Positions 1 through 64,000 of a DNA stretch of 64,000 nt are shown one piece after another (within the stretch, counting starts at the first letter, position 1; every line of letters starts with the position of its first letter). Under the pieces are notes generated by a model. It saw only the letters and a program-made list of their open reading frames with translations. It did no database searches and was not told the DNA's origin. Position numbers and translations under genes: made by a program. This DNA is from Candidatus Paraprochloron terpiosi LD05 (lineage in GTDB: Bacteria; Cyanobacteriota; Cyanobacteriia; Cyanobacteriales; Prochloraceae): assembly GCA_018141785.1 (NCBI GenBank), contig CP073341.1, positions 3,379,422 through 3,443,421 on the forward strand. The letters are read 5' to 3'.

Positions 1-28
1 GATGATTAAATGGAATCCAAATTCCTGA

Positions 29-181
29 ACTCTCCCTTATTGTCCTCAATCGAGGAAGCGGAGTTTAGCATTGAAAGAGTTTTGTTTGGGTATGGAAGCT
101 TTGGAGCGATTTGTGGAACGGGAACCCTTGCGTCGGGTTCATGAATGTGTGTTTGCTATTCTTGCATTGGAAAGCGAGTAG
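29..181 (+). other. Possible 3' end of an unrecognised reading frame
   Basis: A frame is open from just after a stop at 26-28 to a TAG at 179-181, with an ATG at 92. Its last residues (…ALERFVEREPLRRVHE…) look protein-like, being acidic/basic and helical, but I do not recognise a family. Since the upstream side has a stop, this is either a very small gene or a decayed gene tail. Confidence is low. Confidence 0.2.
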
Positions 182-542
182 GGTGGGCATTGCCCACCAA
201 GCAACGCGCCCTTTATAAAACCCCGATACTGCCCTCCTGGGGTTTCAACCCCAGGCTATTCCCTACTCTTCTCATGATTTTTTACCTCGACAGTGCCCCT
301 ACATTTTGCCGATCGTATCAATTCTCTTGTAGGCATCGCCCACCAATGCTACTATCACCAGTACTCACCAACCAGCCACAGACTTAAGCTATTTGCTCCA
401 CAAGCACCCAGAGAGGTTTCAGTCCTTGCGAAGAAGAAAATAGGGATCCGGATACGGTGGAAGAGAAAAATTAGAACACCCTCTCAGTCTCAACGAACAG
501 CCGACGGTCAACAGTTGTCGCTACCCTCAAGGAAGCAGAGTG
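182..542. repeat. Intergenic stretch with a perfect short palindrome
   Basis: The only structure I see is a palindrome at 182-198, arms GGTGGGCA/TGCCCACC with a one-base spacer. A related half (GCATCGCCCACCAA) recurs near 332-345 and again near 37290. The remaining bases hold only short chance reading frames. Confidence 0.45.
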
Positions 543-1328
543 CTAGACTTGATCTTGGTGACGTTCTGGATGACCGAACCATGATCTATGGCGATCGTCA
601 TACATTTGATTCAAGACTTGTTCCACATCATTCATCGTTCCGTCAGCGTCAACCCATCCACCTTCTAGATCGGGGAAGTCAAGCCGACAGTTTTCACACT
701 TTTTACCATCGTAAAATTTGATTGGGCACCAAAATGATTCAACGTTGCGTAACATTTCGGCACCGAGGGAGTACACACCCGTCATCCAGTCACAGTAAAG
801 ACACCAAATCAGATCGTGTCCGACCAATCCTTCAAACTTGTGACGACTAACATTGACCCAATCACTGTGCTTGTATTTGGGAAACCCAAGTAACCAAATT
901 AGCATTGGATAGACGAAAACCTCTGAGAACCGGATCAGAAAAAATACGGGCACGATAATCGAGGTCACCCACAACGCCAAGTGATTACGCCACCACCCAA
1001 TGCGCTGGCTATGGAAACGGGCGATACGGGAGCCAGGTGCAACATTGCGGTTCAGGAACTCGTGGTAAAAAATCCATAACTGCATCGCCAAGACCTGGGC
1101 AAGAAGGCTTGCCACAATGCCCTCCCATCGCACAGTTAGACCACCTATCAACCAAGGAACCAATATTATAAAGGATAATAACCAGTCCAGCATCGGGGTT
1201 TTGGTACATGCATCGACAGCATCTTTTCCCCATGTCCCGAGCGATGGCATTGAGGTCAGCAGCAAGAACAGCAAAACCTCGAAGGTCAAGATGGCTAAAA
1301 AAACTGTTGTGTATACAATCATTATCAA
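543..1328 (-). CDS. Conserved hypothetical membrane protein with paired cysteine motifs
   Basis: A 261-residue protein with about four hydrophobic segments: residues 1-27, 48-66, 70-90 and a long one near 115-147. The soluble C-terminal third carries CLYCDWMTG, a further cysteine in FWCPI, and CENC, which together could bind a metal. A WVDADGT segment near the C-terminus is acidic. I recognise this as a conserved but uncharacterised type of protein rather than a named family. The ATG at 1328 is preceded by no closer alternative. The gene is convergent with nothing obvious and lies downstream of the MoaD/thrC pair on the same strand, with a 56-bp gap, so co-transcription is possible. Function is unknown; metal or redox sensing at the membrane is only a guess. 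Confidence 0.6.
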   Translation of the reverse strand: MIMIVYTTVFLAILTFEVLLFLLLTSMPSLGTWGKDAVDACTKTPMLDWLLSFIILVPWLIGGLTVRWEGIVASLLAQVLAMQLWIFYHEFLNRNVAPGSRIARFHSQRIGWWRNHLALWVTSIIVPVFFLIRFSEVFVYPMLIWLLGFPKYKHSDWVNVSRHKFEGLVGHDLIWCLYCDWMTGVYSLGAEMLRNVESFWCPIKFYDGKKCENCRLDFPDLEGGWVDADGTMNDVEQVLNQMYDDRHRSWFGHPERHQDQV

Positions 1329-1384
1329 ATTTATTCAGAATATGGGGTCACGCCAACAGCGTAACGCACCAACAGCAGTTGAGG

Positions 1385-1660
1385 TTAGCCTCCAGCAACT
1401 GCTGGGACAATGCTAACTTCATCCCCATCTTTTAATGCGGTTTCCTTCCCTTGAAGAAAGCGAATGTCCTCTTCATTAACATAGAAATTAACAAAGCGAC
1501 GCAGTTGACCTTTTTCATCGCACAACCGAGATTTTATCCCGGGAAAATCACTTTCTAGGGTTGAAACTAATTGTTCAATGCTAGTAACTTCCGAACATTG
1601 GACAGTTGCTTCTTTGGTGAACTTTTGTAGGGTACTTGGAACTAAAACTTTGACAGCCAT
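1385..1660 (-). CDS. MoaD/ThiS-family sulfur carrier protein
   Basis: A 91-residue ubiquitin-fold sulfur carrier. The family signature is the C-terminal di-glycine, here VPAVAGG, which is adenylated and thiocarboxylated by an E1-like enzyme to deliver sulfur. The body (…[10 protein letters not shown] after an acidic LKDGDEV turn) matches MoaD-like proteins. It lies 86 bp downstream of threonine synthase on the same strand, a pairing I recall from other cyanobacteria. There the carrier may serve sulfur transfer in amino-acid or cofactor synthesis rather than molybdopterin specifically. No moaE, thiG or E1 gene is in view, so the client pathway is not decided by context. Confidence 0.82.
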
Positions 1661-1713
1661 TTTGTTCTTGATTATAGATTTTTGATTGTGGTATGGGCGG
1701 AGTGAACAAGGGT

Positions 1714-1732
1714 GGGCGCAAGCCTTGCGCCC
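1714..1732. repeat. Perfect GC-rich hairpin between thrC and the MoaD-like gene
   Basis: Arms GGGCGCAAG and CTTGCGCCC (9 bp) are separated by a single base. It sits in the 86-bp gap downstream of thrC. It has no T-tract on the minus strand, so it is more likely a dispersed palindromic repeat or an mRNA processing/stability element than an intrinsic terminator. Confidence 0.5.
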
Positions 1733-1746
1733 CTACATGGTAATTG

Positions 1747-3051
1747 TTACACTGAAATTTGTTGCCACTCCAGCCGTTCGAGAGTGCGAGACCGTTCTAA
1801 AGCGCGCTCGAAACTAGCTAGTTTGGGTTCGATAGTTAGGGGTTCGCCGATATAACCTTGCACTGCTTCTGTGGTTTTCAGTCCGTTACCAGTAATATAA
1901 GCTACAGTAGTCTCCTCTGGGTCTATTTTACCAGCTTCCACTAACTTCTTCAACACAGCAATAGTGGTGCCCCCAGCGGTTTCGGTGAAAATACCCTCTG
2001 TTTCTGCTAACAGTTGAATTGCCTCGATAATTTCTTTATCTGTAGCACTTTCCAGTTCTCCTTGGGTTTTGCTGGCAATGTCCAAAGCATAGATACCGTC
2101 CGCAGGGTTGCCGATAGCAATGGATTTAGCTATAGTATTGGGCTTAACTGGGGTGACAAAATCCCGTCCTTCCTTAAAAGCAGTGGCGATCGGAGAACAG
2201 CCTTCTGCTTGAGCACCGCTGAAACGCACTGGTTTATCTTCCACTAAACCCACCTTGACAAACTCTTGGAAGCCTTTATAAATTTTGGTGTAGAGAGAAC
2301 CGGACGCTAAGGGAGCAACGATATGATCTGGAAGTTTCCACCCTAATTGTTCCGCCACTTCAAAAGCAAGGGTTTTAGAACCTTCTGAGTAATAGGGACG
2401 GAGGTTGATATTTACAAAGCCCCAACCGTAGGTATTGCCCACTTCCGAGCAGAGACGGTTAACTTGGTCATAGTTACCTTTAACAGCCATTACTGTGGGA
2501 TTATAAATGAGAGTACCCAGAATTTTACCTGCTTCTAAATCTGCGGGAATGAAAACATAGCAGTCTAAACCAGCACGAGCGGCGATGGCTGCGGTAGAGT
2601 TAGCTAAATTACCCGTACTAGCGCAGGAAACAGTGGAGAAACCTAACTCCCTGGCCCGGGTAAGGGCTACGGACACCACTCTATCCTTGAAGCTGAGAGT
2701 GGGCATGTTGACGGCATCGTTTTTAATATAGAGGTTCTTCAGACCCAAACGACGGGCTAAACGATGGGATTTAAGTAAGGGAGTCATTCCCGTTCCCACG
2801 TCAATGGGGTTTTCACTGGTAACAGGGAGAAAATGACGATAGCGCCAAATGGAGTTTGGTCCTGCTTCAATGGTAGCGCGACTGACTAGGTTGCGAATGG
2901 TATCATAGTCATAGGCTACTTCTAGGGGAGCAAAGGTCTCCTCGCAAATATGGATTGCTTTTAGGGGGTATTCGGTGCCCCCTTCTTTGGAAACCAGTTT
3001 GGTGAAAGTGGGAGCGATAGATGGTGTTTTTGTGATAGTCGCCTGGATCAT
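1747..3051 (-). CDS. thrC: Threonine synthase
   Basis: PLP-dependent enzyme converting O-phospho-L-homoserine to L-threonine, the last step of threonine synthesis. It has about 434 residues from the start chosen here. The PLP lysine is in PTLSFKDRVV; the phosphate-binding and substrate loops SCASTGNLANSTAA and TAGGTTIA are present. The reading frame extends upstream to an ATG at 3105, but those 18 residues are unlike the family. The ATG at 3051 (MIQATITKTPS) leads directly into the typical FTKLVSKEGG start, so I prefer it. The C-terminal FERALERSRTLERLEWQQ helix is typical of cyanobacterial thrC. It is followed by the MoaD-like gene on the same strand. Confidence 0.95.
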   Translation of the reverse strand: MIQATITKTPSIAPTFTKLVSKEGGTEYPLKAIHICEETFAPLEVAYDYDTIRNLVSRATIEAGPNSIWRYRHFLPVTSENPIDVGTGMTPLLKSHRLARRLGLKNLYIKNDAVNMPTLSFKDRVVSVALTRARELGFSTVSCASTGNLANSTAAIAARAGLDCYVFIPADLEAGKILGTLIYNPTVMAVKGNYDQVNRLCSEVGNTYGWGFVNINLRPYYSEGSKTLAFEVAEQLGWKLPDHIVAPLASGSLYTKIYKGFQEFVKVGLVEDKPVRFSGAQAEGCSPIATAFKEGRDFVTPVKPNTIAKSIAIGNPADGIYALDIASKTQGELESATDKEIIEAIQLLAETEGIFTETAGGTTIAVLKKLVEAGKIDPEETTVAYITGNGLKTTEAVQGYIGEPLTIEPKLASFERALERSRTLERLEWQQISV

Positions 3052-3126
3052 AATGGGTACTTCCTCAATTGAGCCGTCAACATAATTTCCATGGTAACAC
3101 AGCAAATGAAGAAAATGCTCAAGAAA

Positions 3127-4224
3127 TCAAATCCGGTTTAGGGTAATATTTTGATAATAGTGAGTCAAAATCTGGTAATAATTGTAACCGGACTGAGCGA
3201 GGTAGTGGGCACCCCATTGACTCAGTCCCACACCGTGACCGAAACCCCTTCCCTGGACCCTAAAACCTTGTCCCGTGGGAGAAATAGTGAAGAGGGTGCT
3301 GCGCAAACCGAGCGCTTTACGAATTTCACTACCGCTAAATCTTTTTGCCCCCCGATCCCCTCTGACCATCATGGTTACTACTCTCCCTTGAGGGGTCTTT
3401 CTTTCTATGGTTATGGAGTGGATCGCTCCTACCCCAGGAAGACGACTATTTAGTTCAGAAGTGGAAAAGGTTTTGCTCCATTGATATACTGGTGCTCTGT
3501 GGTCGAAATCCCACACTCCCCGCAAATATGGTAAACTATTACTCCAAATATCCTCCACATTTTCTGTGTGTCCCCCAGAAGAAGAATGAAAAACCGCCAG
3601 GACAACTTTCCCGTTGTAAGTCATCACTTCTCCGGCGGTTTCATTCACTGCTTGTAGGGTTCTATAATATTCGCTATCTAAACCTTTGTAAACTTGGCTG
3701 GCAGTAGTGTTGTCCAAGTCGTATAATGAGTTAGAGCTGCGGGACTGTTTGTATAAGGCATAGGATCGGGCAGCCACAGCCTGAGCTTTTAAGGCTTCTA
3801 GGGGCCAACTAGGGGGAGTTTCAGCCCCCACAACGCTGTAGAGATACTCTTCTAAATCTACATGGTTAACCACTGTAATCCCATTTCCATCTAACAAGAG
3901 TTGGATCCTTCCTCGATACCAGCGATTCTCAATCCAAACGTATCCTTCTGGAGTGGGTTCCAGCCAAAGTTCGGGATAATGCCACTGGGAGATAGATATG
4001 TTATTATAACTCTTACGGACGTTAAAAGCAGTCAGTTCGGAGATTTTTCCCAGTTGTCTACCTGTTTTATCTTTCACTACCCCTGGAGTGGAAGTTCCAA
4101 TTGCCAACTGTTGGATATTCTTTTTAATGGCTACTCGCACTTCTAGAGCTTCTGCTGGTGCTATCAGGGCGATCCAGAAGATTAAAGATAGCCACCAGGG
4201 AATTACATTCTTTGTCAATTTCAT
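3127..4224 (-). CDS. SpoIID/LytB-domain cell-wall protein
   Basis: A 365-residue secreted protein. Residues 1-27 form a signal peptide (positive MKLTKN, hydrophobic core, cleavage near AEA-LEV). The SpoIID core has the motifs AAETPPSWPLEALKAQAVAA-like at mid-protein (VGAETPPSWPLEALKAQ), HSSSGGHTE and the C-terminal GRGFGHGVGLSQWGA. SpoIID proteins are lytic transglycosylases or amidase enhancers that trim peptidoglycan. In this non-sporulating lineage the role is presumably wall remodelling in the periplasm. It is an independent gene; its neighbours (thrC and decayed loci) give no functional hint. Confidence 0.88.
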   Translation of the reverse strand: MKLTKNVIPWWLSLIFWIALIAPAEALEVRVAIKKNIQQLAIGTSTPGVVKDKTGRQLGKISELTAFNVRKSYNNISISQWHYPELWLEPTPEGYVWIENRWYRGRIQLLLDGNGITVVNHVDLEEYLYSVVGAETPPSWPLEALKAQAVAARSYALYKQSRSSNSLYDLDNTTASQVYKGLDSEYYRTLQAVNETAGEVMTYNGKVVLAVFHSSSGGHTENVEDIWSNSLPYLRGVWDFDHRAPVYQWSKTFSTSELNSRLPGVGAIHSITIERKTPQGRVVTMMVRGDRGAKRFSGSEIRKALGLRSTLFTISPTGQGFRVQGRGFGHGVGLSQWGAHYLAQSGYNYYQILTHYYQNITLNRI

Positions 4225-4497
4225 TGTCCTTCACTTCCTCACAATTTGTGCTTATATTAGTTTATAAAGTCGTGAGTTAGTCTAATAAGGTTCCCAGACC
4301 AGCAATATTTTCCCGTGGGGTGCTCCCGGCTGCTATAATATGTATTTAATACAATATTTTTTTATGTTAAGCTTTAAGTCATAATTAGACCTTTACCTGC
4401 GATCGCGACAGCGCCAGGGAAAGAGACGTTTTTCAGAAGTTGTTGTCTTTAGCAGAGATTTGTGTTGAGGAAGTGCCTAAGTTGGGCGGTTTAGGCA

Positions 4498-4608
4498 GGA
4501 CATTCCGGTACTGTCTGGAGTTTAGCCTTCAGCCCGGATGGTAAGATTCTAGCTAGTGGGAGTAATGACGCAACCGTGCGATTGTGGCGATTACCAGGAG
4601 GAAAGTAA
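4498..4608 (+). pseudogene. Remnant of a WD40-repeat protein (last repeat only)
   Basis: One WD40 repeat is readable: [15 protein letters not shown] followed by [15 protein letters not shown], then a short tail and TAA at 4606. This is textbook WD40 sequence, but the frame is closed just upstream by TAG at 4492-4494 and no further repeats are seen. It is therefore the 3' end of a larger, deleted WD40 gene. It overlaps, on the other strand, the apparent C-terminus of the PEP-CTERM-like pseudogene. Confidence 0.75.
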
Positions 4609-5217
4609 TTCCTGGTATGGGACTAATTTCAAAAGGTACTTCTTCAAAGGCTATTTCCCCAATCCTGATAATATTATTAACATTATTACTATGATTACTG
4701 AGAATCCTTAGGTGAACATATTGAGTTGAAACGGCGGAGAAAGAAAATCTCTGAGCGGGAGCTTCAGGTGATGTGTCTTGCATTTGCTCTAAAAGTTGTA
4801 TCCATACTACTTACCTTTAACATACTATATGTTATATGCGAATAACTCAAATTCATTTATGGCGGCAATCGAGTTTGAACTCCAAAGCAGGAAGCTTTCG
4901 ATGGTGACGACATTATTAAAGGTAAAAGTTATGGTTTCGTCGGGGAGAGAAGAACTTCCATCACTTTGAAAATAACAACCTATATTCGCCACCAAATGAG
5001 TATTATTACTAAGGTGACATGAGGGGTTGTCCAATTGATTTATGATGCCATTTATATTATTTGTTTCCTCTGTTAGGAAATTCTCAACAGAGATTAAAGG
5101 ATCGAAGGTTGTCTCAACAATATCTGGCTGGATGATATTATTAGTAACAGCATGAACAGGGCGGACATGGAGGAGAGAGGCAGCCATGGCCATAGTTATA
5201 ATGAGTTGTTTTTTCAT
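4553..5217 (-). pseudogene. Frameshifted PEP-CTERM-type secreted protein
   Basis: The upstream part starts at the ATG at 5217 (MKKQLIITMAMAASLLHVRP, cleavage near VHA), a clear signal peptide. An in-frame upstream ATG at 5358 would bury it. The body ends at a stop at 4825-4827, just after INEFELFAY. Reading resumes in another frame near 4810-4783 with APAQRFSFSAVSTQYVHLRI and IGEIAFEEVPFE, the usual continuation of F5/8C-like PEP-CTERM proteins. A hydrophobic segment and ARLRHYSH end the protein, resembling the cyanobacterial PEP-CTERM sorting tail. So one gene is split by an indel near 4800-4830. Its last codons lie antisense to the WD40 remnant, suggesting the tail is a fusion made by a deletion. 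Confidence 0.6.
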
Positions 5218-5477
5218 AGATACAAATTTCCAGATTGCTAATTTGGCCAACTTGTGGGTTACTACCGAAGGCGACGGGATAAGATTTAAGTGGTTGGACT
5301 TGGTAGTGGAGGATGAGTCTGTATTTCTATTACAGTTGAATAGTTCTGCTTTTGTCAAGGGTTCGTGGTGAGAATTTTGTGTTAGATAAAGAATATTTGC
5401 ATTGCAGCAAGGGAAATGACTCCAGAAGCTGAGGAAACAGCAGCAGTAACCCCCGTACAGTTAACCAGTTACCAGGG

Positions 5478-6097
5478 TTAAAACCGATAATTGCGCTCCC
5501 CTACCCAAAGACTAACGGGAACTGCATTTCCTTTACTATCCACCTTCACTTCTACCACAAATTGCCGTTCTTCCTCTCTTTGTATCTCTCTTGTATGGGC
5601 ATTAATCTCCTTACGCTTGTCTTCTGGCATATAATAGGTTTCCAGCCCATAGTTAATCCAGCGAGAATTGTACTCTCCCTGCAAAGCAATCCGATTTGAG
5701 GGTAAATCAGAAGATAGCTCTCTTCTTACTTCCACAGGTAACCAAGCTGGGGGCAGTTTCCCTTTCCCAGACGGGATCGCCAACCCTCAGCTGGATCTCG
5801 CCAGAGATAGAAACCAGCTATATTTGCCCCCGCAAATAAACTCATCAGCAATACTACCTTTAATTCTCTCGGCCAAACCTGCCAATTAGCTGCCACAAAG
5901 GTAATTACTGCCAAACCCAGGAGAATACTACCCAAACCCACTAGTATCATGACAAATCGGTTGCGGGCAGTTCGTTCTAAGTCCCTGAATTCATAGCGAA
6001 GGGCTAATTGTGCTGATAATTGGGCAGTAATTAGTCCTTCAGCTTCCCATTTTTGGATTTCCTGGCGAAGTTGATGACGAAATTTGTCTGAAACCAT
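5478..6097 (-). pseudogene. DUF2157 / GDYXXLXY gene pair collapsed by an internal deletion
   Basis: From 6097 the frame gives the N-terminus of a DUF2157 membrane protein (MVSDKFRHQLRQEIQKWEAE, then ITFVAANWQVWP), with about two membrane segments, and it closes at 5726. From about 5783 a second frame gives the C-terminus of a GDYXXLXY protein: IALQGEY, then EVKVDSKGNAVPVSLWVGE and NYRF. In intact cyanobacterial loci, as I recall them, DUF2157 (about 400 residues) precedes a GDYXXLXY protein. Here the DUF2157 C-terminal half and the GDYXXLXY N-terminal half are missing and the joint is out of frame. The remnant is almost certainly non-functional. Confidence 0.7.
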
Positions 6098-6256
6098 GTG
6101 CTCTTTACCAGTTCTAGATCTTCAATCCTAACAGTAGTTTTGGCTTATTCTTGCTCCGGTTGTGACAGTTGTTGAATTGTCCACCAAATCCAGTTATAAT
6201 ACCGATTCTGGTAATCTAATGTAATTATACAAAAAAAAACGACAACTAACAAGAAA

Positions 6257-7387
6257 ATGTTTGATTGTATTATTATCGGTTCCGGACCCGCTGGGGGTAG
6301 CGCTGCTTATCATTTAGCTAAACGGGGACGTTCCGTGTTAATCTTAGAAAAAGCCGCTTTACCTCGTTATAAACCCTGTGGTGGTGGGGTATCTCCCCTG
6401 GTTCAATTCTGGTTTTACTTTGACTTTACTCCCGCTATTTCTTGCAAAACCACCACTAACTGCTATACTTGGAATAAAACAGAGCAGGTAGAAGTAACAA
6501 TTGAGAATCCAGAACTAATTTGGATGGTAAGACGGGATATATTTGACCACTTTTTAGTTAAGCAAGCCCTAAAACAAGGAGCAGAACTGCGAGAGAATAC
6601 CAAAGCCACGGCGATTAAGTTTCAAGGGGATAGTTGGGAAGTCACCACTACCTCAGAACCAGTCACAGGGCGCTACTTAATTGCCGCTGATGGTGCGAAA
6701 GGTATCATGGCTAAATTATTAGGTTTCAAAAAGCGCAAGACTCGTCTCGCAGGTGCTCTGGAAGTAGAAGTCCCCATACCCAAACAAGAAGATCGTCGAA
6801 TTTATTTTGAATTTGGCATGGTAAAGGGAGGCTATATCTGGAACTTTCCCAAAGCAGATGGCTATTCCATCGGTGTAGGTACCTTTCGGGGTGCCCAACG
6901 ACAAGACTTTAAAGGCATTTTGACAGAGTATAGCAAGATGTTTGACGTGGATATTAACACAGGTAAACACTATGGTCATCCCGTCTCTCTTTGGGATGGT
7001 AATCAAAAACTCCACACGGAAAATGCCCTGTTAGCAGGGGAAGCTGCTTCCGTGGTGGATCCCTTTACCGCTGAGGGTATTCGTCCTTCTATTTTTAGCG
7101 GCATGAAAGCAGCAGAGGCAATAGATATGGCTATGGCAGGAGATATTAATGCTCTGACAGCATATACTAAAACCATGAGCCAAGAGTGGGGTACTGAAAT
7201 GGTATGGGCAAAGCGTCTTGCCCAGTTATTTTACCGCTTTCCCGGAGTGGGTTATAAAGTGGGAGTGAAACGTCCTTCTGCTACTACAACCATCGCCAAA
7301 ATTTTAGCTGGTCAATTACGTTACTCTGATGTTGCTCATAGGGGTATTCAACGTTTCATCCAGAGACACAGAGACGCGGAGAGGTGA
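6257..7387 (+). CDS. Geranylgeranyl-reductase-family FAD-dependent oxidoreductase
   Basis: A 376-residue flavoprotein. The FAD dinucleotide-binding motif IIIGSGPAGGSAA is at residues 5-17, followed by the EKAALPRYKPCGGG segment typical of the geranylgeranyl reductase family. The second FAD motif is GRYLIAADGAKG near the middle, and LLAGEAASVVDPFTAEGIRP binds the ribityl/phosphate part. The family reduces isoprenoid chains or oxidises ring systems. The sequence differs from the main chlorophyll-pathway enzyme ChlP, so I assign only the family; lipid or quinone side-chain reduction is possible. The gene stands alone, with a purine-rich stretch before the ATG. Part of a dispersed CAGAGACGCGGAGAGG repeat forms its last codons, giving the C-terminal RHRDAER. 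Confidence 0.85.
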   Translation: MFDCIIIGSGPAGGSAAYHLAKRGRSVLILEKAALPRYKPCGGGVSPLVQFWFYFDFTPAISCKTTTNCYTWNKTEQVEVTIENPELIWMVRRDIFDHFLVKQALKQGAELRENTKATAIKFQGDSWEVTTTSEPVTGRYLIAADGAKGIMAKLLGFKKRKTRLAGALEVEVPIPKQEDRRIYFEFGMVKGGYIWNFPKADGYSIGVGTFRGAQRQDFKGILTEYSKMFDVDINTGKHYGHPVSLWDGNQKLHTENALLAGEAASVVDPFTAEGIRPSIFSGMKAAEAIDMAMAGDINALTAYTKTMSQEWGTEMVWAKRLAQLFYRFPGVGYKVGVKRPSATTTIAKILAGQLRYSDVAHRGIQRFIQRHRDAER

Positions 7388-7418
7388 GGAGGATTATAGC
7401 GCTTCTGTGTTGCGGCGT

Positions 7419-7838
7419 TCAGCGGTTTATTTCACGAATAAATTCTAAAGGCAAACCATCCCTATCGGCAATAAATGCCACCTCATAAACCCTATCCCCT
7501 ATCATTTGTTGTCGCGGTTCTAATAATACTTGCAACGGGTACGATTCTTTGGCAAAACTAACTTTCAAATCATGTAACCAACCAGGTAAATCTTCAGTAA
7601 CATGGGTCAAATCGAAAGAAAGATGGTAATAACCCACATAATGCTCGTCCCCAAAAGCATCCGGGGCTGGTTTTGGTTCTGGTATTTCCATCAACTCAAT
7701 CCTACCCCCCAAACCCTCCAGCCAGCAAGCGAGGGTATAACCAGTACTAAAGCGCTCTTTTACAGTAAACCCCAACTTTTCATAGAAGGCGATCGCCCGA
7801 TGAATATTAGCGGTGCGAATAGCAGCGTGGTGCATCAT
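7419..7838 (-). CDS. VOC-family (glyoxalase-like) protein
   Basis: A 139-residue protein with two beta-alpha-beta-beta-beta units of the vicinal oxygen chelate fold. The first is HHAAIRTANIHRAIAFYEKLGF, written here in part (AIRTANIHRAIAFYEKLGF), with IELMEI. The second contains YYHLSFDLT and PLEFIREI. Candidate metal ligands are His3/His4, Glu in IELMEI, His in YYHLSF and Glu in PLEFI, the pattern of metal-dependent VOC enzymes such as lactoylglutathione lyase. The substrate is not deducible. Its start codon overlaps the stop of the upstream TIGR02652-type gene by one base (TAATG), so the two are probably translationally coupled. Confidence 0.85.
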   Translation of the reverse strand: MMHHAAIRTANIHRAIAFYEKLGFTVKERFSTGYTLACWLEGLGGRIELMEIPEPKPAPDAFGDEHYVGYYHLSFDLTHVTEDLPGWLHDLKVSFAKESYPLQVLLEPRQQMIGDRVYEVAFIADRDGLPLEFIREINR

Positions 7839-8344
7839 TATTCAAATAAATGATAATAAGTATAGTGTTGCGGTGTCCCTTTTTCTGTTTCCAAATCGAA
7901 GTTAATCACTTCCCAACAAGGAGCCTCTGAGGGATCGGGACTAAATTCTACCGGTATGCCATAGAACTGGAGATTGTTGCTATCTGGATCTTCTTTCCAA
8001 GAAGAGTTCAGTTCCAAATAAATACTGACCAATTTGCGATAGCGACGGGCGATAATTATTTTAGTGGCTCGATAGCCTTCAGTATAGAGCCGATCTAAGG
8101 CTTCGTGAATTTCAAAGCGAATCCCATCAGGGTGGGTATACTGTTGATACCATTTATCCTGCCAGAGACGCCAGTGTCTTTGAGACTGGAGATGAATTAG
8201 TTCTCCCGTTTGGGGATCCGCTTCAAAAGCACCGTGACGAGGACACAAATAAGTATCTGTCAGAGTCAAAGCAGCAATTATCTGGTGACAGTGAGGACAG
8301 TGAATTTCTGGACCAAATATAGGGTATTGTAGAACTAGGTTCAT
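7838..8344 (-). CDS. TIGR02652-type conserved cyanobacterial protein
   Basis: A 168-residue protein with an N-terminal zinc-ribbon-like motif (CPHCHQII … CPRHGAF) at about residues 16-39, then a conserved HWRLWQDKWYQQY segment and RATKIIIARRYRKL. I recognise this as the TIGR02652 family, found in cyanobacteria with unknown function. The ATG at 8344 starts MNLVLQYPIFGPEI, as is usual for the family. It overlaps the following VOC gene by one base, pointing to an operon. Confidence 0.8.
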   Translation of the reverse strand: MNLVLQYPIFGPEIHCPHCHQIIAALTLTDTYLCPRHGAFEADPQTGELIHLQSQRHWRLWQDKWYQQYTHPDGIRFEIHEALDRLYTEGYRATKIIIARRYRKLVSIYLELNSSWKEDPDSNNLQFYGIPVEFSPDPSEAPCWEVINFDLETEKGTPQHYTYYHLFE

Positions 8345-8393
8345 CTTTACTTTAACTTGCCTCTCTTATAAACTAGGGATTCTATCTATAGAT

Positions 8394-8921
8394 ATGGTAA
8401 CTTCACTAACTAAATATTGGCAGCCTCCCGATTGCTCTCAAGCTGCCTTTATAGCGCCTAATGCACTGGTTATGGGTCATGTTACCCTTAGTCTTGGGGT
8501 GAGTGTGTGGTACGGTGCTGTGGTGCGGGGGGATATAGAACGGATTGAAATTGGTGCTAACACCAATATCCAAGATGGGGCAATTTTGCACGGGGATCCC
8601 GGTGTGCCTACTATTTTAGAAGATTTCGTTACCGTTGGCCACCGGGCTGTAATTCATTCTGCTTATATTGAAAGGGGTTGTTTAATCGGCATTGGGGCAG
8701 TAGTCTTGAATGGAGTGCGGGTAGGTGCTGGTAGCATTATCGCTGCTGGGAGCGTTGTTACCAAGGACGTGGCCCCCAAATCCCTAGTGGTGGGGGTACC
8801 CGGTAAACCACTGCGGGAAGTTAGCGACTCGGAAGTAGTAGAATTAATCCAACACGCTGAACGTTACCAAAAGTTAGCTCTCGTCCATGCTGGAAAAAGC
8901 ACTGATTTAGGCTTTTCCTAA
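8394..8921 (+). CDS. Gamma-carbonic-anhydrase-family hexapeptide protein
   Basis: A 175-residue left-handed beta-helix protein. Hexapeptide repeats run from about residue 20 to 140 (GHVTLS, GVSVWYGAVVRGD, IGIGAVVLNGVRV, IIAAGSVV), followed by the VVGVPGKPLRE end and a C-terminal helix. The gamma-CA zinc ligands appear as His in ILHGD and the pair in TVGHRAVIHS. Such proteins may hydrate CO2 or be structural (YrdA/PaaY-like). It is separate from any ccm operon here, so a carboxysome role is not supported. It is divergent from the TIGR02652 gene, with 49 bp between them. Confidence 0.85.
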   Translation: MVTSLTKYWQPPDCSQAAFIAPNALVMGHVTLSLGVSVWYGAVVRGDIERIEIGANTNIQDGAILHGDPGVPTILEDFVTVGHRAVIHSAYIERGCLIGIGAVVLNGVRVGAGSIIAAGSVVTKDVAPKSLVVGVPGKPLREVSDSEVVELIQHAERYQKLALVHAGKSTDLGFS

Positions 8922-8922
8922 C

Positions 8923-9576
8923 TCATGATACAGTAAAACACTGTTGACAAATTGCTTTCAAAACCTGTAATAATTCAAGAGCATGTTCGGGACGAATCAG
9001 ATTTAATTCCGGTAAAAGTTGATAGATAGGAGGATGACCTTGTTGCAGATAAACAAATTGATAATTTTTTCCATTAGTTGCAAGTCCCCAAACAGAGTCT
9101 TGATGTTCTAAACTAGAATAAGCATAGGTAAGTAACTGGGGCAAACCTTCTAAAGCATCAACTCGACCTCTTTTAGATTCAATTAACAGTACCCACAAAG
9201 GAGTATCTTTCCTATTTACTTCTATTCTGTTAACTGCTAAAATATCCATTCTTCCCCTGATAATGGTGTCTTTATCTTCAATGTTAATGGGGACAATGCC
9301 TTCTTCTAAAGCAATTCTTATCTGGGGATGATAAAAACCAGCCAACCACATTAAAGGAGATAAGACCAGAAATTTTACTTCTCCTTCTAACAAGTTACCT
9401 TCTTCATAATATACCTCAAAATTATGACGTATTTGCTCTAAGTCTTGTTCCTCTCTTGAATTTAAAGATTCCAGAGCAAGTAAAGAATTAAAAGAGTTGT
9501 TGAATTGCCTTTTTAATTGGAGAAGACCATGAACATCTTTTAAAACGAGATTACTAGTATCTAATTTAGTCGTCAT
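8923..9576 (-). CDS. PD-(D/E)XK nuclease-like hypothetical protein
   Basis: A 217-residue protein. The central segment RMDILAVNR … PLWVLLIESKRG has the D-(x)n-ExK arrangement of PD-(D/E)XK nucleases, with supporting LPQLLTYAYSS and VWGLATNGKNYQFVYL elements. The latter are reminiscent of type I restriction HsdR N-terminal domains. I recognise the type as a common stand-alone cyanobacterial protein with no known role. Its stop lies immediately beside the stop of the convergent carbonic-anhydrase-like gene. Confidence 0.65.
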   Translation of the reverse strand: MTTKLDTSNLVLKDVHGLLQLKRQFNNSFNSLLALESLNSREEQDLEQIRHNFEVYYEEGNLLEGEVKFLVLSPLMWLAGFYHPQIRIALEEGIVPINIEDKDTIIRGRMDILAVNRIEVNRKDTPLWVLLIESKRGRVDALEGLPQLLTYAYSSLEHQDSVWGLATNGKNYQFVYLQQGHPPIYQLLPELNLIRPEHALELLQVLKAICQQCFTVS

Positions 9577-9741
9577 TGATTTCCTTACTCCTTCCTTTTA
9601 TTATAGTATACCAACAAGTAGAGCACCCGCCATCGATGATGCCGCCCCGCCCGCAAAGTACGTGATAACTGGTAACTGATATTCCCAGGGTGTGTTAAGA
9701 TTGGTTAAGTACTTTAATAAATCCGAAAAAGAGAAACAAAG

Positions 9742-9858
9742 ATGGACTTGCGACTCCTAATAGTTATTCTACCCCTGGCGATCGCTGTCGGCTGGGTCTG
9801 GTATAAAATTGGCTCCGCTGCATTACAGCAAGGGCAAGATTTTCTCGACAAGGAATAA
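9742..9858 (+). CDS. psbY: Photosystem II protein Y (PsbY)
   Basis: A 38-codon gene. MDLRLLIVILPLAIAVGW starts a single hydrophobic helix of about 17 residues, followed by YKIGSAALQQGQDFLDKE. The pattern M-D-x-R-x-x-(V/I)-x-x-x-P, one membrane span, then a short alpha-helical tail with AALxQ is that of cyanobacterial PsbY, a small peripheral photosystem II subunit in the thylakoid membrane near cytochrome b559. An A/G-rich stretch (GAGAAACAAAG) precedes the ATG. A hairpin with a T-run follows it, consistent with a single-gene unit. Very short proteins are easily confused; I put this at about three in four. Confidence 0.75.
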   Translation: MDLRLLIVILPLAIAVGWVWYKIGSAALQQGQDFLDKE

Positions 9859-9894
9859 CTCAGAATAGAAACCACTAACACTAGCTCTCTTATG

Positions 9895-9940
9895 GCGATC
9901 GCCCCACCCCGCAGTACCGTGCAGGGAGCGATCGCTTTTT
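9895..9940 (+). terminator. Terminator-like hairpin built from two HIP1 octamers
   Basis: GCGATCGC occurs at 9895-9902 and again at 9928-9935, followed directly by TTTTT (9936-9940). Because the octamer is self-complementary, the two copies can pair with a loop of 25 bases. Position downstream of psbY fits transcription termination. Confidence 0.5.
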
Positions 9941-10018
9941 AGTCACAGTGGCAAAATTACCCTAGACATTGTATCGCTAGTTATATACAATAGGTTTGGT
10001 AATGAAATTATTTTTTTT

Positions 10019-10798
10019 ATGAATAAAAAAGCCATTTTAGGTTCAATATTTTTAATGACTAGTTTGATTCAACCAGTGTTAGCACAAGAAATCAACAGTA
10101 AAGAAGACTTTGAGATATGGTGCAGCCCCCAAGCTTACTATTATAATGCCCAACACCCTGATTGCGAGGAGTTGCGAAAAATTTGGGTACCGGAAACAAG
10201 GGAAAACCCAGTAGTGCGTCCAAGAGAAGAACCGCAAACGAGAGAAAACCAGCGCCCAAGAGAAGAACATCGCTTTGTAGAAGGAACTCCAACACGAAGA
10301 AATTATGGCACAGTGACTGGAGGAGCGTTTTTCCAAAGCGCCAACGACGACGATCGTTTCGAGCCTGAGACAGGAGCGGGATTCCCGCTTAGTTACGGGC
10401 ATCTATACGGACCCAATTTTGCGCTAGAAACAGAATTGGTAAGTATCACTGGGAATGCTAGAGTGGGGATCTTTGAAGGCCCTTACATTTTCTTGGGTCT
10501 TGTCGTCGCTCCTATGTTCAGACTCCCTTTTTCCCAATCGTCCAGAAGTGCGTTTTTCGTCTCACCAGGAATAGGTTTTGGATTCACGACGTTCAATACA
10601 AGCAACAGCATCGTACCCCTAGAAGGCGACGATTCCGGCTTTGTTTTTCAGATTAAAACTGGAGTTGAGTTTGAAATCTCGAATAAATTGAGCCTGCTCT
10701 TCCAGGGTCGATACGTGAATACTTCTGCTGGCCTGACCTCAGTTGCCCCCAATCTTGGAACCTGGTCTCCAGAAATTGGAATCAGATTTTGGTTTTAG
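10019..10798 (+). CDS. Outer-membrane beta-barrel-like secreted protein
   Basis: A 259-residue protein with a signal peptide (MNKKAILGSIFLMTSLIQPV, cleavage near LAQE). A short Cys-containing region follows (CSPQAYYYNAQHPDCEE), then an Arg/Glu/Pro-rich linker (about residues 55-95). The C-terminal half is made of alternating amphipathic strands with glycines and aromatic ends (GAFFQSA, ALETELVSITGN, FVFQIKTGVEFEI), ending EIGIRFWF. A terminal aromatic residue is the hallmark of barrel proteins inserted by BamA/Omp85. I cannot name the family. The T-rich tract immediately before the ATG leaves no strong ribosome site. Confidence 0.6.
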   Translation: MNKKAILGSIFLMTSLIQPVLAQEINSKEDFEIWCSPQAYYYNAQHPDCEELRKIWVPETRENPVVRPREEPQTRENQRPREEHRFVEGTPTRRNYGTVTGGAFFQSANDDDRFEPETGAGFPLSYGHLYGPNFALETELVSITGNARVGIFEGPYIFLGLVVAPMFRLPFSQSSRSAFFVSPGIGFGFTTFNTSNSIVPLEGDDSGFVFQIKTGVEFEISNKLSLLFQGRYVNTSAGLTSVAPNLGTWSPEIGIRFWF

Positions 10799-10872
10799 CT
10801 TATCATAGCTCATATCTTCCTCCCTCTGCGCCCTCTGCGTCTCTGCGGTTAAATAAAAAAATACACTCCACC

Positions 10873-12780
10873 ATGAAAACAGCACCCTTTGGTTCCTGGA
10901 AATCCCCCATTACTTCAGACTCTATTGTTGCTAGTACCATTGGACTACCAGCAGTTACCCTAGACAGAGAAGATATCTATTGGTTGGAAACACGACCTAA
11001 TGAAGGGGGAAGGAATGTGTTAGTAAAACACACTCCAGATGGTAAAATAACAGATGTCACACCCCCAGACTTTAATGTGCGGACGCAGGTCCACGAATAT
11101 GGTGGCGGCGCTTTTCTGGTAGTGAAAGGTACAGTTTATTTCTCTAATTTCGCCGACGGACGTATCTATCGCCAAACCCCCAATACCCCACCCCAACCTC
11201 TGACAGAAGAAAGTAAGCTGCGCTACGCTGATTTTATCCTGGACTGGAAGAGAAATCGCCTAATTTGTGTCTGCGAAGACCATAGGAAGCAACAGTCGGA
11301 ACCGGAAAATACTTTGATAGGAGTGGATCTGTCCCAGGGTACAGTGGAAGTATTGGTTTCGGGTAGTGATTTTTACTCTTCCCCTCGTCTCAGTCCCGAT
11401 GGAAATAGGTTAGCATGGTTGAGTTGGAACCATCCTCATATGCCTTGGGATAGTAGTGAACTGTGGTTGAGTCATATTAATGAAGATGGTACTCTTAGGG
11501 AGTTTAAACTGGTAGCTGGTTCCCCAACAGAGTCTGTTGGGGAACCTAAATGGTCCCCAGATGGAATATTATATTTCTCCAGCGATCGCGACAGCGCCAC
11601 TCTTAGTGATCGCCTTGGTTGGTGGCACCTCTATCGCCGCACCAACTCAGGTAAAGTAGAATCTTTATCTACAATAGAGGGGGAATTTGCCTATCCTCAT
11701 TGGGTATTTGGCATTTCTACCTATGGTTTTGCGGCTTCTGACCGGATCCTTTGTACTTATAGTCAGAATGGTAGCTGGCACTTGGCTAGTTTGAATCTTA
11801 ACAATAAAGAATTACAAACCTTGGAAAGTCCTTATACCAATATTTGGTGCCTTCAGGTACGTCATAAGGGGGAAATTGTATTTATTGGCGGTTCACCCAC
11901 AGAAACCACAGGGGTAGTGAGTTGGAACCTGGAGTCAAAAGAAAGGAAGATACTAAAAAGATCCAGTACCTTGAACATTGAGAAGGGATACCTTTCCGTT
12001 CCCGAAGCCATCGCCTTTCCTACAGAAGAAGGTAAAACTGCCTATGGTTGGTATTATCCCCCGAAAAACAAAGATTACACTGCACCTACCGACTCCTTAC
12101 CCCCAATGGTGGTGAAAAGCCATGGTGGACCCACTGCGGCTGCTTCTAGTAGTTTTAATTTAAAGATTCAATATTGGACTAGTCGGGGTTTTGCTTTCCT
12201 AGATGTCAATTATGGCGGTAGTACTGGCTATGGTAGAGAGTATCGGGAAAGGTTGGCTGGCAAATGGGGTATTGTGGACGTAGATGATTGTGTGAATGGA
12301 GCCAAATACCTGGTAGAACAGGGGAAAGTGGATGGGAAAAAATTGGCCATTACCGGGAGTAGTGCTGGGGGTTATACCACTCTGGCAGCCCTAACTTTCC
12401 GGGATGTTTTTCAAGCAGGAGCCAGTTATTATGGCATTAGTGATTTAGAAGCCTTAGTGAGAGATACCCACAAATTCGAGTCTCGTTATCTAGATAAACT
12501 AATCGCCCCCTACCCAGAAATGCAACCATTATATCAAGAGCGCTCCCCCATTCATTTTACCCATCGCCTTTCTTGTCCCATTATTTTCTTCCAAGGACTG
12601 GAAGACAAGGTGGTACCCCCTTCTCAAGCGGAAATGATGGTAAAAGCGCTGCAAGAGAAGGGGTTAAATGTGGTTTATGTCCCCTTTCCCGGAGAGCAGC
12701 ATGGTTTCCGTCGCGCCGAGAACATCAAAAAAGCCATTGAAACAGAACTCAACTTTTATCAGCAAATCTTCTCCCTCTAA
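10873..12780 (+). CDS. S9-family peptidase (prolyl oligopeptidase / acylaminoacyl-peptidase type)
   Basis: A 635-residue serine peptidase from the ATG at 10873 (MKTAPFGSWKSPIT). An upstream in-frame GTG at 10789 adds residues encoded by a dispersed repeat, so I reject it. The N-terminal part is a beta-propeller (repeated SPDGNRLAWLSW, WSPDGILYFSSD units); the C-terminal part, from about residue 390, is an alpha/beta hydrolase. The nucleophile is in ITGSSAGGYTT, the aspartate in GLEDKVVPP and the histidine in GEQHGFRR. It cleaves short peptides, probably in the cytoplasm since no signal peptide is seen. Its neighbour upstream is the barrel protein, 74 bp away. Confidence 0.9.
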   Translation: MKTAPFGSWKSPITSDSIVASTIGLPAVTLDREDIYWLETRPNEGGRNVLVKHTPDGKITDVTPPDFNVRTQVHEYGGGAFLVVKGTVYFSNFADGRIYRQTPNTPPQPLTEESKLRYADFILDWKRNRLICVCEDHRKQQSEPENTLIGVDLSQGTVEVLVSGSDFYSSPRLSPDGNRLAWLSWNHPHMPWDSSELWLSHINEDGTLREFKLVAGSPTESVGEPKWSPDGILYFSSDRDSATLSDRLGWWHLYRRTNSGKVESLSTIEGEFAYPHWVFGISTYGFAASDRILCTYSQNGSWHLASLNLNNKELQTLESPYTNIWCLQVRHKGEIVFIGGSPTETTGVVSWNLESKERKILKRSSTLNIEKGYLSVPEAIAFPTEEGKTAYGWYYPPKNKDYTAPTDSLPPMVVKSHGGPTAAASSSFNLKIQYWTSRGFAFLDVNYGGSTGYGREYRERLAGKWGIVDVDDCVNGAKYLVEQGKVDGKKLAITGSSAGGYTTLAALTFRDVFQAGASYYGISDLEALVRDTHKFESRYLDKLIAPYPEMQPLYQERSPIHFTHRLSCPIIFFQGLEDKVVPPSQAEMMVKALQEKGLNVVYVPFPGEQHGFRRAENIKKAIETELNFYQQIFSL

Positions 12781-12794
12781 CCTTTGCGCCTTTG

Positions 12795-12834
12795 CCCTCC
12801 TTCGGCATCGCGGATGGCGAAGGGATGCCGAGGG
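12795..12834. repeat. Two-part palindromic repeat
   Basis: CCCTC…CGGCATC pairs with GATGCCG…GAGGG around a GC-rich centre in the gap between the S9 peptidase and the convergent glycosyltransferase. It could act as a shared terminator-like structure. It also resembles other GC-rich palindromes in this window. Confidence 0.5.
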
Positions 12835-12853
12835 CGAAACATCATTCTAGGCC

Positions 12854-14071
12854 CTAAAGTTTCTGAATAACATTTTCGTAGCGCTGACCAATCTTTTCCC
12901 AAGTATATTCTTTCTCCACCAGAGTGCGACCATTGGCGGAAAGTTTTTCCCGCAGTTTCGGTTCGGCAAACAATCTACCGATAGCATAGACATATTCCTC
13001 TAGTTTATTCGCTCTCATGGCTCGCCAAGGCACATTGGCTCCATCTACCTTCAATCCTAGCAAAGCGAGATCGCTTCCTACCACCGGAACTCCCGCAGCC
13101 ATTGCTTCCAAGGTCTTGTTTTGCAGGCCAAATCCCCGCCGGGTGGGTACAACACACATCGTTGCCCAGTGTAAGTATTCTACCATAGATTTTACCTCCC
13201 CTGTGACCTTAATGTTGGGTAATTTTGCCAACTCTAACACTTCCGGAACTGGACGGGCACCCACTATTTCTAACCTTGCTTCCGGATAGCGATGGAGAAT
13301 TTCCGGAAAGATCTCCAGACTGAAAAACCTGGCGGAGTCGATATTGGCACTATTATCCATTGCTCCCATTAATACTATCCTCTGTCCCCCAGGATTAGAT
13401 ACTCGCTTGGGAAAGAGATTTAAGTCCACCCCGTTGGGAATGACCGTAATATTACTTTCTGGGTTCAGTTCCTTGAGCAACTTGCGGTCATCTTCAGTAA
13501 TGGCCACAATGGAGTTAAATTTGGCGCAATAACTCTCTTCATAGCGACGCAAGAGAGGCAAATTGAGCCTGTTCGCCAATTCGTTCTTTCCGGTATGGGT
13601 TTTCAGTTCATGCTTGCGGATACCATATAAAGAATGGTGGATATTCACCACTGTTTTCAGTTGTTCTCGCCATTCGGGACGGACGTAGATTTCACTCATA
13701 CTGTGTTCAGCTGTAAGAATGGAAAACTCTCCGTCTGCGATGGCTTTGTCCACCCATTCTTGCATCGCCGGGTTATAATTAGATAGTACCTGGGGAGGTT
13801 TTCCCTGTCCAAGAAATGTTGTCAGATGTTTTGCCTGATTTAGAAGTCCTTCATGTTCAGTAATCGATTGAACCTGGGGAAAAACGGCCAACTCTTGCAC
13901 CAACTCTCTCAGTGCCGCCACCTTTTCAGACCCAACCCCTGACAGACAGTTAGTCACCAAGGTAACTTCATGGCGTGCTCCGAGATATTTCAGTAAGTGA
14001 AATGTCCTCAACTCAATCCTATCCTTAGTTGGGGGATAGGGAAAGATGGACGAGAGCATTAAAATCTTCAT
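12854..14071 (-). CDS. Glycosyltransferase family 4 protein
   Basis: A 405-residue GT-B glycosyltransferase. The N-terminal domain starts MKILMLSSIFPYPPTKDRIE, typical of GT4. The C-terminal nucleotide-sugar domain carries IVLMGAMDNSANIDS, RLEIVGARPVPEV and the EX7E region near KTLEAMAAGVPVVGSD. Similar proteins make exopolysaccharide or modify lipids; no polysaccharide operon is in view. It is convergent with the S9 peptidase. A decayed GT2 glycosyltransferase lies upstream, so this may be the survivor of a larger sugar locus. Confidence 0.85.
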   Translation of the reverse strand: MKILMLSSIFPYPPTKDRIELRTFHLLKYLGARHEVTLVTNCLSGVGSEKVAALRELVQELAVFPQVQSITEHEGLLNQAKHLTTFLGQGKPPQVLSNYNPAMQEWVDKAIADGEFSILTAEHSMSEIYVRPEWREQLKTVVNIHHSLYGIRKHELKTHTGKNELANRLNLPLLRRYEESYCAKFNSIVAITEDDRKLLKELNPESNITVIPNGVDLNLFPKRVSNPGGQRIVLMGAMDNSANIDSARFFSLEIFPEILHRYPEARLEIVGARPVPEVLELAKLPNIKVTGEVKSMVEYLHWATMCVVPTRRGFGLQNKTLEAMAAGVPVVGSDLALLGLKVDGANVPWRAMRANKLEEYVYAIGRLFAEPKLREKLSANGRTLVEKEYTWEKIGQRYENVIQKL

Positions 14072-14204
14072 ACAGCTTTGAAAGAGTAGCTTACTGGCTC
14101 TAGACTCATTTAAGTTATACTCTAGATCATGGGAGCAATTTCATCTTAACACTATAGCAAAGATAAGTATTTTTAGGGCGAAAATACTGATTAACATTAT
14201 TATA

Positions 14205-14375
14205 ATGGGTTATTACTGGTATAGAAATGTAGGAGAAGATACCTTTGTACAACCAACTAAGTACTTATTTGGCTCATCATTCGTATTTTGTCAAGACAAT
14301 TATTATCCCATGGTCCATAATAAAATTAAATTTATTCCCGAGAGGCAGTTTAGTGATTGGATATTATCGAGTTAA
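14205..14375 (+). other. Small unassigned open frame (56 residues)
   Basis: ATG at 14205, stop at 14373-14375, aromatic-rich (MGYYWYRNVGED … QDNYYPMVHN). It lies in the AT-rich gap between the GT4 gene and the decayed GT2 gene. No family is recognised and no clear ribosome site is seen. It may be another gene fragment. Confidence 0.25.
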
Positions 14376-14383
14376 TTTATTGC

Positions 14384-15052
14384 TAAAATAATAGCTTACA
14401 TAGGTTTTGCGGCAGCGACGGGGGAATAATTTCTCAAGTTCGATGACGACGATCGCCTGACCCCAGAATTTATCGCCCGCACTACTCCTATATTAGCAGC
14501 TAACCCTGAAGTAGATTTTGTCGATACGGATCATTGGATTATTAATTCTGAAGGTATGGGAGATGAAAAAGCAACGGCTTTAAATTCTCTAAAATGGGGA
14601 AAAAATCTTTAGTGGAAGGGGTAGTGGATAATTTACTAGAAGTAGTTTTTGTCAAGCAAACTTTCAAATTTGGGCTACTTTATTTCGCCGTAAAACTTTA
14701 GTAGAAGTAGGATTTATGCGTCTAGATTGGCAAACGTTTAGCTATAGCAGGAAAAACAGGCTATTATTTTCAAAATAAGCTGCGATATCTTGAAAGCTTT
14801 CAGTTTGACACTAACTTAGAAAAAGTGAGATGGCAACGTCTTGCAGACAATCAACAAGTAATGGGTTTGCGACTAATTGAAAATTGCGATCCCTTGCAAG
14901 GAAAAGAATTAGTGTAACTATCTATGGTGGTTTTGGGTAATTCTCCTCAAGCAACCCTGGGATTAATTTTATCCTATTTGCCCCTCAGTTGGCGACAATT
15001 AGCTTGGAAAGCTGCGGCGTGTCGTTTTCAAAACTATTCCCAGAAAGTTTGA
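14384..15052 (+). pseudogene. Decayed family 2 glycosyltransferase
   Basis: Pieces of a GT2 protein are readable in several frames. FAAATGE is followed by a TAA where a Tyr codon is expected, then FLKFDDDDRLTPEFI, ANPEVDFVDTDHWIINSEG, LVEGVVDNLLEVVFVKQ, LFRRKTLVEVGF, AGKTGYYFQNKL and a C-terminal part ending QNYSQKV at 15052. DDDD is the metal-binding DXD region of GT2 enzymes. At least one nonsense codon, several frameshifts and missing segments make it non-functional. No start codon is evident. Confidence 0.75.
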
Positions 15053-15173
15053 TAAAATTGGTAACTGTTTTATCAATATTGAGATTTTTACCGATTTTGG
15101 TTGACAAATAAAAAAAAAAGAACTATCTTGAGAGAGAATTGAAGATAGAATAGGAAAGGAAAGCATAATTCTG

Positions 15174-15983
15174 ATGGAAACCGCAGAACTGAAATTTCTT
15201 TTGAGGTTGTTGGGAAACCCCGATTATCGGGCATATCTAGCAGGGAAAGGGTTTAAAGACATCAAAAGCAAGAATAAACTGTGTCGTCAATTGCGCGATC
15301 GCGGTTTTATTGATTTTCACGAGGAAATTGCCACGATCAAGATTTTGCCCTCAGGTACAGCCTTACTGGAAATGGAGCAGTCTGAATCACCTCTGGAACC
15401 CAAGGAATTGAAGGTGTTGGAGAAAATTGGCAAGGCTCCGGGCACCATTACCCCCAGTAAATTGGAAGTTAAATCTATCAAAGCAGATGAGCGAGGGGAG
15501 ATTTTGCAAAGCTTTGCCCAACGGGGATTGATTGAAGTTACCATGAAAACTAAGCGTCTGAAAGCCGAAGCCTGGGTTACGGAGGCGGGGCTGGCTTATC
15601 TGCGGGATGAATTTGTCCCGCAACCAGGGAGCAACCCCAGTATTAGCTTGAATTTACTGGGCAATTATCTCAGGTTTCTGCGCCAATCTCCTCCCAATCA
15701 AGTCTCTGAGGCAAAACCCACTGACGAGGAAATTTTACAGCTCATTGGCGAGTTAGACAGGGAACTGGGCACGAAAAATTACTTGCCTATTTTTCACCTG
15801 CGGCAAAAATTACAACCTCCTTTCTCCCGAGAGGAATTGGATCAGGCTCTCTATCGCTTGCAAGGAGAAGATAAAATTGGGCTGAGTTCTTTGGTAGATG
15901 CAGTTCAATATACCCAGGAACAAATCGAGGCGGGTATTCCTCAAGACACTGGGGGTCCTCTCTTCTTCCTGATTGTCCTATAG
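15174..15983 (+). CDS. Winged-helix-like protein next to the ATPase/FtsK-nuclease pair
   Basis: A 269-residue protein. Residues 1-70 (ELKFLLRLLGNPDYRAYLAG … LRDRGFIDFHEEI … ILPSGTALLEM) and 75-150 (LKVLEKIGKAPG … LAQRGLI-type: SFAQRGLIEVT … WVTEAGLAYLRDEF) look like two tandem winged-helix domains. A C-terminal helical/wHTH-like part (residues 185-240: IFHLRQKLQPPFSREEL … ALYRLQGEDKI) follows. The end, GGPLFFLIVL, is hydrophobic. I recall similar proteins as conserved in cyanobacteria next to ATPase genes, but cannot verify this. A likely role is DNA binding or regulation for the two downstream genes, from which it is separated by 435 bp. The ATG at 15174 has GGAAAGGAAAG upstream as ribosome site. 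Confidence 0.6.
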   Translation: METAELKFLLRLLGNPDYRAYLAGKGFKDIKSKNKLCRQLRDRGFIDFHEEIATIKILPSGTALLEMEQSESPLEPKELKVLEKIGKAPGTITPSKLEVKSIKADERGEILQSFAQRGLIEVTMKTKRLKAEAWVTEAGLAYLRDEFVPQPGSNPSISLNLLGNYLRFLRQSPPNQVSEAKPTDEEILQLIGELDRELGTKNYLPIFHLRQKLQPPFSREELDQALYRLQGEDKIGLSSLVDAVQYTQEQIEAGIPQDTGGPLFFLIVL

Positions 15984-16418
15984 CAATACTGATTTGTGAA
16001 AAAAACGGTCGCCTCCGAAACAGGAGGCACTACTGTAATTGAGTTCAAGAGATCTGGGGTAAACTAAATGTCGGGATAGGTAGACTCTCTAGAAGTGTCT
16101 CATATTGCTGGTATTGTCCAATCAAGTACAAACAAACTGAGCAATCCTCCTTTAATGGCCCTTAACCGTACCCACCCCCCTTTCTTATGAGTTGCACATC
16201 CCCGCCGCCATTAATCAATACAGGCGGTAAAGCAAAAACCTTTCCTACTGTTTAAGTAAAGCCTATCTAAAACTATGCGATGTACGATTGAATGGTTTTG
16301 GCGTAAAAACCACTTCAGCGATCAGCATAGCACAAAAAATCATCCACGGCAAATCTTTGTATTTTTCAAGAGCGAATAGATAAGCACAGATTTACATAGT
16401 TTTATTGGGTTCTGTTGA
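15984..16418. other. Intergenic region with a hairpin and a palindromic repeat
   Basis: Near 16010-16030 GCCTCC…GGAGGC forms a short hairpin after the winged-helix gene. At 16199-16228 there is a diverged copy of the CCATTAATCAAT-centred palindrome seen near 63.2 and 63.7 kb. The rest is non-coding as far as I can read and presumably contains the promoter of the ATPase gene. Confidence 0.45.
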
Positions 16419-18419
16419 ATGGCTACTCTAGATGAAATAATTAAACGAGGGGTGAACCCCTTTGACTCGGTGACTTTCACCACTGGTAACTTTTGGCAGC
16501 AGGAGGTGGGGGGAGCAACTTCCACCGTCAACTCCATTCACACTGATGCAATTGTTCAGATTGACTCTGTGCTGGATTTGGTGGTGACGGATAATTACAC
16601 TCGCAGCGTTTTGCTGGAAGGGGATAGTGGTTGTGGGAAAAGTTATTTGTTAGCTCGTCTGAAAAAAACCCTCAACTCCAAAGCTTTCTTTGCTTATATC
16701 GATTCTTGTCCCACTAGTGATTCCATTTGGCGTCATACTCTCCGTCATTTGGTGGATAGTTTAATGCAGCGCCCTGAAGGAGAGGAGGAATCTCAGTTGC
16801 TCCTGTGGCTGAAAGGTTTATCTGCTTTTCGCCATGGTGGTGTAATGAAGACACTACTGGGGGAAAGGAGACTCTTTATTAGCAATTTCCGCAGTACCTA
16901 CCCCACAGGTATTTACCAACCCAAGGATTTCTTTGGTGTCTTGTATGAACTCACGAAGAATCCAGATTTGTTTTTTCTCGCTTGCGACTGGTTACGGGGG
17001 GAAAATTTGGATCAAGAGGATCTCCAACTTTTAGGGGTACACAGCGTTATTGACAGGGAAGAGGCAGCAAAAGGGATAGTGGGGAATTTTGGCAGAATCG
17101 CCGATGCTACCAAACCCATTGTCCTCTGTTTTGACCAATTGGACAATGGATCTCGATTGCCCGATGGAACTCTAGACCTCAGCCCTTATTTCCAGGTGAA
17201 TACTACCCTGCACAACAACCATATAAAGAATTTTCTGGTGGTTATTAGTGTCGTCAGCGATATCTGGCGGAATTCCCAGAAAAATCTTCCCCAGTCAGAC
17301 TTATCCCGGTTGAATAAATATGTTACCTTGAAAGATATTACCCTAGAACAAGTGAAAGCATTGTGGGCGCTCCGACTCTCTCCCCTCCACTGTCAAGCTA
17401 AACCCAAACCTTCATCTCCTATTGAACCTTTAAATGAGAGAGCGCTTCAGCAAAGGTTTCCTGGGGGGAAAGCAAACCTCCGTAATGCACTCATGTTGGG
17501 GAGAGAATTATTTCTCTCATATCGAGGTGAACCAGAGAAAGAGGATACCTTAGTAACATTTCAACTGCTCTGGGTCAAAAAATTCCAGGAGAACAAGGCA
17601 AAAATAGACCGGATTCGCAAATTTTCTTCCCTAGACTTGATAGCAATGCTCAAACAGGCTCTGCAAGCGTTGGGAATCCAGATAATTAAAGATAAAATAT
17701 TGCCTAGTAAAACTTATAGCAATTATTCCTTCAGTTGTCAACTCCCGGGCAGGAGGGGAACAATAGGCATATTCTGGAATGAAGAGCCGAATATGAGCAG
17801 CTTTTACTTTACTATGAAAGCTTGTCAAAGGGCAATCCACCAAAACTGCTGCGACTCTCTCATCCTTATTAGAGGGGAAAGGTTGGGTAGCCCAAAAAAC
17901 AAGGGATATAAGTTGTTCGAGGAAATCTTTGATGGGATTAACCATCATCATATCATCCCTCAATTAGACTCGGTGCACTATCTGAGAACCTACCAAACCT
18001 TAGCCAGGGATGCTAGGGTGGGAGACTTAGTGGTGGGAAGCGAAACCCCTAATTTACAGGAACTAGAAGCATTAATGCGGCAGGGTAATATTTTCGATGG
18101 CTGCCCTTTGTTACAAGATTTAGGAATAGTTGAACCCAGCAACAGAGGAGCAAGAGAAAATGTCTCTCCGCAACCAGGAATAGTTGAACCACCTCTAGCA
18201 GAAGCAGAAGTGAAAGACTTTCTGTTAGACTTAGTGAAAACCCAGAAGTTCATTGCTGTCAAGATATTAATGGAAAATTGCACCCAGCAATTTCCTAAAA
18301 TCCCAACTTCAGTAGTAAAACAAAGAATTGATGAATTGTGTCAAACTAAGTTGATTTCCATCATAAACCCTCAAGCAACATGGGAAGAGCAATTAGTTTG
18401 TCTCGTTCCCCAATCATGA
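16419..18419 (+). CDS. P-loop ATPase, partner of the FtsK-nuclease fusion
   Basis: A 666-residue protein. The Walker A motif is EGDSGCGKS (residues 67-75) and the Walker B motif VLCFDQLD (235-242, Asp239), with sensor-like VVISVVSDIW about 30 residues later, an ORC/STAND-like AAA layout. The N-terminal MATLDEIIKRGVNPFDSVTF is a likely adaptor. Residues about 400-520 (YSFSCQLPGRRGTIGIFWNE, SLILIRGERLG) look like a separate alpha/beta domain, perhaps nuclease-like or sensory. The end (residues 600-666, FIAVKILMENCTQQFP … RIDELCQTKLISII) is probably a winged helix. It ends 12 bp before the fusion gene, so the two form an operon. I infer DNA- or protein-remodelling activity that feeds the translocase/nuclease; no name is known to me. 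Confidence 0.7.
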   Translation: MATLDEIIKRGVNPFDSVTFTTGNFWQQEVGGATSTVNSIHTDAIVQIDSVLDLVVTDNYTRSVLLEGDSGCGKSYLLARLKKTLNSKAFFAYIDSCPTSDSIWRHTLRHLVDSLMQRPEGEEESQLLLWLKGLSAFRHGGVMKTLLGERRLFISNFRSTYPTGIYQPKDFFGVLYELTKNPDLFFLACDWLRGENLDQEDLQLLGVHSVIDREEAAKGIVGNFGRIADATKPIVLCFDQLDNGSRLPDGTLDLSPYFQVNTTLHNNHIKNFLVVISVVSDIWRNSQKNLPQSDLSRLNKYVTLKDITLEQVKALWALRLSPLHCQAKPKPSSPIEPLNERALQQRFPGGKANLRNALMLGRELFLSYRGEPEKEDTLVTFQLLWVKKFQENKAKIDRIRKFSSLDLIAMLKQALQALGIQIIKDKILPSKTYSNYSFSCQLPGRRGTIGIFWNEEPNMSSFYFTMKACQRAIHQNCCDSLILIRGERLGSPKNKGYKLFEEIFDGINHHHIIPQLDSVHYLRTYQTLARDARVGDLVVGSETPNLQELEALMRQGNIFDGCPLLQDLGIVEPSNRGARENVSPQPGIVEPPLAEAEVKDFLLDLVKTQKFIAVKILMENCTQQFPKIPTSVVKQRIDELCQTKLISIINPQATWEEQLVCLVPQS

Positions 18420-18431
18420 TATCATATAACA

Positions 18432-20912
18432 ATGTCTTATCTCACAAAAGCCAAAGAAATCCGCACTATAATAAACCAACTCATCTCCTATCCTGTGCTC
18501 TGGTTGGATACGGAAGTTGCTGACTCGAAGACTCCCAACCCCAGACTATCCCTGATTCAGGTATTAGCAGCTCCTGATAAAGTATATGTTTTCGATGTCT
18601 TAAATCAGTCAGATTTGGTGCAACATTTTATTAACCAAATCATGGTGAATGGTAACATAGAGAAAATATTTCACAACGCTCCCTTCGACTTGAGATATTT
18701 GGGTAAAGAGAGAGCGGAAAACGTCACCTGCACCCTGAAGCTAGCGAGAAAAATATCCCTGGATATTTTAGATGTACCCAATCGAAAATTGAAAACTTTA
18801 GCCGCCAAACTGGGTTTTGAGAATGTGGATACAGAAAGTCAATCCAGCGACTGGGGAAGGCGCCCCTTGAGTAAAAAGCAACTCCAATACTCTAAAATGG
18901 ATGTAGTTTATCTTGCCGCAGTCCATCGTCATCTCTTAGAATTAACAATGCAACCAACAACAAAGTCAAATAATACCTCTTTTAACGGTACCGACGTCAG
19001 GATTGCCTTTGAATGCCCTCGTCTCTTTTATTTAGGACATCTTTTTGGGGGGAAAACCCTTTTTATTCCAGAAAATCATCCCCGTGGTATAGGGAATAAT
19101 TTTCACAAAATAGGGTCAGATTTCCTGAAAACAGCTGGCCGAGAACCTCGGTTTCTTCCCTTATTTGCACCCCAAACCCTAGAACCAGAAGCATTAGGGC
19201 AGCAAATGGAATCCTTGCTCTATGAATTGGTATTCTATCCCTACTTACAAAAAGCAGATCCAGCCACAGCACCTGCACTCTATCAAGTTTGGCAAGGATT
19301 AACTGGATTAATTGCCCGTTGGGCTCAATTATTAGCCCAAAATCGACCCTATTCTACTCCTGAGAAATTAATTAGCAAAACCTTTATCGCTCAGGAAGAC
19401 AAGCTCCAGCATCAATTTACCCTCCCCAATGGTAATCTACAACCAGTAGGGGGTACTTTAGATAGCCTCATGCAGGATTTAGAGCGTAAACGCCTGAGGG
19501 TGATAGAATACAAAACCTATACCCCCGTGGATCCCTCAGCACAATTAGCTCAGGTAGCTCTTTATAGTTATATGGTGAGGGAAAAATTAAAGACTCCGGT
19601 GGATTCGGCGGTTTATTGTGTTCTCCCAGAGTTTAAGGAGTATAATTATACTTGGGAAGAATTGGAAGATACGGTACATGAACTGATTCCTCATAAGTTA
19701 CAGCAGATGAACCAATGGGTGAGATGGAAACCAGGAGACCCAAAGCCACCACCCAGCACCACCCAACCTCACCTCTGCCATATTTGTCCCCAACAGGAAA
19801 AGTGTCAAAGCTTTTTCTCCTCTGTCAATCCTATTGTAGAGAAGGAAAACACCCATTCTACTCCTGATGCAGAAAGGATGGCAGAGCAATTAATTTCCGC
19901 CTTAAAATCCTTTAAAATAGGGGTAGATTACCTAGGAGCAGCAGTTGGTTCCGCATTTATTCGAGTCAAGCTCAAACCTCACCCAGGGGTTAAAGTAGTT
20001 TCCTTGGTACACAGAGCAGAGGATCTCCAGGTACAATTAGGTATAGTTAGCCCACCCCTCATTGCCCCCCAACCGGGATATGTGAGCGTGGATTTACCCC
20101 GCCCAGATCGCCAAATTGCTAACTTTGACGATTATATTAAAGGGGAGAACACAGCCCAGGAGAAGACAGTCAAAATTGCCATTGGTATCGATTTAGATGG
20201 TAAATTGGTAGAAGCAGACTTAGCAGATGCTAATACTTGTCACTTTTTAATTGGGGGAACCACTGGTAGCGGTAAAAGCGAATTCCTGCGGAGCCTCCTG
20301 CTCAGTTTAATCCGTCGTCATTCTCCCCAACAACTGGGAATTGTCCTCGTAGATCCAAAACGAGTCACTTTCCCGGAATTTGAGGGGATGGGTTGGTTGC
20401 GAACTCCTATCATAAAAGATAGCGATCGCGCTATGGAGCTAATGGAAAAATTAGTCAGAGAAGTTGCTAAACGTTACCTCCTATTTGAAGGAGCAAAATG
20501 TTCCCATCTAGAGGCTTATAACCACAAACGAACTCAACAACAACAGCCCCCTCTCCGTCGGATTGTTTGTATCTTTGATGAATATGCAGACTTTATGGCG
20601 GAGAAAGAAGTACGAGCAGTTTTAGAACAAAGTATCAAAAGATTGGGAGCCATGGCGAGAGCAGCAGGAATTCATTTAATTATTGCCACTCAACGTCCCG
20701 ATGCTAAAGTAGTCACTCCCCTGATTCGTTCTAACTTACCGGGAAGAATTGCTCTGCGCACTGCAAGTGTTGCTGATTCCAAAATTATTTTAGGGGGTAA
20801 TCAAGAAGAAGCAGCTTATCTCTTAGGAAAAGGGGATTTATTCTATCAAGTGGGTTCTCAACTGCAACGTCTTCAGAGTTTATTTGCGTCGTCAATCCAA
20901 ATTACCTCTTAA
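18432..20912 (+). CDS. DEDD exonuclease - Cas4/RecB-like nuclease - FtsK translocase fusion
   Basis: An 826-residue three-domain protein. (1) Residues 20-172: RNase D-like 3'-5' exonuclease of the DEDDy type: D26 and E28 in LWLDTEVAD, D86 in HNAPFDLRYL, Y153/D157 in YSKMD. (2) Residues 185-462: Cas4/RecB-type PD-(D/E)XK nuclease with H225 (GNNFHK), D344 (GGTLDS), E359 and K361 (IEYKTY) and Q374…Y378. C195 plus C449, C452 and C458 (CHICPQQEKC) are the four cysteines expected for an Fe-S cluster. (3) Residues 480-826: FtsK/SpoIIIE motor with Walker A GGTTGSGKS (608-616), VDPKRVTFPEFEG, Walker B IFDEYADF (D716/E717) and IATQRPDAKVVTPLIRSNLP. There is no FtsK membrane or gamma domain. All catalytic residues look intact. 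The predicted role is motor-driven double-stranded DNA processing in defence or repair. Confidence 0.85.
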   Translation: MSYLTKAKEIRTIINQLISYPVLWLDTEVADSKTPNPRLSLIQVLAAPDKVYVFDVLNQSDLVQHFINQIMVNGNIEKIFHNAPFDLRYLGKERAENVTCTLKLARKISLDILDVPNRKLKTLAAKLGFENVDTESQSSDWGRRPLSKKQLQYSKMDVVYLAAVHRHLLELTMQPTTKSNNTSFNGTDVRIAFECPRLFYLGHLFGGKTLFIPENHPRGIGNNFHKIGSDFLKTAGREPRFLPLFAPQTLEPEALGQQMESLLYELVFYPYLQKADPATAPALYQVWQGLTGLIARWAQLLAQNRPYSTPEKLISKTFIAQEDKLQHQFTLPNGNLQPVGGTLDSLMQDLERKRLRVIEYKTYTPVDPSAQLAQVALYSYMVREKLKTPVDSAVYCVLPEFKEYNYTWEELEDTVHELIPHKLQQMNQWVRWKPGDPKPPPSTTQPHLCHICPQQEKCQSFFSSVNPIVEKENTHSTPDAERMAEQLISALKSFKIGVDYLGAAVGSAFIRVKLKPHPGVKVVSLVHRAEDLQVQLGIVSPPLIAPQPGYVSVDLPRPDRQIANFDDYIKGENTAQEKTVKIAIGIDLDGKLVEADLADANTCHFLIGGTTGSGKSEFLRSLLLSLIRRHSPQQLGIVLVDPKRVTFPEFEGMGWLRTPIIKDSDRAMELMEKLVREVAKRYLLFEGAKCSHLEAYNHKRTQQQQPPLRRIVCIFDEYADFMAEKEVRAVLEQSIKRLGAMARAAGIHLIIATQRPDAKVVTPLIRSNLPGRIALRTASVADSKIILGGNQEEAAYLLGKGDLFYQVGSQLQRLQSLFASSIQITS

Positions 20913-20917
20913 TCTCG

Positions 20918-22021
20918 TCACTTCTCCTCATACTTGAGAACAGTATTTCTGAGCCTGTCGGCGAACTGTTGGATTTCCTTGACTTCTGTGATGGGAATCT
21001 TTTCTTCTTTCTTTTCATCATTATCGAATAAAGCGATATATTTCTGGGAGGTGTTAAAATAAAGGCGACATATAGGTTGCCGCTGATTATCATCTAGCAG
21101 AATGCCAAAATAGCGTACTGTATCCCGGTAAAATATCCTCTTCTCCTCAACCGTACTCTTCAGAATATCTCTTACAGCAATAAATCCGTAAACCTCGTCG
21201 GCGGTGGTTTCAATGTTGTCACTATCCTTCTGTTTTAGAGAGCTATGGGCGGATATATCAGGAGAGCTAACATCTGTGGTAGATTCTGATTCGTCAGACT
21301 GAGTTGTATCTTTATCGAATACAGATTCCAGACGTTTCTCAATTTCCTCGTGGATAAACTGCTTCAACGCTCTTTGGGTAATTCCCTGAAACTGTCCCAC
21401 AACTTTCTGGGTTATCCTACCTTCATAAATTTGGGATGCGAAAAACTTGACAAAATCATCAGAGGGTTTCACCAATTGATTCGCCAATATCACCTTTATC
21501 TCTCTGGTATATTTCAGTTCCACAGCACCGGAAATGAGTTGTTCGGGATTGAAATAATATTTACCGAGTTTCTTCAGTTCAATAATTAGGGAATCGTGAA
21601 TGTTGAGCAAATCGAATTCCAAAAATGGCTTGGAATCCATTTGATTCCGTTTTTCCTGATCTGTGTATAATTGGTATTTCACTCCATTGGTTAAAATGGC
21701 GATGGGAGATTCTGTGACGGAAAAATAGCGATAAAGCTGAGAGGTGTGTTTACTATCGAGATCCACACCGCACCATTTGCATTCCATCAGGATGATGGGT
21801 TTCCCATCCCGCATAATGGCGTAATCGACTTTCTCCCCCCTCTTGGTTCCCACATCGGCGGTAAATTCAGGAATGACTTCCCCCGGATCATAGACGTCAT
21901 AATCCAAAGCCGCGATAAAAGGAATCACCAGTGCCTGTTTTGTCGCTTCTTCTGTCTGAATCGAACCCTGGGATTTCCGCACCCTGGTTCCGAGAGCCCG
22001 CATTTTTTCCGCAAAATCCAT
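20918..22021 (-). CDS. HsdR N-terminal-type nuclease (type I restriction-like), stand-alone
   Basis: A 367-residue protein. The N-terminal 170 residues match the HsdR_N nuclease domain: E24/E25, D66 in KVDYAIM, E80 and K82 in LMECKW, then SQLYRYFSVTESPIAILTNG and QLYTD. No helicase domain follows, and no hsdM or hsdS is nearby, so it is not a complete restriction enzyme. The C-terminal part has a Ser/Asp-rich linker (residues 245-285) and a small domain (FIAVRDILKSTV … CRLYFNTSQKYIALFD) seen in other stand-alone members. It is convergent with the fusion gene, with only 5 bp between the stops. The substrate is unknown; nucleic-acid cleavage is inferred. Confidence 0.8.
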   Translation of the reverse strand: MDFAEKMRALGTRVRKSQGSIQTEEATKQALVIPFIAALDYDVYDPGEVIPEFTADVGTKRGEKVDYAIMRDGKPIILMECKWCGVDLDSKHTSQLYRYFSVTESPIAILTNGVKYQLYTDQEKRNQMDSKPFLEFDLLNIHDSLIIELKKLGKYYFNPEQLISGAVELKYTREIKVILANQLVKPSDDFVKFFASQIYEGRITQKVVGQFQGITQRALKQFIHEEIEKRLESVFDKDTTQSDESESTTDVSSPDISAHSSLKQKDSDNIETTADEVYGFIAVRDILKSTVEEKRIFYRDTVRYFGILLDDNQRQPICRLYFNTSQKYIALFDNDEKKEEKIPITEVKEIQQFADRLRNTVLKYEEK

Positions 22022-22248
22022 CTTTTTCCTTTGACGATAGGTTTATATCCAATCCCCACCATAGCATACCCAAGTACCGCCATAAACTCAAACAAGAGAT
22101 TCGTTTTCATCAGGGGGCGACGAGTAAAAGCGACAGAAGAAGAGGTGCCGGATGTGTGGGTTATTGTCAAGCACCAAGATGTTACGGTTTTGAATTAGGC
22201 AATGCAAACCAACTGCGGTTTTGATGTCCTGTGCATTCTATCTTATAC

Positions 22249-23313
22249 CTATTTACAAATTCTAATGACATTATCAGCTAATTCTGAGAACTTAGCTTTT
22301 AGAAGTCTGATTTGTTCTTTTTGGCTCGGTGACCAATCTCTTCTATCTTGTAAGTCTTGAAGCGGTCGAAATAGTTCTAACTTACCTAACGGAGCATTGT
22401 GATGTAAACTATTCTGTATAAGAACATTAGCATCCTCAATATCACCGATTTTTAGATACTGAGTATTTATGTTGGCAACAGGAACATATGTACTAATTTC
22501 ATTTTTCAAAGGCTGGCAAAGCTTATTTTGCACCGCTTCATATATTTTATCATGCATTGTTTTATCTGCCTGAACCATCGCCTTCTCCTTCTCACCTTTT
22601 TTTCTTCTAGTATCAAAACCATTGAATACCCAACCAGCAAAGACAGGCTTACCCAGTTTATCAAAATCAGAATTTAATGGGTTATTTTGGCGAAATCTTT
22701 CTAGCCCAATTTCCCAATCTTTTACAAACTTTGGCACCATCTGTCCTATTAAGCCAAGACAGTAAACATTGAAGCTATCTGATGTACATGGAACAATATA
22801 GAAATCACTAGAACAAAATGCTGCTCTAACCAATGAACTAAATGATGGGGGAAGATCTACTAAAACAAAATCATAATCAATCTCACGTTTTTGTTTTGCT
22901 CGCTCGATGATTTTTTTGATGATAACATATCTGCTCAAACCAGTACCAGTCAGTAAATCCGAACCAACATTAAGTGAGTCCGCGTATACATTTAACCAAA
23001 AATCACCAGCAACAATATCTACTTCCTTTGACGTGTTTTTACCTTGGTGGAGATATATTTCTTCTCCATCAGTATTCTGTAAAAATAGCTGTAGGAATGA
23101 CCTTATAGTTTTCCCATAAGGTAATTCTTTAGTCGGAAGCTGCTTTACAAACTTCTCTTCTCCTAACATTGCAATAGACAAATTACACTGAGGATCGAAG
23201 TCAAGCAATAGTACTTTTTTCCCTTTTCTACCTAAAGAATCGGCTAAATTCCAGGCAATAGTGGTCTTTCCAACACCGCCTTTATTATTAAAGATAGAAA
23301 TAACCTTGGTCAT
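22249..23313 (-). CDS. ParA-like (MinD/AAA_31) ATPase
   Basis: A 354-residue protein with the deviant Walker A motif KGGVGKTT (residues 11-18), VLLLDFDPQCNLS (A' motif) and a Walker B-like DFVLVDLPPSFSSLVRAA. These are features of ParA/Soj ATPases that dimerise on ATP and bind DNA. It is longer than a typical chromosomal ParA (about 250) because of a C-terminal helical extension (…RDWSPSQKEQIRLLKAKFSELAD). No parB gene or parS-like repeat is next to it. Orphan ParA-like proteins of this sort occur on mobile and defence loci. The same strand and 227-bp gap suggest loose association with the HsdR-like gene downstream. Confidence 0.82.
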   Translation of the reverse strand: MTKVISIFNNKGGVGKTTIAWNLADSLGRKGKKVLLLDFDPQCNLSIAMLGEEKFVKQLPTKELPYGKTIRSFLQLFLQNTDGEEIYLHQGKNTSKEVDIVAGDFWLNVYADSLNVGSDLLTGTGLSRYVIIKKIIERAKQKREIDYDFVLVDLPPSFSSLVRAAFCSSDFYIVPCTSDSFNVYCLGLIGQMVPKFVKDWEIGLERFRQNNPLNSDFDKLGKPVFAGWVFNGFDTRRKKGEKEKAMVQADKTMHDKIYEAVQNKLCQPLKNEISTYVPVANINTQYLKIGDIEDANVLIQNSLHHNAPLGKLELFRPLQDLQDRRDWSPSQKEQIRLLKAKFSELADNVIRICK

Positions 23314-23652
23314 GGCTTCTCCTTATAATCAGTTTCTCTATACAGAGTGCTTGATCGCCTAACGGCTTTGAGGTCATCGGCGTGGAACCAATTTCGCCAC
23401 AAGCCTAAGGGAGAGCAAGGCTCCGCTTCGCGAGCGCAAACACGTCCCTAACAAGTTAAGGGACCGCCCTGGTGCTGAGGTGACAGCATTACTCTTATAG
23501 TAGCGACTTGTCCTCAATTTGTCAAGGGGGGGTAACTGGTAGCCCTAATCGAAATCCTGTCGAGTATGAGTCTAGGGATAGGGCAAGGGAAAATTGGAAC
23601 GAAATCAGGCTGACCACCAGGGATTAATTGAATTGTGCATCTATCCAGATTA
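23314..23652. repeat. Intergenic stretch with a GAGAGC…GCGAGCGC repeat
   Basis: At 23410-23439 lies GAGAGCAAGGCTCCGCTTCG followed by CGAGCGCAA, with internal GCTC/GAGC pairing. A close relative is translated inside the Nudix gene at 56809-56842. The rest contains an unassigned plus-strand run near 23585-23669 (KLERNQADHQGLIELC-like) that may be a gene fragment. No intact gene is seen. Confidence 0.45.
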
Positions 23653-23877
23653 TCATGGGACCAGTACCGGATGATTAAGTTTTGCGGAGGCATATAAAAG
23701 AGATGCTCTCAAATCGTCGGCTTCCAGATCAGGCATTTCTTCTAAAATCTCTCCTTCACTCAAACCAGCGGCAAACAAGTCTAGTACGTCTGATACGCGA
23801 ATTCTCATGCCCCTAATGCAGGGACGACCACCGCACTGCTTAGGATTGAATGTAATTCTCGAAAGTAACTCGGTCAT
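23653..23877 (-). CDS. DUF433 antitoxin-like protein
   Basis: A 74-residue DUF433 protein. It has the family pattern RITFNPKQCGGRPCIRGMRI, then VSDVLDLFAAGLSEGEIL and a helix-turn-helix-like end. I chose the ATG at 23877 (MTELLSR); an in-frame ATG at 23898 adds residues outside the family. DUF433 proteins usually pair with a downstream PIN-like DUF5615 toxin. None is found here downstream (towards 23314), so this is an orphan antitoxin or a regulator whose partner was lost. Confidence 0.8.
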   Translation of the reverse strand: MTELLSRITFNPKQCGGRPCIRGMRIRVSDVLDLFAAGLSEGEILEEMPDLEADDLRASLLYASAKLNHPVLVP

Positions 23878-24009
23878 TAAAATTAGCTCCCACAACACTT
23901 ATCTCTAGTGTAACTTACATATAAGTTGTAAATCAAAAAAGCAGACTTTGCCCTCTGGACATCCTCTTGTGCTACAGTAGCCAAATATCACTATAACTAT
24001 CCTCGTTCC

Positions 24010-24246
24010 ATGACTAAAAAAGAACCGTTGCCATCCCTGGAATTTATGACGATTACAGATCTTGAGGCGGCAACAAGCCTTATTCGAGAGGATTTGAATC
24101 GTCAAAGTCCTACAACAACGACAACATCTTCAGGGTTAAAAGATGCTGTTGACAAAATGGCGTCGTTATATGGCCCAAATACTGAACTAACTGAATTTAC
24201 AGACCTGGATATTGAGGAATTTTACGATTATCAGGACTATGCATAG
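24010..24246 (+). CDS. Putative antitoxin preceding a MazF-type toxin gene
   Basis: A 78-residue acidic protein (MTKKEPLPSLEFMTITDLE … ELTEFTDLDIEEFYDYQDYA) with no recognised DNA-binding motif. Its last 8 bases overlap the start of the MazF-like gene, the usual antitoxin-first arrangement. By position it should be the cognate antitoxin, with the acidic C-terminus as the toxin-binding tail. The sequence alone does not place it in a named antitoxin family. Confidence 0.55.
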   Translation: MTKKEPLPSLEFMTITDLEAATSLIREDLNRQSPTTTTTSSGLKDAVDKMASLYGPNTELTEFTDLDIEEFYDYQDYA

Positions 24247-24591
24247 AGGGCAAATTTGGCTATATAATCCCAACCCTACGGTGGGAGATGAAATGGGAAA
24301 GACTCGTCCTGCTATAATTGTGAACAACGATACTATTGGGGCATTGCGACTCAAGGTTATTGTTGCAGTTACAGGGTGGAGTGATGATTATATCGATGTA
24401 CCTTGGTTGGTCAAGTTAACTCCTAATAATCGTAATGGTCTGAGTAAAATCTCTGCTGTACGTTTCAGGTCCGGTCCATTGCTCAAGAAAGATTGATCCG
24501 GCAATTAGGAACCCTTTCTCTGCTGACAATGAATACAATTACTATAGCGTTAGCAACCGTGTTGGACATTAAAATTGCGTCACAAGAGTGA
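24239..24591 (+). pseudogene. MazF/PemK-type toxin gene with a frameshift
   Basis: From the ATG at 24239 (MHRGQIWLYNPNPTVGDEMG) the frame gives the MazF/PemK endoribonuclease core: KTRPAIIVNNDTIG, PWLVKLTPNNRNGLSKISAV. At about 24461 the frame breaks and ends at a TGA at 24494-24496. Reading continues in another frame with FQVRSIAQERLIRQLGTLS and MNTITIALATVLDIK, exactly the expected MazF C-terminus, to TGA 24589-24591. A one- or four-base deletion explains this. The toxin should be inactive, although its antitoxin-like partner is intact. Confidence 0.8.
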
Positions 24592-24640
24592 TGGTAGCTG
24601 TTATTGCGAAGCACCCGCCCAAGGCGTCCTAGTCACTGTT

Positions 24641-26386
24641 TTAGCCGCACAGTTCAAAAGCATCATGAACTATCTCAAGAGCCTTCTTTCCTTCCGACTC
24701 AGCAATGACACAACTAACTTTAATCTCGGAAGTAGCAATCATCTGAATATTAATACCCCCTTCTGCTAATGCAGCAAAAAACCGAGCGGCAACTCCCGGT
24801 TTGGCTACCATTCCTGCTCCAACTATGCTCAGTTTAGCAATACTATCATCGATGAGAATAGCCTCAAGATCCACAGTCTTAGCCAAATCCGCCAAGGCAG
24901 ATTTGGCCATCTGAGCATGCCCTTGTGCTACAGTAAAAGCAATATCTCGGGTATCAATTCCATCCCTAGCCCGACAGCGCTGAGATTGAATAATCGTATC
25001 CACGCTAATCTTATTATCTGCTAGGGCACCAAAAATTTTCGCCGCCATTCCCGAGATATCAGGAATACCAAGAATGGCTAACCGGGCTTGGTTGTGATCC
25101 AGAGCAACCCCCCTAACGGGAGGATACTCATTAGGAGCAGTGGTAGTTTCAGTATAATTGTGTACTGCATAACCACGACAAAGAGCAGCAAGTGCTCCAT
25201 CGCAGTATTGTTCGTGGATAACGCAACTGACCTTCACTTCCGAGGTGGAAATCATCTGGATATTGATTCGAGCTGCTGCTAATGTGGAGAACATTTGGGC
25301 AGCAACCCCGGGACGTCCAATCATCCCTGCCCCCACAATTTCCACCTTAGCAATTGCGGGATCTACTTTTACCTCAACCTCCGGGAAAACTTTCCTTGCT
25401 GCTGCTTCTGCTTTATCTAAATCTTCCGTCAAGACAGTAAAGGCAATATCATTGCTATTACCTTCGTGAATGGATTGAATAATCAAATCCACGTCTATCC
25501 CCTGACGGGCAATTTCCCTGAAGAGGTTTGCTGCTACTCCCGGGCGATCCGCTACGCCCAGCAAAGCCACTTTAGCTAGGTTGCGCTGGAATTCTACCCC
25601 ATCTACTGCCTTGGTAATTTCCAATCCAGTCAAAGAACGAGGTTTGGGCACCTGGGAAACTACATGGGTACCCGGTGCGTCACTGTAACTTGATAATACA
25701 GTTAAAGGGACTCCATAGTTACGGGCAATTTCTACGGCTCGAGGATGAAGTACCTTGGCTCCCAAACTGGCCAACTCTAGCATTTCATCACAAGTAATGG
25801 ATTCCATCAATCGCGCCGATGGCACCAAACGGGGGTCTGTGGTGAAAATACCATCCACATCGGTATAGATTTGGCACTCCTGCGCCTGTAAAGATGCTGC
25901 TAATGCTACTGCTGAAGTATCGGACCCCCCCCTTCCCAGGGTGGTAATTTCCCTGTCATCCCTGGTGCTAATACCTTGAAACCCAGCCACCACTAATACC
26001 TCTTCCAGCTCTAAATGACGTTGAATCCGTTCTGTTTTGATTTTCAGAATGCGGGCACGGCTGTGTTCTGCGTCCGTCACAATCCCTACTTGGGCTCCAG
26101 TGAGGGAAATAGCTGCCTGTCCTAACTCATGTAAAGCCATGGATAGGAGGGCGATGGACACCTGTTCTCCGGTAGAGAGGAGCATATCCATTTCCCGGGG
26201 ACTAGGGGAGGAGGAAATTTGCTTGGCTAAATTGACCAAAGTATCGGTGCTGTTACCCATGGCGGAAACTACCACCACTACTGCATTCCCCTTGGCAACT
26301 GTTTTCCGAACCCTTCTCGCTACTGCTTGGATTCGTTCCACCGAACCGACGGAGGTGCCGCCGTATTTTTGGACAATTAGAGCCAT
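24641..26386 (-). CDS. lysC: Aspartate kinase with tandem ACT domain pairs
   Basis: A 581-residue enzyme phosphorylating L-aspartate, the first step to lysine, threonine and methionine. The kinase domain spans residues 1 to about 245 with [11 protein letters not shown] (6-16), [17 protein letters not shown] and [15 protein letters not shown]. The C-terminal half has two ACT-domain pairs (around residues 265-405 and 435-580). Each contains a VGAGM segment and NIQMIS/NIQMIA plus TSEIKVSCV, as in cyanobacterial LysC, where lysine and threonine give feedback control. The length fits the family. No operon partner is seen, although thrC of the same pathway is 21 kb away. Confidence 0.93.
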
Positions 26387-26413
26387 AATTTCCCCTCCAT
26401 ATCAAAACTCATT

Positions 26414-27109
26414 TTATATAGGATTTTGTAGAAGCTGGACAAAATCAGCGTGTTGAGGGGAATTGAGTCCCTCTTGCAACACTGCTACCACTCGTGTCAT
26501 GTTTTGAGCTAATAATGCTTTTGTTGCTAACCACAAACCAGGGAAAACTTGGGAGCGCACTATTTGGGAATCATCGGGTTGTAAAAGAACATATTTTCCT
26601 TCCCTCAGTTCAAACCAATCTACTTTATTCTCAAAAATCTGCCAGAGGATATATTCTTGTATACCATTGCGTTCATAGGCTAGTTTCTTGTCGTGGAAGT
26701 CGTAACTAGCACTTGATGCTGCTATTTCCACTACTAATTCCGGCGCTCCTTCTATATAGTCATCTGCTGTAATGCGGGATCTTCCCCCCACACTTTCATC
26801 CATTAATAATACCCCATCTGGCTGAGGTTCGTTCTCTAAATCTAAACGCAATGTAGGCTCTATACCTAATTTTACTCCAAAAGTAGCCATACTGTAAGTC
26901 CAGAGCCAGCCGATCATGTTAGCATGGGGTTGTGCGTGGCTCTGAAAACGTAATGGGGATGCCATATAGACGACTCCTTCTATTAGTTCCGCCTTTTGAT
27001 CTTGAGCCATAGCGGCGTAACGTCGCTCGAATTCTGGACGAGAGAGCCTATCTCCGTTTTCTAGCCAAGGGAGCTGGCGTTGCTCCTCTTGCAATACTTG
27101 TCCTACCAT
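26414..27109 (-). CDS. Uma2-family (DUF820) PD-(D/E)XK protein
   Basis: A 231-residue Uma2 protein, a cyanobacterial multi-copy family with a PD-(D/E)XK nuclease fold. Motifs are PDGVLLMDESVGGRSR, APELVVEIAASSASYD, KKLAYERNGIQEYILW and RSQVFPGLWL near the end. The catalytic D, E and K positions are intact. The in vivo role is unknown. A second, shorter Uma2 gene is at 41715-42266. It lies 27 bp upstream of lysC on the same strand. Confidence 0.88.
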   Translation of the reverse strand: MVGQVLQEEQRQLPWLENGDRLSRPEFERRYAAMAQDQKAELIEGVVYMASPLRFQSHAQPHANMIGWLWTYSMATFGVKLGIEPTLRLDLENEPQPDGVLLMDESVGGRSRITADDYIEGAPELVVEIAASSASYDFHDKKLAYERNGIQEYILWQIFENKVDWFELREGKYVLLQPDDSQIVRSQVFPGLWLATKALLAQNMTRVVAVLQEGLNSPQHADFVQLLQNPI

Positions 27110-27233
27110 TATCCCAGCTCTACTGCAACCTTATAATTATATACCATGAGCCAACACCTGCCGGAGTGCATTACGCTATAATGAATTGATATGTTACCCT
27201 GTGGGGGATTCACCCGAAAAATTGAAAACAGCA

Positions 27234-27524
27234 ATGAACTTAAAATCGATTTACAATTGGTACGGACAAGGATTGAGCAACCCGAAGTATCGCTGGTGGA
27301 TGATTATGGGAACTCTCCTTTATTTCCTAAGCCCTCTGGATATTTCTCCAGACCTAATTCCCATTGTTGGTCAAATTGACGACCTCATCCTATTGACCTT
27401 TTTATTTACTCAGGTGGGAAACTTAGTGGGTAATTATTTTCAATCCCAACAACAAATTCCAGTACCTAATCATGAAGAAGAAGTGAACCAGACTATCGAT
27501 GTGAATGCAGTTTCAGTAGATTAG
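27234..27524 (+). CDS. DUF1232 (YkvA-like) small membrane protein
   Basis: A 96-residue protein from the ATG at 27234 (MNLKSIYNWYGQGLSNP). The upstream in-frame start at 27186 has no family support. DUF1232 features: WWMIMGTLLYFLSPLDISPD, LIPIVGQIDDLILLTFLF, with two hydrophobic segments. YkvA-like proteins are membrane-associated and uncharacterised. A response regulator starts 36 bp after its stop on the same strand. Confidence 0.85.
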   Translation: MNLKSIYNWYGQGLSNPKYRWWMIMGTLLYFLSPLDISPDLIPIVGQIDDLILLTFLFTQVGNLVGNYFQSQQQIPVPNHEEEVNQTIDVNAVSVD

Positions 27525-27560
27525 TATTGTAAAAAGCATGAAAGTATAAAAGATAAGAAA

Positions 27561-28250
27561 ATGTCCAAACCACAAAAATTGCTTTTAGTTGACGATGAAC
27601 CGGGAGTGCGGGAATCAGTTAAAGCATATTTAGAAGATGAAGAACAATTTGAAGTTAAAGTTGCCAGTAATGCAACGGAAGCTTGGGATTTATTGCAAAC
27701 CTACCAGCCTGATTTAGTCATTTCCGACATCATGATGCCTCAAGTTGATGGCTATCAATTTCTGAAACAACTCAGAGAAGATAACCGCTTTCAGACTACC
27801 CCAGTAATATTTTTAACTGCTAGAGGTATGACCCAAGACAGGATTGAAGGTTATAATGCGGGGTGCGATGCTTACCTTCCCAAACCCTTCGATCCGGAAG
27901 AATTAGAGGCCATAATAAACAGCTTGCTAGCTCGGCGCTCCACAATCTCTGATAGCAATAGCTCTGACTGGGAAAAAGTTGCTCGGGAAGTTCAAGAAAT
28001 TAAGCTAATGCTGGGAGGAGGAAAGACTAACTTTAATACTGCTCCAACAATTAAAATTGATTTGACTCCGCGAGAGCAAAGTGTGTTAGATTTGGTAGCA
28101 GAAGGTTTGATGAATAAAGAAATTGCCCGGAGACTAGAAACTAGCGTCAGAAATGTAGAAAAATATGTCAGCCGTTTGTTTGCTAAAACTGACACTAGCA
28201 GTCGGACGGAATTAGTTCGTTATGCTTTAAAACACGGACTGACCAATTAA
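27561..28250 (+). CDS. Response regulator with LuxR-type HTH (Rre1/Ycf29-like)
   Basis: A 229-residue two-domain regulator. The receiver domain has D11/D12 (LLVDDEPG), the phospho-acceptor D56 (VISDIMMPQVDGYQF), the T/S switch in FLTARG and the lysine in YLPKPFDPEEL. After a linker (residues 128-160), the LuxR/NarL HTH reads LTPREQSVLDLVAEGLMNKE and IARRLETSVRNVEKYVSRLF. This near-invariant HTH is that of the cyanobacterial/plastid Ycf29 (Rre1) group, which in known strains acts with histidine kinase Hik2 in stress responses. I make that assignment from memory and so leave the symbol blank. No histidine kinase is adjacent. Confidence 0.85.
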   Translation: MSKPQKLLLVDDEPGVRESVKAYLEDEEQFEVKVASNATEAWDLLQTYQPDLVISDIMMPQVDGYQFLKQLREDNRFQTTPVIFLTARGMTQDRIEGYNAGCDAYLPKPFDPEELEAIINSLLARRSTISDSNSSDWEKVAREVQEIKLMLGGGKTNFNTAPTIKIDLTPREQSVLDLVAEGLMNKEIARRLETSVRNVEKYVSRLFAKTDTSSRTELVRYALKHGLTN

Positions 28251-28421
28251 ACAGTAACCAGTTAGAGCGCTTCCCTTCCTACCACTCTCATATTCCTCTC
28301 TCTGTGTACTCTGTGTCTCTGTGATTCAAACAAATGCAGTCTTTTCCACCGTCAGACTGCCTTAATTGTCCTCTAGAGACAATGGCTGCTAGGATAACCA
28401 TAGCAAAACTTCTGAAGAGAT

Positions 28422-28712
28422 ATGACTAAAGCAATTTGGAATGGAGTGGTTTTAGCACAAAGCGAGCACTGTGAAGTAGTCGAAGGCAATCAGTACTTCC
28501 CTCCCTCCTCCCTCAATAAGCAGTATTTTAAGGTTAGCGACACTCGTACCTATTGCCCTTGGAAAGGAGAAGCTAGCTATTATACCCTTGAAGTTAACGA
28601 CCAAGAAAATAAAGATGCTGCCTAGTATTACCCCCATACTAAGGAAGCTGCTAAGCAGATTGAAGGATATGTCGCCTTCTGGAAAGGGGTGAAGGTTGAC
28701 CTCGTACCATGA
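28422..28712 (+). pseudogene. DUF427 protein gene interrupted by a TAG codon
   Basis: The frame from 28422 (MTKAIWNGVVLAQSEHCEVV) is a DUF427 protein: YFPPSSLNKQYFKVSDT, TYCPWKGEASYYTLEV. TAG at 28623-28625 follows KDAA, where family members have Trp (AAWYYP). The frame continues without further damage as YYPHTKEAAKQIEGYVAFWK and ends VDLVP at TGA 28710-28712, giving the normal 96-97 residue length. A single G-to-A change would explain it. It is the youngest-looking pseudogene in the window. Confidence 0.85.
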
Positions 28713-28804
28713 CACTTCCCCTCCTGATAACTGCCGGACGTGAAAACTATTAATATGGTAGAAGAGCAATAATTTGTTATTTGTTCATGGTTGGAGGGTA
28801 AGTC

Positions 28805-29266
28805 ATGATATCTGCAAAAAATGCTAGTCTGCTGGCTTTGAGTATAGTTTTGATTGGGGCAGAAGCCATGGCAGGAGATGCCAACTTCGGTCAGTTTACC
28901 CTGACACCCGCTCACAAAACTACAGTTTCTGGAAGCACCGATGGCTCTTACGACCTATCGTCCATTGCTCAGATCGATCAAAAGGGCAATCCCTGCATTG
29001 GTTATGCTTCTGTCAATCCAGATCACATGATGATTTTGAAGGAGGATTTGGCGCAACTGAAACTAGAGGTTGACAGCAATGGCCAAGATACAACTTTAGT
29101 AGTTACGGGACCGGACAATATTATTCGTTGTGACTTCGGTACCAATGACACCCCGGATGCGGTGATTGAAGATACTGATTGGCCATCGGGAGAATACAAA
29201 ATCTGGGTTGGTTCCATTGAACCTTCCCAAAAATGGGATTACCGCTTGTTAGCAGGAGGAAAATAA
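28805..29266 (+). CDS. Secreted hypothetical protein
   Basis: A 153-residue protein with a signal peptide (hydrophobic [15 protein letters not shown], cleavage near AMA-GD). The mature part has [34 protein letters not shown] and [13 protein letters not shown]. These resemble the beta-rich C-terminal domains of secreted cyanobacterial proteins, where a ligand or metal is bound by Asp residues. Two cysteines could form a disulfide. I do not recognise a named family. AGGGTAAGTC before the ATG is a plausible ribosome site. Confidence 0.6.
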
Positions 29267-29303
29267 TTCGGGTTCCACGACAGATCCCCTCAGTAAGAAA
29301 TAC

Positions 29304-30017
29304 TTGTTTAACGGTAAGATAGTCAGTAATCTATTGAAGCAAAAATTAAAATCACTCGTGTTATCTTCACTAATTGCTGACTTTCGCATTATTTTTGACC
29401 GAGATCCAGCAGCTCGCAACTGGTTGGAGGTTCTCATATGCTACCCCGGTTTACAGGCACTCTTTTTCCATCGTCTCGCTCACTTGCTGTACAACCTGGG
29501 TATTCCTTTCCTTCCCAGATTCATTTCTCACCTAGCTCGTGCTCTGACGGGGATTGAAATTCACCCCGGTGCTAACATTGGCAAAGGTGTCTTTATCGAC
29601 CATGGTATGGGGGTTGTGATTGGCGAAACCGCTATTCTCGGAGACTACTGTCTTATTTATCAAGGTGTCACTCTTGGTGGTACAGGGAAGGAAACTGGTA
29701 AGCGTCATCCCACTTTAGGGGAGAATGTGGTGGTGGGTGCGGGGGCTAAAGTTCTTGGTAACATTCAAATTGGCAACGATGTGCGCATTGGTGCGGGTTC
29801 TGTGGTTTTGCGAGATGTTCCTTCCAATTGTACAGTAGTAGGAATCCCAGGAAGAATTGTCTATCGCTCTGGTGTCCGAGTTGACCCCCTGGACCACAGT
29901 AATCTACCCGACTCGGAAGCTATTGTGATTCGCACTTTAGTTGACCGCATTGAGGCTTTGGAAAAACAAGTCCTTCAGTTGCAAGAGAAGCATCAGCATA
30001 ATAATATTGTTAAGTAG
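29304..30017 (+). CDS. cysE: Serine O-acetyltransferase
   Basis: Transfers acetyl from acetyl-CoA to L-serine, giving O-acetylserine for cysteine synthesis. The N-terminal helical part carries the signature [19 protein letters not shown], then [14 protein letters not shown]. The left-handed beta-helix follows with [37 protein letters not shown] and [17 protein letters not shown]. The C-terminal coiled tail ([16 protein letters not shown]) fits the EpsC/CysE cyanobacterial type. At 237 residues it is slightly shorter than E. coli CysE (273), as usual for this group. The first 20 residues are less certain; an internal start is conceivable. Confidence 0.93.
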
Positions 30018-30203
30018 TTGTGCTAAAAGATTCGAGCCTGAGCCACAGGAGAGTCAGAGAATTGCATTTCCCGGGGTGGGTTTTGTCAATTATCCGGATG
30101 TGATCTAAGAAAAAAGTATGGGTAAAGAATAATGAAACTTCCAATGTTCTAACACGTCATATGAGTTTTTATGGTAATAAATAGTAAATTTTTCCCCTGT
30201 GCG

Positions 30204-30326
30204 ATGAAACCACAACGACTGACTTCAGTGTTGGTTATTTCAGCCCTCACCATGACAACCCTGCTTGCTCTCAGCCCCCAGGCTAAGATAGCACAAGCCC
30301 AAACGAATCGGGATGACAGGATTTGA
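30204..30326 (+). pseudogene. Orphan signal-peptide ORF truncated inside tRNA-Pro
   Basis: ATG at 30204 begins a convincing signal peptide (MKPQRLTSVLVISALTMTT, then LLALSPQAKIAQAQ), but only six residues follow before TGA at 30324-30326, which lies within the tRNA-Pro gene on the other strand. The mature protein has therefore been lost, with the breakpoint at or near the tRNA 3' end (30308). This fits an insertion or deletion that used the tRNA end as a junction. Confidence 0.55.
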
Positions 30327-30381
30327 ATCTGCGACATCCTGCTCCCAAAGCAGGCGCGCTACCAAGCTGCGCTACATCCCG
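30308..30381 (-). tRNA. tRNA-Pro (anticodon UGG)
   Basis: 74 nt on the minus strand. The acceptor stem is CGGGATG/CATCCCG with discriminator A. The D-arm is GCGC…GCGC with AGCTTGGTA loop, and the anticodon arm CCTGC-TTTGGGA-GCAGG gives anticodon TGG. The T-arm is GCAGA-TTCAAAT-CCTGT. The T-stem is unusual: the conserved G53 next to the T-loop is A here (plus-strand position 30328), breaking the 53-61 pair. CCA is not encoded. Confidence 0.93.
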
Positions 30382-30445
30382 TAATCTTCTTGCTACTAGT
30401 ATAACCTAATATCTTCTCCTTCTGTCAACTAGGAGCAAAAAAAGA

Positions 30446-31404
<959 letters not shown>

Positions 31405-31408
31405 TCCT

Positions 31409-32211
31409 GCTCCCGTATTGGAGTTGGTCAGTAACAAAGATTATCCGGTTGCTAAGATAGGGGATGGGTCAGCAGCAAGAGCAGGCAGCAGGGTTTATGT
31501 AGCTGGTTATCCCCTCATCACTACTTCTATTACTCGTTCCATCTATACCTTCACTGAGGGGAAAATAACTGCTAATGCTTCTCATCCTTTAGAGGATGGT
31601 TACTCCTTGGTATATAATAATAGTACCCTTCCCGGGCCGATTTTAACCGTGCCCTAGAACTAGATAAAAACCTAGTTCAAGCTTATAATAATCGGGGCAA
31701 TGCTAAATCTAATTTGGGGGATTTATCGGGGGCGACCCCGGCAAAGCCGGGATCCGCTTCGCGGCGCGCCGATTACAGTGCAGCTATTAATCTCAATCCT
31801 AACTTAGCCTCAGCCTATTATAACCGAGGATTGGCCCGTTCTGAATTGGGAGAAAAGGAACCGGCAATTAAAGATTACACCGAAGCGATCCGTCTGAATG
31901 GTAAATTTTGGCAAGCCATGAATAATATCGGTTTAATTAGATATGAAATGAGACAGTCCCAAGTTGCCATCGCCCAGTGGAAAGGAGCAGTAGCAGTGGA
32001 TAGCCAGCTCCTAGAACCCCGCTTCGCTCTAGCTGTTGCTTTGTACTCCCAAAGAAATAGGGCAGAAAGTATTTCTATGGCCAACGCAGTGCTACAATCA
32101 GATCAGCGCTATGGAGATTTGGAGTTTCTTAAAAGTCATCTTTGGGGCGATCGCCTGGTAAAAGATACCCAACAGCTCCTAAAAACAATATTCGATGCTC
32201 CTTTGTGGTAA
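31409..32211 (+). pseudogene. Remnant of a serine protease-TPR protein
   Basis: The first part reads LELVSNKDYPVAKIGDG, GSRVYVAGYPL, IYTFTEGKITANA and LVYNNSTLPG. This is the trypsin-like (S1) domain of cyanobacterial protease-TPR proteins, without the catalytic Ser region, which would follow immediately. At about 31634 the frame shifts into TPR sequence: FNRALELDKNLVQAYNNRGN, then from 31773 INLNPNLASAYYNRGLARSE and more TPRs to the stop at 32211. The catalytic Ser, and the Ser-to-TPR linker, are missing through an internal deletion. The TPR part (from a TTG at 31714) could still be translated. It contains a palindromic repeat translated as GATPAKPGSASRR. Confidence 0.7.
31730..31770. repeat. 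Palindromic repeat translated inside the TPR remnant
   Basis: GGGCGACC, CCGGC-AAA-GCCGG, then GATCCGC-TTC-GCGG and CGCGCC. It matches the GNAT copy at 30873-30909 in order and hairpin design while its stems differ by paired changes. It sits in the turn between two TPR units. Confidence 0.65.
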
Positions 32212-32276
32212 AATAGCAATCCTATCCATCCCCTATCCCTATTAATCTGCGTTCATCTGCGGTTACAATAATCCCT

Positions 32277-32492
32277 ATGTTTGGCACAACAATAGGCGAA
32301 CGTTATCAAATAGTCGAAAAATTGGCAAGTGGAGGATTTGGTGAAGATCCAAATTTACCCCAAAACCAGCAATGCGTTCACACAGCCAATATGCAATTAC
32401 CCTGCTCCCTTTTCATAGTGTTGGTATTGTTCGCCCCCCACGGGTCTGTTTTTACGATCGCCTGTTGGGGGGGGAGTGAATGGTTACTATAA
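32277..32492 (+). pseudogene. 5' fragment of a Ser/Thr kinase gene (copy 1)
   Basis: MFGTTIGERYQIVEKLASGG then FGEDPNLPQNQQC is the start of a cyanobacterial Ser/Thr protein kinase (glycine loop GGFG). Relative to copy 2 at 33637, 15 bases encoding DTYLA are missing. After QQC the sequence is unrelated to a kinase. The VAIK lysine and everything beyond is absent, so it is non-functional. Confidence 0.75.
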
Positions 32493-32583
32493 TAACTATA
32501 TCAAATAACAGACTTACAGAGTTACAAACTTAGTAACTACCAAACTACCAGACTTACAGAGTTAGCAATTCAGGAAATAAAAA

Positions 32584-33567
32584 ATGACCATTCGAGCCTT
32601 CTTTGAAGCAGTCAAAATTGAACAGGCACAACCCCCTTATGACACCCTTCATCTTAAAATCTTCTATCCAGCACAGTTTAATCAAAGTGAACAAGAACAA
32701 AATTTAGGAATTATCCCTGCGGCTCCGGCTCAAGCTCCCTTTCCAGTGGTGATTTTTTTCAATGGTGTTAACTGCGAAACCAAGTCTTATCAATGGCTCA
32801 TGGAAAAACTGGCTCGACGAGGATTAGTAGTAGTTGGCTTTAATTGGATTGCCGAAAACATACCCGGAATCATTGGACTGACTCCCGGTTTTGATGTGGA
32901 AAAATGGAAACCCAACCTTTACGGTACAGGCGCAACCGCTTCAGCATTACCAGCACTTTTAACCAAACTAGAACAACTCCAACAACAGGGAATCTTAGCC
33001 GGAAAACTGGACTTAGAAAAAGTGATTATTGGCGGACATTCAGCCGGAGGAAAAGTCGCCATTGAAAGTGCAAACCCTGATTTTTTTCCTCAAATCGCCG
33101 CTTCCTTTGCCTATGGCGCACATATGTTAGGAGGAGTTAATTTTGGTTATGAACCAAAAACTGTATTACCCTTACCCGACTCCCTTCCCTTACTCTTAAT
33201 GGGAGGAACTTGTGATGGAGTCATCGCCAACAGCACTCAACGTTATGGCATGAGTGAACGAGATTCCACCTACTCAGTGATGCAAACCTTCTCAGAAGGA
33301 ATCACAGGAGGAAGAAAAGACAGTTATCTATTGTTATTAGAAGGAGCAAATCATTTTTCCCTTACTCATCCCTTTGATGAAACTACAGGGACAGCTTTTT
33401 TAGATTTTCCCCCTACTCAATCAGAAACAAAAATTCGCTCTCTCATTACAGACATAATAATATTATTTATTAATGCTCATGTTCGTCATCAATCCCAAGC
33501 TTTACAAAAGCTTCAGCAACTCTTAACCACCACCCATCCTCTTATTCACTCTTATCAACAAAAATAA
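32584..33567 (+). CDS. Alpha/beta-hydrolase family protein
   Basis: A 327-residue alpha/beta hydrolase. The nucleophile elbow is VIIGGHSAGGKVA (GxSxG, near residue 156). The oxyanion strand is PFPVVIFFNGVNCETKSY, the Asp is probably in LLLMGGTCDGVI, and the His in LLLEGANHFSL. It resembles dienelactone-hydrolase or chlorophyllase-like enzymes; the substrate is unknown. There is no signal peptide, so it is cytoplasmic. It is flanked on both sides by copies of the same kinase 5' fragment in direct orientation, so it may have arrived by insertion into a kinase gene or be trapped by a duplication. The frame itself is intact. Confidence 0.8.
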   Translation: MTIRAFFEAVKIEQAQPPYDTLHLKIFYPAQFNQSEQEQNLGIIPAAPAQAPFPVVIFFNGVNCETKSYQWLMEKLARRGLVVVGFNWIAENIPGIIGLTPGFDVEKWKPNLYGTGATASALPALLTKLEQLQQQGILAGKLDLEKVIIGGHSAGGKVAIESANPDFFPQIAASFAYGAHMLGGVNFGYEPKTVLPLPDSLPLLLMGGTCDGVIANSTQRYGMSERDSTYSVMQTFSEGITGGRKDSYLLLLEGANHFSLTHPFDETTGTAFLDFPPTQSETKIRSLITDIIILFINAHVRHQSQALQKLQQLLTTTHPLIHSYQQK

Positions 33568-33636
33568 GTTCAACCTTTTTTACTAATTCACAAACTTACA
33601 AAATAAAAAATTTATGCAAAAAATTATTGCGGGCGG

Positions 33637-34379
33637 TTGCTTGGCACAACAATAGGCGAACGTTATCAAATAGTCGAAAAATTGGCAAGTGGAAGATTTG
33701 GTGACACCTATCTCGCTGAAGATCCAAATTTACCCCAAAACCAGCAATGCGTTGTTAAGTTCCTGAAACCACAGATAGAAGGTTTGGAGGAGTCTGAGGC
33801 GCAAGAGCGGTTCCGACGAAAAGCTGAAACCTTTCAGAGGTAGTTGCTAGTAGAGAAAAACCTCACTAAAAATCTGTAATTCTCATCAAATCTTCCCTTT
33901 GCTTGACAAAATCAAGAAATGTCGGTAAAGTGTTATTGGTTAGTACCCCGACGATAATGTAGTCGGGCAAAACCTCATCCCCGGCGATGTACGGAATAAA
34001 CTTTTCTTCGGAAATGAACTAGCTCACGGCAGCTAGGATAAATAAGGGTCGTCGTGAAGCCACAGTGGATGCAAGAGTTGCCTATTGACTCTAAATTGAA
34101 ATAGCGCTTGATTTTTGAGTTAAGCTTTGCGGGCAGCCGCCTTCGTTCTTCGGAACGATGCTATACCTAGCTACAGTCGAATTTCGGGACGCTTACGCGG
34201 TTGCTCCGCAATCGATTGGGGGATTTGAGCAACTGGTTTGCGCACTTTTGCGCAGATTTTAGAAGGTTAAATGCTGCACCTTAGGTACTCATCCTCAAAT
34301 TCCCCAGCTCTTAGCTTACTATGCAGAAAGCTTCTGTTTGGTGCAGGAATATATAGAGGGGGTCCTTAGTGAATCCTGA
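33637..34379 (+). pseudogene. Ser/Thr kinase fragments (copy 2), separated by debris
   Basis: At 33637 LGTTIGERYQIVEKLASGRF, then GDTYLAEDPNLPQNQQCVVK (with the conserved VVK lysine) and LEESEAQERFRRKAETFQR ending at TAG 33841-33843; the start may be TTG. At 34281 the kinase resumes as LGTHPQIPQLLAYYAES and FCLVQEYIEG to TGA 34377-34379, which is exactly the next part of these kinases. About 430 bp of foreign debris lies between, and the catalytic HRD/DFG region is gone. Confidence 0.7.
33866..34018 (-). pseudogene. C-terminal fragment of an unknown protein
   Basis: On the minus strand an open stretch reads FISEEKFIPYIAGDEVLPDY, IIVGVLTNNTLPTFLDFVK and QREDLMRITDF to a TAG. It has no start codon and is closed upstream by TAG. 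The residues look natural, so I take it as the tail of a gene inserted into the kinase locus. No family is recognised. Confidence 0.4.
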
Positions 34380-34431
34380 GGATATAGAGCGGGCCAAAAC
34401 TAGGAGAAATTGTAGACCCTACAGCGGTGCG

Positions 34432-34761
34432 TTACCAAGGCACTGACCTGATATCCATTTTTTCGTCCATAGCCTTGAATTTTTCGTCCATGACCTTGAA
34501 TTTTTGTTCTATTTTTTCATCCATGGCCTTGAATTTTTCGTCCATTTTTGCATCCATGGCCTTGAATTTTTCGTCTATGTGTTTAAACTCTCCATCAACG
34601 CGCTTAAACTCTCCTTCTACCCACTTAAAACCCACTTCAACTTTCTTGTCTAGTTGTTCAACTTTTTTGTCTAATTGTTCAATCTTATCATCTAGCTTTT
34701 CTATGTCACTTTTTAGGTTGACAATTAATTCTTTCAATACTTCAAAGTTGTTGTCTGTCAT
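34432..34761 (-). CDS. Coiled-coil protein with internal repeats
   Basis: A 109-residue, highly charged, almost fully helical protein: ELIVNLKSDIEKLDDKIEQL, then repeats of the type EKFKAMDEKM (FKAMDAKMDEKFKAMDEKI and further copies). The DNA shows 30-33-base imperfect direct repeats between 34460 and 34570. Family members, common in cyanobacteria, often have a longer C-terminus or a membrane segment. Here the end (DIRSVPW) looks cut off by adjacent debris, so it may be a shortened gene. The function is unknown, probably oligomerisation. Confidence 0.55.
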   Translation of the reverse strand: MTDNNFEVLKELIVNLKSDIEKLDDKIEQLDKKVEQLDKKVEVGFKWVEGEFKRVDGEFKHIDEKFKAMDAKMDEKFKAMDEKIEQKFKVMDEKFKAMDEKMDIRSVPW

Positions 34762-34894
34762 GATTTTAACCCTTCATTTATCTCATAGCGCAATTTTGTC
34801 AGATTGTAGACAACCAATTACTTATTTGAATTCTCTTTTGGTGCTACGGGCGGTGCGTTACCACATTTACCCCATACCCGTGCCCCTACGATAG

Positions 34895-36001
34895 CTAACT
34901 ATTACTAGCTACAAAATCGGAAAAACTCAACTCATTAATATTATTCCATGACTGTATCTCTTCGCGAAACTTATTCCAACCCTGATATACTTCCTTAAAA
35001 GTAGCATCGCCCCTAGCCTTTTCCTCATAAAGTTCAAAAGATGTTTTTTGAGCAGCCCGTAAAATTTCAGTAGAATAAGGAACCAACTTAGTACCTTCAG
35101 CAATCATCCGTTTCAACGCCGGGGGATTGAGGGCATTGTATTTAGCTAACATATTCATGTTAGCATCTTTGGCAGCCGATTGTAATATTGCTTGATACTC
35201 TTGAGGCAACTTATCCCAAGCAGACTTATTCACCAGTAAATCTAGGGTAGGACCTTGTTCCCACCAACCAGGATAATAATAAAACTTAGCTGCTTTATTC
35301 AAGCCTAACTTTTCATCGTCATAGGGACCAATCCACTCAGCAGCGTCAATAGCCCCTCGATCTAAGGCCAAGTAAATTTCTCCGCCAGGTAACACCTGGA
35401 CATTTACTCCCAACCGGGTCATGACTTCACCCCCCGTACCGGGAATGCGCATTTTCAAACCTTGCAAGTCCTGGAGAGTTTGAATTTCCCTTTTAAACCA
35501 ACCCCCCATTTGTGCTCCTGAGTTGCCAGCGGGGAAGTTAATAATGTTAAAATCACTATAGACTTTGTGCATAGCCTCTAAACCCCCCCCGTGATAAAGC
35601 CATGTATTCTGTTGGGTAGCAGTCAAACCGAAAGGCATAGACGTCCCAAAGCCCAGAGCAGCATTTTTCCCCACGTAGTAATAGCTGGCAGTATGACCAC
35701 ACTCCACGGTGCCGTTTTGCACTGTGTCTAAAACTTCCAACCCCGGTACGATTTCCCCGGCTGCATAGGGTTTAATGGTGAAACGCCCTCCAGTCATTTC
35801 TTGAACGCGATCACACACAGTTGTGGCTCCTCCATAGATAGTATCCAGAGAAGTGGGCCAACTGGTGACCATCTTCCATTGAACATTAGGGAGGGTATTA
35901 GCTTGTATCCCTGGACCTGTACTGCCTTGGTTGCAGGCACCTAGAGCAGCGGCGCTAACTGTACCCAGGGCAGCGTTACTAACAAAATGTCTCCGTTTCA
36001 T
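34895..36001 (-). CDS. TRAP-type (DctP-like) solute-binding protein
   Basis: A 368-residue periplasmic binding protein. The N-terminus is [20 protein letters not shown] followed by GAC: an RR motif (Tat-like) and a lipobox-like cysteine, so it is probably an exported lipoprotein. The DctP/TAXI-type fold shows [58 protein letters not shown] and [15 protein letters not shown]. The DctP Arg for carboxylate binding is in KMRIPG. No dctQ/dctM membrane subunits are adjacent, so either they are elsewhere or the protein works alone. The ligand is probably a 2-oxo acid, which is an inference from the family. Confidence 0.87.
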
Positions 36002-36118
36002 CTAACTCATCTAATAATCAGGCTAATGGATTATATTGATTATATTATAGATAGAGTAGATTTGCACCACTAGTTATAGAACCTGTGATAAAATTTATTG
36101 GGTACTAATTATAAAAAG

Positions 36119-36610
36119 ATGCAAATGAGATGGTTAGGAATTGATCCGGGTTTAGCGATTGTGGGTTGGGCTGTTTTAGAAGGAAAACAGACATACGCCA
36201 AACCATCCGTATTGGATTATGGAATCATGGAGACAGGCAAGGAATTCTCTACCCCGGAACGTTTGGTAGAAATAGAAAGTGACATGACTACTTTGTTAAA
36301 GGAGTTTGCCCCTCATAATATAGCCATGGAATTGCCATTTTTTACCAGACAAATCAAAGCTGCTGGTGGGGTATTACAAGCGGTGGGTATTATCAACCTA
36401 GTTTCTTACCGGAATGCCAAAATAATCCCGATTCAACTCCACCAATCTAGTTGGAAAGCTCATTTAGGTAATGGAAAAGCCACCAAAGCAGAAGTAGCGA
36501 CAATTTTACAACAGCTTTTCGATTTAGAGTACCTACCTATCGATGATAGTGTAGACGCCATCGGTATTGCTTATGCTGCATTTTGTGGTTTGAGAAATGA
36601 AATTCATTGA
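36119..36610 (+). CDS. ruvC: Crossover junction endodeoxyribonuclease RuvC
   Basis: Resolves Holliday junctions in recombination. Catalytic acidic residues: D in WLGIDPGLA, E in NIAMELPFF and D/D in DDSVDAIGIAYAA. At about 163 residues it is the usual length. I start at the ATG at 36119 (MQMRWLGIDPG) rather than the TTG at 36098, which adds residues absent from the family; ATG at 36125 is also possible. There is a conserved hypothetical gene downstream on the other strand. No ruvA or ruvB is nearby, as is typical in cyanobacteria. Confidence 0.92.
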   Translation: MQMRWLGIDPGLAIVGWAVLEGKQTYAKPSVLDYGIMETGKEFSTPERLVEIESDMTTLLKEFAPHNIAMELPFFTRQIKAAGGVLQAVGIINLVSYRNAKIIPIQLHQSSWKAHLGNGKATKAEVATILQQLFDLEYLPIDDSVDAIGIAYAAFCGLRNEIH

Positions 36611-36644
36611 TTTTTGCGCGCAAAGGCGCAAAGGCGCAAAGTGG

Positions 36645-37253
36645 TTAAAGGAGGGTAACGCCAAAAAGGATAGACAGTATTCGATGAATGTCATTGGGTA
36701 ATGCGTAGGTGTTGATGTCTTTTTCAATCGTCTTAGCTTGACGATGAAACAAGCCAAACTTCCAGGTATCGCCGGTGGTGACAGTACCATAGAGGGTTGG
36801 AGTGGTGTCCTCAGTCCATTGGTCCAGAGCGATCAGTTCCACAGCAAGCTGGGTGAACCCTCTGGCTAAATCAGCATTTTCAGCTTCAATCACCAACAGA
36901 TTATGAGGTGTGGGGATGAAATAGTCAAAATTGCCTCTCAGCCAAGGGCTAACTCGGACGGGATATTCAATTTTGAGGGGTGCTTGGATAAACTTACAAA
37001 CGGTTTTCAGAATGGGAAAGATTAATGCTTCTCGTCGAGCCATTTCTGAGACAGGATCCACCAAGGCTAAATTTTCTTCTAATTCAACTTTCAGAGGTTC
37101 AGAGTCTATAGGTGACTGCTGTGGTAGTTGAAGTGACTTATTTTTAAAAGTTACCCCAAACTGTGCGAGAATATCAGCTATGTCAAATGGTAACTCTGCA
37201 TATTTGCTGAAAGTATAATTTGCAGCTGGATCGAGAATGGAGGCTTTAGTCAT
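36645..37253 (-). CDS. PD-(D/E)XK-like hypothetical protein (paralogue A)
   Basis: A 202-residue protein. The core is LRGNFDYFIPTPHNLLVIEA followed by ENADLARGFTQLAVELIAL. It matches paralogue B at 40170-40784 (LKGELDYFLRLE … TVIEAKREDITRGFTQLAVE). In B the motif is D…EAK, the PD-(D/E)XK pattern. In A the lysine is replaced (EAEN), so A may be catalytically dead. Both start with a helical YAELPFDIADILAQFG-like segment. The two flank the manganese-type transporter. The function is unknown. Confidence 0.6.
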   Translation of the reverse strand: MTKASILDPAANYTFSKYAELPFDIADILAQFGVTFKNKSLQLPQQSPIDSEPLKVELEENLALVDPVSEMARREALIFPILKTVCKFIQAPLKIEYPVRVSPWLRGNFDYFIPTPHNLLVIEAENADLARGFTQLAVELIALDQWTEDTTPTLYGTVTTGDTWKFGLFHRQAKTIEKDINTYALPNDIHRILSILFGVTLL

Positions 37254-37424
37254 AGCTTGTGTAGGTGTGGTGTAAGCTTAGGGTGAGCATCGCCCACCAA
37301 AAGAGAAGGGATTATTAGGGTAGTTATTTTACTTAAATTGAGGAAATTATTAGGGTAGACATTTTGTATCAAACCAGAGAGCGATCGCCACGGGTTATTA
37401 TATCATGTTTGCCTGCAATTTCAC

Positions 37425-38258
37425 CTACGTATTGGTTAGAATGCCTTGAGTAGGGCTAAATAAGAAAGTGAGGAAAAATAATGCGGATGTTACTAAGACA
37501 ATAGCCGGACCGGAAGGCAAGTTATAAAAATAACTTAAATAGATACCGCTAATGCTGGAAAAGACCCCCACTCCCACACCCAAAAACATCATCTGGTGCA
37601 AGCGAGTAACTAACAAATAAGCTGTTGCTGCTGGGGTAATGAGGAGGGAGAGAACTAAGACCACTCCCACTGCTTTCAAACTGGCTACAATAGTCAAACC
37701 GATGAGCATCATTAAACCCAAATCTAGCAAATTGACAGGCAAACCTACTGCTTGAGCACCTAATTTATCGAAAGTATAAAAGAGCAGTTCCTTGTACAGT
37801 AATACTACCACCAAAATCACAATGGCGGCAATTATCACAGTGTCCCGCAAATCCCCCCAAGTCACCCCGAGGATATTCCCGAATAGGAAATGATTCAGGT
37901 CAATTTTATTCTCTTTTTGAACCACCGTAATTAAAGTGATACCAAGAGCAAAAAAGGCGGAAAAGATAATCCCCATGGCTGCATCTTCTTTAAGATTAGA
38001 CTTGGTGTGGATTATTTTAATCAAAATAGTACTAATAACCCCCGCAATAAAAGCCCCCACAAAGATATTTGCTCCCAAGATAAAGGCGATCGCCAAACCC
38101 GGAAGTAGGGAGTGGCTAATAGCATCTCCTAATAGGGCTAATCGCTGTACCATTAAATAACTACCAACCACGGCGCAGATAACACCTACCATAATCGCCA
38201 TCATCATGGCTCGCTGCATAAAGCTATATTGTAAGGGTTCGATAATTGTTGCAAACAC
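37425..38258 (-). CDS. Metal ABC transporter permease (MntB/ZnuB type)
   Basis: A 277-residue ABC-3 family permease with eight or so membrane segments (MMMAIMVGVICAVVGSYLMV, LLGDAISHSLLPGLAIAF, and the late LVLSLLITPAATAYLL, typical of this family). The DAISHSLLPG segment is the coupling region of Mn/Zn permeases. It starts 3 bp after the ATPase gene and forms an operon with it on the minus strand. The binding-protein gene is divergent. Together they import Mn2+ or Zn2+. Confidence 0.9.
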   Translation of the reverse strand: MFATIIEPLQYSFMQRAMMMAIMVGVICAVVGSYLMVQRLALLGDAISHSLLPGLAIAFILGANIFVGAFIAGVISTILIKIIHTKSNLKEDAAMGIIFSAFFALGITLITVVQKENKIDLNHFLFGNILGVTWGDLRDTVIIAAIVILVVVLLYKELLFYTFDKLGAQAVGLPVNLLDLGLMMLIGLTIVASLKAVGVVLVLSLLITPAATAYLLVTRLHQMMFLGVGVGVFSSISGIYLSYFYNLPSGPAIVLVTSALFFLTFLFSPTQGILTNT

Positions 38259-38261
38259 AAT

Positions 38262-39005
38262 TTAATTTTTGTTAGTTGTCAAGAAAACTACTTTACCTCT
38301 ATAAGCGCGGTAGAGGTGGTCATCAGTGAGGACATTTTCTCTCTTTCCCGCTGCAATTAATTCCCGGTTTAGCAGAATTAAGTCCTCAAAATTAGTAATA
38401 GATTCTCCCAAATCATGATTCACCACCAAGACTATTTTACCAGCAGCAGCTAATTCATGCAAAATATCAAAGATAATTTTTTCCGTTTTCCAATCTATCC
38501 CCCCAAAGGGTTCGTCAAAACAGAAAATATCTGCTTCCTGAACCAGGGAGCGAGCCAAAAAGACTCGCTGTTGTTGACCTCCTGAAAGTTGACCAATAGG
38601 ACGATCCTTATAACTATCCATCCCCACCCTACCTAGGGCTTCCTGAACCAGACGACGACTGGTAGGAGAAAAAGAACGGAACCATCCCGTTTTCCTAACT
38701 CGTCCCATCATCACTACGTCCCAGACAGTAGCGGGGTAAGTCCAGTCGATTTGGGAGCGTTGGGGGACATAAGCCACTAACTCCAGCTGCTTTTGCAGGG
38801 GCTTCTCATGGTACAGCACTAAACCTTCCCTGGCCCCAATCAACCCTAGCATAGCTTTCAAGAGAGTAGTTTTTCCGGCACCGTTGGGTCCGATAATACC
38901 CGTTAATCGTCCCGGTTGCACTTGGAGGTTGATTCCAGTCAATGCTTCCAACCTAAGGTAGGCGACACCGAGATTGTGTATTTCCAGGGAACCAACACCA
39001 TTCAT
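38262..39005 (-). CDS. Metal ABC transporter ATP-binding protein (MntA/ZnuC type)
   Basis: A 247-residue ABC ATPase. Walker A GPNGAGKTTLLKA, Q-loop VPQRSQIDW, signature LSGGQQQRVFLARSL, Walker B IFCFDEPFGGID and switch His VVNHDLGES are all intact. The length and the tail fit Mn/Zn uptake ATPases. It is translated with the permease (3-bp gap). The 73-bp space to the divergent binding-protein gene must contain both promoters. Confidence 0.92.
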   Translation of the reverse strand: MNGVGSLEIHNLGVAYLRLEALTGINLQVQPGRLTGIIGPNGAGKTTLLKAMLGLIGAREGLVLYHEKPLQKQLELVAYVPQRSQIDWTYPATVWDVVMMGRVRKTGWFRSFSPTSRRLVQEALGRVGMDSYKDRPIGQLSGGQQQRVFLARSLVQEADIFCFDEPFGGIDWKTEKIIFDILHELAAAGKIVLVVNHDLGESITNFEDLILLNRELIAAGKRENVLTDDHLYRAYRGKVVFLTTNKN

Positions 39006-39078
39006 ATATCTTTTATTTTTGCTTATTTGTTATAATACACCAAAACCCAAGCAATATCAAAAATAATCCGCAGCAAGA

Positions 39079-39981
39079 ATGAGAGCAACTGTAGTGGGAA
39101 TATTTCTGGGACTTTGGCTTTGTGGGTGTCAGTCTCCAGTTGATCTAAGTGAGGGGAAGCCCAAAGTAGTGAGTACCAGCACTATTATAGCTGACTTGAC
39201 GGAGCGAATAGGGGAAGATGAAATCGAGCATATTGGCATTCTGGAACCGGGAGCAGATCCTCACATTTACGAACCAGTTCCCGCAGATAGCGTGGCTTTT
39301 GAGAAGGCGGATTTAATTTTGTACAATGGTTACAATCTGGAACCGGGGTTGATAAAATTGATGTATGCGGCGGGGATAAAAGCTAAGAAGTTCCCTGTTG
39401 GGGAAGTAGTAACCCCCTTGGATTTGGATTATCAAGGTAAAATACAGCCAGATCCTCATGTTTGGGGCAATGCTGCTAATGGAATTGAGATGGTGAATGC
39501 TATTAGAGATGAATTAATTGCCCTTTCCCCGGAAGATAGGGAAAAATTCACTACCAATGCAGCTAAATTGATTGAGGAATTAGAACAACTGCATATTTGG
39601 ATAAAGGAGGAAATTGCCACTATTCCCCCAGAAAGGCGCAAATTAGTTACCAGTCACGATGCTTTTCAATATTACACCCGTGCTTACGGTTTGGAGATTC
39701 TCGGTACCCTGATTGGTATTAGTACAGAGGAACAACCCAGCGCTCAAACGGTGAAGAATTTAGCTGAACAGATTAAAAGAAGTCAAGTTCCGGCGATTTT
39801 TGCTGAAACAACGATTAATCCAATTCTAATTAAAACAGTGGCTGAGGAAGCTGGAGTTAAATTAGCTCCCCAAAAGCTCTATTCCGACTCTATTGGTGTC
39901 CCTGGTAGTGAAGGGGATAGTTATGTAAAAATGCTCAGGTTTAATACTATCACTATTGTGGAAGCTTTGAAGGCAAAATAA
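39079..39981 (+). CDS. Metal ABC transporter substrate-binding lipoprotein (MntC-like)
   Basis: A 300-residue cluster A-I binding protein. The signal ends in a lipobox (LWLCGC), so it is lipid-anchored. The four metal ligands are in GADPHIYEP (His), QPDPHVWGN (His), IFAETTIN (Glu) and LYSDSIGVPG (Asp). There is no His-rich loop of the ZnuA type, so Mn2+ is favoured over Zn2+, as in the cyanobacterial MntCAB system that supplies photosystem II. It is divergent from the ATPase-permease pair, an arrangement that usually allows joint control from one short region. Confidence 0.88.
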   Translation: MRATVVGIFLGLWLCGCQSPVDLSEGKPKVVSTSTIIADLTERIGEDEIEHIGILEPGADPHIYEPVPADSVAFEKADLILYNGYNLEPGLIKLMYAAGIKAKKFPVGEVVTPLDLDYQGKIQPDPHVWGNAANGIEMVNAIRDELIALSPEDREKFTTNAAKLIEELEQLHIWIKEEIATIPPERRKLVTSHDAFQYYTRAYGLEILGTLIGISTEEQPSAQTVKNLAEQIKRSQVPAIFAETTINPILIKTVAEEAGVKLAPQKLYSDSIGVPGSEGDSYVKMLRFNTITIVEALKAK

Positions 39982-40169
39982 CCCGTAGGTTGGGTTGAGG
40001 GACGAAACCCAACACCCAACAGTGATTAAACCGCAGAGGCGCAGAGTACGCAGAGAAAGATAAGAGAGTATGCTAATATAATAAGCAAATTTTATCGATG
40101 GTTTTAGATGATTCAAAGCACGATGGCACGAAAAACAACAATTACACGAAACAATACTACAATTATATC

Positions 40170-40784
40170 ATGTCTCATCCCAAAATTCTTCAAGAAAACA
40201 AATCTTATAGCTTTCGCTCTTACTTTGAACTTCCCTATAATACGGATGACATATTAGCAGAATTTGGCTATAACTTGCAAATTCAGAGATTATCCCTTCC
40301 TCACTCAGACCTTGGATTACCCCGTCTCCAAGAACTGAAACAATTATTTGAAGAAATTATCCCCTTTGTAAGTCTTTCTAGCGAACAAGCGCGCCGGGAA
40401 TTATTAGTTGCCCCCTTAATAATAGAAATCGTGAGACTGTGTCATTGTCAGTTACGGATAGAATATCCTATCAATGTAAATGAGTGGCTAAAAGGAGAAT
40501 TAGATTATTTCCTGCGGTTGGAAAAAAGCTTAACGGTTATAGAAGCTAAACGGGAGGATATTACCCGAGGTTTTACCCAATTAGCGGTGGAAATGATTGC
40601 CATTTCACAATTAGAAGAACAAAAAACTATCTATGGTGCTGTCACTATTGGTGAAGTCTGGCGCTTTGGTAAATTAGAATTGTCTAGCAAAACCATTACT
40701 CAAGATATATCATTGTACACCATTCCTGACCAATTGGAAAATCTCATGTCTATTCTCCTTGGTATTTTAACGGAAATTTATTAG
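40170..40784 (+). CDS. PD-(D/E)XK-like hypothetical protein (paralogue B)
   Basis: A 204-residue protein from the ATG at 40170 (MSHPKILQENKSYSF); an upstream start at 40098 has no family support. The motif D in GELDYFLRLE and E-A-K in LTVIEAKREDITRGFTQLAV is a PD-(D/E)XK nuclease core with all three key residues. Paralogue A at 36645-37253 has lost the lysine. Together they bracket the Mn transporter genes. This recalls a family of small cyanobacterial nuclease-like proteins without a known role. Confidence 0.62.
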   Translation: MSHPKILQENKSYSFRSYFELPYNTDDILAEFGYNLQIQRLSLPHSDLGLPRLQELKQLFEEIIPFVSLSSEQARRELLVAPLIIEIVRLCHCQLRIEYPINVNEWLKGELDYFLRLEKSLTVIEAKREDITRGFTQLAVEMIAISQLEEQKTIYGAVTIGEVWRFGKLELSSKTITQDISLYTIPDQLENLMSILLGILTEIY

Positions 40785-40829
40785 AATGATGTTTTAATCG
40801 CGCAAAGCCGCAAAGGCGCAAAGGAGGAA

Positions 40830-41702
40830 ATGGAGAAAATGGCTAATAAAGAGCACCTGGAAGTACTTAAGCAAGGAATTGAGGCTTGGAATAAGTGGAG
40901 GGAAAAGAATGGCGAAATAAAGCCAGATCTTCGAGGGGTTTGGCTCAGGGGAGCTAAACTTTGGGAAACGGACTTCAATGGAACTAAACTCTGGGAAGCA
41001 GACCTCTCCAGAGCCCGCCTCTTAGAAGCAAACCTAACGTGCGCCAACCTCAAGTACGCCAACCTCAGGGGAGCCGATCTTCAGGAAGCCAATCTCGAGT
41101 CAGCCAACCTGACGTCAGCTAACCTCACAGAAGCTAACCTCCGAGGAGCCAACCTCCGGGGAGTCAACCTCAGGGAAGCAAACCTAACGGAAGCCAACCT
41201 CCGGGGAGTCAAACTCGGGGGAGTCAAACTCGGATCAGCCAACCTGACGTTTGCCCATCTCCTGAGAGCAAACCTGATGTCCGCCGACCTTAGTTACGCC
41301 AACTTAATGGAAACAAACCTGCTGAGAGCCAACCTCCAGGGAGCCAACCTCTCCTCCGCTAAACTCCAGAGAGCAAACCTCCTGAGAGCAAACCTCCAAG
41401 AAGCAAACCTCTCCTCCGCTAAACTCCAGAGAGCAAACCTGCTGAAAGCCAACCTCACGGAAGCCAACCTCACGGAAGCCAACCTCACTGAAACTCAAGC
41501 ATTAGAAACCAACTTTGGCAGTGCAATATTTACTGGTGCTTGTCTAGAAAACTGGAATATCAATAGCAAAACTAATTTAGACCAAATAGTTTGTGAATAT
41601 GTTTATTTAAAATCGAATCAACAAGAACGTCGTCCCCAGGATAAGGATAGCAAATTTGCTCCTGGAGAATTTATTCAATTATTTCGTTCACACCTCCAAT
41701 GA
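40830..41702 (+). CDS. Pentapeptide-repeat protein
   Basis: A 290-residue protein. After a helical N-terminus (residues 1-45, EHLEVLKQGIEAWNKWREKN), about 38 pentapeptide units of the A(N/D)Lxx type run from residue 46 to 233 (LREANLTEANLRGVKL and so on), forming a right-handed quadrilateral beta-helix. A short C-terminal domain follows (FTGACLENWNINSKTNLDQI, then VCEYVYLKSN), conserved in cyanobacterial members. The DNA is strongly repetitive. It could mimic DNA or be a scaffold; the function is unknown. A dispersed GCAAAGGCGC repeat lies just upstream. Confidence 0.92.
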   Translation: MEKMANKEHLEVLKQGIEAWNKWREKNGEIKPDLRGVWLRGAKLWETDFNGTKLWEADLSRARLLEANLTCANLKYANLRGADLQEANLESANLTSANLTEANLRGANLRGVNLREANLTEANLRGVKLGGVKLGSANLTFAHLLRANLMSADLSYANLMETNLLRANLQGANLSSAKLQRANLLRANLQEANLSSAKLQRANLLKANLTEANLTEANLTETQALETNFGSAIFTGACLENWNINSKTNLDQIVCEYVYLKSNQQERRPQDKDSKFAPGEFIQLFRSHLQ

Positions 41703-41714
41703 ATGCTTTCTCTG

Positions 41715-42266
41715 TTAGGGGTTGGTTAGGCGTTGTACTGAAATTTGTAGGTCAGGAAAGGCTAGGGGGGAAATAGTTCCCGTGCTACTAGTTTTAGTGG
41801 TGGTGTAGATGGTATTTTTTAAGTTGTGAAAGATTGTGAGTTCTTTATTGGGTAGGTTCACAACCCAATATTCAAGGATTCCTGCTTCGGCATAAATGGC
41901 TTTTTTTACGGTTAGGTCTTGGTTTAAGGTGGTATTGGAGATTTCTACGAGCCAAAATATATCTTCGGGGTGGGGGTGACGATGGCGGTAAATGACTCCG
42001 AGGGGTTTGACGATGGCCAGATCTGGAATAGGTTCTGAGTGGTTAGGGAGGGTTATAGGGTGTCCTTCCCTGACTTTGGCGCGGGTACCAAGGATGGCTC
42101 GCAAATAGTCACCACTTTCACTATTACAGTAGGCGTGAGGTTCTCGTTCTGGGGCCATAAGAATGAGTTCTCCTCGCAAGAGTTCCAGGGATTGGTCTGC
42201 AAATAATCCCGCATTGATCGCTTGGTGGTAGCGATCGGTTGTCCATTTGTAAGCGGTGAGAGTCAT
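41715..42266 (-). CDS. Uma2-family (DUF820) protein
   Basis: A 183-residue Uma2 protein. PIPDLAIVKPLG, IFWLVEISNTTLNQDLTVKK and IYAEAGILEYWVVNL give the D…E…K layout. An RGELILMAPE segment at the N-terminus and ISPLAFPDLQISV at the C-terminus are typical. The catalytic residues appear intact. The function is unknown. It is convergent with the pentapeptide gene. Confidence 0.88.
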   Translation of the reverse strand: MTLTAYKWTTDRYHQAINAGLFADQSLELLRGELILMAPEREPHAYCNSESGDYLRAILGTRAKVREGHPITLPNHSEPIPDLAIVKPLGVIYRHRHPHPEDIFWLVEISNTTLNQDLTVKKAIYAEAGILEYWVVNLPNKELTIFHNLKNTIYTTTKTSSTGTISPLAFPDLQISVQRLTNP

Positions 42267-42412
42267 GGCGATGGCGTTTCTCGTTCTTTGCTTATTTTAG
42301 CGTGGCTGGCTTTTAGATTTTTATCTTATTATAATAGAGAATTATGTACAAAAAAAATCTCCTCAGTAGCTGCTATACTACTAAGGTAGATCGTTAACAG
42401 GTTAAAACTAAA

Positions 42413-42625
42413 ATGACTCAACCAAATCCAGACCGCTTAGATAGAATTGAATCCTTACTGGAATACCTCGCTCAAGATTTTGAAGAGCTGAAAAACGAGA
42501 TGATCCGCACCAACGATAAGGTGGAAATATACCAGAAAGCCTCTCAACAGGTGGTCAATCTTGCTTTTAGCCTCATCATCACTGCTAGTTTAGCAGTTAT
42601 CTTGCCTGTAATTCTAAATCGATAG
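42413..42625 (+). CDS. Small coiled-coil protein with a C-terminal membrane helix
   Basis: A 70-residue protein. Residues 1-45 are helical and charged (DRLDRIESLLEYLAQDFEEL … KASQQ). Residues 48-68 (VVNLAFSLIITASLAVILPV) form one membrane helix. It is a tail-anchored coiled-coil of a kind frequent in cyanobacteria, with no known function. The frame is intact with an ATG and a moderately purine-rich leader. Confidence 0.55.
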   Translation: MTQPNPDRLDRIESLLEYLAQDFEELKNEMIRTNDKVEIYQKASQQVVNLAFSLIITASLAVILPVILNR

Positions 42626-42649
42626 TAGGGTGGATTCACCCTACAAACC

Positions 42650-43594
42650 TTACAAGGCATTCGCACCAGCAACAACTTCCAGTAGTTCTTGAGTAATGGA
42701 CGCCTGTCGCGCTTTATTATAAGACAAAGTCAAAGTACCCATCAATTCAGAAGCATTATCAGAAGCATTATTCATGGCAGTCATGCGAGCCGCTAACTCA
42801 CTGGCAGCAGACTCCTGTAAACCCCTCAGCAATTGATTATTCAAATACAAGGGTAAGAGAGCATCCAGAATTTGGACCGGGTCTTGCTCGAAAATCATAT
42901 CCTGGGGTAAACTCTTCACCTCAGAAGCTACCTTCTCTCTTTCCACCTTAAACTCCCCACCACAGGTAGTTAAACGGAAGATTTCGTCATCCTTCACTTC
43001 CAACCCTTGAGGAGTCACGGGGAGCAGAGTTTGCACCACAGGGCGAGAACTAATCAAGGAGACGAATTTAGTATAGATGAACTCCACCCTATCTACTGTC
43101 TCCGACAAAAACAAGGATAGGAGTTCATCGCCAATACTCGCTGCTTCTGCTGAAGAAGGAATTTGCTCCAAACCAATATAGGTCTTATCTATGGGTTGGT
43201 TTCTGCGCTGGAAGTATTGGGTAGCTTTTCTTCCTACCAGGATGAATTTATAATCTATCCCTTCCGCTTTTAACTCCTTCGCCCTTTGTTCCGCGCGACG
43301 AATAACATTGGTATTGTAGCCGCCACAAAGTCCGCGATCGCCCGTAATAACCAACAACCCCACACATTTTACTTTCCGCTGCATTAACAAGGGAAGGTTC
43401 ACGTCTTCAAAGCGGAGACGATTTTGTAAACTATAGAGAACCTTAGCTAAGTTGTCAGCAAAGGGGCGGGTAGCAGTTACTTGTTCCTGGGCGCGACGCA
43501 CTTTAGCCGCCGCCACTAGGCGCATTGCTTCAGTAATCTTTTTCGTGTTCTTAACCGACTTAATGCGATCTCTGATCGCTTTCAGATTTGCCAT
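42650..43594 (-). CDS. atpG: ATP synthase subunit gamma
   Basis: Central rotor shaft of F1 (called atpC in cyanobacterial nomenclature). It has 314 residues, with the cyanobacterial insertion around residues 195-235. The N-terminal helix [20 protein letters not shown] and C-terminal helix [20 protein letters not shown] are typical. The chloroplast-type redox dithiol is absent, as expected. It is the last gene of the operon, 44 bp after atpA. Confidence 0.96.
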
Positions 43595-43638
43595 ATTCCT
43601 GTCTGTTCATGGTGGGCGGGAGAACCCCGCCTCTACTA

Positions 43639-45150
43639 CTACCCTGCGAAACTCTGTTTGTACTCAGAAATTGCTTCCTTGAGAATCTTCTCAGCCTCGT
43701 CAGTCAGCTTCTTCTGAGAAGTGATAATTTCCCCGTACTGAGGCTTGCTGGTATTCAAATATTCCCGCAAACCCGCAGCAAAACTAACTACCTTCTCTAA
43801 AGCAATGTCGTCTATATAGCCGTTCAGCCCTGCATAGACGATCGCCACTTGCTCAGGAACGGACAAAGGTGAGTTCTGGGGCTGTTTCAGTACTTCCCGC
43901 AACCGCTGTCCCCGAGATAACTGATTCTGAGTTGCCTGATCTAAGTCGGAAGCAAATTGAGCAAAAGCTTCCAGTTCTGCAAATTGAGCCAACTCCAACT
44001 TCAATTTACCTGCCACTTGTTTCATGGCTTTGGTTTGAGCAGCAGAACCCACCCGAGATACAGAAATACCTGCATTAATGGCGGGACGGAAACCGGAGTT
44101 AAACAGGTCTGAAGAGAGGAAAATCTGACCGTCGGTGATGGAAATTACGTTAGTAGGAATGTATGCAGAAACATCACCTGCCTGAGTTTCAATAATGGGA
44201 AGGGCTGTCATACTTCCGGCACCTAATTCATCACTTAACTTAGCGGCCCGCTCCAGCAAGCGAGAGTGGAGATAGAACACATCCCCAGGATAGGCTTCCC
44301 GTCCCGGCGGACGGCGCAGCAACAGGGACATCTGGCGATAGGCTTGAGCCTGCTTACTTAGGTCATCATAAATAACTAAAGTGGCTTTGCCTTTATACAT
44401 AAAATATTCTGCCAAAGTAGCCCCGGTGTAAGGTGCCAGATATTGCAGCGTTGCTGGGTCATTGGCATTGGCAGCCACAATAATAGTGTAGTCCAGAGCG
44501 CCCTTTTCTTCCAGTGTTGACACTACCTGAGCCACGGTGGAAGCTTTTTGACCAATAGCCACGTAGACGCAAATTACGTCTTCGCCCTTCTGGTTAATGA
44601 TAGTATCCACCGCCACCGCAGTCTTACCAGTTTGGCGATCGCCGATAATCAATTCCCGCTGACCCCGTCCTATGGGAATCATGGCGTCAATAGCGGTAAT
44701 GCCGGTTTGCAGCGGTTCGTGGACTGACCGACGGGCAATAATCCCCGGAGCGATGGATTCCAGCAGGCGGGTATCCTTGGTGTTAATTTCCCCCTTACCA
44801 TCGATAGGACGAGCCAGAGCATCGACTACCCTGCCGATAGTGGCTTCCCCTACAGGGATGGAGGCAATTTTCCCCGTAGCCTTAACCGTACTACCTTCCT
44901 GAATTTCGCGACCGTCTCCCATGAGTACAGCCCCTACATTATCTTCTTCTAAGTTGAGGGCAATACCAACGGTACCGTCTTCAAATTCCAGCAATTCCCC
45001 AGCCATAGCCTGTTCCAGACCGTAAATCCGGGCGATGCCGTCTCCTACTTGGAGTACAGTACCCACATTAGAAACCTGGACTTTTTGGTCGTACTGCTCG
45101 ATTTGCTGGCGAATAATGCTGCTAATTTCGTCTGGTCTGATTGCAATCAT
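43639..45150 (-). CDS. atpA: ATP synthase subunit alpha
   Basis: 503 residues, non-catalytic nucleotide-binding subunit of F1. It has [13 protein letters not shown] (Walker A), [15 protein letters not shown] (Walker B region) and the signature [17 protein letters not shown]. It starts 30 bp after the delta gene. The length and motifs are complete. Confidence 0.98.
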
Positions 45151-45180
45151 GTCAATTAATTCTTGGTTGTTAGTGAAAAA

Positions 45181-45735
45181 TTAGGCTGCATTATTCAAGC
45201 TAATGCTCATGCGCCGCAGTTGCCCTCTGATACTGGCGTCCAGTACTTGAGAGCCGACTTTAATAATCACCCCGCCAATTAAATCCGGGTCAATTTTCGT
45301 CTTCAGTTCCACCGCCTGGGCGTTGGTCATCTCTTTAACCTTTTCCACCACAGAGTGCCGTTGGGCCTGATTTAGTTCCGTGGCTGAAGTTACTTGAGCG
45401 AGAACTGTTTTATTCAGCTGACGCAATAGTTCCAGGTATTTTTGACAAATTCCCGTCAAAAATACGATACGTCCTTTGTCCACCAAAAGCAGCAAGAAAT
45501 TGAGCAGATAGGGGTTATTACCTCCCCCAACAATCCGCCGCAGCACTGCTTTTTTATCCTCTTCCTTCACTATAGGCGAGGCGAGAAAGTCTCCTAGTTC
45601 TTTCCCTTCCACCAAAGAAACCAAAGAACGGATATCCTCCCCAAACTTTTCCGTCAGGTTATTCGTTTGAGCAACAGACATTAAAGCTTGTGCATAAGGC
45701 TCAACAATTTCAGCGCTGATTACACCAGCTTTCAT
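45181..45735 (-). CDS. atpH: ATP synthase subunit delta
   Basis: 184 residues, peripheral-stalk subunit joining b/b' to F1 (atpD in cyanobacterial naming). The N-terminus [15 protein letters not shown] and the C-terminal signature [20 protein letters not shown] are typical. Its start overlaps the stop of the b-subunit gene by 4 bases, so translation is coupled. Confidence 0.96.
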
Positions 45736-46283
45736 GAGCCACCTCCTAGGTTAGCAATGCTGCGGTTAATTAATTCTTGCTCTTGCTGGGGATTCAAACC
45801 TGCTTTTAATCGAGTTTCAACTCGCTCCAAAGCTAGGGCGATCGCCCGCTGTTTCAACTCAGCCATGGCTTTTTCCTGTTGAGAACCTAAGTCTTTGGCA
45901 GCAGTTTCCTTTAACCGCTCAATATCAGCCGCCGTTTTGGCTGCGATGGCTGCTTTAGCTTTCTGAGCATTTTCTTCAGCCCTCTTGCGAATCTGTACCG
46001 CTTCTTCCTGGGCACGAGTCAATTTCTGTTGTTGGACTGCCAAAGCTTCCGCCGCCTTCTTCTGGCGTCCTTCAGCTTCAGAAATGGCCCCGGCAATTTT
46101 TTGACTCCGTTCATTGAGGGTATTGCCCAAGAATTTACGTCCGAAGTAGATCAAGACATAAACCAAAATAGCTAGGTTGATGATATTGGTGTCAAAAATA
46201 TCGAAATTGAGACCAAAACCATCATGACCTGCCTCAGTGGCCACTAGGTATTGATAGGTGGCCAAGAATAAGAAAGTCCCCAT
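45732..46283 (-). CDS. atpF: ATP synthase subunit b
   Basis: 183 residues. One membrane helix ([15 protein letters not shown]) is followed by a long helical stalk rich in A, E, K and Q ([19 protein letters not shown]). The N-terminal 30 residues match cyanobacterial b rather than b'. It lies 15 bp after b' and overlaps delta by 4 bases. Confidence 0.95.
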
Positions 46284-46298
46284 TATCTCTGCTCAATA

Positions 46299-46721
46299 TT
46301 AAGTGACTAGCCCTAGTTTTGCCAGGATCTGACTACTGAGAGTCTCTACTTGTTGTTCCAGTGCTTGCATTGCTGCTTGCTTTTGACTCTCTATTTCTTT
46401 CGTCGCCTGTTCTCTTTGAGCGATGGCCTCTTTTTGCGCCGCAGCGATTTGTTCGTCTGCAATTTTTTTAGCCTCAGTCTGAGCATTGGCAATGACTTCC
46501 ACCGACTGTTTCCGGGCACCGGCTAATTGCTCTTCGTATTGTTGAGCCAATGCTTCAGCCTTAGCTAACCGTTCCCGCCCATCTTGTTCTTTTGTCAGGA
46601 TGTAATCATTGCGATCCTCTAGTACTTTCGTCAATGGCTTATAGAAAATGGCATTGAGCAGAATCACTAATAAGAGAAATTGCCCTGCCATTAAAGGCGA
46701 AGTGAGGTCGAAATCGAACAT
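46299..46721 (-). CDS. ATP synthase subunit b'
   Basis: 140 residues from the ATG at 46721 ([20 protein letters not shown]), the usual start of b' in cyanobacteria. A longer in-frame start at 46805 would overlap the end of subunit c and cross the hairpin described below. One membrane helix plus a helical stalk. A b' distinct from b is diagnostic of photosynthetic bacteria (atpG in cyanobacterial naming). Confidence 0.93.
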
Positions 46722-46749
46722 TTTCTCTTCCAGATTTAAAACTGATTTA

Positions 46750-46780
46750 ATAGAGACATGGTCAGAAACCACGTCTCTAT
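46750..46780 (-). promoter_or_regulatory. Strong mRNA hairpin between subunits c and b'
   Basis: On the mRNA, AUAGAGACGUGGU (46780-46768) pairs with ACCAUGUCUCUAU (46762-46750) around a five-base loop: a 13-bp stem, perfect if one G-U pair is allowed. It starts 14 bases after the subunit c stop and ends 28 bases before the b' start. The position is suited to partial termination or 3'-end protection, which would favour the high-copy subunit c. Confidence 0.65.
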
Positions 46781-46794
46781 CCTTGATTATGGTT

Positions 46795-47064
<270 letters not shown>

Positions 47065-47118
47065 CTAAAGAAAAAACAACGACAAATTGAATGTAACTAA
47101 TGGACAGAGGGTTTTTTA

Positions 47119-47874
47119 TTACTCATGTCCTTCTTCACCGTGCCCCTCAAGTGCCTCGTGAATATATGCCCCTGCTAAAGTGGCAAACACGAGAGCTTGG
47201 ATCGCACTGGTAAACAAACCTAGAGCCATGACAGGCAAAGGTACAAACAGCGGCACCAGCAGCACCAATACCCCTACTACCAACTCATCCGCCAAAATAT
47301 TACCAAAGAGACGGAAACTGAGGGAAAGAGGCTTAGTGAAATCTTCTAAAATCGCGATAGGCAGTAGAACCGGAGTCGGTTCGATATACTTAGCAAAGTA
47401 TCCCAAACCCTTCTTCTTGAAACCTGCATAAAAGTAGGCAAGAGAAGTGAGCAATGCCAAAGCTACCGTCGTATTAATATCATTGGTAGGAGCTGCTAGT
47501 TCCCCTTCTGGAAGATGGATTAACTTCCAAGGTAAGAGAGCGCCGGACCAATTAGACACGAAGATAAACAAGAATAACGTACCAATAAATGGCACCCAGG
47601 GACGGTATTCTTTCTCACCGAGCTGGTTTTTGGCCAAGTCCCGAATGAATTCGAGGGCATATTCCATCACATTTTGGATACCCCTGGGAACTTTCTGAAC
47701 GTTTCTCGTAGCAGCTAGAGAGGCTACTACCAAGAGGGCAATTACGAACCAGGAGGTGAGAAAAACCTGACCATGAATGGTGAAGTTGCCAATTTCCCAG
47801 TAAAAATGCTGACCTACTTCTAATTCAGCAAGGGGGAAATAATTCAAAACTCTTAAACTATCTAGAATTTCCAT
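47119..47874 (-). CDS. atpB: ATP synthase subunit a
   Basis: 251 residues from the ATG at 47874 ([13 protein letters not shown]); an ATG at 47892 adds six residues outside the family. It has five or six membrane helices. The essential Arg of the proton path is in [15 protein letters not shown], followed by the [18 protein letters not shown] signature. Named atpI in cyanobacteria. Confidence 0.96.
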
Positions 47875-47934
47875 TCCGTGATATTTCCCCAAAACCGTCG
47901 CAACAATTTTCGCACACCTTGAGCACTTATTTGA

Positions 47935-48345
47935 TTAATCTCCTTTTCTTTTGTTTAGCATAAGGGTTGTTGGCAATATATAGATGAAGAAGCTGGCTTT
48001 AAAGGTCATAAATCCCAGAAATACAGGCAAAATATGTAATTCTTGCCACAAACTTGCCGTAATGATTAAGGCAACAAAAAGCCCCATTCTTTTCGGGGAT
48101 CCCACAGTCTGGTTTTCCTGACCTATTTGCTCCACATCCTTTCCTAACATTCTCAAGTAAACCATACCCACAACCGCTCCCAACAAGTAATTTAGAGCAG
48201 TTTTCAGAGAAAAAGTCCCCCAGACTGAGACAAAAATTATCACAGTTATTGCTAGAGTTACCAACAACAATGTTTTTTGCAGTTGATAATACTCTTGCAT
48301 CGGTGATGCTTTTGGTTCGAGAGATTTGTTAGACTGAGTTGCCAA
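47935..48345 (-). CDS. atpI: ATP synthase gene 1 protein (Atp1/AtpI-like)
   Basis: 136 residues, four hydrophobic segments (LLLVTLAITVIIFVSVWG, LNYLLGAVVGMVYLRML and two more). It is the first gene of the operon and is thought to aid assembly of the c-ring or Mg2+ supply in other bacteria. It ends 60 bp before subunit a. The AT-rich 166-bp region upstream (48346-48511) should carry the operon promoter. Confidence 0.9.
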   Translation of the reverse strand: MATQSNKSLEPKASPMQEYYQLQKTLLLVTLAITVIIFVSVWGTFSLKTALNYLLGAVVGMVYLRMLGKDVEQIGQENQTVGSPKRMGLFVALIITASLWQELHILPVFLGFMTFKASFFIYILPTTLMLNKRKGD

Positions 48346-48511
48346 ACTTAACTATGCTAAATAAATTAGCTTACTATTTTTGTGTAAGTTATCGGTGTAT
48401 GGGTTAGGTTCAAAGGCCACCGAAGTACCTCAAAACCCTCCACAAGGAATCATATCATGGAAAAGTTACAAAAATTAAAAAAATATAAATTCAATTTTGA
48501 GCAACCGCAGA

Positions 48512-49768
48512 TTATTGCGAAGCTTTGCGAAGCAACCGCCTTTGGCGTCCCGCCCTTGGCGTCCGCAGATAGGATAGGATGATGAGCTGTTGTTGTTGCA
48601 GCGATCGCACTTTTTCCAGCTCTAGGGGGGTCTGAGCTAAAATCTCTCCTAGGTTTAGTTGACCAGAATTTTCCGTGATTGCTTGGAGGAATTGAAATTC
48701 AGCCTCAGACAAATTCACAAGTTGGTAATCGTAGTTCAAGATAGCACGGCTCGGCCAACCCTGAATACAAGGATTGAGTTGAGCAAAAGCAGTGAGAAGA
48801 ACCTCATCATTGGACCAATCCGCTTGCGGTAAGGGAGGACGAGTCAAGAAAAACTCGTAATGGGTGATTTCTGGATCCAGGAGTTCTATGAGACGATAGC
48901 GATCGCGCTGGGACAAATCTTTCGCTCTGGCTAACAACTCTGGAGATTTCCCCACCAATCGGGACAAATTCCAATACCCAGGATTGGAAAAACCGACGAA
49001 ATCCAAGCCCGAAGCATCTATCAGCTGGAAAACAGAGTGGATATTGTAATCAATTTCTTGAGGATGGACGTACATATCGGCAAAATAGCCATCCCGATGA
49101 TTCTCTAAAGCCCACCTTTCCTTGTCCCGTTTTACCAGCCGATTGTTCTCGGGTAAGTTAGCAAATAACTCCCGTCCAACCTTAACCCCGTCTTGATAAT
49201 TCCCTCGTTTGGACCCTTGCAGAAGGGCGATCGCCTCCTGAACCAGCCTAATTTCAAACCGTCCCAATTCTGCATAGACAAAAATATGCATCAAACCCCC
49301 AGGAGCCAATTTAGCAGCTAAAGATTTAATTCCCAAATGGGGGTTAGCCATATGGTGCAGCACTCCCACACAGTTAATTAACTGAAATTCACCAGGTAGT
49401 TTATCAGCTTCTTTCAGGTTCAGCTGATGAAATTCTAGCTTCCGTTTGTGGGAAGGAGCCACTCCTGAACGATGACATCGTTCCTGCGCCATTGCTAAAG
49501 CACCTTCACTCAGATCCACCCCCACTATTTCTGCTGATGGATTGAGATGAATCAGGTATTCTGTCCCTACCCCCGTACCGCACCCAGCATCTAAAATGCG
49601 GATCTCTTCCGACGGCGGTTTTTGTCCGGTGCAGAAATTATAAGCCGCCAACCAACTCCAGCGCCAGTTATAGCCGGGAGGGGGTTCGTCTAGGAGGGGA
49701 TCTGGAGGGAAAGGATAGGTATTGTACAGTTGAGCGACTTTTTTGCTGATAACCTCAGAGTTTGACAT
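48512..49768 (-). CDS. Class I SAM-dependent methyltransferase
   Basis: A 418-residue protein. Motif I IRILDAGCGTGVGTEYL, motif II EIVGVDLSEGALAMAQ and post-motif LINCVGVLHHMANPHLG are intact. The N-terminal VAQLYNTYPFPPDPLLDEPP and the C-terminal winged-helix-like domain (ITENSGQLNLGEILAQTPLE) are features of a conserved cyanobacterial methyltransferase with unknown substrate. The last 15 residues (RAGRQRRLLRKASQ) are encoded by a GC-rich dispersed repeat near 48512-48565 and probably replace the native end. Confidence 0.82.
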   Translation of the reverse strand: MSNSEVISKKVAQLYNTYPFPPDPLLDEPPPGYNWRWSWLAAYNFCTGQKPPSEEIRILDAGCGTGVGTEYLIHLNPSAEIVGVDLSEGALAMAQERCHRSGVAPSHKRKLEFHQLNLKEADKLPGEFQLINCVGVLHHMANPHLGIKSLAAKLAPGGLMHIFVYAELGRFEIRLVQEAIALLQGSKRGNYQDGVKVGRELFANLPENNRLVKRDKERWALENHRDGYFADMYVHPQEIDYNIHSVFQLIDASGLDFVGFSNPGYWNLSRLVGKSPELLARAKDLSQRDRYRLIELLDPEITHYEFFLTRPPLPQADWSNDEVLLTAFAQLNPCIQGWPSRAILNYDYQLVNLSEAEFQFLQAITENSGQLNLGEILAQTPLELEKVRSLQQQQLIILSYLRTPRAGRQRRLLRKASQ

Positions 49769-50076
49769 TAGTGGATGGCAGTTTTTGGTAATTAATTAAT
49801 CATTATCCATCAGCACGCAGATCTGGCTTTATTCTGGAAAAAATTGTTTCAAGGGTAAGCTGCTGACCCGCCTAGCTTAGAACAGACGGTGAACCGGGAT
49901 GGTGTGAATGCTGGATCAGCACCAATACTGCCATCTCACTATTGTCCTTATTGCGGGAAACCACTTTGAATTTATTGGTACACTGGCAGCGCGAAGGGAA
50001 CTAATTCAGGTTTACGGAAAAATGAGATAGCATAAAAAGGACAAAAGTACTACTGTATAGCTATTTCATTTATCTG
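49769..50076. other. Intergenic stretch with a Zn-ribbon remnant and a hairpin repeat
   Basis: At 49856-49879 TAAGCT and AGCTTA bracket GCTGACCCGCCT, and a near-identical copy lies at 50636-50659. At about 49908-49970 a plus-strand frame reads AGSAPILPSHYCPYCGKPL then stop. This is the C-terminal Zn-ribbon of a protein like that at 51428-51646, so a broken paralogue. No intact gene. Confidence 0.5.
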
Positions 50077-50352
50077 ATGCGTGTTCGATGGGATGAAGCA
50101 AAACGACAGCGAGTTTTGGCAGAACGTGACATTGACTTTGGTCAGTTGAATGATTTGTTCTACATTCCCTATCTTGAAGACCAACGTTCTGGTAACCCAG
50201 AACAATATCGAATTATTGGTTTTGTGGATGGAAAATTGATAACATTCATTGTCGAATATCGAGTCGATGAATTAGGGGAGTACATTTGGATTGTCACAGC
50301 GTGGAGATCAACGAAACAGGAGTGCAGAAACTATGAGCAGCAAATCTACTGA
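50077..50352 (+). CDS. brnT: BrnT-family toxin
   Basis: A 91-residue BrnT RNase toxin. RVRWDEAKRQRVLAERDIDF, then YRIIGFVDGKLITFIVEYR and WIVTAWRSTKQECRNYE match the RelE-like BrnT fold with the usual late Arg/Tyr residues. It is followed, with 20 bases of overlap, by the antitoxin. The toxin-first order is that of brnTA. It appears complete. Confidence 0.85.
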   Translation: MRVRWDEAKRQRVLAERDIDFGQLNDLFYIPYLEDQRSGNPEQYRIIGFVDGKLITFIVEYRVDELGEYIWIVTAWRSTKQECRNYEQQIY

Positions 50353-50590
50353 GATTAAAGATATTGAGGAAATTGCTCATCAAGCTCATTTAGGAGCAGA
50401 TGTGTCCGAGCATTTCACAGGTCATTTTCAAGCAAAGCAACAAATTAATATTACAATTCCTTTGGAGTTACTGCACAGTATTGATGCAGAGTGTCAACTA
50501 CTTCATATTGATCGTCAGGATTGGATTAAAGTGGTCTGTGCTGAAAAAATTCGTGAGATTCAAGCTAGTAGAATCTTAAAAGCTGTTTAA
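50333..50590 (+). CDS. brnA: BrnA-type antitoxin
   Basis: An 85-residue protein from the ATG at 50333 (MSSKSTEIKDIEEIAHQAH). The C-terminal INITIPLELLHSIDAECQLL and DRQDWIKVVCAEKIREIQ form a ribbon-helix-helix-like DNA-binding domain, which neutralises BrnT and represses the operon. A start at 50291 (with a different N-terminus) is less likely since the frame before the ATG encodes nothing antitoxin-like. A broken second copy is at 51780-52040. Confidence 0.8.
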   Translation: MSSKSTEIKDIEEIAHQAHLGADVSEHFTGHFQAKQQINITIPLELLHSIDAECQLLHIDRQDWIKVVCAEKIREIQASRILKAV

Positions 50591-50635
50591 TTCTGGCGCG
50601 TTATAATTAACCTCCCATGTCAGTAGTGTAGGAGG

Positions 50636-50659
50636 TAAGCTGCTGACCCGCCCAGCTTA
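50636..50659. repeat. TAAGCT…AGCTTA hairpin repeat, second copy
   Basis: TAAGCT-GCTGACCCGCCC-AGCTTA. It differs from the copy at 49856-49879 by one base. Placed downstream of brnA, as the first copy is upstream of brnT, the pair brackets the toxin-antitoxin module. Confidence 0.6.
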
Positions 50660-50778
50660 AAATTGCCGTGCCCCTACACAAGCAGTTCTGCCAGATCTGC
50701 CCTCACCCTATCCCAAGACTCATACTCCACATCTTATGAGTTAATATTTAAATATAAGATTGTCTAGCTGAGATTTCA

Positions 50779-51369
50779 ATGCTTAACGAAAGAGATCTAG
50801 ATACTATCCGACAGGACAAGTTTAATGCACTAGTTGCAATTGAGCTACACAGAAAAGAAATTCGTAAACTTCAACAGAAAAATCAGCTTATTGACTCCCT
50901 AACCTTAGCCGTGCCAGTATTTTACCTTATTCCTCGATTGTTGGCAAAGGGCACATTCCTGGCAAGTTTTATTGATGGTATTGGTGAGATTTTAGCAGGA
51001 ATTTTGTTAGTACTGGCAATTCTCAAACTCACTAATAAGTGGCAAGAACGTGAAATTAGACATACCACTATGTCACGGCGTAATAGAGATATTTTTTATG
51101 AGGCGGATAGGCTTTTGAAAAGCCAAACTGCTAGTCGTGAAGTTGTTGAGCAGTTTCAGAGACGTGTTATAGATGTTGATAATGAGGATGAGACTTTACT
51201 GTCTAACCTAAAAGAAGTTGATAGGCAGAAAGGATACAGAGAGGTACTCAAAAAGTTCATTCCTGGTACTTCTACCCCTTGTCCTCAGTGTGGAGCTGAT
51301 CCTTGGAAATTCACTCCGGGAACGTGTCAGCTTTGTGGTGGTACTCCAGTCCAACAAAAAACTAATTGA
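50779..51369 (+). CDS. Two-TM protein with a C-terminal zinc ribbon
   Basis: A 196-residue protein. The N-terminus is helical (residues 1-38), then two hydrophobic segments (TLAVPVFYLIPRLL, and GEILAGILLVLAILKL). A long charged helical region follows, and a C-terminal zinc ribbon CPQCGADPWKFTPGTCQLCG. Two membrane helices plus a helical tail recall SLATT-type membrane proteins associated with conflict systems. The zinc ribbon differs, so the placement is tentative. It is next to brnTA and to a second small zinc-ribbon gene. Confidence 0.55.
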   Translation: MLNERDLDTIRQDKFNALVAIELHRKEIRKLQQKNQLIDSLTLAVPVFYLIPRLLAKGTFLASFIDGIGEILAGILLVLAILKLTNKWQEREIRHTTMSRRNRDIFYEADRLLKSQTASREVVEQFQRRVIDVDNEDETLLSNLKEVDRQKGYREVLKKFIPGTSTPCPQCGADPWKFTPGTCQLCGGTPVQQKTN

Positions 51370-51427
51370 GTGCTAAGATAAGCGGATGTAAGCTTGTGGT
51401 AAATTACACAATATCAAGGAGCAATAT

Positions 51428-51646
51428 ATGAGCCAAGTACTAAACACTTTTTTAGAGTGGTTTGAGCAGTTGACACCTAGTCAACAAGCAGAGATAACTG
51501 ACTTTATCTGTCCCCGCCGAAGACTCTACGATGGTTTCTATGCGGGACCAGCACCTCATGAGGAAGGTGGATACTATGCTGAGCAAGCACCAAGACCGCA
51601 ATCTCAATATTGTCCTTATTGTGGGAAAAAAATTGACCTATCTTGA
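51428..51646 (+). CDS. Small zinc-ribbon protein
   Basis: A 72-residue protein: VLNTFLEWFEQLTPSQQAEI at the N-terminus is a helical segment, and YCPYCGKKIDL is a half zinc ribbon at the C-terminus, so it may need another Cys pair from a partner or dimer. A Cys in FICPRR could contribute. Part of a paralogue is found at 49908-49970. The function is unknown. It has AAGGAGCAATAT before the ATG, a good ribosome site. Confidence 0.6.
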   Translation: MSQVLNTFLEWFEQLTPSQQAEITDFICPRRRLYDGFYAGPAPHEEGGYYAEQAPRPQSQYCPYCGKKIDLS

Positions 51647-51653
51647 AGCTTGA

Positions 51654-51731
51654 GTAGGTTGGGTAGAGCGATAGCGAAACCCAACACAAATATCCTGGAC
51701 TGTTGGGTTTCGTTTCCTCAACCCAACCTAC
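51654..51731. repeat. Dispersed GTAGGTTGGGT repeat
   Basis: GTAGGTTGGGT … AACCCAACAC … GTTGGGTTTCG … ACCCAACCTAC forms a large cruciform-capable unit. A shorter relative (GTAGGTTGGGTTGAGGGACG) follows the mntC-like gene at about 39984. This type of repeat is frequent in cyanobacterial intergenic DNA. Confidence 0.6.
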
Positions 51732-51779
51732 GATTATTACAACAGTTTTAAGTGTACAGAGCCGGTAGTCATGATAGTG

Positions 51780-52040
51780 GAGAGCAACGAAACAGGAGTG
51801 CAGAAACTATGAGCAGCAAATCTACTGAGATTAAAGATATTGAGGAAATTGCTCACAGATGTGTCAGAGCATTTCACAGGTCATTTTCAAGCAAAGCAAC
51901 AAATTAATATTACAATTCCTTTGGAGTTACTGCACAGTATTGATGCAGAGTGTCAACTACTTCATATTGAGCGTCAGGATTGGATTAAAGTAGTCTGTGC
52001 TGAAAAAATTCGTGAGGTTCAAGTTAGTAAAATATTATAA
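51780..52040 (+). pseudogene. Duplicated, frameshifted brnA copy
   Basis: From about 51780 the DNA repeats the end of brnT and all of brnA (50309-50590), including the ATG at 51809 and MSSKSTEIKDIEEIAH. About 17 bases are then missing, so the frame breaks. The RHH part (INITIPLELLHSIDAECQLL) remains open in another frame to TAA 52038-52040. There is no toxin gene with it. The near-identity to the intact copy means the duplication is recent. Confidence 0.8.
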
Positions 52041-52080
52041 CCGCAGATAACCGCAGATAACCGCAGATAACCGCTGATAA
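52041..52080. repeat. Tandem 10-bp repeat
   Basis: Four consecutive units of CCGCAGATAA (the last is CCGCTGATAA) start immediately after the stop of the brnA copy. Ten-base periodicity equals one helical turn. Confidence 0.75.
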
Positions 52081-52258
52081 GTATCGTAGTGGGCGTTGCT
52101 GAATCAAGATATGAAATAATAATAAACCGCTCCGGCGCAGAGGACACAGAGGAAAAAGAGAGAGCTAGTTCTTACTCATTCATATCTCAATTATGCAACG
52201 CCTCGTAGTGTACTTTCGTTAAGCTGATACAGAACCATTTGGCCTAAATTTTACCACC

Positions 52259-52768
52259 GTGACCACCTCTAAAACCACTCAGAGTAAGTCTGCCATCGCC
52301 CTAGGCAGCAATCTAGGTGATTCTCACTCTACCCTACAACAGGCTATCGGTACCCTGGCTCAAACGCCAGCCATTACCCTAATTGCTCAGTCCCCCTGGT
52401 ACTGCACGAAACCCATCGGTCCCCCTCAACCAGACTACGTTAATGGCTGTGCTATAATAGAAACAACCTTAGTCCCAGAACGGCTGCTAGAAACCCTGCT
52501 GGACATTGAAAATCAATTTGGGCGAGTGCGGAAGGAACGTTGGGGGGCACGTACCCTGGATTTAGACCTGATTCTCTTTGATGACGTCGTTATGGACACT
52601 CCCACGCTCCAAATTCCCCATCCCCGCATGAGGGAACGAGCCTTTGTTCTGCGCCCCCTGGCAGATATTGCCCCGGATTGGGTTGACCCTATCACCCAAC
52701 ACACCATTGCCCAGCTCCTAGAGCAGATAGACTGTTCTGAAGTACAACCTCTTAACGTCACAACATGA
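52259..52768 (+). CDS. folK: HPPK (6-hydroxymethyl-dihydropterin pyrophosphokinase)
   Basis: Transfers pyrophosphate from ATP to 6-hydroxymethyl-7,8-dihydropterin in folate synthesis. It has 169 residues: SAIALGSNLGDS, YVNGCAIIETTL, RWGARTLDLDLILFDD (the HPPK signature with catalytic Asp pair) and IPHPRMRERAFVLRPL. The start codon is GTG at 52259. Its last 4 bases overlap the start of the next gene (ATGA), so it is translated together with the reductase. Confidence 0.94.
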   Translation: MTTSKTTQSKSAIALGSNLGDSHSTLQQAIGTLAQTPAITLIAQSPWYCTKPIGPPQPDYVNGCAIIETTLVPERLLETLLDIENQFGRVRKERWGARTLDLDLILFDDVVMDTPTLQIPHPRMRERAFVLRPLADIAPDWVDPITQHTIAQLLEQIDCSEVQPLNVTT

Positions 52769-53484
52769 GAAAAAAGGCACTTGTAACCGGATCAGCGGTA
52801 GGTATTGGACGGGCGATCGCCCTCCATCTTGCAAGTAAGGGGTTTGATATTGCCATTCACTACAATCGCAGCGAGGAAGCAGCCAAACAAGTCTGTCAGC
52901 AAGCAGCCGCTCACAACGTACAAGCCATCATCCTCCAGGCTGATATCACTTGTCCAGATCAAGCAGCCACCTTGGTTGATCGTGCTGCCACCCAGCTCGG
53001 AGGTTTATCCGTCATCGTCAATAATGTGGGTAACTTTTTTGCCAAACCCATGAGTCAAGTTTCCGTTGCCGAGTGGCACAACGTGCTAGATTCTAATCTC
53101 AATTCTACTTTCTATGTGACACAGGCCACTATTCCCCATCTGAAAGCAGCAGGATGGGGGCGGATTGTTAATTTTGGTTGTGCCAGTGCCCAAAATCTCC
53201 TGGCTCGTCGCGGTAATGCGGCTTACGTGATTGCTAAAACAGGGATTATTGTTTATACTAAATCTTTAGCGAAGGAACTTATAAAGGAGCACATCACAGC
53301 TAATGTTATCTTACCAGGAATTGTCGAGAATTCATTTGACGTCGAGGAAATGATCCCAAAATTACCCGCCCAGAGAGCAGCGACTTTAGAGGAAATCAAC
53401 CACGCCGTTTATTTCTTTATCAATCCTGATTCTAACTATATCACAGGACAAGTATTGGAAGTATCAGGGGGCTGGAACTTATAG
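52765..53484 (+). CDS. SDR-family oxidoreductase, probably pterin-related (FolM/PTR1-like)
   Basis: A 239-residue short-chain dehydrogenase. The coenzyme motif is TGSAVGIGRAIALHLASKG, where NADPH is favoured by IHYNRSEE. The catalytic triad Ser-Tyr-Lys is partly shifted: NFGCASAQ … NAAYVIAKTG holds Tyr and Lys, and a Ser precedes. The end GQVLEVSGGWNL is typical. Sitting between HPPK and a DHPS-like gene, it is best read as a dihydropterin or dihydrofolate reductase of the FolM/PTR1 type; this is inferred from context. Confidence 0.8.
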   Translation: MRKKALVTGSAVGIGRAIALHLASKGFDIAIHYNRSEEAAKQVCQQAAAHNVQAIILQADITCPDQAATLVDRAATQLGGLSVIVNNVGNFFAKPMSQVSVAEWHNVLDSNLNSTFYVTQATIPHLKAAGWGRIVNFGCASAQNLLARRGNAAYVIAKTGIIVYTKSLAKELIKEHITANVILPGIVENSFDVEEMIPKLPAQRAATLEEINHAVYFFINPDSNYITGQVLEVSGGWNL

Positions 53485-53558
53485 GATACAGTCTCAGTAA
53501 CCACAAGACAAAATACTGCTACAATTAACAGATACAGCGCACTATAGGATATTACAAC

Positions 53559-54446
53559 ATGCTTCGACTTGAAGATCTATATGAACTCCATGAAAAATAT
53601 AATGATGCTTTAACAGCTAAGGTAGAAGCATTTACTATTGGCGATAAGCATTTTGACTTTAATTCAGATCCTGCTATAATGGGAGTCATAAACCTATCTC
53701 CTGATTCATGGTATCGAGAAAGCGTTTGTTTGAATGCAGAACAGGCTATTCGTCGTGGCATTACCCTAAAAAGTCAAGGTGCTGATCTTGTAGATATTGG
53801 TGCAGAATGTACTTTAGAACATGCAGAGCGAGTGGAAGATGTGAGGCAACAAAGCAAGATTTTGCCTGTGTTAAAATCTCTAAACAAAGCAGGTGTTTTA
53901 ACCTCCATTGAAACCTATTATCCTACGGTGGCGCTGGAGTGCTTGCGCTCTGGAGCAAATATCATTAACCTAACTGGAACTGAACAGAATAAAGACATCT
54001 ATAAAGCAGTTGCTGACTTTGATGCCGGGGTGATTATTTGTTACTATCAGGGTAAAAATGTTAGAGACATTGGTAATTTCACCTTTAGTGAAGATATGGT
54101 TGATATAATGTACGAATATTTCGCCCAGCAAATAGAACAAGCAACCAAGTTAGGGGTAACCAAGATTTTCGTCGATGCAGGACTGGGATTTTATTATAAA
54201 AACCTTCAGGACAGCGCACTGCGGATTAACTACCAAATGCGCACCTTTTTAAACACATTCCGCTTAAGGAAACTAGGGTTTCCCGTCTGTCATGCACTTC
54301 CCCATGGGTTTGAATGTTTTGGCGAAGAAGTCAGAAGTGCTGAACCTTTCTTTGCCGTCTTAGCAGCCTTAGGCAAAACAGATCTGTTTAGAACCCATGA
54401 GGTTCCTAAAATCAAAGCAGTTTTAGATACATTGGCTCTGTTTTAG
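53559..54446 (+). CDS. Divergent dihydropteroate synthase-like (DHPS) protein
   Basis: A 295-residue TIM-barrel protein of the pterin-binding family. IMGVINLSPDSWYRES is the diagnostic strand 1 of DHPS, followed by GADLVDIGAECT (strand 2; DHPS has GGEST), VLTSIETYYPTVA, IFVDAGLGFYY and an RTH end (LFRTHEVPKI). Several canonical residues differ, so it may be a specialised pterin enzyme rather than the main FolP. It has an N-terminal extension of about 35 residues. It follows the reductase by 74 bp on the same strand. Confidence 0.75.
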   Translation: MLRLEDLYELHEKYNDALTAKVEAFTIGDKHFDFNSDPAIMGVINLSPDSWYRESVCLNAEQAIRRGITLKSQGADLVDIGAECTLEHAERVEDVRQQSKILPVLKSLNKAGVLTSIETYYPTVALECLRSGANIINLTGTEQNKDIYKAVADFDAGVIICYYQGKNVRDIGNFTFSEDMVDIMYEYFAQQIEQATKLGVTKIFVDAGLGFYYKNLQDSALRINYQMRTFLNTFRLRKLGFPVCHALPHGFECFGEEVRSAEPFFAVLAALGKTDLFRTHEVPKIKAVLDTLALF

Positions 54447-54477
54447 GTGGGGAATCGGGAGTTGGAGTCTTTGTGTT

Positions 54478-54855
54478 TTATCCTAAGGTTAACACTCCCA
54501 TTGGAAAATCTACAATCAAACGCTTTGTTCGTAACCACAAGACCCCTAAAAGAATATTCATCAGTTCATTTCCTCCTAACACTTCAACCGTAAACTCCTC
54601 TCCCTCAATAACCACCTTCCCCTCATATAAACTAAATCGTGCTTCTCCCCTTGCAGTTTGCATATCCTGCGTTTCATGATTACGCAACCACCCTAAACCG
54701 TCAGCATCTTGATTATCTATTGCTAACCAACCCGTGAACCCCGTATCTAAGAGTGCCATTACGGGAAAAATATCACCCTCAGCAGATATCAACCCAATTT
54801 CAAAAAATAACTCTCCTCTACTATTGAATTCACCTTGGATCATATTCTGCCACAA
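54478..54855 (-). CDS. Clan AA aspartic-protease-like protein
   Basis: A 125-residue retropepsin-like protein. The catalytic motif is VMALLDTGFTGWLAI, and the second beta-hairpin contains NILLGVLWLRTKRLIVDF, as in bacterial clan AA families. As a single lobe it should work as a dimer. It is paired with the upstream small gene, whose stop codon region overlaps its start by 16 bases. Such pairs are scattered in cyanobacteria; the function is unknown. Confidence 0.8.
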   Translation of the reverse strand: MWQNMIQGEFNSRGELFFEIGLISAEGDIFPVMALLDTGFTGWLAIDNQDADGLGWLRNHETQDMQTARGEARFSLYEGKVVIEGEEFTVEVLGGNELMNILLGVLWLRTKRLIVDFPMGVLTLG

Positions 54856-55157
54856 GTTCCTGTTTCATTAATTTGCATAATAACACACTTTTTTTCGGGC
54901 TGTTTAGAACGGGATTTTGAAAGGGCTACATTTTTATCTAGATCGATAAAATACTCGCGACTATCAGGTTCGATAACAATAAACCAATCATAATGCTCTT
55001 GAATCAATTCCGGTTGTACTCGCTCGAATACTTCTCGACAACGCTTATAAAACACTGCCTCTTCAGCTTCAATTCTAGCCTTCTCTTCAGGAGAAAGTAC
55101 TTTTTCAGGAAAAACCCGTCCTCGCCGTACAAGGTGATGGGAAAATGATTGTTTCAT
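54840..55157 (-). CDS. Small partner of the aspartic-protease gene
   Basis: A 105-residue protein. The N-terminus is basic and helical (VRRGRVFPEKVLSPEEKARI), and the central segment YDWFIVIEPDSREYFIDLDK is characteristic of a small cyanobacterial family always, as I recall, upstream of such protease genes. Translational coupling through the overlap suggests a two-component module, but nothing shows whether it is a substrate, inhibitor or antitoxin. Confidence 0.6.
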   Translation of the reverse strand: MKQSFSHHLVRRGRVFPEKVLSPEEKARIEAEEAVFYKRCREVFERVQPELIQEHYDWFIVIEPDSREYFIDLDKNVALSKSRSKQPEKKCVIMQINETGTCGRI

Positions 55158-55205
55158 GGAAAATTACCTTCGTTATTCCGTACTTTATATTATAGTGTTA
55201 CGCGG

Positions 55206-55230
55206 GGGAGTCGGGAGTCGGGAGTCGGGA
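55206..55230. repeat. Short tandem repeat (GGGAGTC)
   Basis: Three 7-bp units plus GGGA, in the gap between the aspartic-protease pair and the EgtD-like gene. Low-complexity; similar TCGGGAGTT strings occur near 54454. Confidence 0.6.
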
Positions 55231-55279
55231 AAGATTTACCCTAACAACGTATGGCGATCGCTCAACAAGCGGATTGTCT

Positions 55280-56281
55280 CTAATATTTGTCTCGTAAAAT
55301 GCGCTTTCGACAGAGATAAACCTCCTCCTCCTGATTTGCTGCTTCCACTGAAGCCAAAACGTCAATCTGATAATGATTCAGAACATTCTGGATCATTGGT
55401 GTGGTGTAACGGTAAGAAAAGAATAAGCAAACCCTTTCTCCAACTTGCCACTGAATGAGGTTTCGATCTAATTTAAAACTAACATCTCTCTTTAACTCAA
55501 AATATGCCGTTATCCTGTGTACGTCTGGGTACTCTTGATCTGGTTCAATCTCAAACTTGATGATTCCATCATCCGGGTTAACACCCACATCAGTCAAGAC
55601 TGTAATCAACCAATCTTTAGTCAAATCATTATTGTATTGGGGTAAAATTGTTTCAATTCCTTTGCCATAATCATTGCCAGGTGCTAAATTGGCACTAAAT
55701 AACAGTATATCTTCCTGTTGGAGAAAATTGCTGAGAATCGGTAAAATCTCACCAGGATAAAAATTAGGTATCATGCCAAAAAAAGTTATAATCCTAACAC
55801 TAGGTTCCTGCTCTTGATCAATATGGTACATTAAATCACCAGCATGGAGTAAATCACAAACAATTGGCTGAATAGACACATCAGGAAAAGACATGCCGAC
55901 TTTTTGAGCTGAGATTAGAGACAGGGACATACTCACATCCAGTGGATAGTAAGTCAAGTGCTTTTGGGACAAATATGATACAAATAGATTATCTTTGGTG
56001 CCACCACCACTCCCCAAACCAATCAATTGGATGTGCCTATTATCTCCTAAGAGTTTCCGAGCTTTTTCAAAGCACTTTTTATAAGCATAAATACAGTCTT
56101 CATTATTCCTAGATGGAGAGTATTTTTCATGTATTTTTAACCATTTCTGACTTTGTTTTACACTATCATAGTGAAATTTATGATTAATTTGTTTAGAGGA
56201 AAAACCTGCTAAGTAATCTCTATATACTTGCTCTGGGAATTGACTGGAATGCACAAATACTTTTTCCATTTTTTTAGACAT
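55280..56281 (-). CDS. EgtD-like (histidine-specific type) methyltransferase
   Basis: A 333-residue protein of the Methyltransf_33/EgtD type. IQLIGLGSGGGTKDNLFVSY (motif I), YYPLDVSMSLSLISAQ (motif II), and FFGMIPNFYPGEILPILSNF match. Known members methylate the alpha-amino group of histidine in ergothioneine synthesis. No egtB is adjacent, and the end residues (residues 240-333) are diverged, so the substrate is open. The start ATG at 56281 is followed by MEKVFVHSSQFPE; an internal ATG four codons later is also possible. Confidence 0.72.
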   Translation of the reverse strand: MSKKMEKVFVHSSQFPEQVYRDYLAGFSSKQINHKFHYDSVKQSQKWLKIHEKYSPSRNNEDCIYAYKKCFEKARKLLGDNRHIQLIGLGSGGGTKDNLFVSYLSQKHLTYYPLDVSMSLSLISAQKVGMSFPDVSIQPIVCDLLHAGDLMYHIDQEQEPSVRIITFFGMIPNFYPGEILPILSNFLQQEDILLFSANLAPGNDYGKGIETILPQYNNDLTKDWLITVLTDVGVNPDDGIIKFEIEPDQEYPDVHRITAYFELKRDVSFKLDRNLIQWQVGERVCLFFSYRYTTPMIQNVLNHYQIDVLASVEAANQEEEVYLCRKRILRDKY

Positions 56282-56359
56282 TATAAAGCTCTGAATAACT
56301 AAAATAACAAAAAGGTAATATAAAACGAGATAAACCTTTATATAACAAAGTGTTCCTCT

Positions 56360-56908
56360 TCACCCACTCTCGACTCCCCCGGATAAATAGTATTCAAGCA
56401 AAACCCTGGTATAGGTGTTTAGGGGATACTTCAAAGCCTTAGAAGCTATAACCCAAGCCCATTCTATAATTTCTGAGTTGGGTGTAATGATTTCGTGCTC
56501 CGACTTTGCATAATAGTTAACTAAGATAAAATGAGCCTCTGTATAAAACTGAGGATCGCAAACAGCTTCCTGTAACAAAGCAAAGCGAATCTCACTGATA
56601 TCCAACCCCACCTCTTCATGAAATTCTCGCCGCAGCGCCTCTTCTAGGGTTTCACCCCAGTCCACCTTGCCACCGGGTACACCCCAGGTGCCGCGCCACT
56701 TTGTGGTTTTAACAATGAGGACATTACTGCTAGGGCTGACAACCAATGCACCGATAGTGGCTAAAGGGAAAGGTTTCTGAACCTGGGTTGACCTAGTGGT
56801 AGTTATAGGGCGAGAGCACAGCTCCGTTTCACGAGCGCAAGGTAAATCGAGCATTTCTAAGATTTGATGAGAATGGAATCTTTGATTAATACATCCTGCT
56901 AATAACAT
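56360..56908 (-). CDS. Nudix hydrolase
   Basis: A 182-residue Nudix protein. The Nudix box GKVDWGETLEEALRREFHEE (VG follows) is complete with all catalytic glutamates. Preceding it is GALVVSPSSNVLIVKTTKWR. The first about 45 residues are odd: they overlap the end of the prenyl synthase gene by 23 bases and include a segment (LPCARETELCSRP) encoded by a palindromic repeat. A later start near FPLATIGALV, without an ATG, may be the ancestral one. The substrate is a nucleoside diphosphate derivative, not further defined. Confidence 0.85.
   Translation of the reverse strand: MLLAGCINQRFHSHQILEMLDLPCARETELCSRPITTTRSTQVQKPFPLATIGALVVSPSSNVLIVKTTKWRGTWGVPGGKVDWGETLEEALRREFHEEVGLDISEIRFALLQEAVCDPQFYTEAHFILVNYYAKSEHEIITPNSEIIEWAWVIASKALKYPLNTYTRVLLEYYLSGGVESG
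56809..56842. repeat. GAGAGC…ACGAGCGC repeat inside the Nudix gene
   Basis: GCGAGAGCACAGCTCCGTTT then CACGAGCGCAAGG. Related to 23410-23439. Translated within the unusual N-terminus of the Nudix protein. Confidence 0.6.
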
Positions 56909-57857
56909 AATCCGCTAGTTCCCTTAGAGCGCGAGCAGATTCTGAGGGTTCCAAACAAGCGATATTTTCTATTGCCATCTGGGAATAGTGGTAAGCTAGT
57001 TTCCGAGAACGCTCGATACCCCGACTTTCCCCGACGAGAGAAAGGGCTTTCTCCAGATCCCCATCTTGGCTAAATTCTCGCTGGATCAGGGTTGCTAAAT
57101 AGGGTTGTTCTTCCAAAGCATACAGTACCGGAGCCGTTAAATTACCCTCAATCAGATCCGAACCAGCTGGTTTCCCCAATATCTCCGTTGAAGCTGTGAA
57201 GTCTAAAATGTCATCTACAATCTGGAAAGCCAAACCGATATTACGTCCATAGTTATATAAATTTTCTGCCACATAGTCTTCCACATCGCTTAATAAGGCA
57301 GCTGCTTTAGTACTGTTGGCGATTAACGAGGCTGTTTTGTAGTAACTCTTTTCAAGATAGGCTTCAAAAGACAAGTTGGTATGGAAGCGATTCAGTCGTT
57401 GTTGGATTTCTCCTTCAGCAAAGTCTCGAATCACTTCCGAGAGGAGCTTGACTACTGCCAGGTTATCTAGGTTAGCTAAATACCAAGAAGACTGGGCAAA
57501 GAGAAAATCCCCCGCTAGTACAGCGATGCGGTTGTCAAATAAACTATTAACTGTTGGGACATTGCGACGGATTGGGGCTTCATCAACCACATCATCGTGG
57601 ATCAGGCTCGCTGTGTGAATCATTTCGGTAATTTCAGCCAGACGTCGATGACGGGTCGTAATATCTTGATCTAGCATAGTCCCTCGCGAGACCAGTAGAA
57701 CAATAGCAGGTCTGATCTGCTTTCCCCCTGCTCCAAATAAGTGTTCAGCAGCAGTTCCCAAAATGGGATGGCGTGCGCCAACCAGTTTTTTCAGGTTTGC
57801 CGTTAAGATTTGCAGGTCAGCATCAATGGAAGCAAAGAGGTTGGTAACAGAGATCAT
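56886..57857 (-). CDS. sds: Long-chain trans-prenyl diphosphate synthase (solanesyl type)
   Basis: A 323-residue polyprenyl synthetase. The first Asp-rich motif is LIHDDVVDEAPIRR, the second QIVDDILDF, with GGKQIRPAIVLL for substrate binding. It condenses isopentenyl diphosphate units to make the plastoquinone side chain (C45 by homology; chain length cannot be read with certainty). It ends inside the start of the Nudix gene. In cyanobacteria sds often lies near murI, as here. Confidence 0.9.
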   Translation of the reverse strand: MISVTNLFASIDADLQILTANLKKLVGARHPILGTAAEHLFGAGGKQIRPAIVLLVSRGTMLDQDITTRHRRLAEITEMIHTASLIHDDVVDEAPIRRNVPTVNSLFDNRIAVLAGDFLFAQSSWYLANLDNLAVVKLLSEVIRDFAEGEIQQRLNRFHTNLSFEAYLEKSYYKTASLIANSTKAAALLSDVEDYVAENLYNYGRNIGLAFQIVDDILDFTASTEILGKPAGSDLIEGNLTAPVLYALEEQPYLATLIQREFSQDGDLEKALSLVGESRGIERSRKLAYHYSQMAIENIACLEPSESARALRELADYVISRMY

Positions 57858-58017
57858 CGATTAGCCCGGTAAGGTCTCGAAATTTACGAAAGTTTACATT
57901 TATTTTAAGCTAAGATCTCCAGAGAAGAAACCGACATTAATCTCATCCTAAGGCTTCCGATTACTCAACTATTGTGGCAGAGGGTAGGAGGCAGTTGACA
58001 GGTGGCAGGTGGGTCGA
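57858..58017. other. Short gap upstream of sds
   Basis: Contains the leader of sds on the minus strand and a GGCAGTTGACAGGTGGCAGGTGG low-complexity run near 57990-58012 (given here in part). No gene is seen. Confidence 0.3.
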
Positions 58018-58460
58018 TTAACAATACCCTACACCCCACATCCTTCTTCTAGAGCGATAATTGCCCGTTAAAGCACTAGGAATAAGTGCGGGGCTGCTTT
58101 TAATGCGTTTAGCGGCTAATTTTGCAAGTATTGCTGGATTTCTTTCTCCAGAAGTAATTGCTCTAATAATATTTAACCCTGTTACTCCTGTGATATCACT
58201 AATGACTTTGTGCAACTGCAAGTTCATCTGCGTAAGAGCCTTTTGCATTCTCTGAATATGAGTTGAGCTATTTTGAATCAAATTGTCTCTCTGTCTCAAA
58301 TAGCTTCTCAATACTGCTATTTCACCTTCGGGGACAAAAAAAGGAGCAAGTAATCTATAGCTATGGAGTTTTTGTAACCATTGACAGTCTTTTACATCAC
58401 TTTTTCTCCCTGGGACTGTTTTTACATTTTTAGAATTAACAAAAAAACTTGTAAATTTCT
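58018..58460 (-). mobile_element. IS110-family transposase fragment
   Basis: From about 58460 the minus strand reads VNSKNVKTVPGRKSDVKDCQ and WLQKLHSYRLLAPF, then from 58311 LRSYLRQRDNLIQNSSTHIQ and TGVTGLNIIRAITSGERNP to TAA at 58018. This is the middle of an IS110 (DEDD) transposase, with conserved D in KSDVKD. The N-terminal DEDD start and the C-terminal Ser domain are absent, and the end (RRRMWGVGYC) is foreign. It is a dead remnant between murI and sds. Confidence 0.85.
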
Positions 58461-58581
58461 CTCTCGATTATACCCTAACTCGGTAACTTAAAATCAAGAA
58501 TATGTTATATCCATCCCCTAAGATATAATGAAATTAGTATAGGGTATGGGTGAATCTCTCTCGTGGCCAAGTTTCACCATT

Positions 58582-59415
58582 CTAAGATTCTAGACTTATA
58601 GAGGATCGGTCAATCAAAGGCAGAAATACTTTTTCTACCTTTGGGTAATAACCTAACCACTGTTGGGAGAGTTGGGCAAATTTTGTGGTCTGCCCGCTGA
58701 CGCAGAAACGGGTAGGGAGCTTTGCTTGATTGTTGTTTATCCCCATAAGTTTTAGTTCTTGTTCGGCGGCTTTCACTACGTGTTCGGCAGGATCTACTAA
58801 TTTTACCGTAGGGGGTAAAATTTCCTGTATTACTTTAGCTAGATGCCTATAGTGGGTACAGCCGTAAATTAACGTATCGATGTTCTCCTCAAGTAAAGGG
58901 GACAAATACTGCCTTGCGACTTCCTTAGTATAGGGATCAGTAATTCGGTTTTGCTCGATCAAAGGTACGAATTCAGGGCAGGCTATCTGCCAAACCTTTG
59001 CTTCAGGATATATTTCGGCGATCGCCCGACTATAAGCATTGGATTGAACAGTAGCGGTGGTAGCAATAACACCAATACGTCTACCTTCCAGCCCAGCCGC
59101 CCTAGCCCCCGGTAATATCAGCCCCAGAATTGGTAGATTAAATTCCGAACGAACTGTCTCTAGTGCAAGAGCAGAGCTGGTATTGCACGCCATCAAGACC
59201 ATTTTAACATCCTGCTGGGTCATCCAAGTGAGAATTTCCCGAACAAACTGTAAAATTTCATCAGAGGAGCGAGTACCGTAAGGAAGTCGAGCTGTATCGG
59301 CAAAGTAAAGGAAGGATTCTTGAGGTAGCTGTCGGTACAGTTCAAGCAAGACAGTGAGACCCCCCACACCACTATCAAAAAGGGCAATGGGAGCTTTTCG
59401 GTTGGATTCTGTCAT
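58582..59415 (-). CDS. murI: Glutamate racemase
   Basis: Makes D-glutamate for peptidoglycan. It has 277 residues from the ATG at 59415 (MTESNRKAPIALFDSGVGGL). An ATG at 59439 adds eight residues outside the family. Catalytic cysteines are in VLMACNTSSALAL and LIYGCTHYRHL, with the base partners in FDSGVGG and GLILPGA. It lies downstream of amiC, another cell-wall gene, on the same strand. Confidence 0.93.
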   Translation of the reverse strand: MTESNRKAPIALFDSGVGGLTVLLELYRQLPQESFLYFADTARLPYGTRSSDEILQFVREILTWMTQQDVKMVLMACNTSSALALETVRSEFNLPILGLILPGARAAGLEGRRIGVIATTATVQSNAYSRAIAEIYPEAKVWQIACPEFVPLIEQNRITDPYTKEVARQYLSPLLEENIDTLIYGCTHYRHLAKVIQEILPPTVKLVDPAEHVVKAAEQELKLMGINNNQAKLPTRFCVSGQTTKFAQLSQQWLGYYPKVEKVFLPLIDRSSISLES

Positions 59416-59472
59416 ATTCAAAGAGGAGGGGCAAGGCAAGTTAAACTCCCATAGATTACAGGTAAAATATAC

Positions 59473-61329
59473 CTAAAGTCCAGCTCTGGCAATGTATTCT
59501 AAGATACCTTCTCCGATGGCTTCTGCCATGCGCTGACGGTAACTGGAGTCTTGGAGTCTGTATACATCCTCGTTACCAGTGACAAAACCCACTTCTACTA
59601 AAACAGATGGCATTCTCGTCTTGCGCAAGACATAAAACCTCGCTCGCCGAACCCGACGGTCTCTAATGGTACTGATCCGCCGCAGGACATTGCGATGAAT
59701 AGTATCTGCTAAGGAGCGACCGCTTTCAAAATAATAAGTTTCCAACCCATTCACGTCGGGACGCTGCAAGCTGATAGCATTGGCATGAATGCTAACAAAC
59801 AAATCTGCATCTGCTTTGTTTGCTCTTACGCTTCTTCCCTCCAGGCTGACAAAAAAATCGCTTCCTCGGGTCATCCGCACTTCAATTCCATTTTGGGAAA
59901 GAAACTCTTGCAAGTGAAGGGAGATAGGAAGAACGATATCTTTTTCCCTAACTCCTCCTATACCTATGGCTCCCGGATCTTTGCCCCCGTGTCCGGGATC
60001 AATAACTACGAGAATGCGGCTATTGGGAGTAGTTGATGGAGACTGGGTCCTCTCTGGCTGAGGAACATAAATAGTTACGGAAGATTTCGTTGGGGACGTG
60101 GTTGTAGGTGATGGAGGGAATGAAGTAGGTTCTTTTGGTTGCAAAGATAGAGCCAGCAGGTGATTCTTTAGTTGATATAGGTGCCCGATTTGGACGAAAT
60201 CCGTTGGCTCCACTTCAATCAACACATTATAGCCTTCTTGTTTCACCCGGACGAAAGGGATATCGTTAGTCAGTTGATGTCCCTTCAAGCGCTTTGCTAA
60301 TTTAGCATTAGCAATATTAATCTCGAATACTCTCCTTTGCTCATTCCAGTCATCAGTATAAGTAATTTTGCTATCTGCTGAGATTGAAAGCTGAGTACCG
60401 CCATTAGCCAGTTCGATGGACTCTATTGTTACTTTCTCTGGAAGTGGAATTCTGTCGAGCTGGCCTGTGGTAGAACTTGTTGGGCATGATCCATCAGAAA
60501 CCCTATCCAGACCACCCTCAGGCAAAAGAACTAAGCCGCCGGATTTGCTAACCGCTCGCCAATCGGGACTGTCTTCAGTCACATTCAAAGTTAGGCGACC
60601 CACTGGGGGAGAGGTGGGAGATTGAAAGAATTCAATCGTAGTGACTCCATAGCAATTCACTGGTAAAGTTTTGTCCGCCAGATCGGCTGGAAAGCTAATT
60701 CCTTCTAAGTAGAAATCCATCTTACGGCCATCTCTGCTGCGTTGAGCCTTAATCTTTTGCGGTTTTTTTCCCTCCAGACGCACAAATAAACCATTGTCAG
60801 TCACGAGAAAATATTCAAATTCTCCTGTTGAAGTATCAACGGGAGGATTTTCAGGAATACTAGGAGGTTTTGGGGGTTCAGTGACAGGAGGGGAAGGTCT
60901 CGAAGGCTGTTGAGAAATGGGGGGTGGCAGTTCAATTTGTTCTTGTTCTGGTATTGGTAACTGCACAGACCATTGCCTCGGAGAACTTCCCTTGAAAATC
61001 ACCTGGTCCGGATCAATAATATATCCCGGTGCTAATTCAATTACTAAACGGGTAGTCTGGTCGTCAAACTGTGCCACCCGCATCCTCCGGATTGTCCCGC
61101 CGAACTCCTCGTAGACAGTAGGACCTCCCAAGGTAGTCCCTGGTAAGTTAATTACCAACCGAGTCGGATTGAAAATTAACTGTGCTTTTGGTTGCACTCC
61201 TTCGTCTGTACTAAAAACCAGTTGATTGCGGTTTGGATAGAATTTCCAATAAGTCAGTTGCCCTGCTAAAGCAGGAGACGAGAAGAGAACAGCGCTCAAG
61301 AAACTCAGTAGTAGCCAGTAACGTCTCAC
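59473..61329 (-). CDS. amiC: N-acetylmuramoyl-L-alanine amidase with AMIN domain
   Basis: A 618-residue exported amidase. The signal peptide is residues 1-22 (LLSFLSAVLFSSPALAG). An AMIN domain (LTYWKFYPNRNQLVFSTDEG …) follows, then a Pro-rich linker, a second AMIN-like region near 300-385, another linker, and the Amidase_3 domain from about 430. Zn ligands/catalytic residues: VVIDPGHGGKDPGA, E in VREKDIVLP, VSIHANAI and VLVEVGFVTG. It splits daughter cells or makes septal nanopores in filamentous strains. The downstream gene is murI. Confidence 0.94.
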   Translation of the reverse strand: MRRYWLLLSFLSAVLFSSPALAGQLTYWKFYPNRNQLVFSTDEGVQPKAQLIFNPTRLVINLPGTTLGGPTVYEEFGGTIRRMRVAQFDDQTTRLVIELAPGYIIDPDQVIFKGSSPRQWSVQLPIPEQEQIELPPPISQQPSRPSPPVTEPPKPPSIPENPPVDTSTGEFEYFLVTDNGLFVRLEGKKPQKIKAQRSRDGRKMDFYLEGISFPADLADKTLPVNCYGVTTIEFFQSPTSPPVGRLTLNVTEDSPDWRAVSKSGGLVLLPEGGLDRVSDGSCPTSSTTGQLDRIPLPEKVTIESIELANGGTQLSISADSKITYTDDWNEQRRVFEINIANAKLAKRLKGHQLTNDIPFVRVKQEGYNVLIEVEPTDFVQIGHLYQLKNHLLALSLQPKEPTSFPPSPTTTSPTKSSVTIYVPQPERTQSPSTTPNSRILVVIDPGHGGKDPGAIGIGGVREKDIVLPISLHLQEFLSQNGIEVRMTRGSDFFVSLEGRSVRANKADADLFVSIHANAISLQRPDVNGLETYYFESGRSLADTIHRNVLRRISTIRDRRVRRARFYVLRKTRMPSVLVEVGFVTGNEDVYRLQDSSYRQRMAEAIGEGILEYIARAGL

Positions 61330-61405
61330 TTTTGTTGCACCTCTCAGAAAACTTTATGCACCATATCTAGCACGTACCTTGACAGTGACCAGTTACCGCA
61401 ACTGG

Positions 61406-62833
61406 TTACTGGTCACTTTGAGGTTGGGTATTGTTATCCTCAAGGAGGGTAGCCGGAGCTGGTTCTTTAAACACTAGCCTTAAGAAGGGAGGCGCGATAA
61501 AGGTAGTCAAGATGACCATCATTATAATTGCGGCCTCCGTAGCTTCAGAAAGAGCACCACTAGCTGCACCCACACCTGCAAATACCAGTCCTACTTCACC
61601 TCGGGGAATCATACCCACTCCAATGGCCATTTTATTCAAGTTGGTTTGACCGAATAAAGTAAAACCTGTGATTACTTTACCCAGGATAGCAACCAAAATC
61701 AGAAAAGAGGCAATAATTAAACCTTCACGATTGCTGGGCACTGCTGGGTTCAAAACGCTGAGGTCTGTTCTTGCCCCTACACAGACAAAGAAAATCGGGA
61801 CGAGAATATCGGCAACGGGAATCACCTGCTCTTCCAGTTCTTTTCGCTTTTCTGTTTCTGCTAAGACCAGACCTGCCGCAAAGGCTCCCAAGATTGCTTC
61901 TAGGTGAATGACAGTAGCAATATAAGAGAGGCTGAAGGCAAAAATGAGTGCCGTCAATAAGAGCTGTCCTCTCGTTTTCATTTCATTCACCAGTCCCACT
62001 AAATAAGGACTGAGAAAACGACCGATTAAAATGGCGCCAATGAGGAAAACCCCAGCGCTAATAATCAGATAGATGATGTTGGTGATCTGGACTTCACCGG
62101 TTTTGGCTAAACTAGCAACCACTGCGAGGACGATAATACCTAAAATGTCATCCAGAACCGCAGCGCCGATAATAATTTGACCTTCTTCAGAAGTGAGTTG
62201 TCCTATTTCTGCTAGTACCTTAGCAGTAATACCGATACTGGTAGCTGTCAGTGCTGCTCCGGCAAAAATGGCCGGAATTAAGGGAACGTGAAATAGGTAA
62301 ACTAAACCAGCCGTACCGGTAGCAAAAGGAGCGATCACCCCCACTATAGCTACTACTGCTGCTTGTGGTCCGACCCGAATTAGTTCTTTTAAGTCAGATT
62401 CTAAGCCAATTTCAAACAGGAGAATCACAACTCCCAGTTCAGACAAGAGGGAAATTACCTCGCTAAGACTTGCAAAGACGGAGGTCGCTGCTTCCGGACT
62501 CAGCTCGGCAGTGGTTTCGAGAAATTTAATAATTAAAGAGTCCGTTACCTCAGAACCGCTTTCTGGAAAGACGAGAATGCTCAAAGCAGAAACTCCGATT
62601 ATTACCCCAGCCACCAGTTCTCCCAGAACTGGGGGTAAGTTAATGCGGGCGCAAATTTCTCCCCCCAGTTTGCAGGCAAAGTAAATAAGGACTAAGCTGA
62701 GAAGCACTCCGGCAAAAATCAGAGTTTGAGAACCTGTTTCTGCTTCTATTTCTGTTGCTGTTGCTAACAGAGGAGAGAAAGACGAGGTAGAAATTGAGGT
62801 GAGGCAGTTCACCCAGGCAGTTATATCAGCCAT
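61406..62833 (-). CDS. Cation:proton antiporter (CPA2/Kef-type)
   Basis: A 475-residue membrane protein with 12 or so membrane segments. The segment GAAVLDDILGIIVLAVV carries the conserved Asp pair of CPA2 antiporters. LGELVAGVIIGVSAL and GVVILLFEIGLESDLKELI are also typical. It lacks the TrkA-N domain of KefB/C, so it is a NapA/NhaS3-like transporter, exchanging Na+ or K+ for H+ in the plasma or thylakoid membrane. There is a short acidic/polar tail. It is on the same strand as amiC, 76 bp upstream. Confidence 0.9.
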   Translation of the reverse strand: MADITAWVNCLTSISTSSFSPLLATATEIEAETGSQTLIFAGVLLSLVLIYFACKLGGEICARINLPPVLGELVAGVIIGVSALSILVFPESGSEVTDSLIIKFLETTAELSPEAATSVFASLSEVISLLSELGVVILLFEIGLESDLKELIRVGPQAAVVAIVGVIAPFATGTAGLVYLFHVPLIPAIFAGAALTATSIGITAKVLAEIGQLTSEEGQIIIGAAVLDDILGIIVLAVVASLAKTGEVQITNIIYLIISAGVFLIGAILIGRFLSPYLVGLVNEMKTRGQLLLTALIFAFSLSYIATVIHLEAILGAFAAGLVLAETEKRKELEEQVIPVADILVPIFFVCVGARTDLSVLNPAVPSNREGLIIASFLILVAILGKVITGFTLFGQTNLNKMAIGVGMIPRGEVGLVFAGVGAASGALSEATEAAIIMMVILTTFIAPPFLRLVFKEPAPATLLEDNNTQPQSDQ

Positions 62834-62864
62834 GTGTTCGGCATAAATTATTATTTCAAGTACT

Positions 62865-63579
62865 TTATCCTGTTCTAGGATAAAATCGGGGTAAAGGTTT
62901 TTTTCCGTCTTTCCCTATCAGGGCGCTCCCGACAGAGAACCTATCTCTGGTTTTGTTTAAAGCCTCGCCTGACCATGATTGGCCAGTACTGGTTACAGCA
63001 ATATCTCGCCTCCCGAAATCCACCCCGATAACCTCTTGGGTGTCAGGCACATTGGGAGGCTCTGACTTAATCTGGACGTGTATATAGAATTTACCGTCTT
63101 TGTGCAGGCAAACCTGAGCACTAGTGGGATTTTGCCCCTTCAATCGCTCTACATGGTATCGACTGACCCCCGCCCCCCGCCATTAATCAATGCCGGGGGC
63201 CGGGGGGACTTTGATTCGTTTCCCAGTAGTGCTTAGGCTTACCAGAAACCCATCCTCGATAATCCGAAACGTTCTGGAATCGCAATCAAAGCTGGTAGGG
63301 GCAAAATCTTTGGGTTTGCTTTTCTTAGCCTTAGTGGCCAGTCTATTGGCTGCTACCCTGGCACAGAGCAAGAACAACATGGTTGGCCGTTAAACCAAAT
63401 TTGGCTTTGGCTTCCCTATAACAGACTGCCTGAATACTATTTCGGTTGGTCAGCCTAGGATTCACCGTTTCGTTAATCCAGCTGCAAGCATCAGCAAATG
63501 CCACCGCAGTATCGGTCAGAGCGCGATACTGTTCGTCGGTAGTGTCTAAACCAACGCACAAGGTCAGGATTTGTTCCAT
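62865..63579 (-). pseudogene. Decayed TnpB (IS200/IS605-type) gene with an inserted repeat
   Basis: From the ATG at 63579 (MEQILTLCVGLDTTDEQYRA) the N-terminal TnpB region reads FADACSWINETVNPRLTNRN, then breaks near 63385. A second frame gives KPKDFAPTSFDCDSRTFRI. It is interrupted by a palindromic repeat at 63165-63210. A third frame gives LKGQNPTSAQVCLHKDGKFY, then VIGVDFGRRDIAVTS (first RuvC Asp), to a stop at 62865. The rest of RuvC and the Zn finger are missing. It cannot encode an active guide-dependent nuclease. No tnpA is found. Confidence 0.85.
63165..63210. repeat. CCATTAATCAATG-centred palindrome inside tnpB
   Basis: CCCCCGCC and CCCCGCCATT AATC AATGCCGGGG with outer C- and G-runs. 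It lies in the middle of the TnpB remnant and removed a few codons there. The same core is at 63631-63700 and, diverged, at 16199-16228. Confidence 0.7.
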
Positions 63580-63630
63580 AGTTGCTTCAAAACTCACAGG
63601 ATTTCTAGCACAAAAATAAAAAGATGTGGT

Positions 63631-63700
63631 GCGGTTTTTCCTCCCGCCGCTGCCCCCGCCATTAATCAATGCCGGGGGACAGCGGGGGCCTCCAAACCGC
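63631..63700. repeat. Long hairpin with the CCATTAATCAATG core
   Basis: Nested arms: GCGGTTT…AAACCGC outside, CCGCTG…CAGCGG in the middle, CCCCCGCCATT…AATGCCGGGGG inside, loop AATC. It is about 70 bp in all and lies 52 bases upstream of the TnpB remnant start. The middle stem sequence differs from the other copies yet still pairs. Confidence 0.7.
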
Positions 63701-63723
63701 GTTAGGTGAAAACTTAGCTGCAT

Positions 63724-64000
63724 CCTGTTACCATTGCAATGAGTTTAACTTAGATTTGGCAGCAATCAAAATCATTTGACACTATTATCAAAGAAAAATT
63801 TGCCAAGGCGAAAAATACTGTAACCTACTAATACAATATTTAAAATTGGTACAGCAAATAATACAAAAAATAACCAGTAATCAATACCATAGTAATTTTG
63901 TGAGTTTATCTCTTTGGATGGTAATTGTACCTCAAATTTCTTGGCGGGAAACCAATTTCTCTATCTTCGCTTGGGTTTCGTGGAGAAACTGCTCTCTACT
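63724..64000 (-). other. Window edge: tail of a small membrane protein frame
   Basis: On the minus strand, 63960 to 63772 reads FPAKKFEVQLPSKEINSQN, then WLFFVLFAVPILNIVLVGYS (one membrane helix) and GKFFFDNSVK to TGA. No start codon is present and a stop precedes it. A different frame at the very edge reads QFLHETQAKIEKLVSRQE. Probably a frameshifted 3' gene end; the rest lies outside the window. Confidence 0.35.

Follow-up and report, generated by a model that had tools for sequence, protein, structure and literature searches.

The locus described here raises the question of what a cell does with a single protein in which two nucleases are joined to a DNA motor. This protein, NUC, is encoded within a stretch of 64,000 nucleotides from Candidatus Paraprochloron terpiosi LD05 (contig CP073341.1), hereafter the window, and was read in a preliminary description as a DEDD exonuclease, a Cas4/RecB-like Fe-S nuclease and an FtsK motor on one chain. 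We found support for each of the three domains, both in Pfam and in structural comparisons of a predicted model. Residues 4-169 match DNA_pol_A_exo1 (PF01612, E 3e-24), residues 194-459 PDDEXK_1 (PF12705, E 1e-12), residues 469-556 FtsK_alpha (PF17854, E 5e-9) and residues 575-756 FtsK_SpoIIIE (PF01580, E 3.5e-37), with all four matches exceeding Pfam's curated cut-offs (Table 1). The motor is thereby confirmed, together with an FtsK alpha domain that the preliminary description had passed over, and it also matches the profile phrog_1358 at 8.5e-71. A Pfam search found no FtsK gamma (KOPS-reading) domain in NUC, and no membrane domain was found in the protein; its score for the NCBIfam FtsK equivalog, 150 bits where the cut-off is 1566, sets it apart from the cellular FtsK.

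An AlphaFold2 model of NUC, built from 40 cyanobacterial homologues, has a mean pLDDT of 87 and a pTM of 0.46, so that the single domains can be relied upon while their mutual placement is uncertain. In this model, residues 464-826 superimpose on Pseudomonas aeruginosa FtsK (2iut) with Z 40.9 and rmsd 2.8 over 349 aligned residues, and residues 1-176 on RNase D, the Pol I exonuclease and NrnC with Z 18-20. Foldseek searches with the model recovered Dna2 (5ean, 1e-8) and AddAB (4ceh_B, 1.8e-7), both of which contain Fe-S RecB-family nucleases. The top VIA-align rows, which were taken up by the other two domains, included neither Dna2 nor AddB, and a profile search of PDB sequences with the middle nuclease alone returned no relative; support for this domain comes from Pfam, weak Cas4 profile matches and Foldseek. 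Since its match to the Cas4 profile TIGR00372 reaches 23-24 bits against a cut-off of 65 bits, a Cas4 identity was rejected. Judged by its sequence, the middle domain is a RecB-family nuclease of the Fe-S type, in which an Fe-S cluster is predicted.

The catalytic residues assigned in the preliminary description proved to be invariant in alignments of NUC homologues. The nuclease residues H225, D344, E/D359, K361 and Q374, the four cysteines C195, C449, C452 and C458, which follow the AddB/Dna2-type Fe-S pattern, and the Walker residues K615 and D716/E717 are each kept in 40/40 homologues. The exonuclease domain is absent from three of the 40 as natural variants, and in the 37 that carry it D26, E28, D86, Y153 and D157 are kept without exception. 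Because uninterrupted single ORFs of ~850-900 aa recur in dozens of independent cyanobacterial genomes, we could discard a sequencing or assembly fusion as the origin of NUC; in these homologues the domains are fused and linked, rather than split and unlinked.

Table 1 Features of the locus in window coordinates
Feature	Position	Strand	Basis and remarks
GT4 glycosyltransferase, flanking landmark of the ancestral site, outside the system	12854..14071	-	cluster 4 in 28 loci
wH gene, ~269 aa, several wHTH-like stretches (~20-66, 75-147, 190-250)	15174..15983	+	ORF, weak profile matches
AAA gene, Orc/Cdc6-type AAA+ ATPase, 666 aa	16419..18419	+	AF2 model, structure matches
NUC gene, DEDDy exonuclease - Fe-S-type PD-(D/E)XK nuclease - FtsK alpha/beta motor	18432..20912	+	826 aa, ATG start, intact ORF
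DEDDy 3'-5' exonuclease domain, NUC residues 1-172 (D26, E28, D86, Y153, D157)	18432..18947	+	Pfam PF01612, structure
RecB/AddB/Cas4-like PD-(D/E)XK nuclease, NUC residues 185-462, C-Xn-C-X2-C-X5-C set	18984..19817	+	Pfam PF12705, Foldseek
FtsK alpha (469-556) and beta motor (575-826) of NUC	19836..20909	+	Pfam PF17854, PF01580

That such a protein pumps DNA past its nucleases, as had been proposed, is the natural reading, but it would not do so as a stand-alone machine, since NUC is the third and last gene of a conserved operon, overlooked in the preliminary description, in which it is preceded by a wH gene and a gene for an Orc/Cdc6 AAA+ protein (AAA). Across 81 loci, comprising the best 80 related loci of a genome scan, all of them cyanobacterial, and the window, AAA (~692 aa) adjoins NUC on the same strand in 76, and a wH orthologue (~283 aa) lies upstream of AAA on the same strand in 67; loci without wH or AAA were largely ended early by contig ends. 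The order wH>AAA>NUC is strict, with median spacers of 55 and 27 bp, and the gap of 435 bp between wH and AAA in the window is the longest observed among the loci compared. Scattered, weak wHTH, MksE and HTH_45 profile matches run along the length of the wH protein across its members, 37 of which were aligned, and we predict that it is the DNA-binding or target-recognition subunit.

The AAA model is well defined (pLDDT 86.5, pTM 0.84), and its top structural matches are all Orc/Cdc6 proteins (1w5t_A, Z 14.7; 1fnn_A, Z 14.5), with an rmsd of ~4 over ~240 residues and with the transposon ATPase TnsC close behind. An AAA+ core (~41-330) is followed by an REase-like alpha/beta domain (~401-540) and a C-terminal wHTH-like domain (~593-662). 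Residues 404-533 show an REase-like order of elements and no recognisable D..(D/E)xK set, a combination of topology and missing motif that points to an inactive REase-like domain. Walker A is intact, and in 40/40 homologues the glutamate that normally follows the Walker-B aspartate is replaced (D239-[Q/N]240), by Q in 27 and by N in 13, which suggests a protein that binds ATP and hydrolyses it weakly. Both partners vary more than the motor does. Additional tandem Orc/Cdc6-like copies, with or without wH, stand beside the operon in loci L068 (249-2384), L077 and L095 (632-4874).

These parts have a counterpart in the literature. Rakesh, Aravind and Krishnan (NAR 2024, PMC10853773) predicted, in the main text of their paper, Orc/CDC6-coupled HerA/FtsK capture systems that would counter invaders, in which an Orc/CDC6 AAA+ protein with an inactive REase inserted before its C-terminal wHTH is combined with an active REase of one of two families and a HerA/FtsK motor, one set of which has FtsK-alpha; a subset has an extra gene with 2-4 wHTH domains, and in some a 3'->5' exonuclease is fused to the FtsK component. 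The suggestion in the preliminary description that the three-part order with FtsK was not a known one must therefore be given up, at least as far as this prediction goes. As in those systems, the window has an Orc/CDC6-family AAA+ gene (top matches Z 14-15) and a NUC with an active-type REase (H-D-E/D-K-Q in 40/40), FtsK-alpha on its motor and a DEDDy exonuclease fused to that motor. The window operon thus appears to belong to this predicted kind, in which we place it because its parts list matches; we found no experimental test of such systems in the literature. In this context, the paper's main text mentions no cyanobacteria, Cas4, RecB or Fe-S, and no Walker-B D-(Q/N) change or fixed chromosomal site. 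Relative to that text, apparently new details are the RecB-type nuclease with its Fe-S cysteine set, the D-(Q/N) at Walker B of the Orc-like protein in 40/40 and the fixed site with repeated loss, together with a motor nearest to FtsKs of cyanobacterial mobile elements.

Comparisons with better-known machines place NUC close to several and within none. Its best PADLOC matches are the defence motors SspH (1e-64) and mad8 (8e-32), its model matches DndH-C (7es4) with Z 20.2, and the operon resembles DndFGH and SspFGH in that a nuclease-bearing protein ends in an FtsK/HerA motor and is accompanied by an ATPase and by a partner with several wHTH domains. However, DndH is a protein of ~1700-1800 aa that also contains an SNF2-like domain, a TRD and an inactive methylase, whereas NUC has 826 aa and aligns to SspH through its FtsK part only (at SspH 1385-1741), a length and a confined match that exclude a DndH/SspH architecture; the DndH and NUC motors also form separate clades (100/100), and the conserved NUC operon is without phosphorothioation genes. 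HerA-NurA, HerA-SIR2 and HerA-DUF4297 likewise couple a HerA/FtsK ring to a nuclease or effector, and structures of this sort are among the matches of the NUC model (9x1m, 8woc, 8ziq), but these systems use separate chains and a HerA-type motor, where in NUC two nucleases are fused to an FtsK alpha/beta motor. AddAB, RecBCD and Dna2 share with NUC a PD-(D/E)XK nuclease with an Fe-S staple tied to a DNA motor, which in their case is an SF1 helicase rather than an FtsK translocase, and NUC has the DEDDy exonuclease in addition. TM0106-type RecB-RNase H fusions also carry two nuclease folds on one chain, but with another RNase H-like family, another order and another motor.

The distribution of the operon bears on what it is for. 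It is widespread and patchy in Cyanobacteriales: among 245 genomes of the order, 88 have matches to NUC, 108 to AAA and 108 to wH, so that NUC is found in about a third; ~76 of the NUC matches are bona fide, all of them in genomes that also have AAA and wH, and NUC is absent from roughly 30 genomes that do carry wH-AAA. Searches of plasmids with full-length AAA and with the nuclease domain returned, besides weak partial matches, only Pseudanabaena, where a conjugative plasmid of strain PCC 7367 carries a three-gene copy without the exonuclease domain; among virus contigs there were 37 pattern matches, none of them a relative. Many Nostocales, and with them some further filamentous cyanobacteria, have the operon at one chromosomal site, with the flank order GT4<-GT2>-[operon]-ParA>-IleRS<. 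The window has GT4, which shares 53% identity with its counterpart upstream of the operon at locus L021, and between it and the operon a GT2 glycosyltransferase that is intact in Nostocales and here broken into two fragments (14403-15010); because of this GT4 and broken GT2 upstream, we take the window operon to lie at the same ancestral site.

At this site the operon has decayed repeatedly. Within the Nostocaceae, the site is empty of the operon in genome G120, retains only C-terminal NUC remnants in G094 and G077, holds pseudogenes of all three genes in G414 and has lost NUC alone in G118; in the sister genome, Candidatus Paraprochloron terpiosi (L023 / L002), a ~95% identical NUC is in several pieces and AAA in two, whereas the window has them intact. 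An ancient, dispensable and repeatedly lost locus with perfectly kept active sites fits an accessory system. It also makes unlikely a resection role in the manner of RecBCD or AddAB, such as the preliminary description had raised. On this rival reading, the operon would encode a machine of AddAB/RecBCD or HerA-NurA style that repairs the cell's own chromosome, in which the motor would draw in broken ends, both nucleases would cut them back and the Orc-like protein would mark the site. An AddB/Dna2-type Fe-S nuclease, a 3'-5' exonuclease and a dsDNA motor in one protein would suit such a machine, many Nostocales inherit the operon vertically at one chromosomal site, and the window's genome has no match above the RecB cut-off. 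Yet the operon has been pseudogenised repeatedly within a single family, it is restricted to about a third of the order's genomes and to 50/386 genomes of the phylum at E<=1e-20, some of these being other FtsKs, and NUC is always linked to wHTH and Orc-like partners that are more variable than the motor. With its patchy occurrence and repeated loss, the locus fits accessory defence better than a repair machine.

Our preferred reading is that NUC probably serves as the effector in an anti-invader system of three genes, directed against plasmids or phages, of the Orc/CDC6-coupled HerA/FtsK capture kind. In such a system, the wH protein and the Orc-like ATPase would attach to foreign DNA or to some DNA structure; the ATPase, which is missing its usual catalytic glutamate and may for that reason serve not as a motor but as a clamp or switch held by ATP, would load or license a NUC hexamer. 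The hexamer would then pump dsDNA past the Fe-S nuclease, which may cut endonucleolytically or at ends, while the DEDDy domain trims 3' ends and the captured DNA is destroyed. Given the pTM of 0.46, this geometry of ring and nucleases is only a proposal. The conserved operon contains no modification enzyme, and self would therefore have to be told from non-self by recognition or by DNA topology or ends, not by DNA marking.

The invariant catalytic residues, the strict gene order and the joint occurrence of all three genes speak for this anti-invader reading, as do the copy on a conjugative plasmid, the patchiness, the repeated decay at one site, the motor matches to SspH, mad8 and DndH-C, the Orc/Cdc6 match and the parts list of PMC10853773. 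Against it, the Nostocales operon is passed on at a fixed site and does not hop between islands, a pattern less usual for defence genes, and the neighbours form no clear defence island. Among 76 neighbours there were only single matches to defence genes, for example DpdE, ZorD, a type IIG RM and AbiEii, a count without a baseline; a uniform defence-island association was not seen. The operon gives a so far loosely outlined group of predicted capture systems a concrete and testable form, a widespread unit of three genes whose active sites do not vary and which is present in cyanobacteria that can be cultured. It bears on whether the ring of an FtsK can become a nuclease machine, on how Orc-like proteins pick DNA without a modification mark, and on defence versus DNA repair.

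Two further putative nuclease genes lie near the operon in the window. An HSDR_N-type gene downstream of NUC (20918-22021, minus strand) was rejected as part of the operon, as it is matched in only 4 loci, the window and the sister genome included, and a Uma2-type gene (26414-27109, minus strand) is not conserved with the operon.

NUC is the only FtsK_SpoIIIE protein in the genome of the window, and FtsK_alpha occurs in 41/386 genomes of the phylum, nearly always in the NUC family, so most cyanobacteria searched are without any. While these counts would suit a protein that stands in for the cellular FtsK, missing here, when chromosomes segregate or dimers are resolved, we regard this role as extremely unlikely: most cyanobacteria manage without NUC, which is often decayed, has no membrane or gamma domain that we could find, and carries nucleases that have no obvious place in such a role.

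In phylogenetic trees, the motors of the NUC family form one clade (99/99), nearest to which are other cyanobacterial FtsKs, FtsKs of Nostoc plasmids and FtsKs of Cylindrospermopsis phages; the cellular FtsK and DndH are separated from these by a weakly supported split (50/92) with long branches. This placement makes a mobile-element source of the NUC motor possible, whereas the main text of PMC10853773 derives the FtsK-alpha set of capture systems from the cellular FtsK. The NUC exonuclease domain forms a clade (98/97) with standalone cyanobacterial RNase D-like proteins of ~310 aa, and either the fused or the standalone form may have come first. The weak grouping of the motor with plasmid and phage FtsKs, the conjugative plasmid copy and the presence of transposon ATPases such as TnsC among the structural matches of AAA would also suit a module for the maintenance or transfer of a plasmid or mobile element that now resides in the chromosome. 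We nonetheless consider such a module very unlikely, as the conserved operon is without recombinase, relaxase or integration genes, is mostly chromosomal at a fixed site and keeps active nucleases under strong conservation.

Within the anti-invader reading, a bolder version, which we put forward tentatively and think may well be wrong, is a DNA-destroying ring that is independent of modification, in which a hydrolysis-impaired Orc-like clamp would load an FtsK hexamer with six exonuclease and six Fe-S nuclease sites, and a motor derived from cyanobacterial phages or plasmids would intercept the DNA of such elements during segregation or transfer.

The closest phage relatives of the NUC motor that we found are FtsKs of ~700 aa in the Cylindrospermopsis phages CrV-01T and Cr-LKS4 (L151, 5530-7548; L161, 1970-4048), which are 38-39% identical to it. 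Large Nostocales plasmids (L136, 6236-8413; L152; L153) encode an FtsK of ~725 aa whose gene shares a conserved block with a gene for either an M23 peptidase or a lysozyme, and in L136 a terminase-like gene is nearby; this block looks like a DNA-transfer or packaging module of a mobile element. Further cyanobacterial FtsK families (L137-L142) have 694-743 aa, motors that are 42-53% identical and N- and C-terminal parts without assignment, one of these proteins having a weak GIY-YIG match.
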